From Terrimicrobium sacchariphilum (GTDB lineage Bacteria; Verrucomicrobiota; Verrucomicrobiia; Chthoniobacterales; Terrimicrobiaceae): a stretch of 64,000 bases of DNA. The notes below the pieces were generated by a model, which was not told the DNA's origin, searched no databases, and saw only the letters and a program-made list of their open reading frames with translations. The position numbers and the translations under genes were made by a program. Position 1 is the stretch's first letter; each line of letters starts with the position of its first letter. Of this stretch, positions 1 to 64,000 are shown in pieces. The stretch covers positions 62,001 through 126,000 of the forward strand of contig NZ_BDCO01000002.1 of NCBI RefSeq assembly GCF_001613545.1. Direction: 5' to 3'.

Positions 1-257
1 GCCGTGCCCACCAGTAGGTAAATGAGGAGAAACGACCAGCTCTGGAAGATCAGGACGTCGAAGAGGCTGTTCAGCGGGCAGGAGCCCTCGAGCTTGCCCC
101 GCAGGTAGAGAAAGGCGCTCATCAGGGCGAAGGCCGTGAGGATCGCGACCACGTTGAAGCGGCCCGGGCGGAAATTTCCGGCCCCGAGCGCGAAGAGCGT
201 GTACCCCAGGCTGCCGACCAGGCTGAGGATGGCTCCGATGAGCAAAATGCGATCCAT
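1..257 (-). CDS. Cytochrome c assembly (CcsA/HemX-like) membrane protein, N-terminal part
   Basis: About 85 codons are visible from an ATG at 257; the gene runs off the left edge. The protein starts with a hydrophobic helix, has a second helix, and then a short loop with CPLNSLFDVLIFQSW before a third helix. That pattern resembles the N-terminus of CcsA/HemX/YpjD-type proteins, which take part in cytochrome c maturation or haem handling in the inner membrane. The tryptophan-rich haem-handling motif that would confirm the family lies outside the window. The family call is moderate and the exact role is unknown. Confidence 0.6.
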   Translation of the reverse strand, partial: MDRILLIGAILSLVGSLGYTLFALGAGNFRPGRFNVVAILTAFALMSAFLYLRGKLEGSCPLNSLFDVLIFQSWSFLLIYLLVGT

Positions 258-316
258 GTCCCTCTACTGTGTAAAAAACGTCGCCCGCCGTCTAGTGGAG
301 GCTTACTTTCCCGCGA

Positions 317-823
317 ATGTCCACCTCGCGGATGCTTCTGGCCAGCCTTTCCCTCGCGGCGGCGGTCCTCCTTTCCTCCTGCGCCGGGCGCTCCCTGCCA
401 CCCTACGAGAAGCCCATCACGCCCGCTCCGGTGATGAAAATCCGTACCACGGCCTACACCCACAGCGAGAGCGACCACCAGAAATACGCAGCGCGCAACG
501 CCCTCGGCACCCAGCTCCAGCACGGCCCGATCAACAGCGCCGCCGCCGACTGGTCGCGGTTTCCCGCCGGAACCACTTTCCGAATCGTCGCCACCGGGGA
601 GATTTTCATGGTGGATGACTACGGCTGGATGCTCGCCGGCACCAATACCATCGACCTTTATAAGCCCGACGGTCGCTCGATGAGGGAATGGGGTGTCCGG
701 CGCGTGACCATCGAGATCATCCAATGGGGCGATGTGCGCCAGAGCTACGCCGTGCTCAAGCCCCGCGAAAAATACCGCCATGTCCGCCGCATGGTGAAAC
801 AGATCGAAGATCGCTACCTATGA
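317..823 (+). CDS. 3D-domain (double-psi beta-barrel) lipoprotein
   Basis: This is a 168-residue protein with a lipoprotein signal: a hydrophobic stretch ending in LLSSCAG, with Cys22 as the likely lipidated residue. The rest resembles the 3D domain named for its three aspartates, found in MltA- and RlpA-like cell-wall enzymes: RTTAYTHSESDH near residue 43, ALGTQL, AADWSRFPAGTTF and VDDYG, then a TIDLY segment. It probably acts on peptidoglycan or binds glycan at the envelope. Its stop codon overlaps the start of the next gene, a D-Ala-D-Ala dipeptidase homologue, so the two are probably co-translated cell-wall genes. Confidence 0.75.
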   Translation: MSTSRMLLASLSLAAAVLLSSCAGRSLPPYEKPITPAPVMKIRTTAYTHSESDHQKYAARNALGTQLQHGPINSAAADWSRFPAGTTFRIVATGEIFMVDDYGWMLAGTNTIDLYKPDGRSMREWGVRRVTIEIIQWGDVRQSYAVLKPREKYRHVRRMVKQIEDRYL

Positions 824-1473
824 TCCCGCTCCGCCGCATCCTGGCCCTCGGCCTGCTTGTCCTTTCCAGCCTTCACGCCACCGAACCCATGCCCCACCTC
901 CTCGTCAATCTGGCCACCATCGACCGCCCGCCGCTGGAGGAGATTCGCTACGCGACGACGAATAATTTCACCGGCAGGCAGCTTTATCCCTTTCCCGGAG
1001 CCTACGCCCGGCACGAAGTCGCCGCTGCCATCGAGAAGGTCCAGAAGGAGCTTGCCGCCGAGGGGCTGGGCCTCAAGGTCTACGATGCCTATCGCCCGCT
1101 CTCCGTCCAGCAGCGCATGTGGGACCTCATCCAGGACGAGCGCTACGTCTCGAATCCCGCGAAAAACAAGGGCCGCCACACCCGCGGCACCGCCATCGAC
1201 GTAACGCTGGTCGACAAGCTCGGCAACGAACTGCCGATGCCGACAACCTTTGACGACTTCACCACCCGCGCCCACCGGGATTCCAAGGAGTGGACGCCCG
1301 AGCAACGCAAGAACAGCCTCCTCCTTGAGGCCGTGATGAAGAAACACGGCTTTATCCCGTATCCCTACGAGTGGTGGCACTTCGACTTCGCCGACTGGGA
1401 AAAATACCCACCCCTCGACATCAGCATCAAAGACCTCGCCGATGGGGTGAAGGTGGCGACGCCAGTGCCGTAG
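820..1473 (+). CDS. VanX/DdpX-type D-Ala-D-Ala dipeptidase (peptidase M15D), secreted
   Basis: The ATG at 820 overlaps the upstream stop (ATGA). The 217-residue product has a signal peptide (LALGLLVLSSLHA) and the M15D zinc-site motifs: RHTRGTAIDVTL near residue 125 (His and Asp ligands) and EWWHFDF near residue 187 (catalytic Glu and third ligand His). Family members cleave D-alanyl-D-alanine. A secreted copy without vanH or vanA alongside is more likely to serve peptidoglycan dipeptide recycling than vancomycin resistance. Length matches the family. Confidence 0.85.
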   Translation: MIPLRRILALGLLVLSSLHATEPMPHLLVNLATIDRPPLEEIRYATTNNFTGRQLYPFPGAYARHEVAAAIEKVQKELAAEGLGLKVYDAYRPLSVQQRMWDLIQDERYVSNPAKNKGRHTRGTAIDVTLVDKLGNELPMPTTFDDFTTRAHRDSKEWTPEQRKNSLLLEAVMKKHGFIPYPYEWWHFDFADWEKYPPLDISIKDLADGVKVATPVP

Positions 1474-1563
1474 GCGAAATACGGGAACAGAAGGCAGTAA
1501 AGGGAACGAAAGAGAGCGAGCGGGATACCCGAGGGTCCGCTCACGACCTCATCGCCGCCGGGT

Positions 1564-1669
1564 GTAGGGCTGGCATCTTGCCGACCCGCTCGTAGCCTCA
1601 CCTGAATCCGAAAAAGCGACTTACCAAAAAGCTCGCCAAACTCGCAGGCCAGCGGGACGCTGGCCCTAC
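1564..1669 (-). repeat. Two-palindrome intergenic repeat, copy A
   Basis: In the 223-base gap after the dipeptidase lies a pair of short motifs about 65 bases apart. Read on the minus strand they are a GTAGGGCCAGCGTCCCGCTGGC box and, downstream, a GGCAAGATGCCAGCCCTAC box. The first contains the perfect palindrome GCCAGC..GCTGGC. The same two boxes, in the same order and spacing but with an unrelated middle, recur at 44591-44700. This looks like a REP-type dispersed element. Confidence 0.65.
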
Positions 1670-1696
1670 GGCTCAAGGCAAAGCGACCGCAACCTC

Positions 1697-2116
<420 letters not shown>

Positions 2117-2231
2117 GGCTGTTCCTTAACCGAATTTCTGCGCGCCGAAAATCCTTCCTATCTTTCGACTTACTCGCCCAGCCATCGTCAGTCGGTTTGA
2201 CGTTTCCGATCCGGCTTCGTATCCTCTTGTC

Positions 2232-2495
2232 ATGACTCAACTGGCGATCAAACTCACCGATGAGTTGACGGACTTTGTTCAGGCGTCGGTTCAGTCAGGC
2301 GCGTTTCATAGCGCCAGTGAAATGGTTGCCAACGCGCTTCACGCTTTGAAGTCCCAGGATGAAGCCAAGCTTGCAGCCCTGCGCAGCGAGATTGCTCTTG
2401 GTGCCGAACAGGCGCTACGCGGAGAGTTTGTGGAGTTCGACGTAGAATCGATCATCGTGGAACGCCGTAAAAAACTTTCGTCCAAAGCCTCCTAG
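2232..2495 (+). CDS. ParD-like ribbon-helix-helix antitoxin
   Basis: This is an 87-residue protein. An N-terminal ribbon-helix-helix segment (LAIKLTDELTDFVQASVQSG, then SASEMVANALHAL) is followed by a charged tail rich in Glu and Lys, the usual ParD layout of DNA-binding domain plus toxin-neutralising tail. It ends five bases before the ParE-like gene, the normal order of a type II pair in which the antitoxin is made first and the complex represses its own promoter. The short AT-richer region just upstream is the likely promoter and operator. Confidence 0.85.
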   Translation: MTQLAIKLTDELTDFVQASVQSGAFHSASEMVANALHALKSQDEAKLAALRSEIALGAEQALRGEFVEFDVESIIVERRKKLSSKAS

Positions 2496-2500
2496 CCGTC

Positions 2501-2794
2501 GTGGCTCGCCTTCTTCGTACGCCGCAGTCCCAAAAGGACTTCGAGGAAATCTGGGATTTTATCGCCGATGACAATCCGAATGCCGCTGACTCTCTTCTTC
2601 GGCTATTGGATGAAACGGCTTCTTTATTGGCGAGAGCACCGGGACTCGGTCGCAAGCGTCCAGAGATTCTCCCGGAGGTTCGATCGTTTCCCGTGGGAAA
2701 CTACGTTCTCTACTACTTTCCCATCGCAGATGGGATTCAATTGCTCCGGGTGCTCCACGGAGCTCGTGACATCAACACTGATTACTTTTCTTAA
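2501..2794 (+). CDS. ParE/RelE-family toxin
   Basis: The 97-residue protein starts at GTG 2501, six bases after the antitoxin stop. It has the RelE/ParE fold signatures: an N-terminal segment with QSQKDFEEIWDFIA, a GLGRKRPEI loop, VGNYVLYYFP, and the C-terminal LRVLHGARDI strand. ParE members poison DNA gyrase and RelE members cleave mRNA; the similarity here looks closer to ParE, but the target cannot be decided from sequence alone. The gene is intact and paired with an intact antitoxin. Confidence 0.85.
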   Translation: MARLLRTPQSQKDFEEIWDFIADDNPNAADSLLRLLDETASLLARAPGLGRKRPEILPEVRSFPVGNYVLYYFPIADGIQLLRVLHGARDINTDYFS

Positions 2795-2799
2795 GCCGC

Positions 2800-3762
2800 C
2801 TATTTCTCGCATCCGTGGCAGTCGCCGCCGGCCTCAAACTGGATCGTGGCGTGGGCGATGCCGTGGCGGTGTTTGAGTTCCTGATGGATCTGGGCGAGGA
2901 GGGTGTCGTCGAGGGTGGGGTCTTTTTTGACGATGTGGGCGGTCATGGCGACCTCGGTGGTGCTGAGCGGCCAGATATGGATATGGTGCACCTCGGCGAC
3001 TTCCGGCAGGGACTCCAGGTAGGAGCGCACCTTGGCGGGATCAACATTCTCCGGCACGGCATCAAGGGAGAGATTGAGGGAGTCGATGAAGAGGCTCCAG
3101 GTGCTCCAGAGAATGATGGCCGCGACGAAGAGGCTCACCACGGGGTCGAGCCACGTCCAGCTCGTGAGCAGGATCAGTCCACCCGAGATCATGACGCCGA
3201 GCGAGACGCCCGCATCCGCCGCCATGTGGAGGAAGGCTCCACGAACATTCAGGTCATCCTTGCGGCCAGACATGAAGAGGAGCGCGGTCGCACCATTGAC
3301 GAGGATGCCGAGACCGGCCACCCACATCACGGTGCCGCCCGCCACCTCGGCGGGATGATTGAAACGGGAAACCGCCTCCCAGACGATGGCTCCCACGCCG
3401 ACGAGAAGGAGGAGAGCATTGAGCAGGGCGGCCACGACGGTGCCGCGACGCCAGCCATAGGTCCGGCGCTCGGTGGCGATGCGCTTGGCCATCTCCGCCG
3501 CCGCCCAGGCGAGGATGAGGCCGAGGACGTCGGACAAGTTATGTCCGGCGTCCGCCAGGAGGGCGAGGGAATCGGCGAAAAAACCAAAGATGACCTCGAG
3601 GACGATGAAGCCGGTATTCAGCGCGATGCCGATGAGGAAGGCTCTTCCAAAGTCCTTCGGCGCGTGGCTATGAGAATGGCCTCCGTGACCATGGTCATGA
3701 CCGTGATGGTCGTGGTCGTCGTGACCTTCGTGCTCGTGATCGTGTGATGCCTCCTCTGCCAT
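2800..3762 (-). CDS. CDF-family divalent metal cation exporter (CzcD/ZitB-like)
   Basis: The 320-residue protein opens with a histidine-rich metal-binding stretch at about residues 7-36, followed by about six membrane segments and a cytoplasmic C-terminal domain (about 235-305). The transport-site HxxxD motifs are visible as DAGHNLSD in helix 2 and HMAADAG in helix 5, as expected for Zn2+/H+ antiporters. It should export Zn, Cd or Co from the cytoplasm. The C-terminus ends CHGCEK, a further possible metal ligand pair. It converges on the ParE gene and diverges from cdsA across 93 bases. Confidence 0.92.
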   Translation of the reverse strand: MAEEASHDHEHEGHDDHDHHGHDHGHGGHSHSHAPKDFGRAFLIGIALNTGFIVLEVIFGFFADSLALLADAGHNLSDVLGLILAWAAAEMAKRIATERRTYGWRRGTVVAALLNALLLLVGVGAIVWEAVSRFNHPAEVAGGTVMWVAGLGILVNGATALLFMSGRKDDLNVRGAFLHMAADAGVSLGVMISGGLILLTSWTWLDPVVSLFVAAIILWSTWSLFIDSLNLSLDAVPENVDPAKVRSYLESLPEVAEVHHIHIWPLSTTEVAMTAHIVKKDPTLDDTLLAQIHQELKHRHGIAHATIQFEAGGDCHGCEK

Positions 3763-3855
3763 GGCCGCAGAAAGGCCGCGAAGAGGCGTTGTGTCAATCG
3801 CTTTGATCTGCTTTTCTCGGCGCGACCCCGCATATCAACGCGTTCCGATCTCTCG

Positions 3856-4740
3856 ATGACTTCCACCTTGATGACGTTCTTTCGCCGGCTTGGCAGTACC
3901 CTCGGCCTCTGGGCGATCATCGTCGCCTCGGTGTTTATCGGGAGCGATATCGGGTACTTCGCCATCATCTTCTTCATGGCGATGCTGGCGCTCTACGAGT
4001 ACTACCACATGGTAAAGGCGCAGGGCGCGCCGGTTTTTACCCTCACCGCCATGCTGTGCGCGGCGGTGTACATGCTCTCGAGCTTCTTCCTCTTTCGTTC
4101 GGGAGGTTCGGACTACTCGCTCGACCTGGAACTGGGCGTACTGGTCTTCTTCCTGTTCGTCATCTTTGCCCGGCAGATGTTCCGCGCCGCGGCGACCCGC
4201 GAACCGCTGGAGGCGATCGCCTACACGGTCTTCGGCCTGCTTTACATCCCGTGGCTCTTTAACTTCGTTACAAAGATCATCTACCTCATGCCCCGCACCG
4301 AGACGGGCGAAACGACGGGGCAGTATTACGTCATCTTCCTCGTGGTCGTAACAAAGTTCAGTGACATGGGCGCGTATGTCTTCGGCAGCCTGTTTGGCCG
4401 TCATCCGTTTGCCCCGCACATCAGCCCGAAGAAAACCTGGGAGGGATTCTTTGGCGCTCTCTTTTCCTCACTGCTCGGCGGCCTGTGGCTCTACGTCGCG
4501 ATGGCCCCGCACTTTGGTGCGTTGCGCCTCGGAGATGTCATCGTCCTGAGCATTGCCCTGGGCGGCGCAGCGGTGGTGGGCGACCTCGCGGAATCCATCA
4601 TCAAACGCAGCGCCCATGCCAAGGACTCCAGCCAGATCCTGCCCGGCATCGGCGGTACGCTCGACCTGATCGACAGCCTGCTCTTTACCGGACCGATCCT
4701 GTATTTCTATCTTCGTCTTGTGGTCGGGGCCAATTCATGA
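3856..4740 (+). CDS. cdsA: Phosphatidate cytidylyltransferase
   Basis: CdsA makes CDP-diacylglycerol from phosphatidate and CTP at the inner membrane, the entry to phospholipid synthesis. The 294-residue product has several membrane helices and a C-terminal family signature: IIKRSAHAKDSSQ followed by LPGIGGTLDLIDS. The classical signature has PGHGG and DR; here Ile and Leu replace His and Arg, a variant I believe also occurs in other bacterial branches. It heads a cluster with dxr, whose ATG overlaps the cdsA stop, as in many bacteria where cdsA and dxr are adjacent. Confidence 0.92.
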   Translation: MTSTLMTFFRRLGSTLGLWAIIVASVFIGSDIGYFAIIFFMAMLALYEYYHMVKAQGAPVFTLTAMLCAAVYMLSSFFLFRSGGSDYSLDLELGVLVFFLFVIFARQMFRAAATREPLEAIAYTVFGLLYIPWLFNFVTKIIYLMPRTETGETTGQYYVIFLVVVTKFSDMGAYVFGSLFGRHPFAPHISPKKTWEGFFGALFSSLLGGLWLYVAMAPHFGALRLGDVIVLSIALGGAAVVGDLAESIIKRSAHAKDSSQILPGIGGTLDLIDSLLFTGPILYFYLRLVVGANS

Positions 4741-5840
4741 AGAGAAAGCGCGTTGTCGTTCTCGGAGCCACGGGCTCCATCGGCCAAAGTGCCCGCAAGG
4801 TGGCGCGGGACATCCCGGATCGCATGGAGATCGTCGGCCTTTCGGCGCATTCCAACGCGGAGGGACTGCGGGAGGCTCAAGCCGAATTTCCAAAGGCTAA
4901 AGCCGTGCTTTCCTCCGGCCCGGACGGCGAAGAACGCCTGATCGAGCTGGCGCAAATGCCCGAGGCGGACATCGTGCTCATCGCCATCGTGGGAACTGGC
5001 GGACTGCGCCCGGCGCTGGCGGCGATCGAGGCTGGTAAGGACATCGCCGTGGCGAGCAAGGAAATCCTCGTCCTCGCCGGCGAGGCAGTCATGACGGCCG
5101 CCGCTCGCAAGGGCGTGAACGTCCTCCCGGTAGACAGCGAACACAACGCCATCTTTCAATGTCTCGACGGCCGCGCTGCGGATTCCGTGCGACGCCTGAT
5201 CCTGACGTGTTCCGGCGGACCTTTCCGCCAGACCCCCGCGAGCGAGCTCGACTCCGTCACGCCCGAGCGTGCGCTCAAGCACCCGACCTGGTCGATGGGC
5301 CGCAAGATCAGCATCGACTCAGCCACGCTCTTCAATAAAGGCCTCGAGATGATCGAGGCCCGCTGGCTCTTCGGCGTGCCGATGGACAAGGTCGACGTAA
5401 TCGTCCATCCGCAAAGCATCGTCCACTCGATGGTGGAGTTTAATGACAGTTCGGTGCTGGCCCAGCTCAGCCACTCCGACATGTGCTTCCCGATCCAGTA
5501 TGCCGTGACATGGCCCGAGAGGGTGGCGAATTCGCTGCGCCCGCTGGATTTTGCGCAGCTCGCGAAGCTCGATTTTGAGGCGCCGCGCCGCGAGGTGTTC
5601 CCCGCGCTCGACCTCGCGCATCGGGCAGGGTCCGAGGGCGGAACGCTGCCCGCCGTGCTCAATGCCGCCAACGAAGTCGCGGTCGATGCCTTTTTGAATC
5701 GCCGCCTCGCCTTCCCGGCCATCTGGCAAACGGTCGAGCAGGCGATGAACGAAGTGCCCTTCGTCGCCCATCCGTCGCTGGACGAACTGCTGGAAGCCGA
5801 CCGGCTCGCCCGCGCGGCCGCCGCTGCGGCGATCGGGTAG
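4737..5840 (+). CDS. dxr: 1-deoxy-D-xylulose 5-phosphate reductoisomerase
   Basis: Dxr converts DXP to MEP with NADPH, the committed step of the MEP isoprenoid pathway. The start at 4737 (ATGA overlap with cdsA) gives 367 residues, slightly short for the family. Motifs include the NADPH loop GATGSIGQSA (residues 9-18), ASKEILVLAGE, PVDSEHNAIFQCL with the metal-binding Asp and Glu, SCGGPF-like CSGGPF, HPTWSMGRKISIDSATLFNKG, and the C-terminal NAANEVAV. IspG, a later enzyme of the same pathway, lies at the end of this cluster. Confidence 0.96.
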   Translation: MKRKRVVVLGATGSIGQSARKVARDIPDRMEIVGLSAHSNAEGLREAQAEFPKAKAVLSSGPDGEERLIELAQMPEADIVLIAIVGTGGLRPALAAIEAGKDIAVASKEILVLAGEAVMTAAARKGVNVLPVDSEHNAIFQCLDGRAADSVRRLILTCSGGPFRQTPASELDSVTPERALKHPTWSMGRKISIDSATLFNKGLEMIEARWLFGVPMDKVDVIVHPQSIVHSMVEFNDSSVLAQLSHSDMCFPIQYAVTWPERVANSLRPLDFAQLAKLDFEAPRREVFPALDLAHRAGSEGGTLPAVLNAANEVAVDAFLNRRLAFPAIWQTVEQAMNEVPFVAHPSLDELLEADRLARAAAAAAIG

Positions 5841-5899
5841 ATACCGGCCCGGTCGTGAGGCTTGGCGAAAGCCTTCCCGGTCGGTAAACTGGCCGGACT

Positions 5900-6307
5900 A
5901 TGGCCATCTTTCAGGAATTTCGGAAGTTCATCGCCCGTGGCAATGTCGTCGACCTCGCGGTCGGTGTGATCATCGGCGCCGCCTTTGGCAAAATCGTCAG
6001 CTCTCTCGTGGCGGACATCATCATGCCGCCCATCGGTCTGTTGCTGAAGGGCGTGCAATTCACGGATCTCCTGATTTCGCTGAACGGCAAAACTTACGCG
6101 ACTCTGCTGGAAGCCCAGAACGAAGGCGCCCCTGTAATCGCTTACGGCTCCTTTATCAACGCCTGCATCCAGTTTGTCATCGTGGCCGCCTGCGTCTTCG
6201 CCATCGTGAAGGTGCTCAATACAGTGTACAAGCAGGAGCAGAAAGCAGCCGGTCCGACGAAGACCGAGACGCTCCTCGAGGAGATTCGCGATCTGCTCAA
6301 GAAGTAG
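5900..6307 (+). CDS. mscL: Large-conductance mechanosensitive channel
   Basis: The 135-residue protein matches MscL over its full length. It has the N-terminal amphipathic [19 protein letters not shown], pore helix TM1 ([21 protein letters not shown]), a periplasmic loop, TM2 ([19 protein letters not shown]) and a charged C-terminal bundle ending [11 protein letters not shown]. As a homopentamer it opens under membrane tension to release solutes during hypo-osmotic shock. It sits between dxr and rseP in the same direction with short gaps, so it may be co-transcribed with them. Confidence 0.96.
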
Positions 6308-6399
6308 TTCGCACTGTTTCACGCTCCTTTTCTCAACCTAGCCCGGCTGCTGGAGCCGGGGTGGGGGAGCGATTCCACCCCTAGGGAGGTGATTGCAAT

Positions 6400-7827
6400 T
6401 TGCAAAATCCCGGCGAAGCTATGGCTCCACCCGCCATGGTTTTGCAAATTCTCAAGTTCCTTTTCATCTGCATTGAGGTTGTCCTGTTGTTCAACCTCCT
6501 GATTCTGGTTCACGAGCTGGGTCACTTCCTCGCCGCCCGCTGGCGCGGATTGGTTGTCGAAAAGTTCGCCGTCTGGTTCGGCAAGCCGATTTGGAAAAAG
6601 ACCATCAACGGCGTGGAGTACCGCCTGGGTTCGATCCCGGCGGGTGGATTTGTCGCAATTCCCCAACTCGCCCCAATGGAGGCGCTGGAGGGAGAGACGG
6701 AAAACAAGCGAGCCAACCTGCCGCCAGTCAAACCTCTCGACAAGATCATCGTGGCTGCTGCGGGTCCGGCCTTCAGCATCGGGCTCGCCTTTCTTATGGC
6801 TGCCATCGTGTGGGTGGTCGGCAAACCGGAGAGCGAATCCAACTCCACCACCATCGGCTACGTGGCCGAGGGCGGCCCGGCAGCGAAGGCTGGCCTGGAG
6901 GTCGGTGACAAGATTCTCAGCGTCGATGGGCATCGCGTTTCCCGCTTCCTCGGCGGCACGGACAGCGTTCAATGGCGCATCGTGCGCAGCGAGGGAAAGA
7001 CCATCCCATTCGTCGTCGAGCGCGATGGCAAGGACCTCACGATCGATTCCGGTTTTTTGAAACAGGAGCGGGCAGGATGGCAGCGTCCGTCACTTCGTCA
7101 GGTGCAGATCGGGCCAGAAGTCCCGGCGGGTGTCGGCCTCGTCGTGCGCGGTTCCGCCGCGGACAAGGCCGGGTTCAAGATGAACGATCTCATCACCTCA
7201 GCCAACGGCACCACCATTACCAATCTGGCGGAACTCGAGCCGATCCTGAAAGCCAACCTCGGCAAGCCGGTGAATTTCGTCGTCCAGCGTGATGGCAAAG
7301 ACGTCGCGCTCACCCTCGATTTGCCGACTGCCGATTCCAAGACGCCAGATGCCGTGCCCAATTTCGGCATCGGCTGGGGTCGTGTTTTCTACACCCACCC
7401 GACACCCTGGCAGCAGGTCTCTGACGCGGCGACGAGCATCTTCCGTATGGTCGGTGCGCTCTTTTCGCCCGGATCGGACGTGAAGGCGGCCCATTTCAGC
7501 GGCCCGGTCGGCATCATGCGCCTGTACTACCAGGTCTTCGAGACCGACTACGGCTGGCAACTCGCCATCGCCCTGAGCGTGCTCATCAACGTGAACCTTG
7601 GCCTGATCAACCTCCTGCCCTTCCCGGTGCTGGATGGCGGCCACATCACGCTGGCGATCATCGAGGCGATCCGCCGCAAGCCGATCAATGTGAAGGTGCT
7701 CGAGACGGTGCAGACCGCCTGCGCCGTGCTCCTCATCGGCTTCATGCTGTACGTGACCTTCTTTGACGTGAGCGACTTTTTCTCTTCCGGTCAGAAGCCC
7801 ACTGCGGCAGAGAAGACGGAGAAATGA
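6400..7827 (+). CDS. rseP: RseP-type site-2 intramembrane zinc metalloprotease
   Basis: The protein has 475 residues from TTG 6400, which sits nine bases after AGGGAGGT; an ATG at 6421 or 6436 is possible. The zinc site HELGH is at residues 38-42 in the first membrane helix. Two PDZ domains follow (about 165-235 and 245-320), and the second active-site segment NLLPFPVLDGGH lies near residue 405. S2P proteases cut membrane-anchored anti-sigma factors during envelope stress and clear signal-peptide remnants. Its stop overlaps the ispG start, so translation is probably coupled. Confidence 0.93.
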   Translation: MQNPGEAMAPPAMVLQILKFLFICIEVVLLFNLLILVHELGHFLAARWRGLVVEKFAVWFGKPIWKKTINGVEYRLGSIPAGGFVAIPQLAPMEALEGETENKRANLPPVKPLDKIIVAAAGPAFSIGLAFLMAAIVWVVGKPESESNSTTIGYVAEGGPAAKAGLEVGDKILSVDGHRVSRFLGGTDSVQWRIVRSEGKTIPFVVERDGKDLTIDSGFLKQERAGWQRPSLRQVQIGPEVPAGVGLVVRGSAADKAGFKMNDLITSANGTTITNLAELEPILKANLGKPVNFVVQRDGKDVALTLDLPTADSKTPDAVPNFGIGWGRVFYTHPTPWQQVSDAATSIFRMVGALFSPGSDVKAAHFSGPVGIMRLYYQVFETDYGWQLAIALSVLINVNLGLINLLPFPVLDGGHITLAIIEAIRRKPINVKVLETVQTACAVLLIGFMLYVTFFDVSDFFSSGQKPTAAEKTEK

Positions 7828-9590
7828 AGTACTGTTCGAGTGTCTACGGATCACCGCGCCGACTGACGCGCGTGGTTGATGTGGGTGGTGTGCACCTGGG
7901 CGGATCGAATCCGGTCCGCCTCCAGTCCATGCTCACCTGCGATACGATGGACACCGAGGCCTGTATCCGGCAGACGCTCGAGCTGGTCGAGGTGGGATGC
8001 GAGATCGTCCGCATCACGGCCCCCACGGTCAAGGATGCTGCCAATCTCGAAAACGTCTCGAAGGGCCTGCGGGCGAGGGGATGCCATGTCCCGCTCGTTG
8101 CGGACATTCATTTTAAACCCGAGGCGGCGATGGAAGCCGCGAAGTGGGTCGAGAAAGTCCGCATCAATCCCGGCAACTACGCCGACTCGAAGAAGTTCAA
8201 GATCATCGAGTACACGGACGAGCAATACCTTCAGGAGCTAGGCCGTATCCGCGAGCGCTTCACGCCGCTCGTCCAGTTTTGCAAGGAGCATGGCCGCGCC
8301 ATGCGCATCGGCACCAATCACGGCAGCCTGAGCGACCGTATCATGAACCGCTACGGCGACACGCCGCTCGGCATGGTGGAGAGCGCTCTGGAGTTTGCCC
8401 GCATCGCCCGCGAGCTGGATTACCACCAGTTCGTCTTCTCGATGAAGGCGAGCAATCCCAAGGTGATGATCGCCGCCTACCGCCTGCTCGTCGCCCGATT
8501 GAATGAACTCGGCGACGACTGGAATTATCCGGTACACCTCGGCGTGACCGAGGCCGGAGACGGAGAGGATGGCCGCATCAAGAGCGCCATCGGCATCGGC
8601 AGCCTGCTCGGCGACGGCATCGGCGACACTGTGCGGGTCTCGCTCACGGAGGACAGCATTCACGAGATTCCGGTGGCCCGCGCCCTCGTTGAGCTCATCC
8701 GGCCTGTCGGCGCTCCTGTGGCGGATGCCGAGCCGTCCTACGATCCCTTTTCCTACGCCCGCCGCCCTACCGAAACGCTCCAGATCGGAGACGCCAGGCT
8801 CGGAGGCGAAGAGCTGGTGCGCGTGGCGGTGAGGCAGCAGACCTACGATCAGGTGGCCCACAAGATCGACCGCATGGGCGATTACCAGCCAGAGTTCGTC
8901 GTCGAATCCTCCGGCGCCATCGCTGTCGATCCCCGCTCGGATGAGGAAATACAGGGACTTTCCGTATTGGCCTCTCCTGCTTTGATCACGGTGCGTGACG
9001 GACTCGATCTGCCCGTGGTGCCAGCCTACAGGCTGCTTGCCGCCCGGGTGCCGGGTCGCCATCCCATCCTGCTCAAGGAAACGCTCGCTCCTGCTACGGA
9101 AGCTGGTGATTTTCTCCCAAACCTCCTCGGAGCCGCAGCCAATATCGGCGCTTTGCTCTGCGATGGCATCGGCGACGCTGTGCTGGTGCAGGGAGAGCCC
9201 GCTCCAGGCCAGTCTCTACGACTCGCCTACAATATCCTCCAGGCGGCAGGAACCCGCATCTTCAAGACGGATTACGTGGCCTGCCCGAGCTGCGGTCGCA
9301 CGCTTTTCAATCTGCAGTCGACCACTGCCCGCATCAAGGAGGCCACCAGCCACCTGAAGGGCGTGAAGATCGCCATCATGGGCTGCATCGTCAACGGACC
9401 GGGCGAGATGGCAGATGCCGACTTTGGATACGTGGGCGGAGCCCCGGGCAAGATCAATCTCTACGTCGGCAAGACGGCGGTGAAGTTCAACATCCCCGAA
9501 GCCGAAGCCGTTGATCGCCTGAAAGATCTGATCCGCGAGCATGGCCGGTGGGTCGATGCCCCCGCGCCTGCGGAACCCGCTCACGTCTAA
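7824..9590 (+). CDS. ispG: 4-hydroxy-3-methylbut-2-en-1-yl diphosphate synthase, long form
   Basis: IspG (GcpE) reduces MEcPP to HMBPP using a 4Fe-4S cluster. At 588 residues it is the long form with a central insert, as in chlamydiae and plants, instead of the roughly 370-residue E. coli form. N-terminal TIM-barrel motifs (SMLTCDTMDTEACIRQ, ADIHFKPEAAMEA, KVRINPGNYAD, GTNHGSLSDR) and the C-terminal cluster Cys motifs CPSCGRT and GCIVNGPGEM are all present. It starts with an ATGA overlap on rseP. The long form is one of the clues to a Verrucomicrobiota/Chlamydiota-group host. Confidence 0.96.
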   Translation: MKYCSSVYGSPRRLTRVVDVGGVHLGGSNPVRLQSMLTCDTMDTEACIRQTLELVEVGCEIVRITAPTVKDAANLENVSKGLRARGCHVPLVADIHFKPEAAMEAAKWVEKVRINPGNYADSKKFKIIEYTDEQYLQELGRIRERFTPLVQFCKEHGRAMRIGTNHGSLSDRIMNRYGDTPLGMVESALEFARIARELDYHQFVFSMKASNPKVMIAAYRLLVARLNELGDDWNYPVHLGVTEAGDGEDGRIKSAIGIGSLLGDGIGDTVRVSLTEDSIHEIPVARALVELIRPVGAPVADAEPSYDPFSYARRPTETLQIGDARLGGEELVRVAVRQQTYDQVAHKIDRMGDYQPEFVVESSGAIAVDPRSDEEIQGLSVLASPALITVRDGLDLPVVPAYRLLAARVPGRHPILLKETLAPATEAGDFLPNLLGAAANIGALLCDGIGDAVLVQGEPAPGQSLRLAYNILQAAGTRIFKTDYVACPSCGRTLFNLQSTTARIKEATSHLKGVKIAIMGCIVNGPGEMADADFGYVGGAPGKINLYVGKTAVKFNIPEAEAVDRLKDLIREHGRWVDAPAPAEPAHV

Positions 9591-10268
9591 TATAACATCC
9601 TTGCTATAAATAAGATATGATCTCTTCGGCATATGCCGAGTGATCTCCTTTCAGGCCACTGCCCTTCGATGGATTTCGCCGAAGGCGTAAAAGAATACCG
9701 AACTTACCGCGGGGATTTTGATGCTCCCGACCGGTACGGCGCGGAGATTCCGACTAGGGAGGTGCTGCTGCGGTCAAAAAGCGCGAATGTTTTTGGAGAT
9801 TTGCGCGAATTATCCGTTACCCCGATATGAGGTGGATGGTTTTTGCGGCAATCCTGCTTGCCAGCTTTCTGCTGGTTTCCCTGGCGGAGGAAGCGGTGAT
9901 CCTCCGATCCAGGCGATTCAGAAAAAGGGAGGGTCCCAATCTCTGACGGATCGTCCTTCTATACCTTCCGAAAAGACGAGACCTTTGATTCAGGGCCTCT
10001 TGGCTCGGGCAGAACGATCTCAGGCTGAAGGCCCCCGGACGAGAGCCGACCCAATCCGGCCTTCGTCGTGGATGGAAAGTGGGGATGGATCATTGGACTT
10101 TCCAAGTTTGATGATCATCGGCGAATCGCGTTGATATTCGGCCCGGGAAATATCGAAAGGCTTCGGTAGAGGAAGGCCCGTGGTGTCGCGAGATTTTCCA
10201 GTGTTATTTCCTGATCGAGGAACTCGTTCCCCTGAGCAAGCCCTAGGAGCGTGTAGCTATCGTGGCTT
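9591..10268. other. 678-base gap with a probable decayed gene and no other clear feature
   Basis: Between ispG and the ABC ATPase I find no intact gene I can support. An open frame at 9633-9830 would encode 65 residues without recognisable features. The right half holds fragments of a broken secreted-protein gene (see 9827-10169). Base composition is lower in GC than the neighbours at the left end (around 9591-9630), which may hold a promoter. Confidence 0.5.
9827..10169 (+). pseudogene. Frameshifted remnant of a small secreted-protein gene
   Basis: An ATG at 9827 begins a good signal peptide (MRWMVFAAILLASFLLVSLA) but that frame stops at residue 40. Another frame continues with protein-like sequence (SDGSSFYTFRKDETFDSGPL), meets a TGA at 10026, and goes on in the same frame with NPAFVVDGKWGWIIGLSKF and FGPGNIERLR to a TAG at 10169. 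The simplest reading is one gene broken by a frameshift and a nonsense change. I do not recognise the family. A sequencing error would be the alternative. Confidence 0.4.
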
Positions 10269-11009
10269 TCAGTACCGCAGGATCTTCTCCAGGAATTGTG
10301 CGGCCTCGGGAGCTTGGGGTGCGGAGAAGAACTCTCCGGCCGGAGCTGACTCTATGATGCGACCGTCACCGATGAAAAGGACATGATCCGCAATGCTGCG
10401 GGCAAATCCCATGGCATGGGTGACCAAAACGAGAGGGCGTCCTTCGTTTCGTAGACCAGAGATTACTTCCAAAATCTCGGCTGTCATCTCGGGGTCGAGA
10501 GCGGAGGTCGGCTCGTCCATGAGGAGGAAGGCGGGTTCGATGGCCAGGGCTCGTGCGATGGCCACCCGCTGCCTTTGGCCCCCACTCAGTTCCGCAGGGC
10601 GCTTCGCCATATGGTCGGCCAGCCGGAAGCGGGAGAGCGCCGTCTTGGCGCGGGCCTCGGCGTCGGGGAAGTGATGAACCTCCTTGAGCGGAAGCATGAC
10701 ATTCTCCAGGGCGGTGAGGTGAGGGAAGAGATTGTAGGCCTGAAAGACGGTGCCGATCCGTTTGCGGTACGAGGCCAGACCAGATTCCACCTTGGCGAGA
10801 ACCTGGCTGTTAACCTCCACTGTTCCTGCACTGGGAGCGATCAATCCTCCCAGGACACGAAGCAGGGTGGATTTGCCTCCGCCGGAGGGGCCAATGAGCG
10901 CGAGGACGTGCGGTACCCGGATCTCAAAGGTGACATCTTTCAGGACCAGCTGCCCACCGAAGTCCTTGGACACCCCGTGACACCGGATATGGAGACCGTC
11001 AGTGCTCAT
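10269..11009 (-). CDS. Polar amino-acid ABC transporter ATP-binding protein (GlnQ/HisP-like)
   Basis: The 246-residue ATPase has Walker A GPSGGGKST (about residue 39), Q-loop FQAYNLFPHLTALENVMLP, signature LSGGQRQRVAIARAL, Walker B FLLMDEPTSALDP and switch His in LVTHAMGFA. The Q-loop and the DPEMT segment are typical of the polar amino-acid uptake subfamily. It powers import together with the permease directly upstream, whose stop region overlaps its start by 11 bases. The substrate-binding gene lies further upstream on the same strand. Confidence 0.92.
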   Translation of the reverse strand: MSTDGLHIRCHGVSKDFGGQLVLKDVTFEIRVPHVLALIGPSGGGKSTLLRVLGGLIAPSAGTVEVNSQVLAKVESGLASYRKRIGTVFQAYNLFPHLTALENVMLPLKEVHHFPDAEARAKTALSRFRLADHMAKRPAELSGGQRQRVAIARALAIEPAFLLMDEPTSALDPEMTAEILEVISGLRNEGRPLVLVTHAMGFARSIADHVLFIGDGRIIESAPAGEFFSAPQAPEAAQFLEKILRY

Positions 11010-11781
11010 AGTGGAGAAGGTTCTGGAGATAGCGGGAGAGAAAGAGAACCGGGAGGGTCAGGATGAGATACCCCACGCCAAGGGGAAGGAAGCTCTCCAA
11101 CCCGCTGTAGGTTGCAGAAAACGCCTGCTGGGCGGATTGGGTGAACTCCGCCACCCCGATGACCGACAAAAGGGAGGAATCCTTGATCAGGGAGGCGAAT
11201 TGACCTGCCAGGGGAGGGAGGATCTGCCGGATGGCCTGCGGAAAGACGACGAAGCGGTACGTTTGCCACTTCGAGAGACCGATGGCCCGGGCGGACTCCC
11301 ATTGGGAGGATGAAATGCTCTCAATCCCCGCCCGCACCATCTCGGCGATGTAGGCTCCCGAGAAAAACGAAAGAATGAAGACGCCGAAGGTAAATCTTTC
11401 CACGTTTCGGGTCACCTCGGCGGGCCCATAGAAGAGCAAGAGGATCAAAACAAGGAATGGGAGGCCCCGAATAAGTTCCACGTAGAACAATGCGAGGTGC
11501 CGGAGGGGCAAAATGACTGAACGCAGGGCCAAAGCCGCCAGAATTCCAAAGATACTGCTGACAATGAGCGACATTCCCGCGATTTGGACGGTGGAAAGCC
11601 ATCCTTTCAGGAATAGATTTCGGTATTCCCAGAAAGCCGCCCAGTTCCGCTGTGTTCCGGCCAGGACGCTCCAGCAGAAGACGGAAAGCACCAAAAGAAT
11701 GACTAGGACGCTCATTACCCGGGCCCAAAAGGGTGCCGGTGCGTCGGGTCGGTCGTGAAATGCTCTGATCAGCCGTTGCAA
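10999..11781 (-). CDS. Polar amino-acid ABC transporter permease (HisM/GlnP family)
   Basis: This 260-residue inner-membrane protein has about five or six helices. The conserved EAA-type cytoplasmic loop reads ESARAIGLSKWQTYRFVVFPQAIRQ-like across residues about 181-206, where it contacts the ATPase. YVELIRGLPFLVLILLLFYGP and FFSGAYIAEMVRAGIES are characteristic of the His/Glu/Gln/Arg permease family. A single permease implies a homodimeric channel. It lies between the binding-protein gene and the ATPase gene. Confidence 0.92.
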   Translation of the reverse strand: MQRLIRAFHDRPDAPAPFWARVMSVLVILLVLSVFCWSVLAGTQRNWAAFWEYRNLFLKGWLSTVQIAGMSLIVSSIFGILAALALRSVILPLRHLALFYVELIRGLPFLVLILLLFYGPAEVTRNVERFTFGVFILSFFSGAYIAEMVRAGIESISSSQWESARAIGLSKWQTYRFVVFPQAIRQILPPLAGQFASLIKDSSLLSVIGVAEFTQSAQQAFSATYSGLESFLPLGVGYLILTLPVLFLSRYLQNLLHYEH

Positions 11782-11912
11782 GCCTCGCAGCTAACGCCGG
11801 GAGCGGGGAGAGTGTCAATCCTTCGTCCTCTGACGTAAATACGGGCGTAGACTGCCCCGTTTACTCTCCACTTGCCAGGGCTGTGCCATTCGGTGGCAAT
11901 TCCCTACCACAC

Positions 11913-11937
11913 GCGGGTTCGATTCCCGCTATCCGCA
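11913..11937 (+). other. Isolated tRNA-like 3' end (T-arm plus acceptor strand)
   Basis: Bases 11913-11929 form a textbook T-arm (GCGGG-TTCGATT-CCCGC), followed by TATCCGCA, which looks like a 3' acceptor strand. No matching GCGGATA 5' acceptor strand exists in the preceding 100 bases, so this is not a complete tRNA gene that I can fold. It lies between the transporter permease gene and the binding-protein gene. A tRNA 3' fragment is what an integration site or a decayed tRNA leaves behind. Confidence 0.5.
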
Positions 11938-12005
11938 ACCTCCCCACCTTGGAAAAGGCTCGCCCCGGTACCAAAGGTAAAGTCTCCTACCCCCGAAAAG
12001 CTTCC

Positions 12006-12821
12006 CTAAAACACGAAAGGCACACCCTGTTCAGCAAATGCCTTCTTCTGCGCAGGAAGATACTTGTCGCCCAATGCCTGAAAGCCACCCTTCTGCCGGA
12101 AGGTGGTCAGGAAGGCGTCGATCTGACTTTTCAGCTCCTCGTTACCTTTGCGAAGTCCAATAGCCCAATGCTGCTCTTCCACGGGTTGGAGTAAGGCCCT
12201 GGTGGTCGTGGGATTCTCCTGGCTGTTCTTCCAGACGCTCATCTGGTCATAGATGAAGGCGTCCGCCCTTCCCTGAGAAACCTCCAGTACAGCAGAGTTT
12301 TCCTTGTCCACGGCCAGAATCTTCGCCTGTTTCAGATTCTTTCTGGCCCAGATCTCCCCGGTCGTCCCCTGCCTCACCACGATGGTGCGGCCCGGCTGGT
12401 CGAGGTCAGCGATACTTTGAACAGGGGAGTTCTTTCCGACCAAAAGAGCGAGACCCACCGTCACATACGGTGCCGAGAACGATATCGCTTCCCTGCGAGC
12501 CGGAGTATCCGAGAGAGAGCTAATCACGCAGTCCAGGCGGCCATTCTGAAGAGTCGGTATAAGTCCGACAAAAGGAATGTTCTCGATCTTCAACTCCCGA
12601 CCCAGACTCTCAGCCAGAGCCTTGGCCAGATCCACGCTCACCCCGGCGGGATTGCCTGAGGGATCCACCATTTCAAATGGCGGGTAGGAGAGATCCATCC
12701 CGACGATCAGGGGTTTCTGGCCTGACTCCCCGCTCTTTCCGCATCCTGCGAGCACAGCCGCTATCGCTCCTCCCGTGTAAAAGAGGAAAGTTCTACGTGG
12801 AACATTTTGCGTCAGCTTCAT
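12006..12821 (-). CDS. Polar amino-acid ABC transporter substrate-binding lipoprotein
   Basis: Starting at ATG 12821 gives 271 residues with a lipobox (AAVLAGC) after an RR-containing N-terminus. The mature part is a type II periplasmic binding fold: LIVGMDLSYPPFEMVDPSG, GVSVDLAKALAESLG, GRLDCVISSLSDTPAR (bears the ligand-contacting Asp and Arg), VVRQGTTGE and GRADAFIYDQ. This is the SBP_bac_3 pattern for polar amino acids. An in-frame upstream ATG (12974) would add 51 residues ahead of the signal peptide and is unlikely. It serves the permease and ATPase downstream. Confidence 0.92.
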   Translation of the reverse strand: MKLTQNVPRRTFLFYTGGAIAAVLAGCGKSGESGQKPLIVGMDLSYPPFEMVDPSGNPAGVSVDLAKALAESLGRELKIENIPFVGLIPTLQNGRLDCVISSLSDTPARREAISFSAPYVTVGLALLVGKNSPVQSIADLDQPGRTIVVRQGTTGEIWARKNLKQAKILAVDKENSAVLEVSQGRADAFIYDQMSVWKNSQENPTTTRALLQPVEEQHWAIGLRKGNEELKSQIDAFLTTFRQKGGFQALGDKYLPAQKKAFAEQGVPFVF

Positions 12822-13215
12822 GGGAAGATTTCGTGGATGGATTGTGAAGAACTGTGAAGAATACCTGAGTATTATTTCCAGAGGTACCCCGAAATACCAA
12901 TAACGTGTGTTGCCCTCAGATGTTGTTCCCAACCTTTCCGACCGTGGAACGCTGATTCCAAGCTGCTGGAACAATGGGGGTGGCGGTTATTCACACGCTT
13001 AAGAAGAAGAAGAAAGGGTTAACGTTTAATTTCTTCTCTATTCAAGAAGTGAATTACTTTTGAAATCAGCTGTACCGGATGCCGGAGTGTTCCACAGTCT
13101 CTCCTCGGTAGAGTAATTTAATACATTATTAATCAATGATTTAACAATTGTACATTATCATGTACTTTTAGCCGTCCTTGAGTCGCAACACGTTTCCTGA
13201 TAGAGGGTTGAAACC
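12822..13215. other. AT-rich 394-base gap with an inverted repeat
   Basis: This gap separates the divergent binding-protein gene and the coiled-coil gene and is clearly more AT-rich than its surroundings. It contains a perfect inverted repeat GTACAT-TATC-ATGTAC at 13150-13165, about 50 bases before the 13216 start, which could be an operator. Several AT-rich stretches could serve as promoters. I see no gene in it. Confidence 0.5.
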
Positions 13216-13527
13216 ATGGCCGAGCATGGAGCAGAGGATTCGCCAATTCCATCCGTTTTAAACGAACTGGAGCGATTGAAGGGACATGTCCATGAGACGC
13301 TGGTTCACTACGAAAAGCGTTTGGAGGCCGAAATCAACGTCGTCCGAGAAATCCTGGAGAAGCAGCTCCGGCAGCAAAAGCTCTCTCATGCCAAGCTCCG
13401 CGACCTTCGCGACATGCTCACCCTTTTGCGCCATGTGCAGCTCAAAGCCGACAAGGGTCGGCGCAAGGATCTCAAGAAACTCGAGTCGGTGGTGAGTGAT
13501 CTCACCATGCTGATCGAGAATTGGTAA
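13216..13527 (+). CDS. Small coiled-coil protein of unknown function
   Basis: The 103-residue protein is almost entirely helical and highly charged. Heptad-like segments run through LNELERLKGHVHETLVHYEK and on to a Lys/Arg-rich region (KADKGRRKDLKKLESVVSDL). There is no signal peptide or membrane segment. I do not recognise a family. It ends at 13527, 47 bases before msrA, so the two may share a transcript. The composition suggests a structural or nucleic-acid-associated protein, but that is only a guess. Confidence 0.6.
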   Translation: MAEHGAEDSPIPSVLNELERLKGHVHETLVHYEKRLEAEINVVREILEKQLRQQKLSHAKLRDLRDMLTLLRHVQLKADKGRRKDLKKLESVVSDLTMLIENW

Positions 13528-13574
13528 TCAGGCGAGTTGCGTTCTTTCCCGGGCTGGCCGAGCTTCCGGGAAAA

Positions 13575-14141
13575 ATGCGGTATCTCATTCTCGCTCTTCT
13601 GCTATCTTGCTCCATGGCCTATGCGGAAAAAACAGCGGTGCTCGGAGGAGGGTGTTTCTGGTGTGTCGAGGCGATGTACCAGACGGTGCCGGGAATCGAT
13701 AAGGTCGTGAGCGGCTATGCTGGTGGCACTACGGAGAACCCGAGCTACGAAGAGGTTTGTACCGGTCGGACCGGACATGCCGAGGTGGTCCAGATTTCTT
13801 ACGATCCCGAGAAGATCTCCTATGAGAAGATCATCGACCTTTTCTGGAAGGCGCATGATCCCACCACCCTGAATCGACAGGGAGCGGACTCGGGAACGCA
13901 ATACCGCTCGATCATTCTGTACCAGACCGAGGAAGAGAAGCAGATCGCGGAGAAGTCGAAAGCCGTGGCGCAAAAGGATTTCAAATCCTCCATCGTGACC
14001 GAGATCGCTCCGCTGAAGGCTTTCTATCCGGCGGAGACGTACCATCAGGACTTCTTTAAGAACAACCCGAACAATCCCTACAATCGGGCGGTCACAGCGC
14101 CGAAGGTCGAGAAGTTCGAAAAGGCCCAGCAGCACCAGTAG
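13575..14141 (+). CDS. msrA: Peptide-methionine (S)-S-oxide reductase, exported
   Basis: MsrA repairs methionine-S-sulfoxide in proteins. Start ATG 13575 gives 188 residues with a signal peptide (YLILALLLSCSMAYA), so the enzyme should act in the periplasm. The catalytic motif GGCFWCVEAMY follows directly, with the nucleophilic Cys in GCFWC. Other family motifs are VVSGYAGG, GHAEVVQI, FWKAHDPTTLNRQGAD, GTQYRS and AETYHQDFF. The upstream in-frame start at 13521 overlaps the previous gene and would bury the signal peptide, so it was not chosen. The resolving Cys pattern at the C-terminus is minimal. Confidence 0.95.
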   Translation: MRYLILALLLSCSMAYAEKTAVLGGGCFWCVEAMYQTVPGIDKVVSGYAGGTTENPSYEEVCTGRTGHAEVVQISYDPEKISYEKIIDLFWKAHDPTTLNRQGADSGTQYRSIILYQTEEEKQIAEKSKAVAQKDFKSSIVTEIAPLKAFYPAETYHQDFFKNNPNNPYNRAVTAPKVEKFEKAQQHQ

Positions 14142-14147
14142 CGGCGC

Positions 14148-15188
14148 ATGCACGTTCCGGGGCGGGGCGCGACTATCAATCCGCGCGGGCGCTTCGAGCG
14201 TCTCGAGGTTGCGTTGGAGGAAGAGGCCGAGCACGAGGCGGGGCGGCCGCGCACCGTCTACTTGCGCGACGACTCACAATCGATCATCTCGACCAACGAC
14301 AGTCCAGATATCGGATTCCGGTCGAGCATCAATCCCTACCGGGGCTGCGAGCATGGATGCTCGTATTGTTATGCCCGGCCGTATCACGAGTATCTGGGAT
14401 TCTCCATCGGCCAGGATTTTGAGACGAAGATCATGGTGAAGCCGGACGCGGCGAAGCTTCTACGCAAGGCACTGTCCTCGCCAAAGTGGCAGCCGGAGGT
14501 GCTCGCGATTAGCGGTGTGACGGATTGTTATCAGCCGGTGGAGCGCAAGCTGGAGATCACGCGCCAATGCCTGGCGGTGCTGGCGGAATTTCGCAATCCC
14601 TGTGTGATCGTGACGAAGAATCATCTCGTCACTCGCGACATTGATCATTTGCGCGAGCTGGCAGCCCATCAGGCGGCGATGGTGTTTGTTTCCGTGACCA
14701 CGCTCGATGCCGGTCTAGCGTCGGCGCTGGAGCCGCGGGCGGCGACACCAGCGTTCCGTCTCGATGCCATCCGTCAGCTGGCGGGTGCGGGAATACCAGT
14801 CGGCGTATTGACAGCGCCCGTAATACCCGGGCTGAACGAGCATGAAATCCCGGCCATCCTGAAAGCGGCGAGGGAAGCCGGGGCGGGAACGGCAGGTTAC
14901 ACGGTGATCCGGCTGCCGTATGGCGTGAAAGATGTCTTTGCAGCCTGGCTGGAAACGCACCTCCCGGGTTCGAAGGAGAAAATCCTCGATCGTATTCGCG
15001 ACATGCGGGGCGGTCAGCTTAACCGCAGCGACTTTGCCACGCGGATGAGAGGCGAGGGGATCTGGGCGGAGCAAATCCGCCAGCTGTTTCGAACAGCACG
15101 GCAACGCGAGGGGCTGGAAGGTCGACGGATCGAGTTGTCCGTGGACCATTTCCGCCGCCTGGGCGGCGAGCAATTATCGCTTTTTTGA
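14148..15188 (+). CDS. Radical SAM protein, PA0069/Rv2578c family
   Basis: The 346-residue protein has the radical SAM cluster motif CEHGCSYCYARP near residue 67 (CxxxCxxC), preceded by SINPYRG. The N-terminal GRGATINPRGRFE is typical of the PA0069 family, which resembles spore photoproduct lyase SplB. Downstream are ITKNHLVTRDIDHL, VFVSVTTLD and PGLNEHEIP, with a C-terminal segment after residue 280. The family's reaction is unknown. Its 3' end overlaps the convergent L,D-transpeptidase gene by 15 bases. Confidence 0.9.
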   Translation: MHVPGRGATINPRGRFERLEVALEEEAEHEAGRPRTVYLRDDSQSIISTNDSPDIGFRSSINPYRGCEHGCSYCYARPYHEYLGFSIGQDFETKIMVKPDAAKLLRKALSSPKWQPEVLAISGVTDCYQPVERKLEITRQCLAVLAEFRNPCVIVTKNHLVTRDIDHLRELAAHQAAMVFVSVTTLDAGLASALEPRAATPAFRLDAIRQLAGAGIPVGVLTAPVIPGLNEHEIPAILKAAREAGAGTAGYTVIRLPYGVKDVFAAWLETHLPGSKEKILDRIRDMRGGQLNRSDFATRMRGEGIWAEQIRQLFRTARQREGLEGRRIELSVDHFRRLGGEQLSLF

Positions 15189-15863
15189 AACCGGTTCTGC
15201 CATGACGGGCGCCTCGTAGGCGATGGTCACAGGCGTACCGATCTTCACGAGCTCGAAGAGCTGCTTGGCAGTATCATCTTTCAGGCGCACGCAACCGTGC
15301 GAGGCGGCATGGCCAGGAACATAGCCAACGTGAAGGCCCACGCCGGTATCGGTGAGACGCATCCAATAGGGCATGGAGGCTCCGACGAATTGTGCCCCCT
15401 CGGGCACTTTGTCGACGCGGCTGTCGGCGTCCTCGACGAGCACGAGCCCGGCGGAATCGAAGATTTTTCCGTAGAGATTGGAATGATAATCCTTCTCCTT
15501 GGCCCGGACGGTGAAGCTACCCGTCGGAGTCGGATGCGTTTTCTTGCCAGTGGCCACCGGGAAGTCCATGGCGAGAGCTCCGCGGACCAGCAGATAGCCT
15601 CGCTGTTCCTTGATCGAGATTTCGATCGCGACATTTTCCGGAGTGGCCTTCTCCAGCAAAGCCTTGTTGCGGTACGTGCTCCGCTTCCATGCGCCCAGGG
15701 AGCGGAAAATGGCGTGCTCGGTCTTGGCCGACGCCTGTAGCGCCTTGTCCTCGCGAGAGACCTTTTTCTGAGCAGGGCTTTCCATCGTGGCGCAGCCTGT
15801 GATGGCGAGAGCGAAAGCGCCGAGGAGGAGGCCGGAAAAGCGACCGAGGGAGATTGTCTTCAT
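15174..15863 (-). CDS. L,D-transpeptidase (YkuD domain) lipoprotein
   Basis: ATG 15863 gives 229 residues with a lipobox (ALAITGC). The YkuD domain carries GYLLVRGALAMDFPVATGKK, TPTGSFTV, a GLHVGY segment and the catalytic motif HAASHGCVRLKDD with the nucleophilic Cys. Such enzymes form 3-3 peptidoglycan crosslinks or attach proteins to the wall. The N-terminal roughly 80 residues form a charged spacer. The gene overlaps the radical SAM gene tail to tail. A longer in-frame start at 15908 would place the signal peptide internally. Confidence 0.9.
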   Translation of the reverse strand: MKTISLGRFSGLLLGAFALAITGCATMESPAQKKVSREDKALQASAKTEHAIFRSLGAWKRSTYRNKALLEKATPENVAIEISIKEQRGYLLVRGALAMDFPVATGKKTHPTPTGSFTVRAKEKDYHSNLYGKIFDSAGLVLVEDADSRVDKVPEGAQFVGASMPYWMRLTDTGVGLHVGYVPGHAASHGCVRLKDDTAKQLFELVKIGTPVTIAYEAPVMAEPVSKKR

Positions 15864-15958
15864 AGGGAAGAGGCGCGCACGATACGCTGATCCCAGGGAA
15901 AATTTCAACTGGTTCCCGCGATGTCACATTTCGTCGGGCTGTCTCGTCATCACCTTTG

Positions 15959-16567
15959 ATGAAAACTCTTTTGCGAATCGATGCGAGTGCCCGGAGGTCG
16001 GAATCGTACTCCCGCCGGCTAGGTGACCACTTTGAAACGAGCTGGCGCTCCACCTATCCGGAGGGCGTCGTGCTTACCCGCGATCTGGCACTCGACCCGC
16101 CTCCACATCTCACGGATGAAACCATTCGCATTTTTGTTGGCGAGGGTTCCGTCGGGGGCGCGGCGGGCGCAGATTTATCGGAGAGCCTGATCGACGAGAT
16201 GAGAAAAGCGGACGAGGTTTTGATATGCAGCCCGATCTATAACTTTGGCATGCCGTCGACTCTTAAGGCTTACGTCGATCATGTCGTCCGGTATGGCTAT
16301 ACCTTTACCCAGGATGAGAAGGGCTTTCATGGAATGCTTAATACCAAGGCCGCATGGCTGCTCACCGCCCAAGGAGGCATGGCACGCTTCGGAGTTCCCG
16401 ATTTCCAAGCTCCCGCGCTTGGAGCCGTCCTGAAGCATATGAGCGTCGCTAATATTCATCATATTGCCCTGGAGGGCACGGTATATCCGGACGGCGCCTT
16501 GGGCGAGCGGCTGGCAGGTGCGTTGGCAGGCATTGACCGATGGTTCAACCTTGCGGAGAAAGCTTAG
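15959..16567 (+). CDS. azoR: FMN-dependent NADH azoreductase
   Basis: The 202-residue flavodoxin-fold protein matches AzoR: LLRIDASARRSESYSRRLGD at the FMN phosphate loop, LICSPIYNFGMPSTLKAYVDHV (isoalloxazine contact), and LLTAQGG. The family reduces quinones and azo compounds with NADH and FMN. An adjacent TTG at 15956 is possible but ATG 15959 is preferred. It is followed after 22 bases by an ECF41 sigma factor, a family usually encoded beside an oxidoreductase-type partner, so the pair is probably functionally linked. Confidence 0.9.
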   Translation: MKTLLRIDASARRSESYSRRLGDHFETSWRSTYPEGVVLTRDLALDPPPHLTDETIRIFVGEGSVGGAAGADLSESLIDEMRKADEVLICSPIYNFGMPSTLKAYVDHVVRYGYTFTQDEKGFHGMLNTKAAWLLTAQGGMARFGVPDFQAPALGAVLKHMSVANIHHIALEGTVYPDGALGERLAGALAGIDRWFNLAEKA

Positions 16568-16589
16568 TCTGCCGATTTGTAACCAAGTC

Positions 16590-17459
16590 ATGAGCATCGC
16601 GCACGATTTCGAAGAGCATCGCCGTATGCTTGAGGGCCTTGCCTATCGGATGACCGGCGAACTGGCCGAGGCGCAAGACATTGTTCAGGAGACGTGGCTG
16701 CGATGGCATCGTGCCGAGTCCGATACGATCCGTGAGCCGAGGAGTTGGCTGACCGCGGTCTGCACCCGGCTTGCCATCGATCGTTCAAAGTCCGCCCGGG
16801 TGAGGCGCGAGACCTACGTTGGAGAATGGCTGCCGGAACCACTGGTGGAGGAGCCCGGACCTGACGATCGATTGCAGATCGAGGATTCCGTTTCCATCGC
16901 CCTGATGCTGGCTCTGGAGAAACTCTCCCCGGCCGAACGCGCGGCATTCATCCTGCATGAGACATTCGGGTACAGGATGGATGAGGTGGCTGCGATTCTG
17001 GACAAATCGGAGGAGGCCTGCCGAAAGCTGGCTTCCCGAGCACGCACGGCTCTCCGGGTGGAAAAACCCAGGTTTCATGCCCGGCCCGAGGAGCATCGGC
17101 GATTGCTAGCTGGATTCCTGGCCGCAGCGCGATCCGGGGCTGTTGAGGCACTGGAGGCCCTTCTGGCTGAATCCGTGGAACTTCATTCGGACGGTGGAGG
17201 TCGGGTGACCACCGCCCCTGGCATACTGAAAGGCCCCGCAGAGGTTGCCGCGTTCCTGGCTGGAGTCTGGGCGAGGGCTCGGGCGGAAGGGCTGGAGTTT
17301 GAGGTGGAAGAGCGCTGGTTCAACGGCGGCCCGGGAGCGGTGGTTTTTGCGGGGGGCCAACCGGTGGCCGCGTTACGACTGGAGGTGGAACCGGGTGCAA
17401 TCCATCGCATCTACGCCCTCCGAAATCCGGACAAGCTGGTGTCCTTTCATAGGGATTAG
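16590..17459 (+). CDS. ECF41-type RNA polymerase sigma factor with SnoaL-like C-terminal domain
   Basis: The protein is 289 residues from ATG 16590. Sigma region 2 (LAYRMTGELAEAQDIVQETWLRW) and region 4 (LSPAERAAFILHETFGYRMDEVAAIL) are followed from about residue 180 by an NTF2/SnoaL-like domain. The C-terminal extension carries the ECF41 hallmarks DGGGR (near 205) and NPDKL (near 282). ECF41 factors have no anti-sigma factor; the fused domain controls activity. They usually sit beside a carboxymuconolactone decarboxylase, oxidoreductase or epimerase, and here the neighbour is AzoR. Confidence 0.9.
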   Translation: MSIAHDFEEHRRMLEGLAYRMTGELAEAQDIVQETWLRWHRAESDTIREPRSWLTAVCTRLAIDRSKSARVRRETYVGEWLPEPLVEEPGPDDRLQIEDSVSIALMLALEKLSPAERAAFILHETFGYRMDEVAAILDKSEEACRKLASRARTALRVEKPRFHARPEEHRRLLAGFLAAARSGAVEALEALLAESVELHSDGGGRVTTAPGILKGPAEVAAFLAGVWARARAEGLEFEVEERWFNGGPGAVVFAGGQPVAALRLEVEPGAIHRIYALRNPDKLVSFHRD

Positions 17460-17477
17460 CAGTTTTTGCGCTTTTCC

Positions 17478-17894
17478 ATGAATCTCACTTCGATCCTTTG
17501 TGCGCTTTTGATGGTCTTCGTTCTGAACCGTGGCGTGAAAGGCTCGGAGCCGGATTTCTACCGAACTCGAGGGTACAAAGTGCAGCCAATTCCTCTGGAA
17601 TGGTCTCGGGCGAATGGCAGCGGCACGATCCCGGATGTCAGAGATGTGGCGGTAGACTTCCGGTGGCCGGCTGGCCGAGCCTTTGGGGATTTCTCCATCA
17701 AGGGGTTCATTGCGCGATACGGAATGCCAGACCAATACTGGGTCCGAGAACGCGGGAAGGGTGATTGGGATTATCTGGTATATGACCGCTCCGAGGGAAT
17801 TCTCCTGGTATACGTTCCCAAGCCACCTGGAGCGAAATTTGGAGCAGTGGCGATTTGGGATCGGAAAGGCCGATTGCTCGATCTCATCAAGTAG
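17478..17894 (+). CDS. Secreted protein of unknown function
   Basis: The 138-residue product starts at ATG 17478 with a signal peptide (ILCALLMVFVLNRGVKG). The mature part has DVAVDFRWPAGRAFGDFSIK, YGMPDQYWVRERGKGDWDYL and LLVYVPKPPGAKFGAVAIWD, suggesting a small beta-rich domain. I do not recognise a family. It begins 18 bases after the ECF41 gene, so it may be part of that operon. A TTG start at 17466 is an alternative. Confidence 0.6.
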   Translation: MNLTSILCALLMVFVLNRGVKGSEPDFYRTRGYKVQPIPLEWSRANGSGTIPDVRDVAVDFRWPAGRAFGDFSIKGFIARYGMPDQYWVRERGKGDWDYLVYDRSEGILLVYVPKPPGAKFGAVAIWDRKGRLLDLIK

Positions 17895-17917
17895 ACCCTG
17901 ATCGCGGGTTGTGTTTG

Positions 17918-17957
17918 TACCATCAAATATCGCGGTTTACCTACCATATATAGCGGT
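17918..17957 (+). repeat. Imperfect direct repeat upstream of pdhA
   Basis: TACCATCAAATATCGCGGT (17918-17936) is followed by TACCATATATAGCGGT (17942-17957), the same sequence lacking three bases. It lies in the 290-base gap about 230 bases before pdhA. A possible sigma70-like promoter (TTGTCA at 18073, 17-base spacer, ATTATC at 18096) lies downstream of it. A regulator site is possible but nothing else supports it. Confidence 0.35.
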
Positions 17958-18184
17958 GGAAGGGACGAGGGGGCGGAGAGGCGGTCAGAAACTGGTTGTT
18001 TAGGTCCTTGCCGACGCCTTGAAATCCCTACCAGCTTCGTCGCGAAAAAGCGGTCCATTCTCGCATTTCCAGTTGTCAAAACCGGGGTCTGTGAAATTAT
18101 CTTCGTTTGTCGTCGTCGCGGTCACCCAGGGGGCTGGACGGATACGACGCGCACCATCGAACAACATCCAACACCTGCTTTCGC

Positions 18185-19264
18185 ATGCCAAAAACTGAAG
18201 TTCGCTCAACTGATTACGCCAACGCCCCCATCAACGAAAATCTTTCGAAAGAGGACCGCGTCAAGTTGTTGCGAGAGATGATGCGCATCCGCCGCTTCGA
18301 GCAGGTGGCACTCAAGTTTTACAACGCTGGCAAGATGGGAGGCTTCCTGCACCTCTACATCGGCCAGGAGTCCATCGCCGTCGGCACCGTCTCCCTCATG
18401 GGCGACAACGACCATGTCATCACCGCCTACCGCGACCACGGTCACGCTCTGGCCGTCGGCATGGGCATGAACGAGTGCATGGCCGAGCTTTATGGCAAGG
18501 CCACCGGCTGCTCGAAGGGCAAGGGTGGTTCCATGCACTATTTCGCCCCCGACAAGAACTACTGGGGTGGTCACGGCATCGTCGCCGGTCAGACCCCGCT
18601 CGGCCTCGGCCTCGCCTACGGCATCAAGTACAAGGGACTCAAGGGCGCAGCCCTTTGCTTCCTCGGTGACGGCGCGGTCAACCAGGGCGTCGTTTACGAG
18701 AGCCTGAACATGGCCTCCCTCTTTGACCTCCCGGTCATTTACGTCATCGAGAACAACAAATACTCGATGGGCACGAGCCTCGAGCGTTCCTCCGTCATCG
18801 ACAAGTGCCTGGCCCAGCGTGCCGAGGCCTTCAAGGTCGACTGGGCGCTGGCCAACGGCGAAGACGTTTACGAGGTCCGTGCGGTCACCCAGCAGGCTCT
18901 CGAGCGTGCATACGAGAAGTCCCGCCCGACGGTCATCGAATTCCAGACCTACCGCTACTACGGCCATTCGGTCGCCGACGCCAAGCACAAGGGCGGTTAC
19001 CGCAAGGAAGAAGAGATTGAGCGTTACAAGAAGCAGCACGACCCGATCGTGATCTTCAAAAACCGTCTCCTCGCCGAGAAGGCCATCACAGAGGAGCAGT
19101 TCGAGGCGATCGAAGCCGAGGTCAAGGCCGAAGCCGACGAGTCCGCCCGCTTCGCCGAGGAGAGCCCGTACCCGACGGTGGAATCCATTTACGACGACGT
19201 GTACTTCGAGGTCGACCGCCAGACAGAGGCGGGCCGCACGGGTCGTTTCTTCTTCAACAACTAA
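18185..19264 (+). CDS. pdhA: Pyruvate dehydrogenase E1 component, alpha subunit
   Basis: E1alpha with E1beta decarboxylates pyruvate using thiamine diphosphate and passes the acetyl group to E2. ATG 18185 gives 359 residues. Visible motifs are RRFEQVALKFYNAGKMGGF, GQEA-like GQESIAVG, YRDHGHALA, GHGIVAGQTPLGLGLA, the ThDP/Mg2+ motif GDGAVNQGVVYESLNMASL and the phosphorylation-loop region YRYYGHSVADAKHKGGYR. It is the first gene of a pdhA-pdhB-pdhC operon; no E3 (lpd) gene follows in this window. Confidence 0.96.
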   Translation: MPKTEVRSTDYANAPINENLSKEDRVKLLREMMRIRRFEQVALKFYNAGKMGGFLHLYIGQESIAVGTVSLMGDNDHVITAYRDHGHALAVGMGMNECMAELYGKATGCSKGKGGSMHYFAPDKNYWGGHGIVAGQTPLGLGLAYGIKYKGLKGAALCFLGDGAVNQGVVYESLNMASLFDLPVIYVIENNKYSMGTSLERSSVIDKCLAQRAEAFKVDWALANGEDVYEVRAVTQQALERAYEKSRPTVIEFQTYRYYGHSVADAKHKGGYRKEEEIERYKKQHDPIVIFKNRLLAEKAITEEQFEAIEAEVKAEADESARFAEESPYPTVESIYDDVYFEVDRQTEAGRTGRFFFNN

Positions 19265-19310
19265 GGTCCCCTCGGTACCGACTGATCAACCGACTTACTG
19301 CGCATCACGT

Positions 19311-20285
19311 ATGGCACTGATTGAATATCGCGACGCCCTGAACCAAGCCTTCGCCGAGGAGATCGAGCGAGATCCCAATGTCGTCCTCATCGGCGAGGAG
19401 GTCGCCCAGTACGACGGGGCCTACAAGGTCACCCGTGGACTCTGGAAAAAATATGGCGACAAGCGCGTGATGGATACTCCCATCAGCGAGGCCGCCTTCA
19501 TCGGCATGGGCGTGGGAGCTTCCATGCTCGGCCTGCGTCCCGTGATCGAGCTCATGTTCTGGAGCTTCGCCACGGTCGCCTACGACCAGATCATCAACAA
19601 CGCCGGCCAGATCCGCTACATGAGCGGCGGCCTGATCAACTGCCCGATCGTCATTCGCGGTCCGGCCAACGGCGGCACCAACGTCGGCGCCACCCACTCG
19701 CACACTCCGGAGAACTGGCTCGGCGCCATTCCGGGCCTGAAGGTGGTTTCCGCCGCGACTCCTTACGATGCGAAGGGCCTGATGAAGGCCGCCATCCGCG
19801 ACAACGACCCCGTGATGTTCATGGAGAACACCCTTCTCTATGGCAACCGTGGCGAGGTGCCTGAGGAGGAGTACATCATCCCACTCGGCGTCGCTGACCT
19901 GAAGCGCGAGGGTTCCGATGTTTCACTCATCGCTCATGGCCGCGCCGTACTCACCGCCCTCAAGGCGGCGGAGATTCTGGCCTCCGAGCACAACATCCAA
20001 GCCGACGTGCTCGACTTGCGCTCGATCCGTCCGCTCGACGAAGAGGCGATTCTCAAGACGGTCCGCAAGACGCATCGCGCCGTGCTGGTCGACGAGAACA
20101 AGCCCTTCTGCGGCGTTTCGGCCCAGATTTCCGCAACGATCATGGAGCAGGCGTTCGATGACCTCGACGCGCCCGTGGCCCGCGTGTGTTCGCTCGACGC
20201 CCCGGCGATTTACTCGCCTGCGGTCGAGCCGCTCCAGCTCCCCACGCCCGAGCGCGTGATCGAGAAGGTCCTGAAACTCGCCTAA
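19311..20285 (+). CDS. pdhB: Pyruvate dehydrogenase E1 component, beta subunit
   Basis: The 324-residue protein aligns with E1beta over its full length: LIGEEVAQYDGAYKVTRGLW with the ThDP-activating Glu, DTPISEAAFIGMGVGASMLG, ELMFWSFATVAYDQIINNAG, THSHTPENWLGAIPGLKVV and the C-terminal transketolase domain (DVLDLRSIRPLDEEAI). It forms the alpha2beta2 E1 with PdhA. The gap to pdhA is 46 bases and to pdhC 23 bases, consistent with one transcript. Confidence 0.96.
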   Translation: MALIEYRDALNQAFAEEIERDPNVVLIGEEVAQYDGAYKVTRGLWKKYGDKRVMDTPISEAAFIGMGVGASMLGLRPVIELMFWSFATVAYDQIINNAGQIRYMSGGLINCPIVIRGPANGGTNVGATHSHTPENWLGAIPGLKVVSAATPYDAKGLMKAAIRDNDPVMFMENTLLYGNRGEVPEEEYIIPLGVADLKREGSDVSLIAHGRAVLTALKAAEILASEHNIQADVLDLRSIRPLDEEAILKTVRKTHRAVLVDENKPFCGVSAQISATIMEQAFDDLDAPVARVCSLDAPAIYSPAVEPLQLPTPERVIEKVLKLA

Positions 20286-20308
20286 TCTTTCCGTTTTTAT
20301 CTGCTGAC

Positions 20309-21565
20309 ATGCCCAATGTAACCATGCCCAAGCTCAGCGACACGATGACCGAAGGGACCATCACTCGCTGGCGCAAGAAGAAAGGCGACACCGTCGAGAT
20401 GGGGGATATCCTCGCCGAAGTCGAAACTGACAAAGCCACCATGGAAATGGAGGCCTTCGACGATGGCGTGCTCCACGAGATCTTTGTCCCGGATGGCGGC
20501 AAGGCCAAGGTGGGCGACCCGGTGGCTCTCATCCTCGCCGAGGGCGAGACGGCGGAGTCCGCTGGCAAGACCCCGGCAGCGAAGAACGACCTGACTACCT
20601 CGGGTGGCAAGGAAGCCGCTCCCGCCGCCGCTGCTCCGGCAGCGAAAGCCGCAGCTGGCTCGATTGATTCCGACTCGCGTGTGAAGGCTTCGCCTCTCGC
20701 CCGCAAGATCGCCAAGGAAAAGGGCATCTCGCTCGGTTCCGTCCAGGGTTCCGGCCCCGGCGGTCGCATCGTGGTGAAAGATCTCGAGGGGGCTTCCTCC
20801 GCTCCGGCTCCGGCCGCAGCAGCAGCCCCGGCTCCCGCCGCCGCTCCGGCCATTCAGGCCACGGCTGGCGCTTCCGACACGAAGGTCCCGCTCAGCGGCA
20901 TGCGTCGCACGATTGCCGAGCGTCTGGTCGCGAGCAAGCAGCAGAACCCGCACTTCTACCTCTCCGTCGAGGTCGACGCCGGTCCGCTGATGAAGCTCCG
21001 CACGGAACTCAACAAGGCCAACGAAGCCGCCGGTCAGCCCAAGCTCACCGTCAACGACTTCGTTCTGCTTGCCATTTCCCGCTCCGCGGCAGCTCATCCG
21101 TATGTCAATGCCTCGTGGGGCGGCGACTCGATCATCCAGTACGCGAGCGTCAACATCTCGGTCGCCGTGGCAGTCGATGACGGTCTCGTCACGCCGGTCA
21201 TTCGCAATGCGGCCAAGCTCTCCCTCAAGGAGATCAGCGCCTCGGTGAAGGATCTCGCGACCCGCGCCCGCACGAAGAAGCTCAAGCCCGAGGAATACCA
21301 GGGCGGCACCATCACCGTTTCGAACCTCGGCTCCTACGGCGTCGAGCAGTTCTACGCGATCGTCAACCCGCCGCAGGCCGCCATCGTCGCGGTCGGCGCC
21401 ATCGTCAAGAAGCCGGTGGTCAATGCGAAGGATGAGATCGTGGTCGGCCAGCGCATGGTGGTTTCGCTCAGCGGCGACCATCGCGTCGTCGACGGCGCGG
21501 TCGGGGCGGAGTTCCTGTCCACCCTGCGCAAGCTGATCGAGAACCCGGCGCTCATGCTGTTCTAG
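20309..21565 (+). CDS. pdhC: Dihydrolipoamide acetyltransferase (PDH E2)
   Basis: The 418-residue protein has the standard E2 layout. One lipoyl domain has the lipoylated Lys in VETDKATMEMEAF (about residue 43). An Ala/Pro linker follows, then a peripheral-subunit-binding domain (VKASPLARKIAKEKG, GSGPGGRIVVKDL), a second Ala/Pro linker, and the catalytic domain with SGDHRVVDGAVGAEFL. It transfers acetyl from lipoate to CoA. A longer in-frame start exists inside pdhB, but ATG 20309 begins exactly at the lipoyl domain. A strong hairpin follows the gene. Confidence 0.96.
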   Translation: MPNVTMPKLSDTMTEGTITRWRKKKGDTVEMGDILAEVETDKATMEMEAFDDGVLHEIFVPDGGKAKVGDPVALILAEGETAESAGKTPAAKNDLTTSGGKEAAPAAAAPAAKAAAGSIDSDSRVKASPLARKIAKEKGISLGSVQGSGPGGRIVVKDLEGASSAPAPAAAAAPAPAAAPAIQATAGASDTKVPLSGMRRTIAERLVASKQQNPHFYLSVEVDAGPLMKLRTELNKANEAAGQPKLTVNDFVLLAISRSAAAHPYVNASWGGDSIIQYASVNISVAVAVDDGLVTPVIRNAAKLSLKEISASVKDLATRARTKKLKPEEYQGGTITVSNLGSYGVEQFYAIVNPPQAAIVAVGAIVKKPVVNAKDEIVVGQRMVVSLSGDHRVVDGAVGAEFLSTLRKLIENPALMLF

Positions 21566-21599
21566 GCACCGGTTCGCGAAAGCTAACAAAAAATCTCAA

Positions 21600-21637
21600 G
21601 GGCGGCTGCCGATACCTAGGCAGTCGCCCTTTTGTTT
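21600..21637 (+). terminator. Rho-independent terminator of the pdh operon, probably bidirectional
   Basis: An 11-bp stem, GGGCGGCTGCC (21600-21610) with GGCAGTCGCCC (21619-21629), has a short loop and a following T-rich run. A run of A bases on the left would serve the convergent gene as well. Confidence 0.85.
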
Positions 21638-22296
21638 TCACCGGCAGCGCGGGCTCTTAGGAGAGGCGACGGCTCCGACACATAAATACCGATGCCATTA
21701 GGATCGCGAACCATAAACAGAGTCTCTCCAGCAGTCGTGAGTGGTCCGGTTTCTATGGCAACACCGCCTGCTCGAAAGCGTTCCAGGTCGCGCCTGACAT
21801 CATCTGTGCTAAAGGTGAGATAAACGCCTTCGCCTGGGAAAGGACGCAACGAAATCGAATGTTTCGGTCGCGACCCGGGCCGCACAAAGCAGAGCGTCCG
21901 AATGCCTCGGGGAGATTTCAAGACCAGCCCGTCGGATTCGTCGACCTGGATGCTGTAGTGAAAGAAATTCAGATAAAACCTTCTGGTTTCTTCCAATCTC
22001 TCCGAGATGAAGCCGATGAATTCAAGGTTGGCGGGCGCTGGCGCGCTATTTTCCCGCTCGCGCTTGAATGTCGTCCACGATGAAAATCCCTGGCTCCGTG
22101 CGATAATCAACTGCGCATCAGCCAGGGTAAAAGTCCGACCCGCGCTCATGGACGATCCTTCCGGATGGAAGTGGCTGAACTCCGACAGGGCGTATTCCTC
22201 TCCGGCTCTCAGGGCGCGAAGAAGAGCGCGGGCGCGATTGCGATGATAAGCGAGATTTGGAGCGACGGAATAAACGGCTGCATTTTTCTCATGCAT
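21616..22296 (-). CDS. VOC (glyoxalase-like) protein with ankyrin-associated N-terminal segment
   Basis: The product has 226 residues. Residues 15-80 (HRNRARALLRALRAGEEYAL, FTLADAQLIIARSQGFSSW) match the leader found before ankyrin repeats in some soil bacterial proteins. Residues 90-215 form a VOC domain: FIGFISERLEETRRFYLNFF, then YLTFSTDDVRRDLERFRAGG and MVRDPNGIGIYV. Here the VOC domain takes the place normally held by ankyrin repeats. The enzymatic role is unknown. Its 3' end lies inside the pdh terminator hairpin. Confidence 0.75.
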   Translation of the reverse strand: MHEKNAAVYSVAPNLAYHRNRARALLRALRAGEEYALSEFSHFHPEGSSMSAGRTFTLADAQLIIARSQGFSSWTTFKRERENSAPAPANLEFIGFISERLEETRRFYLNFFHYSIQVDESDGLVLKSPRGIRTLCFVRPGSRPKHSISLRPFPGEGVYLTFSTDDVRRDLERFRAGGVAIETGPLTTAGETLFMVRDPNGIGIYVSEPSPLLRARAAGENKRATA

Positions 22297-22457
22297 GATG
22301 AAATGGCTCCCCGGCCTGCTTACGGAGTATGATATAGGTTATATAAGTCAGACGGGCGATGCCCTTTCCGCAGGCCGGATGTTCTCTGAATGAACGAGGC
22401 TGAGATAGTCCATAGCGTAAGACTTTGTCAAGCGCATGGGTGAAACACCCAGGCAGG

Positions 22458-23324
22458 CTAATAGACCAGAGCAGAACGCTCGGCGACCCAGCCTGAGATG
22501 TCGCGCAGGACGGCGTCCTTTTCCCAGTCGTTCCAGAGGAGGTGGTAGGACTCCGGGTAGTGCAGGTGCTGCTTGTCGGTGGACGGGATCAGGTCATACC
22601 AGCGGGCGACCTGCTCGGGGCGGATGAAAACATCCTGGCCGGCGGAGAGGACGAGGGTCGGCACCGTGATGCCGGTGGCGAGCTGCGGAGTGGAATCCAT
22701 CAGGCGGCTGAAGGCGCTGAGGAAGCCAATGGTGAAGACCGGGATGTAATGCGACGAGGCGCGGATGCGCGCGATGTGCTCCTCGTCCCGGGTGACGGGG
22801 ATGGGCTTCGACTTGCCGGTGACGAACAGGCCAGGATGCAGCCGCAGGTTGGGTGCGAGACGGGCGGCGAACCGGACGATGGCCCGGACAGGTGGCGGGG
22901 TGGGATTCTTCAATTCCACCACGGGGACCGAAAGAATCGCTCCGGCGATATCTGGACCGATCGCCTTGCGGTGGAGCAGGTGGGAGAGAAGGAGCGAGCC
23001 CATGCTCTCGCCGCACCAGAAGACCGGGCTGCCCCCTGCGCGGGATCGGACGAAATCGCCGAAGGCCACGATGTCCTTCTCCAAGGCTGCGAGATCGAAA
23101 AAGGCTCCCCGCCGACGAGTCACGGGGTCGTGTCCCTGGCCGCGCAGGTTCATCGCGTATACGGAAAGGCCCTGCCCCGAGAGATGCCGGGCGAGCGTCT
23201 CAAAGTCGGTGGCCGCACCGCCCAGGCCGTGGATGCAGATGACGGTACCGCGCTCGCTGCCGACGGGCTCCCAGTGATGGCAGGGAAAGGTTACGCCATC
23301 GGGAGCGATCCATGGAAATTCCAT
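22458..23324 (-). CDS. Alpha/beta hydrolase, monoacylglycerol-lipase/lysophospholipase-like
   Basis: From ATG 23324 the protein has 288 residues; a start at 23366 would add 14. It shows GTVICIHGLGGAATDFETLA (oxyanion region), YAMNLRGQGHDP, the nucleophile elbow CGESMGSLLL (Ser), an acid Asp in LSAGQDVFIRPE, and the catalytic His near HYPESYHLLWND. The pattern matches Serine aminopeptidase S33/PldB-type lipases. No signal peptide is evident, so it is probably cytoplasmic. It is divergent from a small secreted-protein gene. Confidence 0.85.
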   Translation of the reverse strand: MEFPWIAPDGVTFPCHHWEPVGSERGTVICIHGLGGAATDFETLARHLSGQGLSVYAMNLRGQGHDPVTRRRGAFFDLAALEKDIVAFGDFVRSRAGGSPVFWCGESMGSLLLSHLLHRKAIGPDIAGAILSVPVVELKNPTPPPVRAIVRFAARLAPNLRLHPGLFVTGKSKPIPVTRDEEHIARIRASSHYIPVFTIGFLSAFSRLMDSTPQLATGITVPTLVLSAGQDVFIRPEQVARWYDLIPSTDKQHLHYPESYHLLWNDWEKDAVLRDISGWVAERSALVY

Positions 23325-23376
23325 AAAGGGAGTTTCGGATTGCTTTTCCCATAGCGCCACCCGCATTTTTCAAGAA

Positions 23377-23898
23377 ATGCGAAAACTTCTCACCGCCCTA
23401 GCTCTCGTCATCGCTGCCACGCCTGTTTTTGCGGGACGTCTCGATATCGCCGTCATCCAGTTTGGAAGCGAACGGACTCCGGAAGAACTCGCTGCGGCCC
23501 TTTCTCGCACAAACCTCAGCGAGATCACCAATTCGGATCGTACGATCACGAATGAGAGTGAGCTGAAAGCTGGCAACGTGCTCTTTGCCCAGTCCTTTGT
23601 CGCGTCGCCTGGTGCGCGCTTTGCCACCTCCACCCGGCTGGGCAACCAGCGTGCGGATGTCGAGGGTCAGCTCGGCTCCGGTCGGGTGTCGGTCAACATC
23701 GACATCATTGAAGGAGTGAAGCTCGGCCTGCGCAACTACGCAACGTCGAACTACAATGGCTCCGGCCCGGTCTCCTCGGCGCCGCAGATCATCAGCATGA
23801 AGCAGACACGTATCAAGGGTCCGCAGGTCGAGAAGGGACAGACCAAGATGCGCACGCTGTATCTCACGACGATCCTCGTGGCGCAGTACCAGCCGTGA
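23377..23898 (+). CDS. Small exported protein of unknown function
   Basis: The 173-residue protein has a signal peptide (KLLTALALVIAATPVFA). The mature part begins RLDIAVIQFGSERTPEELAAAL and has alternating polar beta-like segments (GQLGSGRVSVNIDIIEGVKLG), ending LYLTTILVAQYQP. I recognise no family. It is monocistronic, with its own terminator 55 bases downstream. Confidence 0.65.
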   Translation: MRKLLTALALVIAATPVFAGRLDIAVIQFGSERTPEELAAALSRTNLSEITNSDRTITNESELKAGNVLFAQSFVASPGARFATSTRLGNQRADVEGQLGSGRVSVNIDIIEGVKLGLRNYATSNYNGSGPVSSAPQIISMKQTRIKGPQVEKGQTKMRTLYLTTILVAQYQP

Positions 23899-23952
23899 TC
23901 CTCGAATCCTCGCAGGCGAGGGATAATCGCTCCGCCTGATTCTTTCCAAGCC

Positions 23953-23985
23953 AAGGGCCTGAGCGTTTTGCTAGGCCCTTTTTTT
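23953..23985 (+). terminator. Rho-independent terminator
   Basis: AAGGGCCT (23953-23960) pairs with AGGCCCTT (23973-23980) and is followed by a run of T, ending the 23377-23898 transcript. Confidence 0.85.
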
Positions 23986-24058
23986 GAGCTCAAGGAAGGG
24001 CCGAGACGGTATAGCCGCACTTTGGTGGCAGTAGTCCGGGCAGTTCCCCGAGTTCTTT

Positions 24059-24832
24059 CTAGTTGTTGTTTGTCTGGTTGAGCAGGTATTTCGTGCTGCC
24101 GCTTGGAGCAAAGCGACCGACATTGGCCTTCGGTGCGCGCTGGTCGATCGTCGACGGATCAATGGGTAGAAACCCTGCCGAGCCATTGGCAAAGCCCACC
24201 ATTGCATACCCTGCATTGCGGCCATGCACTGTCACCTCGCGCTGGTCGATCCCGTAAAACTCCTCCAGCATGGGGTTTGAACCTGAAGCAGGTTTTTGAA
24301 ACGTATTGACTTGTGCCGAAGTGGTGAAGACGACGATCTCGCCGGGTTTCTCCAGGGTCAGGACATTGATGCGTGGCTCCAGGCCGCTCCAGTTGCCACC
24401 CAAAAGAACATTATAGCCGATCCCAATGTATCCAAACTTGTACTTCGGCTTGAAGGCACGCCCGGAGAGCTTGAGTCCTGGATCGGGCCGGATGCTCATC
24501 GGGACATATCCGCCCAGCGGCCCGGCCTCCGGTCGGATGATCCGTCTTCCCTCGGGAAGCGATGAACTCCCCGGGGGTTCATAGCCAAACCACCAGGTGA
24601 CGCCTCGCGGCTCGGGTCCGGCCGCACAGTAGGGCCAAAAGACGTTATTGTTCTCGCCGAGGTAAGCAGCGGCTCCGACGGAAAGCTGCCGGATATTGGA
24701 GGCCGAGATGGCCAACGAGGAACGCTCGTAGACTTTCCATCCCGCCGCACCCAGCACCGCCGCGAGGGTCGCGACGATGCCAACGGTCACGATTAGCTCA
24801 ATGAGCGAGAACCCTCGCGTCCTTTTGAGCAT
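24059..24832 (-). CDS. Prepilin-type N-terminal cleavage/methylation protein (pseudopilin-like)
   Basis: The product is 257 residues with a type IV prepilin leader: KRTRG|FSLIELIVTVGIVATLA, with cleavage after Gly and the conserved Glu5. The C-terminal region resembles the verrucomicrobial/planctomycete DUF1559-like secreted pseudopilins, with FKPKYKFGYIGIGYNVLLGG and AGYAMVGFANGSAGFLP. Its start overlaps the end of the upstream PEP-CTERM gene by 35 bases, so the two are co-translated. Its role is unknown; many such paralogues exist per genome in this group. Confidence 0.85.
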   Translation of the reverse strand: MLKRTRGFSLIELIVTVGIVATLAAVLGAAGWKVYERSSLAISASNIRQLSVGAAAYLGENNNVFWPYCAAGPEPRGVTWWFGYEPPGSSSLPEGRRIIRPEAGPLGGYVPMSIRPDPGLKLSGRAFKPKYKFGYIGIGYNVLLGGNWSGLEPRINVLTLEKPGEIVVFTTSAQVNTFQKPASGSNPMLEEFYGIDQREVTVHGRNAGYAMVGFANGSAGFLPIDPSTIDQRAPKANVGRFAPSGSTKYLLNQTNNN

Positions 24833-25553
24833 GGCGGCGGCGGATTATGATCAGGAAAGCCACTCCCCCGAGAGCAAGCAGGACAGTTCCAGGCTCCGGT
24901 ACGGCCGCCGTCGGGGCGTCGAACGTGTAGCCGGTGGCCGTCGGCACATATGGCGCATAGGCAAAGCCATACCATCCCCCGTCCGTCAGAGTGAGCGAGG
25001 AGATACCCTCGTCGGCAAATGCAAAGAATGCGTTGAAGGAATCACCTGTTGTTCCGATCAGGAAATTCCAATATCCAGCGTTCGTGAATCCGCTCTGCTC
25101 GCGCGTGACACTCGTATAGCCCGGCAACCCGGTCTGATTGTAGGAAATACCTTCCATACTGGTACCCCAGGAAGCAGATTCATTTCCGGTCCAGCTTAGC
25201 CGGGAATCGCCGGAAGGATTGGTGGTGGTAGTGGGAATGATGGCGGGAATCTCGCTGGTATCGTCCGGATCGGGTGCGTAAATCGTCACCTGCCCGGCAA
25301 TGGCGTTGAGCATTTGCTGGACGGAGAGGGTTGCGACTCCATCCCAGCGGAATCCCCAGGCGAGCGATACCGGCGTGTTGCCGTCATTCCATTGAATGAC
25401 CAGAGCGGCTTCGTTGCTTCCCGTCCCATACCAGGACGTGATGTCCGACATTTGCGTGACGACTACGGCCAGGGCCTTTGATCCAGGGCAGAGCACAGAT
25501 GTGGCCAGGAACGTCGCGACGATCGCCGCGCGGATTCGTGAATAGTAAAACAT
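24798..25553 (-). CDS. PEP-CTERM sorting domain protein
   Basis: The 251-residue secreted protein has a signal peptide (AAIVATFLATSVLCPGSKALA) and a C-terminal sorting tail: VPEPGT, a hydrophobic helix (VLLALGGVAFLIII) and a basic end. It should be handled by an exosortase system and released at the outer surface. The central part (VIQWNDGNTPVSLAWGFRWDG) resembles cell-surface domains found in similar PEP-CTERM proteins. It overlaps the prepilin-like gene that follows. Confidence 0.88.
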   Translation of the reverse strand: MFYYSRIRAAIVATFLATSVLCPGSKALAVVVTQMSDITSWYGTGSNEAALVIQWNDGNTPVSLAWGFRWDGVATLSVQQMLNAIAGQVTIYAPDPDDTSEIPAIIPTTTTNPSGDSRLSWTGNESASWGTSMEGISYNQTGLPGYTSVTREQSGFTNAGYWNFLIGTTGDSFNAFFAFADEGISSLTLTDGGWYGFAYAPYVPTATGYTFDAPTAAVPEPGTVLLALGGVAFLIIIRRRHAQKDARVLAH

Positions 25554-25876
25554 GGTTCTTGATCTTGCGAGAACCTGGCGCGCCCAGAGGCGTGCCGATC
25601 CTCATTCTTTCTTTGGTGCGAAGAAGGTTTTTAGCGCCCGCGCAGGTCGCACGACCGGACCCGGGCGAATGAGTTTTCCGACAACGAAGTATTCTGGCTC
25701 CTGGACGCTTTGTATTGCCTCGGCCCCGGCCTTCACCTTTGTTTCCAAAGATTGGCCTCCTTGCGGATGGGACCTCGTTTCCAGTTACAGCAGCGCAACT
25801 GCTCCCGGCTTTCACGGGATTCCATGCACTGTCGGATGAGGATGTTTTTAAGTAATCAGTCGATAGGCGATGAGAG
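25554..25876. other. 323-base gap upstream of the PEP-CTERM gene
   Basis: This non-coding stretch lies between the metH stop and the PEP-CTERM start. It must hold the promoter and 5' leader of the PEP-CTERM/prepilin pair. I find no gene, strong hairpin or repeat in it. Confidence 0.5.
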
Positions 25877-29581
<3,705 letters not shown>

Positions 29582-29606
29582 GAAATGGAAAGAAACGGGT
29601 TACAGC

Positions 29607-30194
29607 TTAGGCCACCGCCGGCTTGAAGGCGGCGGAGGGGCGCTGCAGACGCAGCACCACGATCACAAAGAGGACCGTGAAAAGCGCATCGCTGAGGAGC
29701 GAATTGCGGAAGAACATCCAGGTCGGCGGGAAGCCCGGCTGACCAACAGTCAGCGCCTGCACCCAACCGACGGCGGTCTGCGGGTAGTTCGCGTTACCGA
29801 TCCAGGCGAGGGAATTCGTCACCACGTAGAAAAGGAGGCTGTTGGCCAGGGTTGCTCCCGCCAGGGCGAGAAAGCCGGAACGACGCAGGTAGCCGCCCGC
29901 GGTCGCCGCGATCAGGTAGCAGGCATAGACGCCCGCCATGCTGATGCTCACAAGCGGCATGTGGTAATGGAAATTCAGTACGAGATCGCTTGCGAAGAGA
30001 ATGGCAATCGGCAGGGCAAATCCCAGCACTCCCGGCAGAGCCATGCCGCAACAAAAGGCCATGGCCATGGCAGGCGAAAAATTCGGCAGGTCCGTCCACC
30101 ACATGCCCGAGGCGACCCGGTACAGACCGGCCGCCAGCGCCAGCGCTACGATGCCCACCCATTTCGCCCTGTTATCCAAAAGTTCGTGCCTCAT
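29607..30194 (-). CDS. DUF6580 family membrane protein, putative transporter
   Basis: The 195-residue integral membrane protein has about five helices. FSPAMAMAFCCGMALPG and the C-terminal FFRNSLLSDALFTVLFVIV fit the DUF6580 family, which resembles S components of ECF-type vitamin transporters. It lies 25 bases upstream of metH on the same strand. The putative operator at 30253-30278, shared with the metK locus, precedes it. Uptake of cobalamin, a precursor or methionine would fit the context but is inferred. No ECF ATPases are nearby. Confidence 0.75.
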   Translation of the reverse strand: MRHELLDNRAKWVGIVALALAAGLYRVASGMWWTDLPNFSPAMAMAFCCGMALPGVLGFALPIAILFASDLVLNFHYHMPLVSISMAGVYACYLIAATAGGYLRRSGFLALAGATLANSLLFYVVTNSLAWIGNANYPQTAVGWVQALTVGQPGFPPTWMFFRNSLLSDALFTVLFVIVVLRLQRPSAAFKPAVA

Positions 30195-30252
30195 GGTTTT
30201 TGCCTATCGGTTTTCGTTGATTGGGACAAACCTTCGCGAATTTTCCCAAAAC

Positions 30253-30278
30253 ATCAAGATATTTGGATATGTGCATAT
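30253..30278 (-). promoter_or_regulatory. Putative SAM/SAH-type ArsR operator of the DUF6580-metH unit
   Basis: ATCAAGATAT is followed by two overlapping ATAT-N4-ATAT palindromes (30259-30270 and 30267-30278). The same ATCAAGATAT box and ATAT-N4-ATAT core occur between the ArsR-methyltransferase regulator and metK (41789-41812). It lies about 60 bases upstream of the DUF6580 start. Binding by that regulator is inferred. Confidence 0.6.
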
Positions 30279-30311
30279 GTCAGGCAGACAGATGCGTTGA
30301 GCCGAAACACA

Positions 30312-30341
30312 ATCGGCGGAGCGTGATGGCGCTCCGCCGAT
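30312..30341 (-). terminator. Terminator hairpin after the FecR gene
   Basis: A perfect 11-bp stem, ATCGGCGGAGC (30312-30322) with GCTCCGCCGAT (30331-30341), lies 19 bases after the FecR stop. On the minus strand it is followed by a T-rich segment. Confidence 0.75.
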
Positions 30342-30359
30342 GGCGGGAAGGAGATGATA

Positions 30360-31226
30360 TTACAGAGTCGGTCCCGGCGTCGGGGGCGGCACTGTTGGCA
30401 TCGGTCTCGGCGGTGGAGGGGGCGGTGCCGGAGTGGGAATCGGCTGCGGCGGTTTCGGCGGAGTGCCCACCGGCTTGGGAGGCGCTTGCGGGGGCTTGTT
30501 GGCCTCAATGATCCGACGCGTGATCTGGGCCGCCTGCTGGTTGCGGTTCAGCATGTCCGGCAGGGGACGAATCTTGCCCTGCTGCGAATCCGCGATGCGC
30601 AGGAGGAGCCGCTGGCCGGGCAGCGGGCCAAATCCCCCGGCCTCCAGTAACCGGCTGGTGGAGATCAGGCGCATGAGGTCGATCGTCGTGCCGAGCGGAA
30701 TGGTCGAGGACCCGGGCGGAATCGTTACGAGCTGTCCGGCCACAAACATGCGGCGGCTCTTGGGATTGTTCTTCACGGAAAGCCAGACTCGACCTTCCAG
30801 CACGACGAGCTTCACCGTTCCATTCTTGAAGCGGGCGATGAGGAACTGCGTGCCTGTCACGGCAGCAGTCACTGCACCCGCCTGCACCTGACCGCCGCCC
30901 TCGCCCTTTTGAGAGGAGAACAGCAACGTGCCGGACTCGAGCTCCATGCTGCGGCTGCCCGCTTCGAAGCTGAAAAGTGAGTTCGCGCCCAGACGGAGTA
31001 TCGTAAGGTCGGGAAACTTCAGCTCCGTGCGTGAGTCGACCCCCGTGCGAACGAATGTCTGCCCGAGGACGGTATCGCCGACCGAGGCCGGACGCGCCTT
31101 CTCGTTTTCCACCAGGGAAACGGTGTTCACTGCGCGCGTGACCTCGGCCTTTTGGAAGGGGTCAGCCATCACGCTTCCCCCCAGGGCCAGGATCGTCAGT
31201 GCCAGTACGCTGTGCCGGAGTTTCAT
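30360..31226 (-). CDS. FecR-domain exported protein with proline-rich tail
   Basis: The 288-residue protein has a signal peptide (VLALTILALGGSVMA). Residues about 30-170 form a FecR domain: GDTVLGQTFVRTGVDSRTEL, LRLGANSLFSF, LESGTLLFSS and GTQFLIARF. A spacer follows, and the last roughly 45 residues are almost all Pro with Ala, Thr and Lys. FecR domains outside signalling operons often bind surface structures. It directly follows a beta-barrel gene (3-base gap), so the two may form an envelope pair. Confidence 0.82.
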   Translation of the reverse strand: MKLRHSVLALTILALGGSVMADPFQKAEVTRAVNTVSLVENEKARPASVGDTVLGQTFVRTGVDSRTELKFPDLTILRLGANSLFSFEAGSRSMELESGTLLFSSQKGEGGGQVQAGAVTAAVTGTQFLIARFKNGTVKLVVLEGRVWLSVKNNPKSRRMFVAGQLVTIPPGSSTIPLGTTIDLMRLISTSRLLEAGGFGPLPGQRLLLRIADSQQGKIRPLPDMLNRNQQAAQITRRIIEANKPPQAPPKPVGTPPKPPQPIPTPAPPPPPPRPMPTVPPPTPGPTL

Positions 31227-31229
31227 GGG

Positions 31230-32279
31230 CTAGAATCGGATATCGAGCCCCAGCGTGCCGCCGAGGTTCACCACGGTGTAGTTATAAAATGACTCGGTCG
31301 ACGCGTTGCCGCCGAAGTTCGCCGAGGCGGAAATTTTTGCCCACTTCGTCAGATAGTAATTCAGCGAACCGCCGACGTTTTGCGTCAGATCGACGCGGTT
31401 GTCGTCGTCCGGGTAATGAAAGAGCGTGACCACGTAGTAGGTCTGGAGCTCCAGCGGTTCGATGATCCGCCAACGCCAGCCGACCCAGAAGTCGTAGGAG
31501 TTGCGCGTTGCGCTCGTGGGCTGAGCATAGACGGACCAGGACCCCTGCCAGCCGACCTGGATGGACTGGGTGTCGGAGATGAGAAACTGCTTCGTCACCA
31601 GGACATTGACCGCATTGTTGACGTAGAATTCATCGAGATTGTTTCCGTCGAGATACCGCTCGTACTCGTAGCGCACGGAAACCGTAAGTTGCCCGAGATC
31701 CTGGAAGACGTAATCCAGGCCGCCGCCCGCATTGAAGCGGGTGAAGTTCAGCGAGGAGAACTGGGCGTATTGGAAAACCTCCTGCGTCACATGCGCGTCG
31801 AGGTACAGCCCATCGACGAGATTCGGATGCACGCCCGCCCCGCCGCGAGCGAGGAAATACATGTCCCCGCGTCCCCCGCCATTCGCCAGGGTCGGGTTGG
31901 AGGTGTAGAAGAGCCCCGTATCGGCCACCACGTAGGCCCCGAGCCCGCCGCGTACCATGCTCACCGGCAGTTGCTCGCCGAGATCGGTATCGACCTCCGA
32001 GTGGGAGTCAAAGGAAAGCCCCTCGTTTGCGGTGGCTGTGGCCGCATCCACCCGCTGCACGGTGGCAGCCGTTCGGGATGCATTGTCCGCCCTTTGGACC
32101 TGAGCCCAGGCGCATGACCCTGCGAGGAGCAAAATCCCCGCCGCTATGAGCGTTACCTTCACGCGGCCAAACGCATCGGATTTCTGGGAAAAGTCAAGCC
32201 TCCGCAGGCGATTTTTGATTGTCGGAATGACATGCTTTGTGCCATACTCCTGCACCCGTGAAAGCATCCCCCAAGGCAT
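31230..32279 (-). CDS. Outer-membrane beta-barrel protein
   Basis: The protein has up to 349 residues. A hydrophobic export signal (VTLIAAGILLLAGSCAWA) lies about 40 residues in, so the true start may be downstream of ATG 32279, for example the GTG near 32162. The mature part alternates polar and aromatic residues in strand-like blocks (FTRFNAGGGLDYVFQDLGQL, NYYLTKWAKISASANFGG) and ends in LGLDIRF, with the terminal Phe typical of outer-membrane barrels. The family is not known. It is followed directly by the FecR gene. Confidence 0.72.
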   Translation of the reverse strand: MPWGMLSRVQEYGTKHVIPTIKNRLRRLDFSQKSDAFGRVKVTLIAAGILLLAGSCAWAQVQRADNASRTAATVQRVDAATATANEGLSFDSHSEVDTDLGEQLPVSMVRGGLGAYVVADTGLFYTSNPTLANGGGRGDMYFLARGGAGVHPNLVDGLYLDAHVTQEVFQYAQFSSLNFTRFNAGGGLDYVFQDLGQLTVSVRYEYERYLDGNNLDEFYVNNAVNVLVTKQFLISDTQSIQVGWQGSWSVYAQPTSATRNSYDFWVGWRWRIIEPLELQTYYVVTLFHYPDDDNRVDLTQNVGGSLNYYLTKWAKISASANFGGNASTESFYNYTVVNLGGTLGLDIRF

Positions 32280-32366
32280 TCACTACCCCAACACAGCGCA
32301 AGACCCCCGCGCCCTCCTCAGCCATGGTTGTGTTCCTCGCCTCCGGCTTGGTCGCGTCGTGTCCGC

Positions 32367-32585
32367 ATGCCTGACCCTCATCCCTCCACCCCCAAGACCG
32401 TGACCCATCCCCAAGAATCCCGCTCCTTCCGTCTCATCGGCTGCACCGAGACCCATATCGGCATCGGCCTGGCCATCGCCTTTGCGGCGCTGCTCACCAT
32501 TCATTTCACGGATCATTCCCGTCCGGAAACCACTCGCCAGCTGACGGCCATGCAGACTGTCACGCAGTCGGCCATCCTGAAGTAG
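32367..32585 (+). CDS. Small single-pass membrane protein of unknown function
   Basis: The 72-residue protein starts at ATG 32367. A polar N-terminus is followed by one membrane helix (IGIGLAIAFAALLTIHF) and a short C-terminal tail. It lies between the divergent barrel gene and a strong terminator. No family was recognised. Confidence 0.5.
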   Translation: MPDPHPSTPKTVTHPQESRSFRLIGCTETHIGIGLAIAFAALLTIHFTDHSRPETTRQLTAMQTVTQSAILK

Positions 32586-32627
32586 CCCTCCACCGCCGCC
32601 CAGCGCGGCTCACCAAATTCATGTGTG

Positions 32628-32668
32628 AACCTCTCCCGCACCAGCGTGTGGGAGAGGTTTGTTTTTTT
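32628..32668 (+). terminator. Rho-independent terminator
   Basis: AACCTCTCCC (32628-32637) pairs perfectly with GGGAGAGGTT (32650-32659) and is followed by GTTTTTTT. It ends the small membrane-protein transcript and makes an upstream start for the next gene unlikely. Confidence 0.9.
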
Positions 32669-32695
32669 CCGCGGCGGTTCAACCCGGGTTTACAG

Positions 32696-33292
32696 GTGAA
32701 GGCTTCAGGCGGCTTTTCGGTGATCGAGGCGGCCGTCGCTGTTGCACTGCTCGTCTTTGTCGGACTCGTAGCGGTGACGCTGCTGGCCAGCGTCCCTTTA
32801 AATGGCAGCAAAGGCGTGGCGGCGGAGGCTCTCTACAAAATGAAGCAGCTCCATCTCGCCACCCGGGAGATGACTCTCGACTCCATGGATTATAACAATC
32901 CTCGGGAAATCCGTGGTACCTGCTCCAACGCCAAGCCGCTCACTTACAGCGAATGGACCAATCTCCTCGTTCGCCAAAACTATCTCACCAGCGGGCAGGT
33001 CGCCGACCTGACCACCGTCACCGAACGCGCCCCCTTTTTCCTCCGGTTTCCAACGACCAACGCCTTTTCCGTTTTTGCCTACGACGACGCGGACCCGGAC
33101 TCGACGTTGTTCCTCGCCAGCAAGAACTGGCACGGCCTTACCGTCCCCGTCCTGAAAGGCCGCCCCTTCGAGACCAACCTCTTCGTCGTCTTCCGCACCG
33201 GCGGAGACGGCGCCATACTCAGGCCAAGTCAATGCCAGGATGCCAGCCTCGTGGGTACTGGAGGGAGGTTTGTTTATCTGCCGTTAAAATGA
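32696..33292 (+). CDS. Pseudopilin-like protein, tandem copy 1
   Basis: GTG 32696 gives a 198-residue protein with a prepilin leader (KASGG|FSVIEAAVAVALLVFVG, Glu5 present). An earlier ATG at 32621 falls in front of the terminator and is rejected. The body shares blocks with the next two genes: MKQLHLATREMTLDS, LTYSEWTNLLVRQNYLT, LFLASKNWHGL and FRTGGDGAIL...GTGG. Function is unknown. Its stop overlaps the next start, so the three genes are co-translated. Confidence 0.8.
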   Translation: MKASGGFSVIEAAVAVALLVFVGLVAVTLLASVPLNGSKGVAAEALYKMKQLHLATREMTLDSMDYNNPREIRGTCSNAKPLTYSEWTNLLVRQNYLTSGQVADLTTVTERAPFFLRFPTTNAFSVFAYDDADPDSTLFLASKNWHGLTVPVLKGRPFETNLFVVFRTGGDGAILRPSQCQDASLVGTGGRFVYLPLK

Positions 33293-33894
33293 AGCCGGCC
33301 TATCTTTCTTCCCGGGCGTTGACGATCAGGGAGACTCTCCTTGGACTTACGCTGTTGATGGTTCTTCTCGCGATGATTATCCCGCTTTGGCTCCGTTCGA
33401 CTGTCATCCGGCACGGTGATGGAAGCACTCAAGCGCTCTCCAATCTGAGACAGCTTCAACTCGCCACGTACCAGATGACCTTGGATCTCAAAGGCGATCC
33501 CAATTCTCCAGCATGGACCTCGCTTAACGGGAAACCCCTTGCCTACGCGCAATGGCGCTCACTCCTGATCGAAGGGAAATATCTCAATCCGCAGGATTTC
33601 ACCAAGCTCACCACCCTCACCGACAGGGGAGGCTGGTTCGGCGGCAATAGAGCAGTGTCGAATGCCATCACCGTCTACGCCGTCTGCAAAGACGACCCCG
33701 ATACGACCCTCCTCTTTACCACGAAGAACTGGCATGGCCTCGATGCAAAATCACTGAGCGGCGCCCCCTTTGAAACACGAGGCTTCGCCGTATTTCGCAA
33801 AGGCGGCGATGGTGCCATCCTGTTAAACAAACTGTGCCAGAGAGCCGACCTCATCGGCTCTGGCGGGAAGTTCAACTATCAGCCTCTGCAATGA
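33289..33894 (+). CDS. Pseudopilin-like protein, tandem copy 2
   Basis: The 201-residue product is a clear paralogue of its neighbours: LRQLQLATYQMTLDL, LAYAQWRSLLIEGKYLN, LFTTKNWHGLDAKSL and FRKGGDGAIL. The N-terminal helix (TIRETLLGLTLLMVLLAMII) keeps the pilin Glu but the Gly/Phe cleavage site is degenerate. It starts in an ATGA overlap with copy 1 and ends in an ATGA overlap with copy 3. It could be a minor pseudopilin, or a membrane-anchored protein no longer processed. Confidence 0.78.
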   Translation: MKPAYLSSRALTIRETLLGLTLLMVLLAMIIPLWLRSTVIRHGDGSTQALSNLRQLQLATYQMTLDLKGDPNSPAWTSLNGKPLAYAQWRSLLIEGKYLNPQDFTKLTTLTDRGGWFGGNRAVSNAITVYAVCKDDPDTTLLFTTKNWHGLDAKSLSGAPFETRGFAVFRKGGDGAILLNKLCQRADLIGSGGKFNYQPLQ

Positions 33895-34487
33895 AAGACC
33901 GTCCATTCCCTGCTCTTTTACCAGCCTTCACAGTCCGCGAACTCGTAGTGAGCTTGGCTCTGGTTGGGGTTCTGCTCACGCTGGCTGCTCTGGCCGTGCC
34001 CAGCATTTCCTGTGGCCCCGTAAAGGGACGCCTCACTCAGGTCCTTTCCAACATGAAACAGCTTCATCTCGCCACGCAGCAGATGACGCTGGATTCCCAA
34101 ACCGCCGAAACGCCTCCAAACATCCGCTGGACGTGCACCAACGGCCAGCCGCTCAAGTTCACCGAATGGACCAACCTTCTCGTTAGAAATAACTATCTTA
34201 CCAAGGAAGACCTGACCAAGCTCCTCAAGAGTCCGCAATCCAACAAGTCGACCAATGTCTTCACCGTCTATGCTGTCGGTGATTTCGATCCGCCGGATAC
34301 CGTATTGTTAGCCACTTCCAACTGGCAGGGACTAAACGCCGCCAACCTGGGTTATTCTCCGTTAGGGCAACCCGGTTTCCTGATTTTCCGCAAAGGCGGC
34401 GATGGTGCGATCTTGCAGCCTCGCCAATGCCAGAGAATGGAGATCATCGGCACCGGAGGAAAATACAACTTCCTCCCGCTGCAATAA
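33891..34487 (+). CDS. Pseudopilin-like protein, tandem copy 3
   Basis: The 198-residue product shares MKQLHLATQQMTLDS, LKFTEWTNLLVRNNYLT, LLATSNWQGLNAANL, FRKGGDGAILQPRQCQ and GTGGKYNFLPLQ with copies 1 and 2. The N-terminal helix TVRELVVSLALVGVLLTLAA retains the Glu but not a clean prepilin cleavage site. Copy 3 is closer to copy 1 in the middle section. It is the last gene of the triplet. Confidence 0.78.
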   Translation: MKDRPFPALLPAFTVRELVVSLALVGVLLTLAALAVPSISCGPVKGRLTQVLSNMKQLHLATQQMTLDSQTAETPPNIRWTCTNGQPLKFTEWTNLLVRNNYLTKEDLTKLLKSPQSNKSTNVFTVYAVGDFDPPDTVLLATSNWQGLNAANLGYSPLGQPGFLIFRKGGDGAILQPRQCQRMEIIGTGGKYNFLPLQ

Positions 34488-34542
34488 CACCTCGCGAGCA
34501 TCGGGATGCCCGCAAGGCGCGTATTGCCTGATCTTACTTAAC

Positions 34543-35049
34543 CTACGCCGTGCGCGTAAAGGTCATGCGGACGAGCTGGGTCCAGCCGCCGTCTGCGCCC
34601 TGCACCTCGGAGGTGAGAATGCGCAGGCCATCCGGGGTGAACTCGGTGATGTCGCGATAGTTCGCCGTGCCGCCTGAGCCGCTCATGTCGGGGCCGACGG
34701 TGTTGAGGACGAGCTTGTTGCCGCTGTCGTCGACCTGACCCTCATAGACCCAGAGGAATGCGGAGACCGAAGCGACGAAGGTGCCGACGTACGCGCCCTT
34801 GGCGGGATCGAAGGTGACCGCAAACAGCGAGGTCGACACGCCGCCGCCTGGCATGGTGCCCTTGGCCTCGGCCTGAACCCAGAGGCCGCCAAGCAGGCGG
34901 GCGCTTTCGGTGCCGCTAAAGGTCATCGGCGGCTGATCGGGTCCCATCTGGCATTCGCCTTCAAAGGTCCATTCGCCGACAAATTTGTTCAGCCAGTCGT
35001 GCTCAGCCTGGGGTTTGGTGGACATGGGGCAGTCTGTATCCGTGCTCAT
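34543..35049 (-). CDS. DUF1579 family protein
   Basis: The 168-residue protein fits DUF1579 across its length: EHDWLNKFVGEWTFEGECQM, a GTESARLLGGLWV strand, FDPAKGAYVGTFV and the C-terminal EFTPDGLRILTSEVQ. These are lipocalin-like small proteins of unknown function. A second in-frame ATG at 35025 could be the real start. It is the last gene of a minus-strand unit with an SRPBCC gene and a truncated TetR gene, a grouping I recognise from other soil bacteria. Confidence 0.85.
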   Translation of the reverse strand: MSTDTDCPMSTKPQAEHDWLNKFVGEWTFEGECQMGPDQPPMTFSGTESARLLGGLWVQAEAKGTMPGGGVSTSLFAVTFDPAKGAYVGTFVASVSAFLWVYEGQVDDSGNKLVLNTVGPDMSGSGGTANYRDITEFTPDGLRILTSEVQGADGGWTQLVRMTFTRTA

Positions 35050-35083
35050 GGTGTGTGGAGTATGTGTGTTGTGGGTTTTGGGG

Positions 35084-35626
35084 TTACTGGGGAAGTGGCG
35101 CGCGCTGCGCGGCCGCGCTGAGATTGGAGAGGCCCTCCTCGAAGGTGCCGCCCATCATCTTGTCGCAATCCACGATGCAGCTCATGGCTTTGCCAATGAA
35201 TGTCTGCGGGCCGTACATCGACCACGTCACGCGGGTGCCGCCAGCTTCGGGCGTGAGGTTAAAGTCGGCTGTGCTCAGGCCTTTGAAAGGCTTGAAGAAC
35301 TCCAGCTTGATCCGCACGAGTTCATTCGGCTTGCTCTCGAGGATCGTCATGCGTCCCGCGCCGACCTTGCTGTTGCCCTCCCAGGCGACGGAGGAGCCAA
35401 TACCGGAGGCAGGACCGGAATAAGTGAGCTTTTGGTCCGGGTCGAGTTTCGCCCACGGCGACCAACCCTCCCAGAGACGTAGGTCATTGATCAGCGGAAA
35501 GACCTTCTCCGGGGGAACGGGTAATACTGCCCTGCGCTCCATGCGGAAAGAGGAGGGGCGTGAGGCGATATAGGCGGCGAGAATGCCGAGCGCCGCGACG
35601 ACGGCGACGAGGATTTTGATGATCAT
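35084..35626 (-). CDS. SRPBCC (START-like) family protein with N-terminal membrane anchor
   Basis: The 180-residue protein from ATG 35626 has an N-terminal helix (IIKILVAVVAALGILAAYIA) followed by a polyketide-cyclase/START-like domain: VPPEKVFPLINDLRLWEGWSP, WEGNSKVGAGRMTI, GLSTADFNLTPEAGGTRV and a C-terminal helix around ISCIVDCDKMMGG. The domain binds a hydrophobic ligand; which one is unknown. Its start overlaps the stop of the truncated TetR gene by four bases, so it was built as part of that regulator's operon. Confidence 0.85.
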   Translation of the reverse strand: MIIKILVAVVAALGILAAYIASRPSSFRMERRAVLPVPPEKVFPLINDLRLWEGWSPWAKLDPDQKLTYSGPASGIGSSVAWEGNSKVGAGRMTILESKPNELVRIKLEFFKPFKGLSTADFNLTPEAGGTRVTWSMYGPQTFIGKAMSCIVDCDKMMGGTFEEGLSNLSAAAQRAPLPQ

Positions 35627-35985
35627 GGGCTGGTGTGGAGTTGGTGTGGGGAAAAGGGGACGGACGACCACAGGCCGTCGAGGTAGACATGCATCTCGTC
35701 GATATTGCGCCTCACGAGGCCGGGGCTGTGGCGGGTGCGGGAAAGCAGGCCGGCGCTTTGCCAGATGCTCTGAAAGATCCACGCCAGATCATGCGGGTCG
35801 AAGTTTACACGGGGAGGGGCCTCCCGCCGCGCCTCGCGCAGAAGGTCCGCCATCTCCAGGGCCCAGCCGAGATCCACGGCATCGCACACCGCGAGCAGCT
35901 CAAGTTGGCCATGCGCCCGGGCCAATCCGTTAGGAAGCTCCGAACCCTGCCGGCCAACTCGTGATACTGTGAATGTATTTTCCAT
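35623..35985 (-). pseudogene. TetR-family regulator that has lost its DNA-binding domain
   Basis: The open frame from ATG 35985 encodes 120 residues. The first residues (MENTFTVSR) and the last 65 (ALEMADLLREARREAPPRV, IFQSIWQSAGLLSRTRHSPG) match TetR family starts and C-terminal ligand-domain helices. The roughly 50-residue helix-turn-helix region and part of the ligand domain are missing, apparently through in-frame deletions (around residues 10-30 and about 48). A TetR-type operator still covers the start. The protein may be expressed but should not bind DNA. Confidence 0.65.
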
Positions 35986-36001
35986 ACCGACCAGTAGGTA
36001 T
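35984..36001. promoter_or_regulatory. TetR-type palindromic operator
   Basis: ATACCGACCAGTAGGTAT is an almost perfect palindrome (ATACCnAC..GTnGGTAT), typical of TetR-family operators. It overlaps the start codon region of the truncated regulator and lies about 90 bases from the divergent cyclase gene. Confidence 0.7.
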
Positions 36002-36091
36002 GTATGAAACGTTGCAGAATCCGTCAATGGAAAATCGAAGAAAGAGGCGGGCTTGCGCGTATACCGGGACGGCAGGTATTCCTCGGGGACG

Positions 36092-38164
36092 ATGTGGCGA
36101 TTGAAAGCGCGGCGGGTGATCTGGCAGGCGATTGTGGTTTTTGTGGGTGTGACGGCCATATGGACGTTCAGCGCCCATCGTCAGTACCTCTTCGATTCCG
36201 AGCTTCAGGTGCAGGATTATCTCGTGCGCAACGCCGCGACAGTAGTGGACGATCGCATGGTCCTGCTCGCCCTCGATGAGCCGACTCTCACCCTCGGCCA
36301 GGTTGAGCCGGAGGAAATCGCGCAGTCCAGGTCTCTCCAGCAAATCCAGACGGGCTATCCGTTTTCCCGCGCGGTTTGCGCCGATGCCATTGATCGCGTC
36401 CTGTCCGCTGGAGCGAAGGTCGTGGTGGTCGATCTGGTCTTTCCGAAGCCCCGCGAGGGAGACGAGGAGCTCGCGGCAGTTTTGAAGAAATGGCAGGGTC
36501 GCGTGGTGCTCGGGAGCAGCTTCGACATCGGTGACTATGTCCGTGGCGGTGTCGCCGCCTATGTCCCGCCCCTTCCCGAGCTGGCTGAGGCTGCGGGGAA
36601 TTGGGTGGGGTTTGTCACCCTCCCGCAATCGAACGATTCCGTGGTCCGGTGGTTCTATCCCTATGCGACGTTAACGACATTTTTGAAACCCGGCTTGGGC
36701 TATGGAGGCGAACATCCCCTCCCCGCGCTGAGCGTACTCGCAGCCAGGATCTACGGAAGAGACCTCTCTCCCATGCTCTTTCCGGACCGAAAGCGGTTCT
36801 CCTATTTGAGGCCGGGCTCGATCACCCGTCATTCGCTCTACGAAGTCTTTGTCCCTGCCCTGTGGCAGAGCAATCTCGGAAATGGCAGCGCCTTCAAGGA
36901 CAAGATTGTCCTCATCGGAGCGACCGCGACCCGACTCCAGGATACCCATCCCACTCCGTTGGGGCCGATGGCCGGACCGGACATTCATCTCAACATCATC
37001 TCGGCGATTCTCCGGGATGCTTGGTACTTCGAACCTCGACAGCTGATTACCGTGCTGAGCGTTCCATTCAGCGGGTTGCTCATCTTTCTCCTGGCCGTCC
37101 TGCGCCGGAGGACTCTGGGCTTCCTCGCGGGATGGGTGCTTTTCGTCGCCCTCACCGTTTTTGCCTTCTGGCTGGCCTTTGTTACCCAGGGGTGGTTCCT
37201 GCCGCTCGTCCATACGCTGTCGACCCTGTTCCTCTGCGGCTTTGGCGCTCTGGCGGTCGATGTCGCGATGGAGCGGCGCGAGCGGGTGCGACTGCGCAGC
37301 ACCCTCGACCGCTATGTCTCCCGCGACGTGGTGCGAGAGATCGTGGACAATCCGGACTCCTACCTCCATGACCTCGGCGGCCAGCGCCGCGAAATCGTGG
37401 CGCTTTTCTGTGATCTGAAGGGCTTCACCTCCGAGACGGAAAAGATGGAGCCCTCCGAGATGGTGGCGCTGCTCAATGAGTATTTCACCGAAATGACCTC
37501 GGTCATTTTCGCCCAGCGCGGCACGCTCGATAAATTCATGGGTGACGCCCTCCTCGCCAGCTGGGGAGGTCTCCGCCCGGAAGACCCCGAGTCCATGTCG
37601 AAGCAGGCTGTCCAGGCCGCCCTTGAGATGAAGGACCGGCTCCGCGAGATGAATTCCCGCCGCGCAGTCCATGGTGTGAACACCTGGGAATCCGGCACCG
37701 GCATCTGCCTTGGCCCCGCTGTCTTCGGCAATATTGGCTCGCGGGAGAAGATGGACCCGACCGTGATCGGCGACACCGTGAATCTCGCCTCGCGCATCGA
37801 GGCCCTTACCCGCGTCTATGGCTGTGACATCCTGCTCGACGAACGCGTAGCTGCCCATGTGCAGGGCATGTGCCCGCTCATCCTTGTCGACGTCGCCCGG
37901 GTGAAGGGCCGCAAGGGTCACTCCACCCTCTGGCATCCCAGCCGGGCGGAGAACGCCGCCGAGTGGGCCAAGCGCTTCGACGCCGCCCGCGTGCTTTACG
38001 TCGACCAGCAGTTTGCCGTCGCCATGCGGGAATTCTCCGAGCTGGCGCGCGATCCCTTCGTGGCTCCAGGGCTGGCTGAGTGCTACCGCCAGCGGTGCGA
38101 GGACTTTCTCCGCCATCCGCCCGCCCCCGAGTGGGACGGCGTCTGGGAGTTCCTGACGAAATAA
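36092..38164 (+). CDS. Adenylate/guanylate cyclase with CHASE2 sensor domain
   Basis: The protein is about 690 residues from ATG 36092; a TTG at 36053 would add 13. An N-terminal helix is followed by a periplasmic CHASE2 sensor (about 40-320; DDRMVLLALDEPTL, GAKVVVVDLVFPKPREGDEE, KIVLIGATATRLQDTHPTPL), three membrane helices (about 325-400) and a class III cyclase domain. The cyclase shows both metal Asp motifs (FCDLKGFTSETEKM and DKFMGDALLASWGG) and GDTVNLASRIEALT. It should make cAMP or cGMP in response to an envelope signal. The nucleotide cannot be fixed by eye. Confidence 0.9.
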   Translation: MWRLKARRVIWQAIVVFVGVTAIWTFSAHRQYLFDSELQVQDYLVRNAATVVDDRMVLLALDEPTLTLGQVEPEEIAQSRSLQQIQTGYPFSRAVCADAIDRVLSAGAKVVVVDLVFPKPREGDEELAAVLKKWQGRVVLGSSFDIGDYVRGGVAAYVPPLPELAEAAGNWVGFVTLPQSNDSVVRWFYPYATLTTFLKPGLGYGGEHPLPALSVLAARIYGRDLSPMLFPDRKRFSYLRPGSITRHSLYEVFVPALWQSNLGNGSAFKDKIVLIGATATRLQDTHPTPLGPMAGPDIHLNIISAILRDAWYFEPRQLITVLSVPFSGLLIFLLAVLRRRTLGFLAGWVLFVALTVFAFWLAFVTQGWFLPLVHTLSTLFLCGFGALAVDVAMERRERVRLRSTLDRYVSRDVVREIVDNPDSYLHDLGGQRREIVALFCDLKGFTSETEKMEPSEMVALLNEYFTEMTSVIFAQRGTLDKFMGDALLASWGGLRPEDPESMSKQAVQAALEMKDRLREMNSRRAVHGVNTWESGTGICLGPAVFGNIGSREKMDPTVIGDTVNLASRIEALTRVYGCDILLDERVAAHVQGMCPLILVDVARVKGRKGHSTLWHPSRAENAAEWAKRFDAARVLYVDQQFAVAMREFSELARDPFVAPGLAECYRQRCEDFLRHPPAPEWDGVWEFLTK

Positions 38165-38219
38165 CTCCCGCTTCGCCGGTTGAAATACCGCCGGATTTTT
38201 CACATGCTCCGCGGTTCTC

Positions 38220-38762
38220 ATGGACATCGTCTACTTCGATCTCGAAACCCAGCGCACCGCCAATGACGTCGGCGGCTGGGACAAAAAGGACCTCATGGGC
38301 ATGTCCCTCGGGGTGACCTACAGCTCGAAGGACCAGGCGTACGAGATTTTTTCCGAGAAACGCGCGGGCGACCTCGTGGCCCGGCTTCAGCGCGCCGACC
38401 TCGTGGTGGGGTACAATATCGTGAACTTCGACTACCACGTGCTGATGGCCTACACGATCCTCGACCTCGTCCACCAGCTCCCGACGCTCGATCTGCTGCT
38501 CGACATCGAAAAAGTGGCCGGCCACCGCATGAAGCTCGAGGACGTGGCCCAAGGCACGCTCGGCGTGGGAAAAGTGGCCGAGGGACTTGACGCCATCCGC
38601 TGGTGGCGCGAGGGGAAGATCATGGAAATCGCGGAATACTGCTGCTTCGACGTCAAGGTGACCAAGATGGTCCATGAGTACGGGGCGCAAAACGGCGAGT
38701 TGTTTTACGACGACCGTTTCGCCCGCCGTCAGCGCGTGGAAGTGAAGTGGAGCCTCGAATGA
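38220..38762 (+). CDS. DEDD-family 3'-5' exonuclease-like protein (ribonuclease H fold)
   Basis: The 180-residue protein has the exonuclease motifs YFDLETQ (Exo I, residues 5-11), GYNIVNFDYHVL (Exo II, near 64) and YCCFDVKVTKMVHEYG (Exo III, near 140), all with the acidic residues. It resembles the YprB/ribonuclease-H-like single-domain group. Nucleic-acid trimming is the expected activity; the substrate is unknown. Its stop overlaps the start of the next gene, so it may act with that TPR protein. Confidence 0.82.
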   Translation: MDIVYFDLETQRTANDVGGWDKKDLMGMSLGVTYSSKDQAYEIFSEKRAGDLVARLQRADLVVGYNIVNFDYHVLMAYTILDLVHQLPTLDLLLDIEKVAGHRMKLEDVAQGTLGVGKVAEGLDAIRWWREGKIMEIAEYCCFDVKVTKMVHEYGAQNGELFYDDRFARRQRVEVKWSLE

Positions 38763-40030
38763 TCCAGCCGCTCAAATCTTCCAAGACCACATGGTTCGTC
38801 TACTGGCTCGATCTCGAGGAGCCGGTGCCGGCCAATGGCGACTACTTTCTCCCGACCCTGCTCATCGTGAGCGACAGCAGCGGCGCGCCGCTTTCCGCAC
38901 CCGAGGTGCTCGAGGAACTCGACCAACTCCGGGTGGAGAATTACCTTCTGAAGCTTTTCGATAAATTCGGCGCGCCCGACCGGCTCGCCGTCGGCGTGAG
39001 CGAGGATTGGGACGACGAGGCCTGGACAGCCTTTGCCCAGGAAAACCGGGTCGAGATCCGCTTCCAGAAATTTGACCGAAACGAGCCCGACGACCTGCAT
39101 GCCCTGGCGCAATCTGTCGTGCTGCGCTTCAGCGGTGACGCCAAGAGCGAGCCGCAGCGCAAGGATGTCGCGCGCGGACTCGTCAATACCGCGCTCCGCA
39201 CCCGCTCGGCTCGCAAGAAGCTGGCCCTGCTGCGCACTGCGCTCGACCGCGATGCCGACTGCTCGACCGCGCGAATCGAGCTGGCCGACGTGGAATTTCA
39301 AAACGGCAACTGGAAAGCCTGCCTCACCGGCTACGACGAGGTGATCTCCCGTGAGATGCCGCGCTGGCGCGAGCGGACCACCGCATGGTGGATCGACCGC
39401 GCGACGCGTCCGCTGCTGCGCGCCATCTATGGCCGCGCCATGACGCTCTGGCACCAGGGCCAGCACTCACATGCCGCCGACCAGTTTGAGGCGCTGCTGG
39501 AGCTGAATCCCCGCGACAACCAGGGCGTGCGCTTTTTCATCCCGCTCCTGCACCTGCTGGCGGAGGATCAGGAGGCTGCCACGGCCTTCTTTGAGCGTTA
39601 CGAGAAAAGCTACGCCAAAGACTACGGTGAACCATCCTTCCTCTTCGGCTGGGCTTTCAGCCTGTTTCAGGACGGCCACGAGGTCGAGGCGAAGCGTCGT
39701 TACCAGGAGGCGATCCTCAAGAATATCTACATCGCTCCGATGCTTTTGGAACTCACCGAGCCGAACCGCGCCATCTGGCATCCCAACGACCGCGCCGAAC
39801 CCAATTACGCAGGGGAATTCATCGATTCCTACGCCGTCCTGTGGGACCGCGAGGCCGGAGCGTTGCGGCTCCTCCGCGAGGTGTGGGAGGAAATGCAGCC
39901 TCGCATCGAGCGTATCGTCGCCCATCGCGAGCGCATGATCGATTTCCAGGACCAGCGCTTTGAGCCGGACTACAAGAAGCAGTGGCAGCAGCTCGTCGAG
40001 GAGGACGAGAAGCTGACGGTTGTGGAGTAG
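38759..40030 (+). CDS. Tetratricopeptide-repeat protein of unknown function
   Basis: The 423-residue protein is translated from ATG 38759 in an ATGA overlap with the exonuclease gene. The N-terminal roughly 130 residues (TWFVYWLDLEEPVPANGDYF, VGVSEDWDDEAWTAFAQENR) form an unfamiliar domain. Residues about 145-300 are TPR-like helices (ARIELADVEFQNGNWKACL, GQHSHAADQFEALLELNPRD). There is no signal peptide. Similar TPR proteins occur in other bacteria under names such as plasmid pRiA4b ORF-3 neighbours, but I cannot assign a function. Confidence 0.68.
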   Translation: MIQPLKSSKTTWFVYWLDLEEPVPANGDYFLPTLLIVSDSSGAPLSAPEVLEELDQLRVENYLLKLFDKFGAPDRLAVGVSEDWDDEAWTAFAQENRVEIRFQKFDRNEPDDLHALAQSVVLRFSGDAKSEPQRKDVARGLVNTALRTRSARKKLALLRTALDRDADCSTARIELADVEFQNGNWKACLTGYDEVISREMPRWRERTTAWWIDRATRPLLRAIYGRAMTLWHQGQHSHAADQFEALLELNPRDNQGVRFFIPLLHLLAEDQEAATAFFERYEKSYAKDYGEPSFLFGWAFSLFQDGHEVEAKRRYQEAILKNIYIAPMLLELTEPNRAIWHPNDRAEPNYAGEFIDSYAVLWDREAGALRLLREVWEEMQPRIERIVAHRERMIDFQDQRFEPDYKKQWQQLVEEDEKLTVVE

Positions 40031-40159
40031 CCATTTTTGGGGAAAGCGCGCCGGTCAGGACACGACCAAGGGTTTGTTCGTCGTCGCGCCTTCGCGGAAA
40101 ACAGGCTGCTTGGAAACTTCCCCTTTCGCTTCGGGAAAACCATCGTACTGGTTAAAATC

Positions 40160-40819
40160 GTGCCCGACGAAGATCCAGCCTCCTCCGCGCCCGAACCCCT
40201 GCGTCGTCCGGTGTGTCGACGACGGTTTGTCGCGTTGCTGGGACTGGCTGGAGCGGGCCTGGCGGTCTCGCGATATTCCGACCAGTTGCCGGGGGCGTGG
40301 AGCCGGTTGAGGGAATATCTTGATTCCCTCTCGCTAGCGATCAATGACGAGGTCGAGCCGTACAATGATGCCGAGGCGGATGCCTATGCCATCTTCCTTG
40401 CGACGGCAAATCTGAAGCATGTCCCGATACCTGTCATTCTGCGGCCCCACCGCAATGTGCATGGCACGGTGCGCAATTCCATCCCGCCCCAGCCGCTCTG
40501 GCGCAACATCCTGCCGACTTTGCGGCTGGCGGATCGTCTGGCCGGGGAGATGGGGGAGAAGATCGCGATGAATTCGGTCTACCGTTCGCCCGCCTACAAT
40601 GCCACCTGCCCCGGCGCAGTGCCATCGTCCCAGCACACGCGGAATCGCGCCATCGACCTTTCGCTGCAAAGCTCGCCCCGCGCTGTCGCGCGAGTGGCCC
40701 GCCAGCTCCGCGATCGCAACGTCTTTTGCGGCGGGATCGGGCTTTACACGTCCTTTGTCCACATCGATACGCGCGGGCGGAATGCCGACTGGTGCGGCTC
40801 GGGTGTGAAGGACGCGTAA
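40160..40819 (+). CDS. Peptidase M15A-type D,D-peptidase homologue with Tat-like signal
   Basis: GTG 40160 gives 219 residues. A twin-arginine-like leader (RRRFVALLGLAGAGLAVSR) precedes a domain with MNSVYRSPAYNATCPGAVPSSQH, NRAIDLSLQ and FVHIDTRGRNADWCG, matching the M15A/DUF882-type zinc site (SxH, D and HxD). It probably cleaves or binds peptidoglycan in the periplasm. An in-frame start at 40037 would add 41 residues with no export signal at the front. No partner gene is evident. Confidence 0.75.
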   Translation: MPDEDPASSAPEPLRRPVCRRRFVALLGLAGAGLAVSRYSDQLPGAWSRLREYLDSLSLAINDEVEPYNDAEADAYAIFLATANLKHVPIPVILRPHRNVHGTVRNSIPPQPLWRNILPTLRLADRLAGEMGEKIAMNSVYRSPAYNATCPGAVPSSQHTRNRAIDLSLQSSPRAVARVARQLRDRNVFCGGIGLYTSFVHIDTRGRNADWCGSGVKDA

Positions 40820-40860
40820 CCGGCCTGCGCCTTTTTCTGAGCTGCGATCGTCTCCGACGG

Positions 40861-41781
40861 CTATTTCACCCCCGTGGCGAGGATCGTCTGGAAATGCGGC
40901 GCCTGTTTCTCGCGGGCGACGATGCTCACCTCGATCTGGGAAAACCCGGCGTCCTTGAGCATCTGGTAAAGCTCCGCCTCCGGGAATCCCAGCCATACGT
41001 GGGCATAAAGTTCGCGGGCCTGCTCGTAGCTGTGGGCGGCGAGGTCGAGGACGACGATGCGGCCGCCGTCGCGCAGGATGCGGTGGGCGGATTTCACCGC
41101 CCGGGCCGGGCTGGCCGCATGATGCAGCGCCTGGCTGAAAAGGGCGAGGTCCACGCTGCCGGAGTCGATCGGTGGGTCCTCGATGTCGCCGACGCGGTAC
41201 TCGAGATTCTCAAAGCCATTATCCCGGGCGAGAGCGCCGCCGTATTCCACCATCTTCTCCGAGTTGTCGATGGCGATGACGTGGCGGGCCGAGCGGGCGA
41301 GGAGTTGCGAAAGGGTGCCTTCTCCCGCGCCGAGGTCGGCAATGACCATGGGCGGCAGCAGGCGGAGCAGGCCATGCGCGAGCGCCTGCCAGGATCGGCC
41401 GGGGATGTAGGTGCGGCCAAATTTGCCCGCCAGCTTGTTGAAATACTCCGCGGCCTTGTCCTTGCGCTTGTGCAGGGTGAGGGCGAGGGCGGCGCTGTCG
41501 CGGGTTGCCTCGGGGAGTTCCCGGCTGGCGGCGTCGAGGATGGGGCGGATCGCCTCCACCATCTCGGGGCGGGAGGAATAAAAGATGTTTTTTCCCACCC
41601 GGCGGGCGGCGGTCAGGCCCTCGCGCTTCAGGAGCGACAGGCTGGCCGAGATGCGGGACTGCCCCATCCCCAGGATCTCCTGGAGCTCGGCCACGGTGAC
41701 CTCCTCCTCGATCAGGAGCAGGAGAAGCCGCAGGCGGGTCGGGTCCGACAGCGCCCTGAGGGATTTGACAAGTGCTGGCAT
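40861..41781 (-). CDS. ArsR-family regulator fused to a SAM-dependent methyltransferase (SahR-like)
   Basis: ATG 41781 gives 306 residues; a start at 41820 would read through the operator. Residues 1-95 are an ArsR winged helix (LRALSDPTRLRLLLLL, VAELQEILGMGQSRISASLSLL). Residues about 140-260 are a class I methyltransferase (ADLGAGEGTLSQLLA, VIAIDNSEKMVEYG, LALFSQALHHAASP). It is divergent from metK-ahcY across a 44-base gap. ArsR regulators of the SahR group sense SAH and control the SAM cycle, so this protein probably does the same. Catalytic activity of the methyltransferase fold is uncertain. Confidence 0.85.
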   Translation of the reverse strand: MPALVKSLRALSDPTRLRLLLLLIEEEVTVAELQEILGMGQSRISASLSLLKREGLTAARRVGKNIFYSSRPEMVEAIRPILDAASRELPEATRDSAALALTLHKRKDKAAEYFNKLAGKFGRTYIPGRSWQALAHGLLRLLPPMVIADLGAGEGTLSQLLARSARHVIAIDNSEKMVEYGGALARDNGFENLEYRVGDIEDPPIDSGSVDLALFSQALHHAASPARAVKSAHRILRDGGRIVVLDLAAHSYEQARELYAHVWLGFPEAELYQMLKDAGFSQIEVSIVAREKQAPHFQTILATGVK

Positions 41782-41788
41782 CTGATCT

Positions 41789-41812
41789 ATCAAGATATCC
41801 GTATATTTAAAT
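41789..41812. promoter_or_regulatory. Putative operator between the ArsR-methyltransferase gene and metK
   Basis: ATCAAGATATCCGTATATTTAAAT contains an ATAT-CCGT-ATAT imperfect palindrome and lies in the 44-base gap between the divergent starts. The ATCAAGATAT box and ATAT-N4-ATAT core recur upstream of DUF6580-metH (30253-30278). Confidence 0.65.
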
Positions 41813-41825
41813 AAGTACAACTCTT

Positions 41826-42998
41826 ATGCCCCGACGCTACATATTCTCCTCGGAGTCCGTAGGCGAAGGTCACCCCGACAAGGTGGCCGACACCATTTCT
41901 GATGCCATTCTGGACGCCTGCCTCGCGCAGGATAAGCACAGTCGTGTCGCCTGTGAGACGTTTGTGAAGAGCAACGTCGTCGTGGTCGGCGGCGAGATCA
42001 CGACCCAGGCCCAGTTTGACTACAACGCGATCATCCGCCAGGCGGTGCGCGAAATCGGCTACGTCAACAACGACGACATCTTCCACGCCGACCAGATCTT
42101 CATTAACAACTACATCACCGCGCAGAGCCCCGACATCGCGCAGGGCGTCGACGCCCGCAAGGCCAAGGGCAAGAAGACCGCGGAGCAGGGCGCTGGCGAC
42201 CAGGGCCTGATGTTTGGCTACGCCTGCAACGAGACGCCGGAGCTCATGCCCGCGCCGATCATGTTTGCCCATCGCCTGGGCCGCGAGCTCACCCGCTTCC
42301 GCAAGAGCGGCAAGGTCAAGTGGCTCCGCCCCGACGCGAAGAGCCAGGTTTCTGTCGTCTATGAAGACGGCAAGCCGGTGGCCATCGCCAACGTCGTCGT
42401 TTCGACCCAGCACGCCGCCGACGTTGAGCACGCGGAGATCGAGAAGTTCATCATCGAGAAGATCGTCAAAAAGGTCCTTCCGAAGAACCTCCTTACCCCG
42501 CAGACCGAGTATCTCATCAACCCGACCGGACGTTTCGTCATTGGTGGTCCCCAGGGTGACAGCGGACTCACAGGCCGCAAGATCATCGTCGACACCTACG
42601 GCGGCATGGGCCGTCACGGTGGTGGCGCTTTCTCCGGCAAGGACCCGTCGAAGGTCGACCGCAGCGCTGCCTACATGGGCCGCTACGTCGCCAAGAACGT
42701 TGTCGCCGCCGGACTCGCCGAGAAGTGCGAAGTGCAGTTTGCCTACGCCATCGGCCACCCGAAGCCGGTCAGCGTGCATATCGACACCTTCGGCACGAAC
42801 GCTGTCTCCGAGGAAAGCATCGAGAAGGCCGTCCTCAAGACCTTCAGCTTCAAGCCGGCCGACATCGTCAGCCAGCTCGACCTCCTGCGTCCCATCTACT
42901 CGAAGAGCACGAACTACGGGCACTTCGGCAAGGACGACGAGGATCTCACCTGGGAAAACACCGACAAGGCCGCGGCCTTGAAGAAGGCCGCCAAGTAA
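41826..42998 (+). CDS. metK: S-adenosylmethionine synthetase
   Basis: MetK makes SAM from methionine and ATP. The 390-residue protein has [20 protein letters not shown] at the N-terminus, [20 protein letters not shown] (near residue 122), the P-loop-like [19 protein letters not shown] (near 260) and FGTNAVSEE-type C-terminal segments. Length matches the family. It is followed by ahcY after 39 bases, giving a SAM production and SAH removal unit under the divergent ArsR-type regulator. Confidence 0.97.
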
Positions 42999-43037
42999 GG
43001 GGCCTGAAAACTGAACCACTGAAAACTCGTAAACTTT

Positions 43038-44465
43038 ATGTCCACAACGCTTGTTAATCCGACAGACGCTTACAAAGTCGCCGACATCAAATTGGCCGAC
43101 TGGGGCCGCAAGGAAATCTCCATCGCGGAGCAGGAAATGCCGGGTCTCATGTCGATCCGCAAGAAGTATGCGACCGACAAACCGCTCGCGGGCGTGCGCA
43201 TCACGGGATCGCTCCACATGACGATCCAGACGGCCGTTCTCATCGAGACGCTCGTCGACCTCGGCGCCTCCGTGCGCTGGGCCAGCTGCAACATCTTCTC
43301 GACGCAGGATCACGCTGCGGCGGCTATCGCGGCAGCCGGCGTGCCGGTTTACGCCTGGAAGGGTGAGAGCCTCGAGGAATACTGGGATTGCACCTGGGCG
43401 GCGGTTTCGCACCCGGATGGCAAGGGCCCGGAGCTGGTCGTCGACGACGGCGGCGACGTGACGCTCCTCCTGCACAAGGGTTATGAGCTCGAGAACGGCG
43501 ACGGCTGGGTCAATACCCCGAGCGGCAGCCATGAGGAAAAGGTCATCAAGGATCTCCTCAAGCGCATCCACGCCGAGCAGCCGAACATCTTCCACGAGAT
43601 CGTGAAAAACTGGCGCGGTGTTTCCGAGGAAACCACCACCGGCGTGCATCGCCTGTACCGCCTCCAGGAGCAGGGCAAATTGCTCGTCCCGGCTTTCAAC
43701 GTGAACGACTCCGTGACGAAGTCGAAGTTCGACAACCTCTACGGCTGTCGCCACTCGCTCATCGACGGCATCAACCGCGCCATCGATGTCATGATCTCCG
43801 GCAAGGTCGCCGTGGTCTGCGGCTACGGTGATGTCGGCAAGGGCTGCGCCCAGTCGCTTCGTGGACAGGGCGCTCGCGTCATTGTCACCGAGGTCGATCC
43901 CATCAACGCCCTCCAGGCCGCGATGGAAGGCTACGAGGTCACCACGGTCGAGGACACCCTCGGAGTGGGCGACATCTACGTCACCACCACGGGCAACGTC
44001 GACGTCATCACCATCGAGCACATGGCCCGCATGAAGGACCAGGCGGTGGTTTGCAACATCGGCCACTTCGACAACGAGATCCAGGTCGACAAGCTCAACA
44101 ACTACGCTGGCATCAAGCGCACCAACATCAAGCCGCAGGTCGACAAGTACACCTTCCCCGAAGGTCACGAGATCTTCCTCCTTGCTGAGGGACGCCTGGT
44201 GAACCTCGGTTGCGCCACCGGCCACCCGAGCTTTGTGATGAGCAACAGCTTCGCCAACCAGACGCTCGCCCAGCTCGAGCTCTGGAAGAACCGCGAGACC
44301 TACAAGGTCGCCGTGTACGTGCTGCCGAAGCGTCTCGACGAAGAGGTCGCCCGCCTGCACCTCGAGAAGATCGGCGTGAAGCTCACGACGCTCACCCCTG
44401 CCCAGGCCGAGTACATCGGCGTGCCGGTCGAGGGTCCGTACAAGCCGGAGCACTACCGCTACTAA
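43038..44465 (+). CDS. ahcY: S-adenosylhomocysteine hydrolase
   Basis: AhcY splits SAH into adenosine and homocysteine with bound NAD+. The 475-residue protein shows [46 protein letters not shown], the substrate Lys/Asp segment [11 protein letters not shown], and the NAD-binding [20 protein letters not shown] (near 260). It ends in KPEHYRY, the conserved C-terminus that reaches into the neighbouring subunit. The homocysteine product feeds MetH. A clear terminator lies 40 bases downstream. Confidence 0.97.
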
Positions 44466-44505
44466 GGAATTTCCGCCGCTTAAAAGTGGCGAATTTCGCA
44501 AGAAA

Positions 44506-44535
44506 GGCCGGGCCGCAACGCCCGGTCTTTTTTTG
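44506..44535 (+). terminator. Rho-independent terminator of metK-ahcY
   Basis: GGCCGGGC (44506-44513) pairs with GCCCGGTC (44520-44527) and is followed by eight T bases. Confidence 0.9.
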
Positions 44536-44590
44536 TGTCCGGAGCTGACTGGAGGGAGCCCCTGAGAGAAAAGGCGCAAGTCCTTGAAAT

Positions 44591-44700
44591 GTAAGGCCAG
44601 CGTCCCGCTGGCTTGCACGAAGGGCAAACTGAAGACCGGAAGGAACGTTATTCGCCGGAAGGCTCGTCTGGCGAGAAGGCTGGCAAGATGCCGGCCCTAC
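44591..44700 (+). repeat. Two-palindrome intergenic repeat, copy B
   Basis: A GGCCAGCGTCCCGCTGGC box at 44595-44612 and a GGCTGGCAAGATGCCGGCC box ending in CTAC at 44700 are separated by about 65 bases. The same boxes in the same order occur on the minus strand at 1564-1669, with an unrelated middle. It occupies most of the gap between the ahcY terminator and the convergent membrane-protein gene. Confidence 0.65.
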
Positions 44701-44749
44701 GATGGTGCAGGGCGAAAACGCGATGCGCGCGAAAGACGCGCACAACGGC

Positions 44750-45724
44750 TTATTTCGCCGTGCGGCGGAGGAACTCCTCCATATCCTTCTTCTTGCCCGG
44801 GAAGGCGACCATGAAGCACACGTCGTCCTCTTCACGGATGGCCAGCACCATACGGTCGGCCTCCGTGATGCGCCACGACTTCTCCGGCACCACGTCGATC
44901 CCGAGTTTTTGCGACGGGAAGGAATAGAAAAACATGGTGTCGTCGCCATTCACCGCCGCCGCCTGGGCCACCGCCTCGCCCTCGTAGCGGAACATGCGCA
45001 CGCCCACGGCGTCGAAACGGTCAAATCCCGGTGGGAGGCGAAAATTATCAAACCCCTTGAGAATGAACCAGTCCTGCAGACCGCCTGTCTTTTCGGTCAC
45101 CGGATCAAACTGCTCGGCTCCGGCGCTATTGCCCTGGGTGGCGACCTTGATCGCCTCGTCGGGGAAGGTTCCTGCCTTGCCGAGGAAGTTCCACGTCAGG
45201 ACGGCTACCATGAGAAGAAACCCGATGCCGACCGCGATGGAGGCGGGATTGCGAATGGAGAACTTCTTGTTGGCATGCCGACCCGCTACGGCTTCCGCCG
45301 CCTCGATGAGCTGCTTGTCCTCTTCCGGTGTCGGGAGAAGGTGGGCCAGCGCGTCGGCCAGCGCCGGATTCTCAGGAGCGGCGGGAGGAAGCTTTGTCAC
45401 ATTGAGCAGATGCAGGATCTCCTCGGCATCGAGGGCATTCAGCTCCAGGAGCACTTGGGCCGACCGGTCGGGTTCCGCCAGAGCGTGAAGCTCCGCCAGA
45501 GGTCCGGTGAGCTCGCACCGTGCCGGAAAGCGCAGGCAGCGCCGTCGCAGGATGCTGTAAAAGAGCATTTCCAGCCGATGCCGGTCATGCACGCCGGGAT
45601 GCTGCAGGAGTTCGTCAATGGACTCCTGGATGACCTTGGTGGCGCCTTCTTGGCAACCGGTCAGGATGTAGGTCACCCTCCAGGCGGTAACCAGAGAGGG
45701 GCATTTCTGGGCAGCTTCACTCAT
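44750..45724 (-). CDS. Single-pass membrane protein of unknown function
   Basis: The 324-residue protein has a cytoplasmic N-terminal part of about 165 residues (ALAEPDRSAQVLLELNALDA, EEILHLLNVTKLPPAAPENP), one membrane helix (ASIAVGIGFLLMVAVLTWNFL) and a C-terminal soluble domain of about 140 residues. The architecture recalls anti-sigma or Verrucomicrobia/Planctomycetes membrane regulators, but no zinc-binding anti-sigma motif or sigma-factor partner is present. The function is unknown. It is divergent from the phosphatase-GlyA gene. Confidence 0.65.
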   Translation of the reverse strand: MSEAAQKCPSLVTAWRVTYILTGCQEGATKVIQESIDELLQHPGVHDRHRLEMLFYSILRRRCLRFPARCELTGPLAELHALAEPDRSAQVLLELNALDAEEILHLLNVTKLPPAAPENPALADALAHLLPTPEEDKQLIEAAEAVAGRHANKKFSIRNPASIAVGIGFLLMVAVLTWNFLGKAGTFPDEAIKVATQGNSAGAEQFDPVTEKTGGLQDWFILKGFDNFRLPPGFDRFDAVGVRMFRYEGEAVAQAAAVNGDDTMFFYSFPSQKLGIDVVPEKSWRITEADRMVLAIREEDDVCFMVAFPGKKKDMEEFLRRTAK

Positions 45725-45871
45725 TCGGGCTCATGCTAGATAGCCGTGCAACCGCCCCGGCACAAGCAGGTTCTCGCATCGCTGAGGGAAGCGCCCGCGG
45801 CGAGATTTCATCAAACCTGCCGCCTGCGATTGACTTTAGCCCCGGGTGGATTTCAACTTGTACCCTTCTCG

Positions 45872-47575
<1,704 letters not shown>

Positions 47576-47587
47576 GCCTTTCCCTTC

Positions 47588-47630
47588 AAAAGGGGGACGC
47601 TGGGACATCCTGGCGTTCCCCTTTCTTTTA
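47588..47630 (+). terminator. Terminator after glyA
   Basis: A long stem formed by AAAAGGGGGACGC (47588-47600) and GCGTTCCCCTTTC (47613-47625) is followed by a T-rich stretch. Confidence 0.8.
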
Positions 47631-47640
47631 CCGATTATCA

Positions 47641-47679
47641 TTTACAACTGTAAACGATTGGCTATTTACAGATGTAAAT
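47641..47679. promoter_or_regulatory. Twin BlaI/MecI-type operators
   Basis: Two palindromes, TTTACA-AC-TGTAAA (47641-47654) and ATTTACA-GA-TGTAAAT (47664-47679), have centres 24 bases apart. TACA-N2-TGTA is the classical BlaI/MecI half-site arrangement. The second overlaps the blaI-like start codon, consistent with autorepression. Confidence 0.85.
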
Positions 47680-48049
47680 GATCCAGATTTCCGAGGCGGA
47701 ATGGCAGGTGATGGAGGTGTTGTGGGCGCATCCGGGCCGCAATGGCCGGGAGGTGGCCGTCGCCCTGAAAAACACCGGCTGGACGGAGGCGACAGTGAAG
47801 ACGCTCCTCAACCGCCTGCTGAAGAAAAAGGCCCTCCGGCATGAACAGACCGATCGGCACTACACCTATTTTCCTGCCGTGCAGCGGACCGAGTGCCAGC
47901 AGCGCGAGGCGGTGAATTTCCTGCGCCGGGTCTTTGGCGGTTCCTCCCCGGTTCCGCTGGTGGCGCATTTCCTGGAGAACCAAAAACTGACGGAGGCGGA
48001 GCTGGCGGAGTTGCGCCGGCTGCTGGACCGGCATGACGACGCTCATTGA
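47678..48049 (+). CDS. BlaI/MecI-family transcriptional repressor
   Basis: The 123-residue protein has a winged-helix DNA-binding domain (ISEAEWQVMEVLWAHPGRNG, TEATVKTLLNRLLKKKAL) and a C-terminal dimerisation part, as in BlaI, MecI and CopY. Twin operators cover its start, so it should repress its own operon. BlaI is inactivated by cleavage when a partner M56 protease is activated; the next gene, overlapping by 17 bases, encodes that partner. No beta-lactamase gene is in the vicinity, so the regulated target is likely elsewhere. Confidence 0.9.
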   Translation: MIQISEAEWQVMEVLWAHPGRNGREVAVALKNTGWTEATVKTLLNRLLKKKALRHEQTDRHYTYFPAVQRTECQQREAVNFLRRVFGGSSPVPLVAHFLENQKLTEAELAELRRLLDRHDDAH

Positions 48050-49343
48050 CCTCACCCTACGTGGGACGCTGGCCGTGGCGTTGGTGTTTGCCCTCAGCCT
48101 GATGCTCCGGCGCTCCTCCCGGTCGGGGGCATTGCGCCTGTGGTGGCTCGTGGCGGCGCTGGTCTTTCTCTGCCCTTTGCGCACGCCGCACCTGGGGTTG
48201 TGGGGCGGCGATACGCCCACGGAAATGGCCTCCACCTCCGCTCTCCGGTATGCCCCGGCGGAGTCCGTCGCGTCCCAGGCGAGCCGCGTGGTGCAAAAGG
48301 CAGTGCCGGTGCTGCAAATCGTCTGGCTGGCCGGCTTCCTTGTTTCCTGCGGGCTTGTGGTCGGGCGCTCCGCCGTCTTTCTTTCGGCTTGGCGGAGGCA
48401 TCGCCTGTGTACCGACAGCCGCCTCCTCGACCTGCTGGAGGAGTGCAAGGCCTCCCTCGGCATCACGATTCCCATCGGGCTCATCGTGGACGAAAAAATC
48501 CCCGCGCCCGCCGTGCTGGGCTGGCTGCGTCCGCGCCTGTTGCTGCCAGCGGTTTTTACCCGCGAGGCGAGCGAGGACTCGCTCCGCCATGTCCTGCGAC
48601 ATGAACTCGCCCACATCCGCGCCGCCGACATCGCGGCGGGCTGGTTGTTTGCCCTTGTCCGCTGCCTGCATTGGTTCAACCCTGCCGCATATTTCCTGCA
48701 TCGCGAGTGGATTCGCTCCCGCGAGGAAGCCGCCGACGAGGCGGCGGTGCAGGCCGACGATCGCGCTGGCGCCTCCCGTGCCTATGGCGAGACGCTGCTC
48801 GGCATGGCTGCGGAAACCTCATTTGCCCCCAACCTCGCCGGGATCGGCGAGAGCTTCCGCCACCTGCGGCGGAGGATCGACCGGATTATGAAAACCCAGC
48901 ATCGCAAACCCAGAATGCTCCTCACCGCCCTCGTCGCCGTGATCCTCGGCGGCATCGCGACCCTGCAACCCGGCCACGCTGAAAGCCCCAAGGACCAGGC
49001 CGTCGCCGCCATGGAATCCTGGCTTGGCGGCATCGACGCCGGGAAATATCCCGAGAGCTGGCAGGCGGCTTCCGCGGATTTCCAGAAAGCCGTCACCGAG
49101 ACTCAATGGGTCGAGGCCCTCAAAGCCGTACGAGCCCCGCTCGGCGAGCTGAAGGAGCGCAAGCTCGCCTCCGCCTTGCAGCAAACCGAGGTGCCTGGCC
49201 CGAAAGGCACGATCAAGGGCAACTTCGTCATCGCGCAGTTCGAGTCCTCATTTGAAAACTTGAAGTTCGCCCTCGAGACCGTGACCTTCGTCGAGGAGGG
49301 CGGCACGTGGAAGGCGTCGGGATATTACATCAAGCCCAGGTAG
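48033..49343 (+). CDS. BlaR1-like M56 membrane metalloprotease with C-terminal DUF4019 domain
   Basis: The 436-residue protein has four or so membrane helices and the zinc-protease motif HELAH (residues 190-194), with a further EEAADEAAV segment that carries the third ligand. After a helix at about 285-305 comes an exported domain (about 315-436) with VAAMESWLGGIDAGKYPESW and FVIAQFESSFENLKFALETV, matching DUF4019. BlaR1 instead carries a penicillin-binding sensor domain. The replaced domain suggests that a different envelope signal is sensed and passed to the BlaI-like repressor encoded upstream. Confidence 0.85.
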   Translation: MTTLIDLTLRGTLAVALVFALSLMLRRSSRSGALRLWWLVAALVFLCPLRTPHLGLWGGDTPTEMASTSALRYAPAESVASQASRVVQKAVPVLQIVWLAGFLVSCGLVVGRSAVFLSAWRRHRLCTDSRLLDLLEECKASLGITIPIGLIVDEKIPAPAVLGWLRPRLLLPAVFTREASEDSLRHVLRHELAHIRAADIAAGWLFALVRCLHWFNPAAYFLHREWIRSREEAADEAAVQADDRAGASRAYGETLLGMAAETSFAPNLAGIGESFRHLRRRIDRIMKTQHRKPRMLLTALVAVILGGIATLQPGHAESPKDQAVAAMESWLGGIDAGKYPESWQAASADFQKAVTETQWVEALKAVRAPLGELKERKLASALQQTEVPGPKGTIKGNFVIAQFESSFENLKFALETVTFVEEGGTWKASGYYIKPR

Positions 49344-49400
49344 GCCGGGTATTGCCGCGTCCGGCCTTGACCGTGCTCGCGGCGGTCGTAGGCTTCTCCC

Positions 49401-49838
49401 ATGGCGATTCGGCGTATTGATCATGTAGGTCTCGTGGTCGAGGACCTCGCAACCGTCCAGGATTTCTTCGAGCACCTCGGCCTCGAGGTCGCGGGTGATG
49501 CCGACGTGGAAGGCGATTGGGTGGATCGCGTCATCGGCCTGAAGGATGCGAAATGCTCCATGGTCATGATGACGACGCCCGATGGCGAGGCGATGCTCGA
49601 GATCATCCAGTTCGAGCGCCCCGTGTCGGAGGAAGGCATCCGGCACACGCAACTGAACGCCCCCGGCCTGCGCCACGTCGCCTTCGTGGTCGACGACGTC
49701 GAGGCCACCGCCGCCCGGCTCCAACAAAAGGGCGCGACGCTCCTCGGCGAGATCGTGAATTACGAGGGCGTCTACAAACTCTGCTGCCTCCGCGGCCCCG
49801 AGGGCATCCTGCTGGAGCTGGCGGAGGAGCTTTCTTGA
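49401..49838 (+). CDS. VOC family protein (methylmalonyl-CoA epimerase-like)
   Basis: The 145-residue protein is a single VOC domain: IRRIDHVGLVVEDLATVQDF, the metal-ligand positions in DHVG, EIIQF and ILLELAEE, and NAPGLRHVAFVVDDVEATAARL. The arrangement resembles methylmalonyl-CoA epimerase and lactoylglutathione lyase-type enzymes. No mutase or carboxylase genes lie nearby, so the substrate is open. It stands alone on the plus strand. Confidence 0.82.
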   Translation: MAIRRIDHVGLVVEDLATVQDFFEHLGLEVAGDADVEGDWVDRVIGLKDAKCSMVMMTTPDGEAMLEIIQFERPVSEEGIRHTQLNAPGLRHVAFVVDDVEATAARLQQKGATLLGEIVNYEGVYKLCCLRGPEGILLELAEELS

Positions 49839-49888
49839 ATTGAGGAATTTTTGCTGCGCAATCAGTGGTCTGCTTGCGCGCAGGCGCT

Positions 49889-50368
49889 CTATTTTTTGGC
49901 AGGCGTTTGTTTACTGGCGTCTTCGATGACGATGATGTCTCCACCTGAAAAAGGAAACTGCGAGTGATATACCTCCCCGGGAGTTCCTGCGATCTGGACG
50001 ACGGGTAGGGACTGGTTTGCGCGGTAGACAGCAAGGTGTAATTTTCCCGAATCAGAATAGCCCATATATCTAGATAATATTTCAGGATTTCTGACTTCGC
50101 TTATCCGAAAAGCTTGGAAGTAGGGAATACTTAGGATGGTTTCCTTGCCGTCAATCGTTCGGGTTTCAATGTTTCGCACTGGTCCCAGGACGATTACGAG
50201 AGTTTTCAGATCGAGATTCGCGGCGAGTCTCTCTTTGGCGAGGGTAGCTGCTTGTTCGTAGTTGAACGGCTTGAGTACATCTACCGGCGGCTGGGAGTAT
50301 GCGAGAACCGGAACCAGAAGCGAAGCCAGTAGAAGGGAACGGAGTTTAACGGCTAAAGAAGTAAGCAT
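49889..50368 (-). CDS. Exported protein of unknown function, paralogue 1
   Basis: The 159-residue product has a signal peptide (LLLASLLVPVLAYSQ). The mature part shares blocks with the next gene: KPFNYEQAATLAKERLAANL, ETILSIPYFQAFRISEVRNP and HSQFPFSGGDIIVIED. The two genes are adjacent, on the same strand, and probably arose by duplication. GC content looks lower than that of the neighbouring dapL or NYN genes. No family was recognised. Confidence 0.65.
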   Translation of the reverse strand: MLTSLAVKLRSLLLASLLVPVLAYSQPPVDVLKPFNYEQAATLAKERLAANLDLKTLVIVLGPVRNIETRTIDGKETILSIPYFQAFRISEVRNPEILSRYMGYSDSGKLHLAVYRANQSLPVVQIAGTPGEVYHSQFPFSGGDIIVIEDASKQTPAKK

Positions 50369-50433
50369 ATCTTTATGTTGCTGAAAAAGTGTGGCTGTTC
50401 TCAGAACAAGGGAGAGCGACTCATGGTGCTTAA

Positions 50434-50961
50434 CTACCGAACAACCGAAACGACAATGAGGTCGCCGTTCTTGAAAGGGAACTGTGAGTGTTGGATTTCC
50501 TCAGCTTTTCCCACTAATTTGAAGGCTGGTTGATTTTGATCTGCATGATACACAAGCAATTGGATTACGTTCCCGCCGTATGGTTGGTTTTCAAATACCT
50601 TGGGGAGTAAGGACTCTGGATTGCGTACGAAAGCGGGATCAAGGATGCGGCAATAGGGGATGCTCTTTTGAACTTCCTTGCCGTCAATGAAGTAACTCTC
50701 ATTGGTTTGCGTCGGCCCTGTAACAAAGATGCCTTCAGGCGCAGATTTTTCGGGCTTCTGACCTTGGGCCAGATCACCGGACGGCGTCCTGAACCGAGGG
50801 TCATTGGCCATAGCGGCGCGCTGTTGTTCGAGCGAGACAGCCCGCTCCTTCACCAAAGCCACGGTATCCGCATAGCTGAAAGGTTTGGCCGGGTCAGCCG
50901 ATTGCGCATGTAACATGAGCGGCAGGGCGCACGCGGCGAGGAGGAGGCGGGAGAGCGGCAT
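50434..50961 (-). CDS. Exported protein of unknown function, paralogue 2
   Basis: From ATG 50961 the protein is 175 residues with a signal peptide (LLLAACALPLMLHAQ). Shared blocks with paralogue 1 are KPFSYADTVALVKERAVSLE, VQKSIPYCRILDPAFVRNPE and HSQFPFKNGDLIVVSVV. It has an extra insert of about 25 residues in the middle. The frame stays open far upstream, but the signal peptide fixes the start here. Confidence 0.65.
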   Translation of the reverse strand: MPLSRLLLAACALPLMLHAQSADPAKPFSYADTVALVKERAVSLEQQRAAMANDPRFRTPSGDLAQGQKPEKSAPEGIFVTGPTQTNESYFIDGKEVQKSIPYCRILDPAFVRNPESLLPKVFENQPYGGNVIQLLVYHADQNQPAFKLVGKAEEIQHSQFPFKNGDLIVVSVVR

Positions 50962-51075
50962 GGCTAAGCTTAGAGCAGGAACGCCCGGGCTTGGCAAATT
51001 CATCCCACCGGAGCGCTGCCGCCGCCTGCCAAGCTTTTGATCGCCAAGGCGGAAACCTCGGGTAGACTCTGGCGC

Positions 51076-51888
51076 ATGAGCGACTCCACCACGCCGGATG
51101 CCACGATGGCTGTGTTCCTTGATTTGGAAAATGTCGCCCTCGGCGCGAAGGAGGCGGCGTTTGAGCGGTTCAGCATGAAGCTCGTCAATGAGCGTCTCCT
51201 GCTGCGCGGGCACATCGTGGTGAAGAAGGCGTATTGCGACTTTGACCGCTACAAGGAGTTCAAGCGCGACCTGCACGAGGAGGCCTTTGAGCTGATCGAG
51301 ATCCCGCACGTGCGCCAGTCGGGCAAGAACTCCGCCGACATCCGCATGGTCGTCGATGCGCTCGACCTCTGCTATACGAAGCCGCACCTCGACACCTTCG
51401 TGATCGTGAGCGGCGACTCGGATTTTTCCCCGCTCGTCTCGAAGCTCCGCGAGAACAACAAGACCGTCATCGGCGTGGGCGTGAAGAAATCCAGCTCCGA
51501 TCTCTTCATCAACAACTGCGACGAATTTCTCTACTACGACGACTTTGCCCGGCGGAAGAAACAGCAGCAGCGCCCGAGGGTGCAAAAGCCCGCCGCCAAG
51601 CCGCAGGAGAAGCCCGCCGTGAACGAGGGGCCGACGAAGGAGCAGGCCTTTGAGCAGCTCGTGAGCACGATGGAGGCGCTCACCGAGGAGCGCGGCGACG
51701 ACCCGATCTATGCCTCGATGGTGAAGCCCGCGCTCAAGCGCCTCAACCCCGGCTTCAGTGAGCGGGCGCATGGGTTCAGCTCTTTCAACGAACTCCTCAA
51801 GGCCGCCAAGGCCGCGCGCCTCGTCGACCTCGATACCGAGGGCAAGGCGAGCAACAACTACGGCGTGCGCCTCGTGCGCGAGGCGTAG
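51076..51888 (+). CDS. NYN-domain protein with C-terminal OST-HTH/LOTUS-like domain
   Basis: The product is 270 residues from ATG 51076. Residues 10-155 are a NYN (PIN-like) nuclease domain: AVFLDLENVALG (first Asp), KNSADIRMVVDALDL, and TFVIVSGDSDFSPLVSKLRE. A basic/Pro linker (KKQQQRPRVQKPAAKPQEKP) leads to a helical winged-helix domain at about 195-270 (YASMVKPALKRLNPGFSERA, SSFNELLKAAKAA), the OST-HTH/LOTUS pattern that binds RNA in other proteins. RNA cleavage or surveillance is the likely role. An AlkZ-like DNA-binding gene follows eight bases later. Confidence 0.88.
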   Translation: MSDSTTPDATMAVFLDLENVALGAKEAAFERFSMKLVNERLLLRGHIVVKKAYCDFDRYKEFKRDLHEEAFELIEIPHVRQSGKNSADIRMVVDALDLCYTKPHLDTFVIVSGDSDFSPLVSKLRENNKTVIGVGVKKSSSDLFINNCDEFLYYDDFARRKKQQQRPRVQKPAAKPQEKPAVNEGPTKEQAFEQLVSTMEALTEERGDDPIYASMVKPALKRLNPGFSERAHGFSSFNELLKAAKAARLVDLDTEGKASNNYGVRLVREA

Positions 51889-51895
51889 TACCGGC

Positions 51896-52432
51896 ATGGC
51901 AGGCATTCGCACCCTGGCGCAGGCCCGCGCCTTTGTGAAGCGGGTGGGCATTTGCGGCATCTTTGCCGACGTCGAGGGGCATTCGCTCTGGGACGCCACC
52001 GACCTGCCCGACCGCCAGCCCGGCGAGCGGGGTTGGGGGCAAAAGGTGAGCGCGGTCTGGACGTGGAAAAACCTCCTGCCCGCGCGGCATCCCGACGAGA
52101 TTTTTTACGGCAAGGTGAAGGGCGGCAAGGCCGTCCTCATGAGCATGGCGCGGCTGCGCGAGCACTACCCGCAGCACCACCTGCCCGTGCGCGAGTGCAG
52201 CCCGGTGGCCCAGCGCATCTACCACGCACTGAAGTTTGACCCCATGACGACGCCCGAGCTGCGGCGGCACCTCGACATGACCCACCCGCCGCAGCGCAAC
52301 CAGTTCGAGCGCGGGCTGAAGGAGCTGCAGATCACGCTCAACATCGCCCGACGCAACTCCGAGGAGGACGAAAACGACACGTGGGTCCTCTTCCGCGAGC
52401 AATATCTGGAAATCGCGGCCGACGAACGATAG
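51896..52432 (+). CDS. AlkZ-related winged-helix protein
   Basis: The 178-residue protein has [18 protein letters not shown], DGxxLWxAT-like [37 protein letters not shown] and a winged-helix-like segment [18 protein letters not shown]. This resembles the AlkZ-related proteins, a short relative of the YcaQ/AlkZ DNA glycosylases that unhook crosslinks. The catalytic QxQ motif of true AlkZ enzymes is not apparent, so glycosylase activity is doubtful. It follows the NYN gene closely and precedes dapL. Confidence 0.65.
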
Positions 52433-52487
52433 CTTTTTCCCTTCCCGCCACCCGGTGGAACATGGCATTACCTCTCGTTTTTCCCGT

Positions 52488-53726
52488 ATGGCTCACCTCA
52501 ACTCGCACTACCTGAAGCTCAAGGCCGGCTACCTCTTCCCGGAGATCAATCGCCGCGTGAAGGCCTTCACCGACGCCAATCCCGAGGCGGCCGCCCGTCT
52601 CATTCGCTGCGGCATCGGCGACGTCACCGAGCCGCTCCCGCTCGCCGTGCGCGAGGCCATGCACAAGGCGGTCGACGAACTCGGCACCAGCGAGCACTTC
52701 CGCGGCTACGGCCCCGAGCAGGGCTATGAGTTCCTGCGCAAGGCCATCGCGGAAAACGACTACCGCTCGCGCGGCCTCGATGTCGCCGACGACGAAATCT
52801 TTGTCTCCGACGGATCGAAGTGCGACTGCGCCAACATCCTCGACGTGCTCGGCCACGAGAACCGCATCGCCGTGATGGACCCGGTCTACCCGGTCTATGT
52901 CGACACGAATGTCATGGCGGGCCACACCGGCGCGGCCAGCGACGCCGGGTTCTACGAGGGCCTCGTCTATCTCCCGTGTACGGCGGAGAATGGCTTCATG
53001 CCCGACGTGCCGACGGAGAAGGTCGACCTCGTCTACCTCTGCTCGCCCAACAACCCGACCGGGGCCGTGGCCACCCGCGAGCGCCTGGAAAAGTGGGTCG
53101 CCTACGCGCTGGCCAACGACGCCATCCTGCTCTACGACGCCGCTTACGAGGCCTATATCACCGAGCCCGGCGTGCCGCGCTCGATCTACGAGATCCCCGG
53201 TGCGCGCCAGTGCGCCATCGAGTTCCGCAGCTTTTCAAAGAACGGCGGCTTCACCGGAGTGCGCTGCGCCTTCACCGTCCTGCCCAAGGAGCTGCTCTGC
53301 ACCTCCGCCGACGGCGAGAAGCGTCCGCTGCATCCGCTGTGGAACCGCCGGTTCAGCACGAAATTCAACGGCGTGTCCTACGTCACCCAGCGTGCCGCCG
53401 AGGCGCTCTACTCCAGCGAGGGCAAGGCCGAGGTGGCCGCGCTCGTCTCCCACTACATGGGCAATGCCAAGATCCTCCGCGAGGCCGTGAGCGGCGCGGG
53501 GCTGACCGTCTTTGGCGGAGTCAATGCCCCCTACATCTGGGTGCGCGGCCCGCAGGGCGCGACGAGCTGGGACATCTTTGACCGCGTGCTCAACGAGGCC
53601 AACATCGTCATCACGCCCGGCAGCGGCTTCGGCAATGCAGGCGAGGGCTATTTCCGCATCTCCGCCTTCAACAGCCGCGTCAAGGCCGAGGAGGCCGCCC
53701 GCCGCTTCGCCGCCATGAAGTGGTAG
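52488..53726 (+). CDS. dapL: LL-diaminopimelate aminotransferase
   Basis: DapL converts tetrahydrodipicolinate directly to LL-diaminopimelate in lysine and peptidoglycan synthesis. The 412-residue product matches the plant/chlamydial-type enzyme: [74 protein letters not shown] and the PLP lysine in [15 protein letters not shown]. This variant pathway occurs in Chlamydiae, Verrucomicrobia and a few other phyla. A hairpin terminator lies 38 bases downstream. Confidence 0.96.
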
Positions 53727-53764
53727 TTAAAAAACGCTTTAAAAGAATTCCCTCCCGCAGAGAT

Positions 53765-53790
53765 AAAGCCGGTTCTTCGGAACCGGCTTT
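53765..53790 (+). terminator. Hairpin terminator after dapL
   Basis: AAAGCCGGTTC (53765-53775), loop TTCG and GAACCGGCTTT (53780-53790) form a perfect 11-bp stem whose 3' side ends in T bases. The remaining 150 bases to the next gene hold nothing else that I recognise. Confidence 0.85.
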
Positions 53791-53940
53791 GTCGTGTCCG
53801 GGCGGCGTGATCGGAGGCGCTGCCAGTGAGCCACATGCGAAAGTCGGAACAGCCGATGGAGCAGGTAAAACAGGTGTTGCGAGGATTGCCGAGAGGGATC
53901 GCTGGAAAAGTGCGCCGGGCTGGTGGAGATTGCTCCTGCC

Positions 53941-54993
53941 ATGAACGCCACTCCGCCGCTCATCGAGCTTTCGCCCCGAGGACCGTATGTTACCGACCTG
54001 CCGGATGCGCCAGGGCGCTCGGTCGTCACCCCATCGGAACCCGCCTTTCCCATCTACCGCCTGCTCTCCGAGCTGCGCTCGCCGCTGGAGCTGCGTGAGC
54101 TGATGATCCAGCCCGTACGCACGGGGTATATCGGCAAGCCCGGTGATCCCCCGCCGGCGCATCTGCCGCCCGGCGCGGCGGAGCTCTTCCCCGATGTCGC
54201 GGTGGGCGAGATTGCCGTGCACGGCGAGGATGGGCTGGTGCATTGCCGCACATATTCCGTGCCTGCGACGGACGACACGCTGCGGCCCATCGTGCTCTAC
54301 ATCCATGGCGGGGGCTTCACCGTCGGCACCTCAGCCGATACCGCCTCGATCACGAGTCGCATGGCGCACGATACCGGCGCGGTCGTGGTGAGCGTGGATT
54401 ACCGCATGGCCCCGGAGTGGCCCTTCCCGCACGCGGTGGAGGATTGCTTTGCCGTCTACCGCGCTCTGCGGGAGGAGGCAATGCGCCTCGGGGGCGATCC
54501 GGAGAAGATCCTCGTCGCCGGGGACTCGGCGGGCGGCAATCTCTCGGCGGTGCTTCCGCTCGTGGCCCGCGACCGCGACGTGCCGGTTCCGGCGGGAGCC
54601 ATCCTGCTTTGTCCGATCACGAATTTTTGCGCCGAGGAGCACCCCGGCTTTGAGCGCCTCGCCGCGCGGGGCATCGTGTACGACACGGCCTTCTTTGGCT
54701 TCATCCGGGGCGCATACCTGCTCCGCAAGTCCAACTGGACCCACCCCTACGCCAGCCCCGCGCTGGGCGACCTGGGCGGCTTCCCGCGCACATTGGTGGT
54801 CTGTGGTTCCGACGATCCTGTCGTTGAGGACAACCGCGCCTTTGCCGAGCGGCTGAAGGCTCACGGCGTCCACGCCGAACTCTTCGAGCGGCCGCATATG
54901 CCGCACGGCTACTATTTCTTCCCCGGCCTCGTCCCCGAGGGCGATGAAGCGCTGGCGGCGGTGAGCGACTTCATCCGCGCCTGCACGGCATGA
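53941..54993 (+). CDS. Alpha/beta hydrolase, hormone-sensitive-lipase family esterase
   Basis: The 350-residue protein from ATG 53941 has the HSL-family oxyanion motif HGGGFTVG (near residue 122), the nucleophile elbow GDSAGGNLS (near 197), acid Asp in VCGSDDPVVEDNR and catalytic His in RPHMPHGYY. About 90 residues precede the hydrolase fold. These enzymes split short-chain acyl esters. No signal peptide is visible. A GTG at 53923 is an alternative start. Confidence 0.88.
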   Translation: MNATPPLIELSPRGPYVTDLPDAPGRSVVTPSEPAFPIYRLLSELRSPLELRELMIQPVRTGYIGKPGDPPPAHLPPGAAELFPDVAVGEIAVHGEDGLVHCRTYSVPATDDTLRPIVLYIHGGGFTVGTSADTASITSRMAHDTGAVVVSVDYRMAPEWPFPHAVEDCFAVYRALREEAMRLGGDPEKILVAGDSAGGNLSAVLPLVARDRDVPVPAGAILLCPITNFCAEEHPGFERLAARGIVYDTAFFGFIRGAYLLRKSNWTHPYASPALGDLGGFPRTLVVCGSDDPVVEDNRAFAERLKAHGVHAELFERPHMPHGYYFFPGLVPEGDEALAAVSDFIRACTA

Positions 54994-55050
54994 GACCTCG
55001 CCGGGGTCGGCTATTGGGAAAAAATCGCCTCTTCGGAGAAGTAAACGAAC

Positions 55051-55208
55051 GGCGCGAGAGAACCGCTCTTTTTGCCGCAGGGGTGCGTTGTGTTCGTTTA
55101 GCGGATTCCCGAGGGAAAGTGCCGTTCGTTTCCGGCTCGTTTACCGTTTCGTTTACCTTCATTCAGGAAATATCCTCCTAAGGGTCTGAACGAGGAAACG
55201 AACGAGGA
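55051..55208 (+). repeat. TTCGTTT-family intergenic repeat, copy R1
   Basis: The core 55091-55208 aligns with copies R2-R4 (TTCGTTT...CCGAGGGAAAGTGCCGTTCG, CTCGTTTACCGTTTCGTTTACC), then a TCCTCCTAAGGG palindromic centre and a GAAACGAACGA end arm. Its flank at 55051 contains TAAACGAACGGC, the inverse of GCCGTTCGTTT. It lies 57 bases beyond the stop of the upstream hydrolase gene and makes up much of a 478-base gap (54994-55471). Confidence 0.75.
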
Positions 55209-55305
55209 GGGGAGGGGGGAAGATGTCTTGGAACGCTGTTCCGTTTCCGGTGTGTGAGGCTGAGGACTGCCCGGGTTGGGAAATCGCTTTCTATGAGAAA
55301 ACCGA

Positions 55306-55470
55306 TGAAACGAACGGACGGGAGAATGCCCGTTTGTTTCACCTTCCCGTTTCCGGTTCGTTTCACACTCTCCGAGGGGGAATGAACTTCGTTTCAGGCT
55401 CGTTTCGCATTTCGTTACGCTTCGTTTCTCGTTTCACTCCCTAGGGGAGATTATCGGAAACGAACGAAAT
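55306..55470 (+). repeat. TTCGTTT-family intergenic repeat, copy R2
   Basis: This copy shows GGTTCGTTTCACACTCTCCG, then GGCTCGTTTCGCATTTCGTT, CGCTTCGTTTC, the palindrome CTCCCTAGGGGAG and the end arm GAAACGAACGAAA. It stops two bases from the stop codon of the convergent membrane-protein gene (55472). The 5' flank also carries GATGAAACGAACGG in inverse orientation. Confidence 0.75.
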
Positions 55471-55471
55471 G

Positions 55472-56155
55472 CTATCCCTGGATCATCCGCTTCAGCGCCT
55501 GGCCGATGGTGTCGGAGCCGGGGGCGCAGATTTCCAGCGTGAAGCCCATCACGGCCAGGGCGGCGGCGGTGATGAGCACGTAGAGCCAGGTGCGGCGCAC
55601 GGCTGCGCCCAGCCAGTGCTCCTCGGCGGCAATGCGGAGGCGTCGATACAGCACGCTGGTGAGGAAGATATCCACGAAGATCTCCGCGATGAGCAGCGGC
55701 GCGCCTGCGATGGCCATGCAGATCGTTACGGCGACCGCGGCAATGGCCGCCAGCACGATGGCCAGCCCGCAGCCTTCGTCGGGAACGAAGTCCATCCCAT
55801 CGAGCCAGTCCCACGTGCGGGATTTGGTAGTCTTTAAAATATACGGGCTGGGAGGGGTGGACTGAAAATCCTCCTGCAGCTCCGCGTCGTCGGGGTTGAA
55901 CTGCGCTTTCTCCAGTTCCACCCACAGGCGGATGAGGAGGAGAAAGACGCCATAAGCGCCCAGCACGGCCGCGGGATAGCGCACGGCCATGTTGGTGATG
56001 CCGAGCTTCAGCAGGCCGAGGGAAAGCCCAAATCCCGCCGTGCCGGTGAAGACAAGGATCAGCCCCAGGGTGAAGCGAGGAAGCGCCCTGCGGGTAAAAT
56101 AACGCTGCAACGCATGGCGTGCGCGGTCGCGCATCGTCTCCGGGTCGTCCGTCAT
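55472..56155 (-). CDS. Multi-pass membrane protein of unknown function
   Basis: The 227-residue protein has about four membrane helices: FTLGLILVFTGTAGFGLSLG, AAVLGAYGVFLLLIRLWVEL, the segment around GLAIVLAAIAAVAVTICMAI, and WLYVLITAAALAVMGFTLEI. A polar loop between helices 2 and 3 is acidic. No family was recognised. It is flanked on both sides by copies of the TTCGTTT repeat (R2 just after its stop, R3 105 bases before its start). Confidence 0.65.
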   Translation of the reverse strand: MTDDPETMRDRARHALQRYFTRRALPRFTLGLILVFTGTAGFGLSLGLLKLGITNMAVRYPAAVLGAYGVFLLLIRLWVELEKAQFNPDDAELQEDFQSTPPSPYILKTTKSRTWDWLDGMDFVPDEGCGLAIVLAAIAAVAVTICMAIAGAPLLIAEIFVDIFLTSVLYRRLRIAAEEHWLGAAVRRTWLYVLITAAALAVMGFTLEICAPGSDTIGQALKRMIQG

Positions 56156-56260
56156 GGCCGGGACTCCACCAAAACCCGCTAAGCTTAGCGATCAGATATC
56201 GCGTGTGTCGGCTGCGCCACTGTAAAAGCAGCGCTGCAATGAGCGGAATGAAAAGTGCGC

Positions 56261-56398
56261 TTTCGTTTACCTCCCTCATTTCCAGTTCGTTTACCGAATC
56301 CCCGAGAGAAAGTGCCGTTCGTTTCCGGCTCGTTTACCGTTTCGTTCACCTTCGTTTCCGAAAAACGCCCCTTAGGAGGTGAAACGAGAAACGAAGGA
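56261..56398 (+). repeat. TTCGTTT-family intergenic repeat, copy R3
   Basis: R3 matches R1 almost base for base across AGTGCCGTTCGTTTCCGGCT and CGTTTACCGTTTCGTT. The end hairpin has perfect 10-base arms: CCTTCGTTTC (56349-56358) and GAAACGAAGG (56388-56397), around a CCCCTTAGGAGG centre. It begins 40 bases after the stop of the next minus-strand gene (56438). Confidence 0.8.
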
Positions 56399-56437
56399 TT
56401 AACGCTTGGAAAAGAGGCGTGCAGTAGCTCGGACTCG

Positions 56438-56902
56438 TCATGTGGTCACACCGCGCAAACCGGAGCAAAAGGCGATGGCCTGCCTTTGAATCTCCAAGCG
56501 CCTCTTCGCGGCGGCGACTTCCTTTTCCCAGTCGGGATAGTCCGGGGGAACCGTGGCAAAAAGCTCCAAGGCCTCGGCATACGCCCCGAGATTGATCAGG
56601 CAGATCGCGATGGTGAATCGCGCATAAGGCACCTTCTTATGACCAGGAGCTCTTTCGATGAATCGAGAGAGCAGCCTGATGCACCCCAGGTCGTCCTTGT
56701 CCTCGTAGATGCAGATCGCTTTGTAAAAGATAACGAGCGGGACAACGTCCTCGATTTCCGTCATGGCGTCGATGAGAGGGCGCGCTTCGCTGTACCTGTC
56801 TTCCGCGACAAGGTCGGCGATCCGGCAGACGGCTTCGTAGCTGGCCTCGGGAGTGAACATCACTCTTCCCTGACAGGCTCTTTTCTCCGAGCCAAGGCTC
56901 AA
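56438..56902 (-). CDS. Small helical repeat (TPR-like) protein of unknown function
   Basis: The 154-residue protein is helical and Ala/Leu-rich: ASYEAVCRIADLVAEDRYSE, then ICIYEDKDDLGCIRLLSRFI and ARFTIAICLINLGAYAEALE, a TPR-like helix-turn-helix pattern. There is no signal peptide. An internal ATG at 56860 may be the true start because the first 14 residues look unlike the rest. Repeats R3 and R4 flank it. Confidence 0.55.
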   Translation of the reverse strand: MSLGSEKRACQGRVMFTPEASYEAVCRIADLVAEDRYSEARPLIDAMTEIEDVVPLVIFYKAICIYEDKDDLGCIRLLSRFIERAPGHKKVPYARFTIAICLINLGAYAEALELFATVPPDYPDWEKEVAAAKRRLEIQRQAIAFCSGLRGVTT

Positions 56903-56937
56903 TCCCGCCGCGCAACGAGAGCAGCGGGAAATCGCCC

Positions 56938-57074
56938 TTTCGTTTCGCTCCCTTGTTTCCGGCTCGTTTCGCGAATCCCCGAGGGAACGGGCCGTTCGTT
57001 TCCGGCCCGTTTACCAGTTCGTTTCGCTTCGTTTCCGAAAATCGCCCCTAGGAGGTGAAACGAGAAACGAAGCG
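56938..57074 (+). repeat. TTCGTTT-family intergenic repeat, copy R4
   Basis: R4 has the full family layout. It ends in a hairpin with perfect 11-base arms, CGCTTCGTTTC (57025-57035) and GAAACGAAGCG (57064-57074), around GCCCCTAGGAGG. It lies 11 bases beyond the rhaA stop codon, between rhaA and the small helical-protein gene. Confidence 0.8.
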
Positions 57075-57084
57075 TAAAATTGCC

Positions 57085-58332
57085 TTAGCGCTTGGAAAGG
57101 ACGCTGGCCTCGTAGGCCTTCACTTCCTTGATCCAGGCGGGGCCGACGGGGGTGCCGTTGCGTTCGCAGAATTCGTCCCACACCGCGCCGAGCGGGAGCG
57201 TTTTGGCTTCCTCAAGGAGGGCGAGGCGGGTGGCGTAGTCACCGGAGTTCTCGGCATCGCGGAGCTGCGCGATGGGTTCGAGCAGGGCGGCGAGGAGGCT
57301 CTTCTGGGCGTTGCGGGTGCCGATGACCCAGGCGGCGATGCGGTTGATGCTGGCGTCGAAGAAATCGAGTCCGATGTGCGTACGGCTGAGGAAGCCCCCG
57401 CGCACGAGTTCCTCCATGATGGCGCGCGTGGCGTCGTCAAAGAGCACGACGTGGTCGCTGTCCCAGCGTACGCCGCGGCTCACGTGGAGCAGCAGCTCGG
57501 GGACGAATTGCAGCGTGGAGCTGATCTTGTCGGCGAGGCTCTCGGTCGGGTGGAAGTGACCCGCGTCGAGGCAGAGCGCCTTTTTGCGGCTCACGGCGTA
57601 GCCCATGTAAAACTCATGCGAGCCGACGACGTAGGACTCCGACCCGATGCCGAAGAGCTTGCACTCGACCGCATCGACGTGGTGGCGCGTGTTCAGCTGC
57701 TCGGAGAAGAGCGCGTCGAGCGAGGCCTCCAGGCGCTCGCGCGGGCTCTTGCGGTCGACGGGCAGATCCTTCGAGCCGTCGGGAATCCACACGTTCATCA
57801 CGCTGGGCTTGCCGAGCTGGCGGCCAAACTCCGCGCTGATGCGGCGGCAGCGACGGCCGTGCTCGATCCAGAAGGCGCGGATGCCGGCGTCGGGGCTGGA
57901 GAGCGTGTACCCGCTGGCCGAGAGGGGGTGCGAAAAATAGGATGGGTTGAAGTCGAGGCCGAGGCTGCGCTCCTTCGCCCAGTCGATCCAGCTCTGGAAG
58001 TGGGAAACCTCGATCTGGTTGCGGTCGGCCTTGCCGCTGGAAAAGTCGCCGTAGATGGCGTGGAGATTCAGGCGGCGGGAGCCGGGGATGAGGGCGAGGG
58101 CGGCGTCGAGATCGGCGCGGAGTTCCTCGATGGTGCGGGCCTTGCCGGGGTAGTTGCCCGTGGCCTGGATGCCGCCGGTGAGCGAGCCGCCGGTATTCTC
58201 AAATCCTCCCACGTCGTCGCCCTGCCAGCAGTGCAGGGAGATGGCGGTCTGGCCGAGCGTCTGGAGCGCGGCTTCGGTATCCACGCCGAGCTGGGCGTAG
58301 GTTTCTTTGGCGAGGGAGTAGGAGGAGGACAT
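57085..58332 (-). CDS. rhaA: L-rhamnose isomerase
   Basis: RhaA interconverts L-rhamnose and L-rhamnulose. The 415-residue product is full length and close to the E. coli type: [50 protein letters not shown] and the metal site in [14 protein letters not shown] and [12 protein letters not shown]. It is the last gene of the operon that starts with the DeoR-type regulator at 63378, with only a 18-base gap to lutC. Repeat R4 follows its stop. Confidence 0.95.
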
Positions 58333-58350
58333 GAGGTTTCTGGTTACAAG

Positions 58351-58959
58351 TTAAATAAAAAAGCTGCCCTGGCGGCCGGGGCCGTGAACGCCCTGGATGA
58401 GGATGCCCTCGACGTCGGCGGTCTTCGACGGGCCGGTGATCCAGACGATGCCGGGATCGGCGGGGAAGGCGGTGATGGCTTCGCCGATGGTGCGGACGAG
58501 CCCGGTGCGCGGGACGACGGCGATGTGCCACCATGGGGCCAGCGCGGCCAGCCGGTCGGGCGTGCCGGAGTCGGTGAGAATGACGGTGCCGGACTCCGCG
58601 ATCGCGCCATCGGCCACGGTCACGGCGGCGTCAATACGATCCACCGCGTCGCGCGTGTATTCCGGAACGACCTCAAGGTGCGCGGCGAACTCCGCCGCGA
58701 GGTGCGCGACCTGCGGGGCGAGGTAGACGCTTTTGGCCCCGTCCTTCTTCAGCCACGCGGCGCAATCGGCGGGCGATGCAAAGAAAAACCCCCCGGTGCC
58801 GGTGAGGCGCTTGCGGAAGAGCGTTTCATTGTCCTCCGCAGCGGGAAGCCAGCGCGGGGTGGTCGTGGCGGCGGTGTCGTAATCCGGGTAGGCCGCGCGC
58901 TCCGGGAGCGGGGCGAGGGCTTTGCGGATGCCTTGAAAAATCTGGTCGCGGTGGCTCAT
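58351..58959 (-). CDS. lutC: L-lactate utilisation protein LutC (LUD domain)
   Basis: The 202-residue protein is the LUD-domain subunit of the LutABC lactate oxidase: QIFQGIRKALAPLPERAAYP, ARHLAAEFAAHLEVVPEYT-like regulation region, GAIAESGTVILTDSGTPDRL, VPRTGLVRTIGEAI and a C-terminal GPSKTADVEGILIQGVHGP motif. LutC works with LutA and LutB to oxidise L-lactate to pyruvate. Its start overlaps lutB (ATGA). It lies in a rhamnose operon because rhamnose degradation yields lactaldehyde and lactate. Confidence 0.92.
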   Translation of the reverse strand: MSHRDQIFQGIRKALAPLPERAAYPDYDTAATTTPRWLPAAEDNETLFRKRLTGTGGFFFASPADCAAWLKKDGAKSVYLAPQVAHLAAEFAAHLEVVPEYTRDAVDRIDAAVTVADGAIAESGTVILTDSGTPDRLAALAPWWHIAVVPRTGLVRTIGEAITAFPADPGIVWITGPSKTADVEGILIQGVHGPGRQGSFFI

Positions 58960-60362
58960 GGCTGGCGGTCCTTTCCCTTGGCGGGGCGGTTCTTGTACCA
59001 GGAGCGGAATTTCCCCCCGCGCCACGCGGGCAGGGTGCGGATTTTCAGCCACTCCTGGAGAGCGGGGACGGGAATGAGCGCCTTGGGCGTCAGGTCGAGG
59101 GCGACGCCTGCGTGCATGGCCGTGCGCCACAGCATCGGCGCGGTGGCGAGCAGGGCAAAGGGGGCCATCGGCGGCGTGCCGGGCGAGGGGAGGTGCTCCT
59201 CTTTGGCTCGGTTGCGCAGCTTCAGCAGCAGGTCGGGGATCGGGATGTCGACGGGGCAGACCTCGTTGCACGCGCCGCAGAGGCTGGAGGCCTTGGGCAG
59301 GTCGCCGAGCTGGGCAAAGCCCTTCCCAGCCAGCATGGGCGAGAGCACCGCGCCGAGCGGTCCCGGATAAATGCTGCGATAGGCGTGGCCCGACGCCTGG
59401 CGGTAGACCGGGCAGACATTCATGCATGCGCCGCAGCGGATGCAGCGCAGAATTTCCCGGCAGTCCGACGCCAGGGTATCGACTCGTCCATTGTCCACGA
59501 AGACGACGTGCATCTCGCGCGGGCCGGAAGGCTGGGCGGGCAGGGCAGCGCCGGAGAGAAACTCGGTGTAAACCGTGAGCTGCTGGCCGGTGGCGGAGCG
59601 GGCAAGCAGGTTGAGAAAGACGGCAAGGTCGCGGTCGTGCGGGACGAGCTTTTCCACGCCGATGAGGGCGATGTGCACGCGCGTGCCCGCGAGGCAGAAG
59701 CGCGAGTTGCCCTCGTTGGTCACCAGCACCATGCGGCCAGACTCGGCCACGACGAAGTTTGCCCCCGTCACGGCGGCGTCGGCCTGGAGGTACTTCTGGC
59801 GCAGGAAGGCGCGGGCGCGGCGGGTGATCGTCTCGGGATCGTCGTTGTAATCTCCCAGCCCCTCGCGCTCGAAGCTCTTCGCGATGTCGCGTCGGTTCTT
59901 GTGCAGGATCGGTTTGACGATGTGGCTCGGGTGATCGTGGTCGATCTGGACGATGTATTCGCCGAGGTCGGTCTCGACGGATTCCACGCCATTTTCCTCC
60001 AGGAAGTCATTCAGGTGGATCTCCTCGGAGATCATGCTCTTGGACTTCACCACCTTGCGGCAGCCGGTCTGGTTGAGGATGTCGAGCACGGCCTGCCGGG
60101 CGTCCTGCGTGCTGACGGCGAAGTGCACCTTTACGCCATTGGCGGTGAGGCTGCGCTCGGCCTGTTCCAGATACTGGTCGAGGTGCTCGATGGTGTGCTG
60201 CTTGATCGCACCCGCCAGCTTGCGCAGCGGATCGGGATCGCCAAAGTCCGCGCCGAGGATCTGATAGCGCTTCTCGGTGCCGGCGGCGCTGTTGGACCGC
60301 ACGGCCTGACGCACCTCGGGATCGAGGGTGGCGGCGTAGGTGTCGATCTTCTGGTGAGCCAT
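58956..60362 (-). CDS. lutB: L-lactate utilisation iron-sulfur protein LutB
   Basis: LutB is the iron-sulfur, LUD-domain subunit. ATG 60362 gives 468 residues. The N-terminal LUD part has KSKSMISEEIHLNDFLEENG and ETDLGEYIVQ. Ferredoxin-type cluster motifs CIRCGACMNVCPVYRQ (near 310) and CGACNEVCPVDIP (near 360) follow, then a C-terminal helical domain. It transfers electrons from lactate to the membrane or a carrier. It overlaps lutC at its 3' end and is two bases from lutA. Confidence 0.94.
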   Translation of the reverse strand: MAHQKIDTYAATLDPEVRQAVRSNSAAGTEKRYQILGADFGDPDPLRKLAGAIKQHTIEHLDQYLEQAERSLTANGVKVHFAVSTQDARQAVLDILNQTGCRKVVKSKSMISEEIHLNDFLEENGVESVETDLGEYIVQIDHDHPSHIVKPILHKNRRDIAKSFEREGLGDYNDDPETITRRARAFLRQKYLQADAAVTGANFVVAESGRMVLVTNEGNSRFCLAGTRVHIALIGVEKLVPHDRDLAVFLNLLARSATGQQLTVYTEFLSGAALPAQPSGPREMHVVFVDNGRVDTLASDCREILRCIRCGACMNVCPVYRQASGHAYRSIYPGPLGAVLSPMLAGKGFAQLGDLPKASSLCGACNEVCPVDIPIPDLLLKLRNRAKEEHLPSPGTPPMAPFALLATAPMLWRTAMHAGVALDLTPKALIPVPALQEWLKIRTLPAWRGGKFRSWYKNRPAKGKDRQP

Positions 60363-60364
60363 GG

Positions 60365-61123
60365 TTACGGGGCCTGGGTGAGCGCATCGCGCAGCACCTG
60401 GGCGATGTGGCGGATTTGCAGCGGCTTGCCTTCCTTGTTGGCTAGGCCGGAAAGATGCATAAGGCAGCTCATGTCGCCGGAGACGAGGAAATCGGGATGC
60501 GTCTCCATCACGTGTTCGAGCTTCAGGCGGCCCATCGAGCCGGAGATATGCGGGAAGGCCACGGAAAACGTGCCGCCAAATCCGCAGCACTGCTCCGCCT
60601 CGCCAAAGGCCGCGATCTTCAGCCCCGGGATCGAGCCGAGGAGCTGCAGCGCCGCCGGGCCGCTCTGCGTGCCGCGCGTATGGCAGGCGCGATGAAAGGC
60701 GACGTTGGCCTCCAGGCGGCCCTCCCATTTCGTGATGCCGAGGCCGTTGACGATGAAATCGGCCAGCTCCCAGGTGCGATTGGCGAGGGCCTGCACGGCG
60801 GGCGCGTCGGCTTCTTTTTCAAACTCCAGCGGTGCGCCATGGAAGAGCATCGCCGCGCAGGAGCCGGAGGGAATGACCACCGGCGCGTCGCCGGAAAAGG
60901 TCTTCACCGTATGGCGCATGATCTTGCGAGAGGCGTCCCAGTCGCCCGAGTTGAAGGCGGGCTGCCCGCAGCAGGTCTGCCCCTCGGGAAACTCGATCTC
61001 GCAGCCGAGATGCTCCAGCACCTCGACGGTGGCGCGGGCGACGTCGTCAAAGAACGCATCGCACAGGCAGGTGGCCATGAGCTGCACCTTGCGGCCGGTG
61101 ACAGGAGTGCGGGTGGTTGCCAT
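60365..61123 (-). CDS. lutA: L-lactate utilisation Fe-S oxidoreductase LutA
   Basis: The 252-residue protein has two CCG-type heterodisulfide-reductase-like domains: CLCDAFFDDVARATVEVLEH, GQTCCGQPAFNSGDWD, HRACHTRGTQ and AEQCCGFGGTFSVAFPHISG. This matches LutA/YkgE. It binds iron-sulfur clusters and, with LutB and LutC, oxidises L-lactate. It starts two bases after rhaB stops and ends two bases before lutB. Confidence 0.94.
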   Translation of the reverse strand: MATTRTPVTGRKVQLMATCLCDAFFDDVARATVEVLEHLGCEIEFPEGQTCCGQPAFNSGDWDASRKIMRHTVKTFSGDAPVVIPSGSCAAMLFHGAPLEFEKEADAPAVQALANRTWELADFIVNGLGITKWEGRLEANVAFHRACHTRGTQSGPAALQLLGSIPGLKIAAFGEAEQCCGFGGTFSVAFPHISGSMGRLKLEHVMETHPDFLVSGDMSCLMHLSGLANKEGKPLQIRHIAQVLRDALTQAP

Positions 61124-61125
61124 GG

Positions 61126-62601
61126 TTAAGTGGAGATCAGTTGGAGAAACCTTGCTTCCTCATCGTTCCACGATTCCGTGTCGGAGGGCTCGAAGGTTTC
61201 AAATTCAAAGGAGTTGCGGACGATTTCGCGGCCTTCCTCCAGCGAGGAGATTTCGCCGCGAGCCATAAGCTGGGCGATGATGTTGCCCGTGGCCGTGGCC
61301 TCGATCGGGCCGGCCTCGACCGTCAGCCCCGTGGCGTCGGCGGTCATCTGGTTGAGCAGGGCATTTTGCGAACCGCCGCCGACGATGTGGAGGGTGTCCG
61401 GCAGGTCGGGCATCCACGCGCGGAGCTGGTTGACGAGCACGCGGTACTTCAGGGCGAGGCTGCGCAGGATGACGCGGGCGATGTCCCCCGGTTTCTCGGA
61501 AACAGGCTGGCCGGTTTTGCGGAGATAGTCGGCGATGGCGCGCGGCATGTCGCACGGACGCGAGAAGCTTGCATCATCAGGATCGACGAGTCCGGGGGCC
61601 TTGCTCACCCACGCATGGTCGACGAGTTCGCCATAGTGGAGCTTGCTGCCCTGCGCGTCCCAGTTGCGCTTGCACTCCTGGAGGAGCCACATGCCCGCGA
61701 CGTTCTTGAGGAAGCGCGTGGTGCCGGAGAGTCCCTGTTCGTTGGAGAATCCGGCGGCAAAGGACGCGTCGGTGATGATGGGCGCATCAAGCTCTCGACC
61801 GAGGAGCGACCACGTGCCGGAGCTGAGAAAGAGCGGGTTTTTGGAGCGGGCTGGAGCGCCCGCCACGGCGGAGGCCGTGTCATGGCTGCCGCAGGCGACG
61901 ACATCGACGGAATCGAGCCCGATCTCCGCCGCGAGACTGGCGATGAGCTTGCCGACCTTCGTGCCGGGAGCGGTCACGGGCTTGAGCAGATGGGCGGGGA
62001 TGCCGACCTTTGCGGCCAGCTCCAGGTCCCACTCGGCGGAGCCCGCCTTGAGCAACTGCGAGGTGCTCGCAATGGTCTGCTCGATCACGCGCTCGCCGCT
62101 CAGCCAGTAGGTGAGCAGATCGGGCACAAACAAAAGCTGCGACGCCTCGCGGAGCACCGCAGGATACTGGCGCGCCTCCGCCGCGAGCTGGAAGATGGTG
62201 TTGAAAAATAGGAGCTGAATGCCTGTGCGACCGTAGAGTTCCTCCTTCGGCACGGCTTTGGATACCTCCTCGATCAGCCCGTCGGTGCGGCTGTCGCGGT
62301 ACATCCACGGCAGGCCGAGCAGGCGGCCTCGCTCATCGATGAGGCCGTAGTCCACGCCCCACGTATCGACTGCCACCGAGACGACCTTGTCGCCATGCGT
62401 CTTCGCGGCGGCGGCGATCCCGTTTTTGATATTCGAGAAAAGCTCCGTGATATTCCAGTGCCAGCCCGTCGGGAGCTGGACGCCCTGGTTCGGGAAGCGG
62501 TTCTGGTCTTCGAGCTGGAGCTTGCGGCCGTCGAAGTGACCCGCGACGACGCGTCCGCTGCCTGCTCCGAGGTCGACAGCGAGATAGGTCTGATGAGACA
62601 T
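61126..62601 (-). CDS. rhaB: Rhamnulokinase
   Basis: RhaB phosphorylates L-rhamnulose to rhamnulose 1-phosphate. The 491-residue FGGY-type kinase begins with YLAVDLGAGSGRVVAGHFDG (phosphate-1 motif), then VAVDTWGVDYGLIDERGRLL, and has ACGSHDTASAVAGAPA, SSGTWSLLGRELDAPI and the C-terminal HIVGGGSQNALLNQMTADA. Length matches the family. It follows the DeoR-type regulator by 18 bases and precedes lutA by two. Confidence 0.95.
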   Translation of the reverse strand: MSHQTYLAVDLGAGSGRVVAGHFDGRKLQLEDQNRFPNQGVQLPTGWHWNITELFSNIKNGIAAAAKTHGDKVVSVAVDTWGVDYGLIDERGRLLGLPWMYRDSRTDGLIEEVSKAVPKEELYGRTGIQLLFFNTIFQLAAEARQYPAVLREASQLLFVPDLLTYWLSGERVIEQTIASTSQLLKAGSAEWDLELAAKVGIPAHLLKPVTAPGTKVGKLIASLAAEIGLDSVDVVACGSHDTASAVAGAPARSKNPLFLSSGTWSLLGRELDAPIITDASFAAGFSNEQGLSGTTRFLKNVAGMWLLQECKRNWDAQGSKLHYGELVDHAWVSKAPGLVDPDDASFSRPCDMPRAIADYLRKTGQPVSEKPGDIARVILRSLALKYRVLVNQLRAWMPDLPDTLHIVGGGSQNALLNQMTADATGLTVEAGPIEATATGNIIAQLMARGEISSLEEGREIVRNSFEFETFEPSDTESWNDEEARFLQLIST

Positions 62602-62619
62602 GGGGAGGAGAGAAATGGT

Positions 62620-63378
62620 CTACGCGAGCTCGATGCGAACCCCCTGGGCGGTCAGGGCCGACTCCAGCGCGGGCGACGGCTTTTCATTCGTGATCCACAC
62701 GTCGACGGCGGAGTTTTGCGAATAGAAATAACTGGAGGCCACGCCCGACTTCGACGAATCCGCCAGCAGGTAGACGGACTCCGCACCCTCGACCACGCGA
62801 TGCTTCAACCGGGCCTGCTCCTCGCTCGCCTCGCTCAGGCCGCGCTCGGGATCGATGCCGCGGCACGACACGAAGGCTGAGTCAATGCGGTACAGGTTGA
62901 GCGTTTGCTCCGCCGCCCATCCCGTGCAGGAGAGAGAACTCGACATCAGGTTTCCGCCGAGGAGCACGACATGGACGGCAGGTTTGTCTGCCAGCAAATT
63001 GGCGATCTGCAGCGAATTCGTCACCACGGTGAGCGGGATGTCGGGCAGGGCCTCGGCCAGGTGTTGCACGGTGGTGCTGGGATCGAAGAAAATGGTCTGC
63101 CCCTCGCTGATCTTGGCGACGGCGGCGCGGGCGATCTGGATTTTCGCCCCGGAATTTTGCGCGGCGCGCTCGCGCACGGGGAATTCCCGGCGCTGTGTCT
63201 CCAACCGCACGGCTCCGCCATGGGAGCGCATCAGCATGCCCTCGGCCTCCAGCTTCTCAAAGTCGCGGCGCACGGTCTCCTCGGTCACGCCGAGAGTCTT
63301 GGCCACCTCCGTGGTCCGGACGCTCCCGTGCTTCTTCAGCAGGTCGAGCATTTGACGATGTCGTTCGAGGGCGAGCAT
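62620..63378 (-). CDS. DeoR-family transcriptional regulator of the rhamnose operon
   Basis: The 252-residue regulator has an N-terminal DeoR winged helix (RHRQMLDLLKKHGSVRTTEV, VTEETVRRDFEKLEAEG) and a sugar-phosphate-binding DeoRC domain (IFFDPSTTVQHLAEALP, VVLLGGNLMSSSLSCTG, FVSCRGIDPERGLSEASEEQ). These proteins usually repress until a phosphorylated sugar binds; rhamnulose 1-phosphate is the natural candidate here. It heads the operon and is divergent from rhaD. Confidence 0.92.
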   Translation of the reverse strand: MLALERHRQMLDLLKKHGSVRTTEVAKTLGVTEETVRRDFEKLEAEGMLMRSHGGAVRLETQRREFPVRERAAQNSGAKIQIARAAVAKISEGQTIFFDPSTTVQHLAEALPDIPLTVVTNSLQIANLLADKPAVHVVLLGGNLMSSSLSCTGWAAEQTLNLYRIDSAFVSCRGIDPERGLSEASEEQARLKHRVVEGAESVYLLADSSKSGVASSYFYSQNSAVDVWITNEKPSPALESALTAQGVRIELA

Positions 63379-63465
63379 GTGGGAATCAGTTTGAATGATT
63401 TTTCTTGCCCAATCAATAAAAGAAATTCAGAAGCAAACACAGCTAAACCCACATTCCTCCACTTT
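63379..63465. promoter_or_regulatory. Divergent promoter region of the rhamnose genes
   Basis: This 87-base, AT-rich gap lies between the DeoR-type gene and rhaD. It must hold promoters in both directions and is the expected site for the regulator. I could not define a convincing palindromic operator by eye. Confidence 0.6.
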
Positions 63466-64000
63466 ATGAGCTACAAGTACGTCAATTACCTCTGGGATGA
63501 TGCCAAGGCGGCCTCCCTCGATTTCGTTTCCCTCCTCGTGTACCGCTCGAACCTCCTCGGCTCGGACCAGCGCATCACAAACACGGGTGGCGGAAACACC
63601 TCGTCGAAGATCGTCGAAAAAGACCCGCTCTCCGGTGAGGACGTGGAGGTTCTGTGGGTGAAAGGCTCCGGCGGCGACCTGCGCACGTCGAAGAAGGAGA
63701 ACTTTTCCTCGCTCTACCAGAGCAAGCTCATCGACCTTCAGAAGGTCTACGGTTCCCAGCCCGAGCGCGGTCTCAAGACCCAGGCCGAGGACGACATGGT
63801 GGGCATGTACCCGCATACGACTTTCAACCTGAACCCGCGCCCGTCGTCCATCGACACGCCGCTGCACAGCTTCCTGCCCGGCAAGCATGTCGACCACATG
63901 CACCCAAATGCCATCATCTCCATCGCGGCGAGCCGTCGCTGCGAGGAGCTGACGAAGGAAATCTTTGGCGGCGAAATGGCCTACGTGCCGTGGATGCGTC
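63466..64000 (+). CDS. rhaD: Rhamnulose-1-phosphate aldolase / short-chain dehydrogenase, N-terminal part
   Basis: The gene runs off the right edge; 178 codons are visible. The class II aldolase fold is clear: DQRITNTGGGNTSSKIVE, VLWVKGSGGDLRTSK and the zinc-binding DHMHPNAIISIAAS. In this group of bacteria the aldolase is fused to a C-terminal short-chain dehydrogenase (RhaDE), which converts lactaldehyde to lactate. The N-terminal sequence matches that long type more than the short E. coli RhaD, but the dehydrogenase half is outside the window. It is divergent from the rha-lut operon. Confidence 0.88.
   Translation, partial: MSYKYVNYLWDDAKAASLDFVSLLVYRSNLLGSDQRITNTGGGNTSSKIVEKDPLSGEDVEVLWVKGSGGDLRTSKKENFSSLYQSKLIDLQKVYGSQPERGLKTQAEDDMVGMYPHTTFNLNPRPSSIDTPLHSFLPGKHVDHMHPNAIISIAASRRCEELTKEIFGGEMAYVPWMR

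Follow-up and report, generated by a model that had tools for sequence, protein, structure and literature searches.

Helically phased repeat modules behind RepA-like helicase genes, probable replication origins of small tRNA-integrated elements, and their orphan copies in Terrimicrobium sacchariphilum

The window analyzed here is a stretch of 64,000 nucleotides from Terrimicrobium sacchariphilum (contig NZ_BDCO01000002.1, positions 62,001 to 126,000). Four repeats (R1 to R4) are situated in it beside genes for a hydrolase, a protein without family, a small TPR protein and rhamnose isomerase (Table 1). A sequence-only reading had described them as four copies of a TTCGTTT-rich hairpin repeat, aligned along a common core in one orientation, and the copies proved to be real in these respects. 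TTCGTTT occurred 25 times in the window, compared to 6.8 expected occurrences (3.7-fold); none of 100 shuffles reached 25, and no comparable clusters were present in mononucleotide-shuffled windows. The perfect arms reported for R3 (CCTTCGTTTC/GAAACGAAGG, 10 bp) and R4 (CGCTTCGTTTC/GAAACGAAGCG, 11 bp) were found, and pairing of the arms was imperfect in R1 and R2. The distances of R2, R3 and R4 from minus-strand stop codons had also been given correctly, as had the position of R1 about 57 bases past a plus-strand stop. Some details were corrected: an inverted unit is also present at the left end of R1 and R2, and with this extra unit R1 starts at about 55043 instead of 55051. The terminal hairpin of R2 (55415-55464) is inverted relative to that of R4 (57028-57077), with 92% complementarity over 50 nt, and looks flipped, for example by template switching. 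Elsewhere in the window, a cobalamin riboswitch was detected at 25689-25823 on the minus strand (Rfam RF00174, 48.8 bits).

Table 1. Repeat modules, terminal hairpins and neighboring genes in the window
Feature	Position	Strand	Description
R1	55043..55208	-	orphan module: iteron-like array, terminal inverted repeat, inverted unit at left end
R2	55306..55470	-	orphan module, 2 nt past stop of 227-aa gene
R3	56261..56398	-	orphan module, 40 nt past TPR gene
R4	56938..57074	-	orphan module, 11 nt past rhaA stop
Terminal hairpin of R4	57025..57074	.	11-bp arms around CCCCTAGG centre
Terminal hairpin of R3	56349..56397	.	10-bp arms around CCCCTTAGG centre
Neighbor gene	57085..58332	-	L-rhamnose isomerase (rhaA)
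Neighbor gene	56438..56902	-	small TPR protein
Neighbor gene	55472..56155	-	227-aa protein, without family
Neighbor gene	53923..54993	+	alpha/beta hydrolase (Abhydrolase_3)

According to the sequence-only reading, a lack of further copies in the genome and its relatives would have made the repeat a local tandem duplication without function. Further copies were found in the same genome, in congeners and in another family of the order, so that this did not apply. Two of them, R5 and R6, lie 1.7 kb apart in the same genome (4.75 Mb), 2.7 Mb away from the window, and matched R1 to R4 with E values down to 1e-19. The copy in the other family (genome G046) was matched with an E value of 7e-7. In the two congeners there were four close copies of the same type, and orthologous positions there held three of a variant type. 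Of 213 genomes of the order, only 4, G046 among them, contained a strict array pattern. Beside rhaA, at about 80 loci of other lineages, a search by array pattern detected no copies.

R1 and R4 have orthologues at the corresponding places in both congeners and are thus retained in three species. The place of R2 was occupied by a GCAATGA-type module in congener G001, and the place of R3 by modules of this type in both congeners, in each case with the same layout. As the flanks of R3 contain remnants of the GCAATGA type together with a stretch resembling the 3' end of rhaA, R3 probably replaced a GCAATGA-type module by recombination with R4. The gene content beside the orphan copies is fluid across species; the hydrolase gene beside R1 occurs only in this genome and is absent from that place in both congeners. 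At the hydrolase junction (window 53823-55023) both congeners have a near-perfect GTTTC hairpin instead. The genus also contains solo palindromes with two GTTTC units per arm (L175:8875-9910, L176:9443-9484, L177:8465-10402, L178:8617-9667 and L181:9135-9177), some of them in divergent promoter regions; at orthologous places both arms had changed and their complementarity was preserved.

R6 directly follows the stop codon of a gene for a RepA-like AAA_25 helicase (ATPase), and the G046 copy directly follows the stop of an AAA_25 ATPase gene that is homologous to the one before R6. Helicase homologues were detected in 15 of 210 genomes of the order, in 6 of 388 genomes of a phylum-wide sample and in 25 of 289 genomes of a second order. 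There are about 40 intact homologues in the class, and after most of them a module follows, usually no more than about 60 nt from the stop. R1 to R4 are members of this module family. The helicase-linked modules have lineage-specific units (GGAAAC, TGAAAC, GGCAAC, GCAATGA or GCAACGA) and share one design, with units placed whole helical turns apart and an inverted repeat of two units around a C(C/T)TA centre. The hairpin can lie on the side of the module that faces the helicase gene or on the far side, and the orientation of the module relative to this gene flips between lineages. A module was missing at the expected place after the helicase genes of G664, G604, G001b and G002b and was displaced in G640; the helicase gene of G150 is broken. 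In G001, a second ATPase paralogue is preceded, not followed, by a GTTTC hairpin (L136:10010-10052). In a PDB profile search (E values of 0.004 to 0.005) the helicase core matched RSF1010 RepA (1g8y) and the C-terminus a helix-turn-helix (HTH) regulator. Short repeats directly downstream of the helicase gene of the element were present, as in the origins of SaPI and SCCmec elements. Homology to SaPI Rep or Cch (MCM- or D5-like AAA+ proteins) was not found, the helicase belonging to AAA_25. No AT-rich unwinding element was identified. The 3' position noted before is real, but in the mobile elements the module is found 3' of one gene in particular, that of the helicase.

A related tyrosine integrase was encoded at 8 of the 16 loci that were read out, several of which adjoin a tRNA gene; the integrase of the one locus tested gave Phage_integrase and PHROG integrase matches. 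Five elements of 5-10 kb could be delimited by direct repeats of the tRNA end, with integrase, ATPase and module all inside. These are inserted at tRNA-Ser (G039; 6.0 kb, 70 bp repeat), tRNA-Arg (G057; 5.1 kb, 49 bp), tRNA-Cys (G012; 7.2 kb, 35 bp), tRNA-Gly (G056; 9.2 kb, 34 bp) and tRNA-Glu (G131; 9.7 kb, 21 bp), so that integrase, tRNA gene and tRNA-end repeat occur together at five loci. Some loci contain a primase-like gene (Toprim in G149, a weak DnaG match in G056). At the ATPase locus of the genus of the window, the flanks are conserved in three species and no integrase was present in the stretch read, and this locus therefore looks vertically kept. Genes for a C5 cytosine methylase, an MvaI/BcnI-type restriction enzyme and a Vsr endonuclease lie there beside R5, R6, the ATPase gene and a gene for a NERD protein (L007:2366-5363) as variable cargo. 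The module was rejected as an integrase attachment site, because tRNA repeats form the ends of the delimited elements and the module lies inside them. The suggestion of a mobile MITE-like element holds for the link to mobile DNA, since the module is fixed in tRNA-integrated elements, but the module does not look like a classical MITE: no transposase, target duplications or parent transposon were seen, and orthologous loci gave no clean empty sites for R1 to R4. A RAYT-type transposase, which had been proposed as a gene to look for, could not be connected with the repeats, as the only Y1_Tnp domain of the genome is unlinked to them; REP/RAYT elements, which have 20-40 nt palindromes with GTAG, were also rejected on the absence of GTAG from R1 to R4.

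The spacing between like units (n = 114) showed peaks at 10-12, 20-22, 31-33 and 41-43, following one at 7-8 within the hairpin arms. The period was near 10.5 (R = 0.75), with a Rayleigh p of about 1e-28, or about 1e-13 for spacings of at least 15 alone, values that overstate the strength because arrays within one lineage are not independent. The hairpin centre C(C/T)TA was conserved in 29 of 37 cases, compared to 4.7 in shuffles (maximum 12), while arms and units changed.

The C-terminus of the helicase is a winged HTH, and residues of its recognition helix track the unit sequence. This was determined by a scan of 287 columns of the helicase alignment, in which the unit classes had been assigned by eye from the hairpins. 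The HTH contains all three columns that best separated TGAAAC from GGAAAC (top 3 of 287). It also contains residue 440 (G046 numbering), which was Asn or His in 7 of 7 GGCAAC cases and in 0 of 30 others; for GGCAAC-type versus GGAAAC, this residue ranked first in raw information among the columns listed. The related helicases of G149 and G151 differ in unit and HTH together. In G652 and G664b, which have different units, 17 of 53 HTH residues differ, compared to 36 of 305 core residues. Divergence of the HTH alone is nevertheless no proof, as G648 and G654 have the same unit and yet differ in 20 of 53 HTH residues; the evidence lies in which residues differ. A tree of the helicase core provided three independent contrasts, all concordant, a number too small for significance (sign test, p = 0.25). 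A C-terminal HTH that may read the repeats is present, and its residues covary with the unit.

In viral contigs, an exact pattern search found no modules and a scan with a single protein found nothing, but a profile scan detected RepA-like helicases. At least six copies of one hexamer were present within 260 nt after the stop of 43 of the 76 RepA-like helicase genes (usable contigs found by profile, some of them near-copies of each other), compared to 25 of 2750 control windows, which were taken from all sequence and not only from 3' intergenic regions. The viral hexamers differ from one another and are unrelated to the units of the class; their spacing is mostly 11. These arrays are probably phage origins, amenable to automatic detection. 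As an observation on the proteins themselves, the viral helicases (L219-L298) have a C-terminal HTH, after which the hexamers follow in 11-bp phase with lineage-specific sequence.

The module is probably a double-stranded DNA binding array and, most likely, the replication origin of small tRNA-integrated elements in the class. With its C-terminal winged HTH, the RepA-like hexameric helicase would bind the units, which share one face of the DNA. Next to the terminal inverted repeat, bound helicases may then assemble and cause its opening or extrusion, whereby the C(C/T)TA centre of the hairpin would be offered to the primase of the element. R1 to R4 would be orphan copies in the host chromosome, related to R6 behind the vertically kept helicase gene, and may have been spread or homogenized through recombination between copies.

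A structured RNA, a 3'-UTR element or a transcription terminator had been suggested earlier, in line with copies just past stop codons and with the good folding of each single copy. The consensus fold of 11 cores reached only -6 kcal/mol with a covariation term of -0.15, no Rfam 15 family matched the module even at E<=1, and 4 terminator-like sites compared to 3.4 in shuffles do not constitute an excess. As the units are spaced by DNA helical turns and the consensus RNA fold is weak, the module appears to act as DNA; the orientation to the gene also flips, and the RNA and terminator readings are very unlikely. Even less probable is that the module serves as the recombination site in a system of gene and site units resembling integrons or cassettes. 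Gene-plus-element units do stand in a row, and the genes beside the elements differ between species, but R1 to R4 lack the attC core motifs RYYYAAC/GTTRRRY, no integrase is near them, and in delimited elements the module is internal with integration at tRNA ends. Phased arrays are known also from partition and regulatory sites. Another DNA-binding protein (a regulator, nucleoid or partition protein) might therefore read the units as a centromere-like or regulatory array, with the helicase as a mere neighbor, and the solo hairpins in divergent promoter regions of the genus would fit this. This explanation is unlikely, if less so than the previous two, since no gene other than that of the helicase was constant beside the module across loci, residues of the helicase HTH track the unit, and viral RepA-like helicases share the layout.

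For the orphans R1 to R4 the question is what makes hosts retain arrays resembling origins next to ordinary genes. Our first guess, a tentative one, is that the resident initiator-helicase still has its binding sites in them. In G001 and G002, some solitary modules have a unit type other than that of the resident helicase, and this argues against a role of these modules in binding the helicase. There is a nearly even chance that R1 to R4 are decaying relics or selfish repeats, moved by recombination or gene conversion and without present host function, a reading that applies to the orphans only and does not conflict with helicase-linked copies being origins. The clustering of copies in two places, the signs in R3 of an exchange for an R4-like copy together with sequence from the end of rhaA, the different subtypes at the same site between species and the several solitary copies without a matching helicase type in their own genome all point in this direction. 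On the other hand, three species have kept R1 and R4 at orthologous places while nearby spacers hardly align, and unit positions, for whose definition only the distant G046 copy was used, were less variable than others (18 of 119 versus 33 of 125; one-sided p = 0.02). It seems rather improbable that the host keeps solitary copies as chromosomal sites for a domesticated initiator-helicase, with the unit type changing as invaders change; such copies could be decoys titrating incoming satellite or phage initiators with the same unit, or extra helicase-loading sites.

With the origin reading of the helicase-linked copies, an unexplained intergenic repeat becomes part of a predicted initiator/origin pair across a bacterial class, and in viral contigs such a predicted pair, with other units, accompanies RepA-like helicases. 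A readable specificity rule would follow from the match between residues of the recognition helix and the repeat sequence, and origins of otherwise unannotated satellites would become findable by sequence.

No paper describing the helicase-module system was found among the open-licence literature, and the module was compared with known origins. In the RSF1010 oriV (RepA, RepB', RepC, iterons and ssi hairpins), as far as it is outlined in PMC4234260, a RepA-type helicase is likewise combined with iterons and with hairpins for priming, but a separate RepC reads the iterons there, whereas here the HTH is carried by the helicase itself. Phage P4 is a satellite as well, and the repeats of its origin are bound by the winged helix of its alpha protein (outlined in PMC4234260), but P4 uses a single large primase-helicase protein and its repeats are unrelated. 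Plasmid pRN1 has a stem-loop of about 100 nt directly 3' of its replication protein gene that is needed for replication, and a C-terminal winged helix in this protein (PMC4234260); it differs in having no iterons and an SF3 helicase fused to a prim-pol. The closest layouts are those in which repeats beside a helicase gene are, according to the summary in PMC7581432, the experimental initiator site, namely SaPI and SCCmec. The C-terminal domain of SCCmec Cch2 binds direct repeats downstream of its gene, where a preferred priming site is located, and inverted repeats are present in the cch2 region (PMC7581432); SCCmec has only three units, of AAGTG, a D5/MCM-like helicase and an A-family polymerase primase. 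The C-terminal domain of SaPI Rep binds repeats directly downstream of its own gene, also in an integrated satellite-type element (summarized in PMC7581432), whereas the elements described here have an AAA_25 helicase (RSF1010 RepA fold by profile), other units, a two-unit hairpin with a conserved C(C/T)TA centre and chromosomal orphan copies. The module was not filed as a SaPI or SCC origin because the helicase family differs, but, judged by its layout, the proposed origin would work like those of SaPI and SCCmec.
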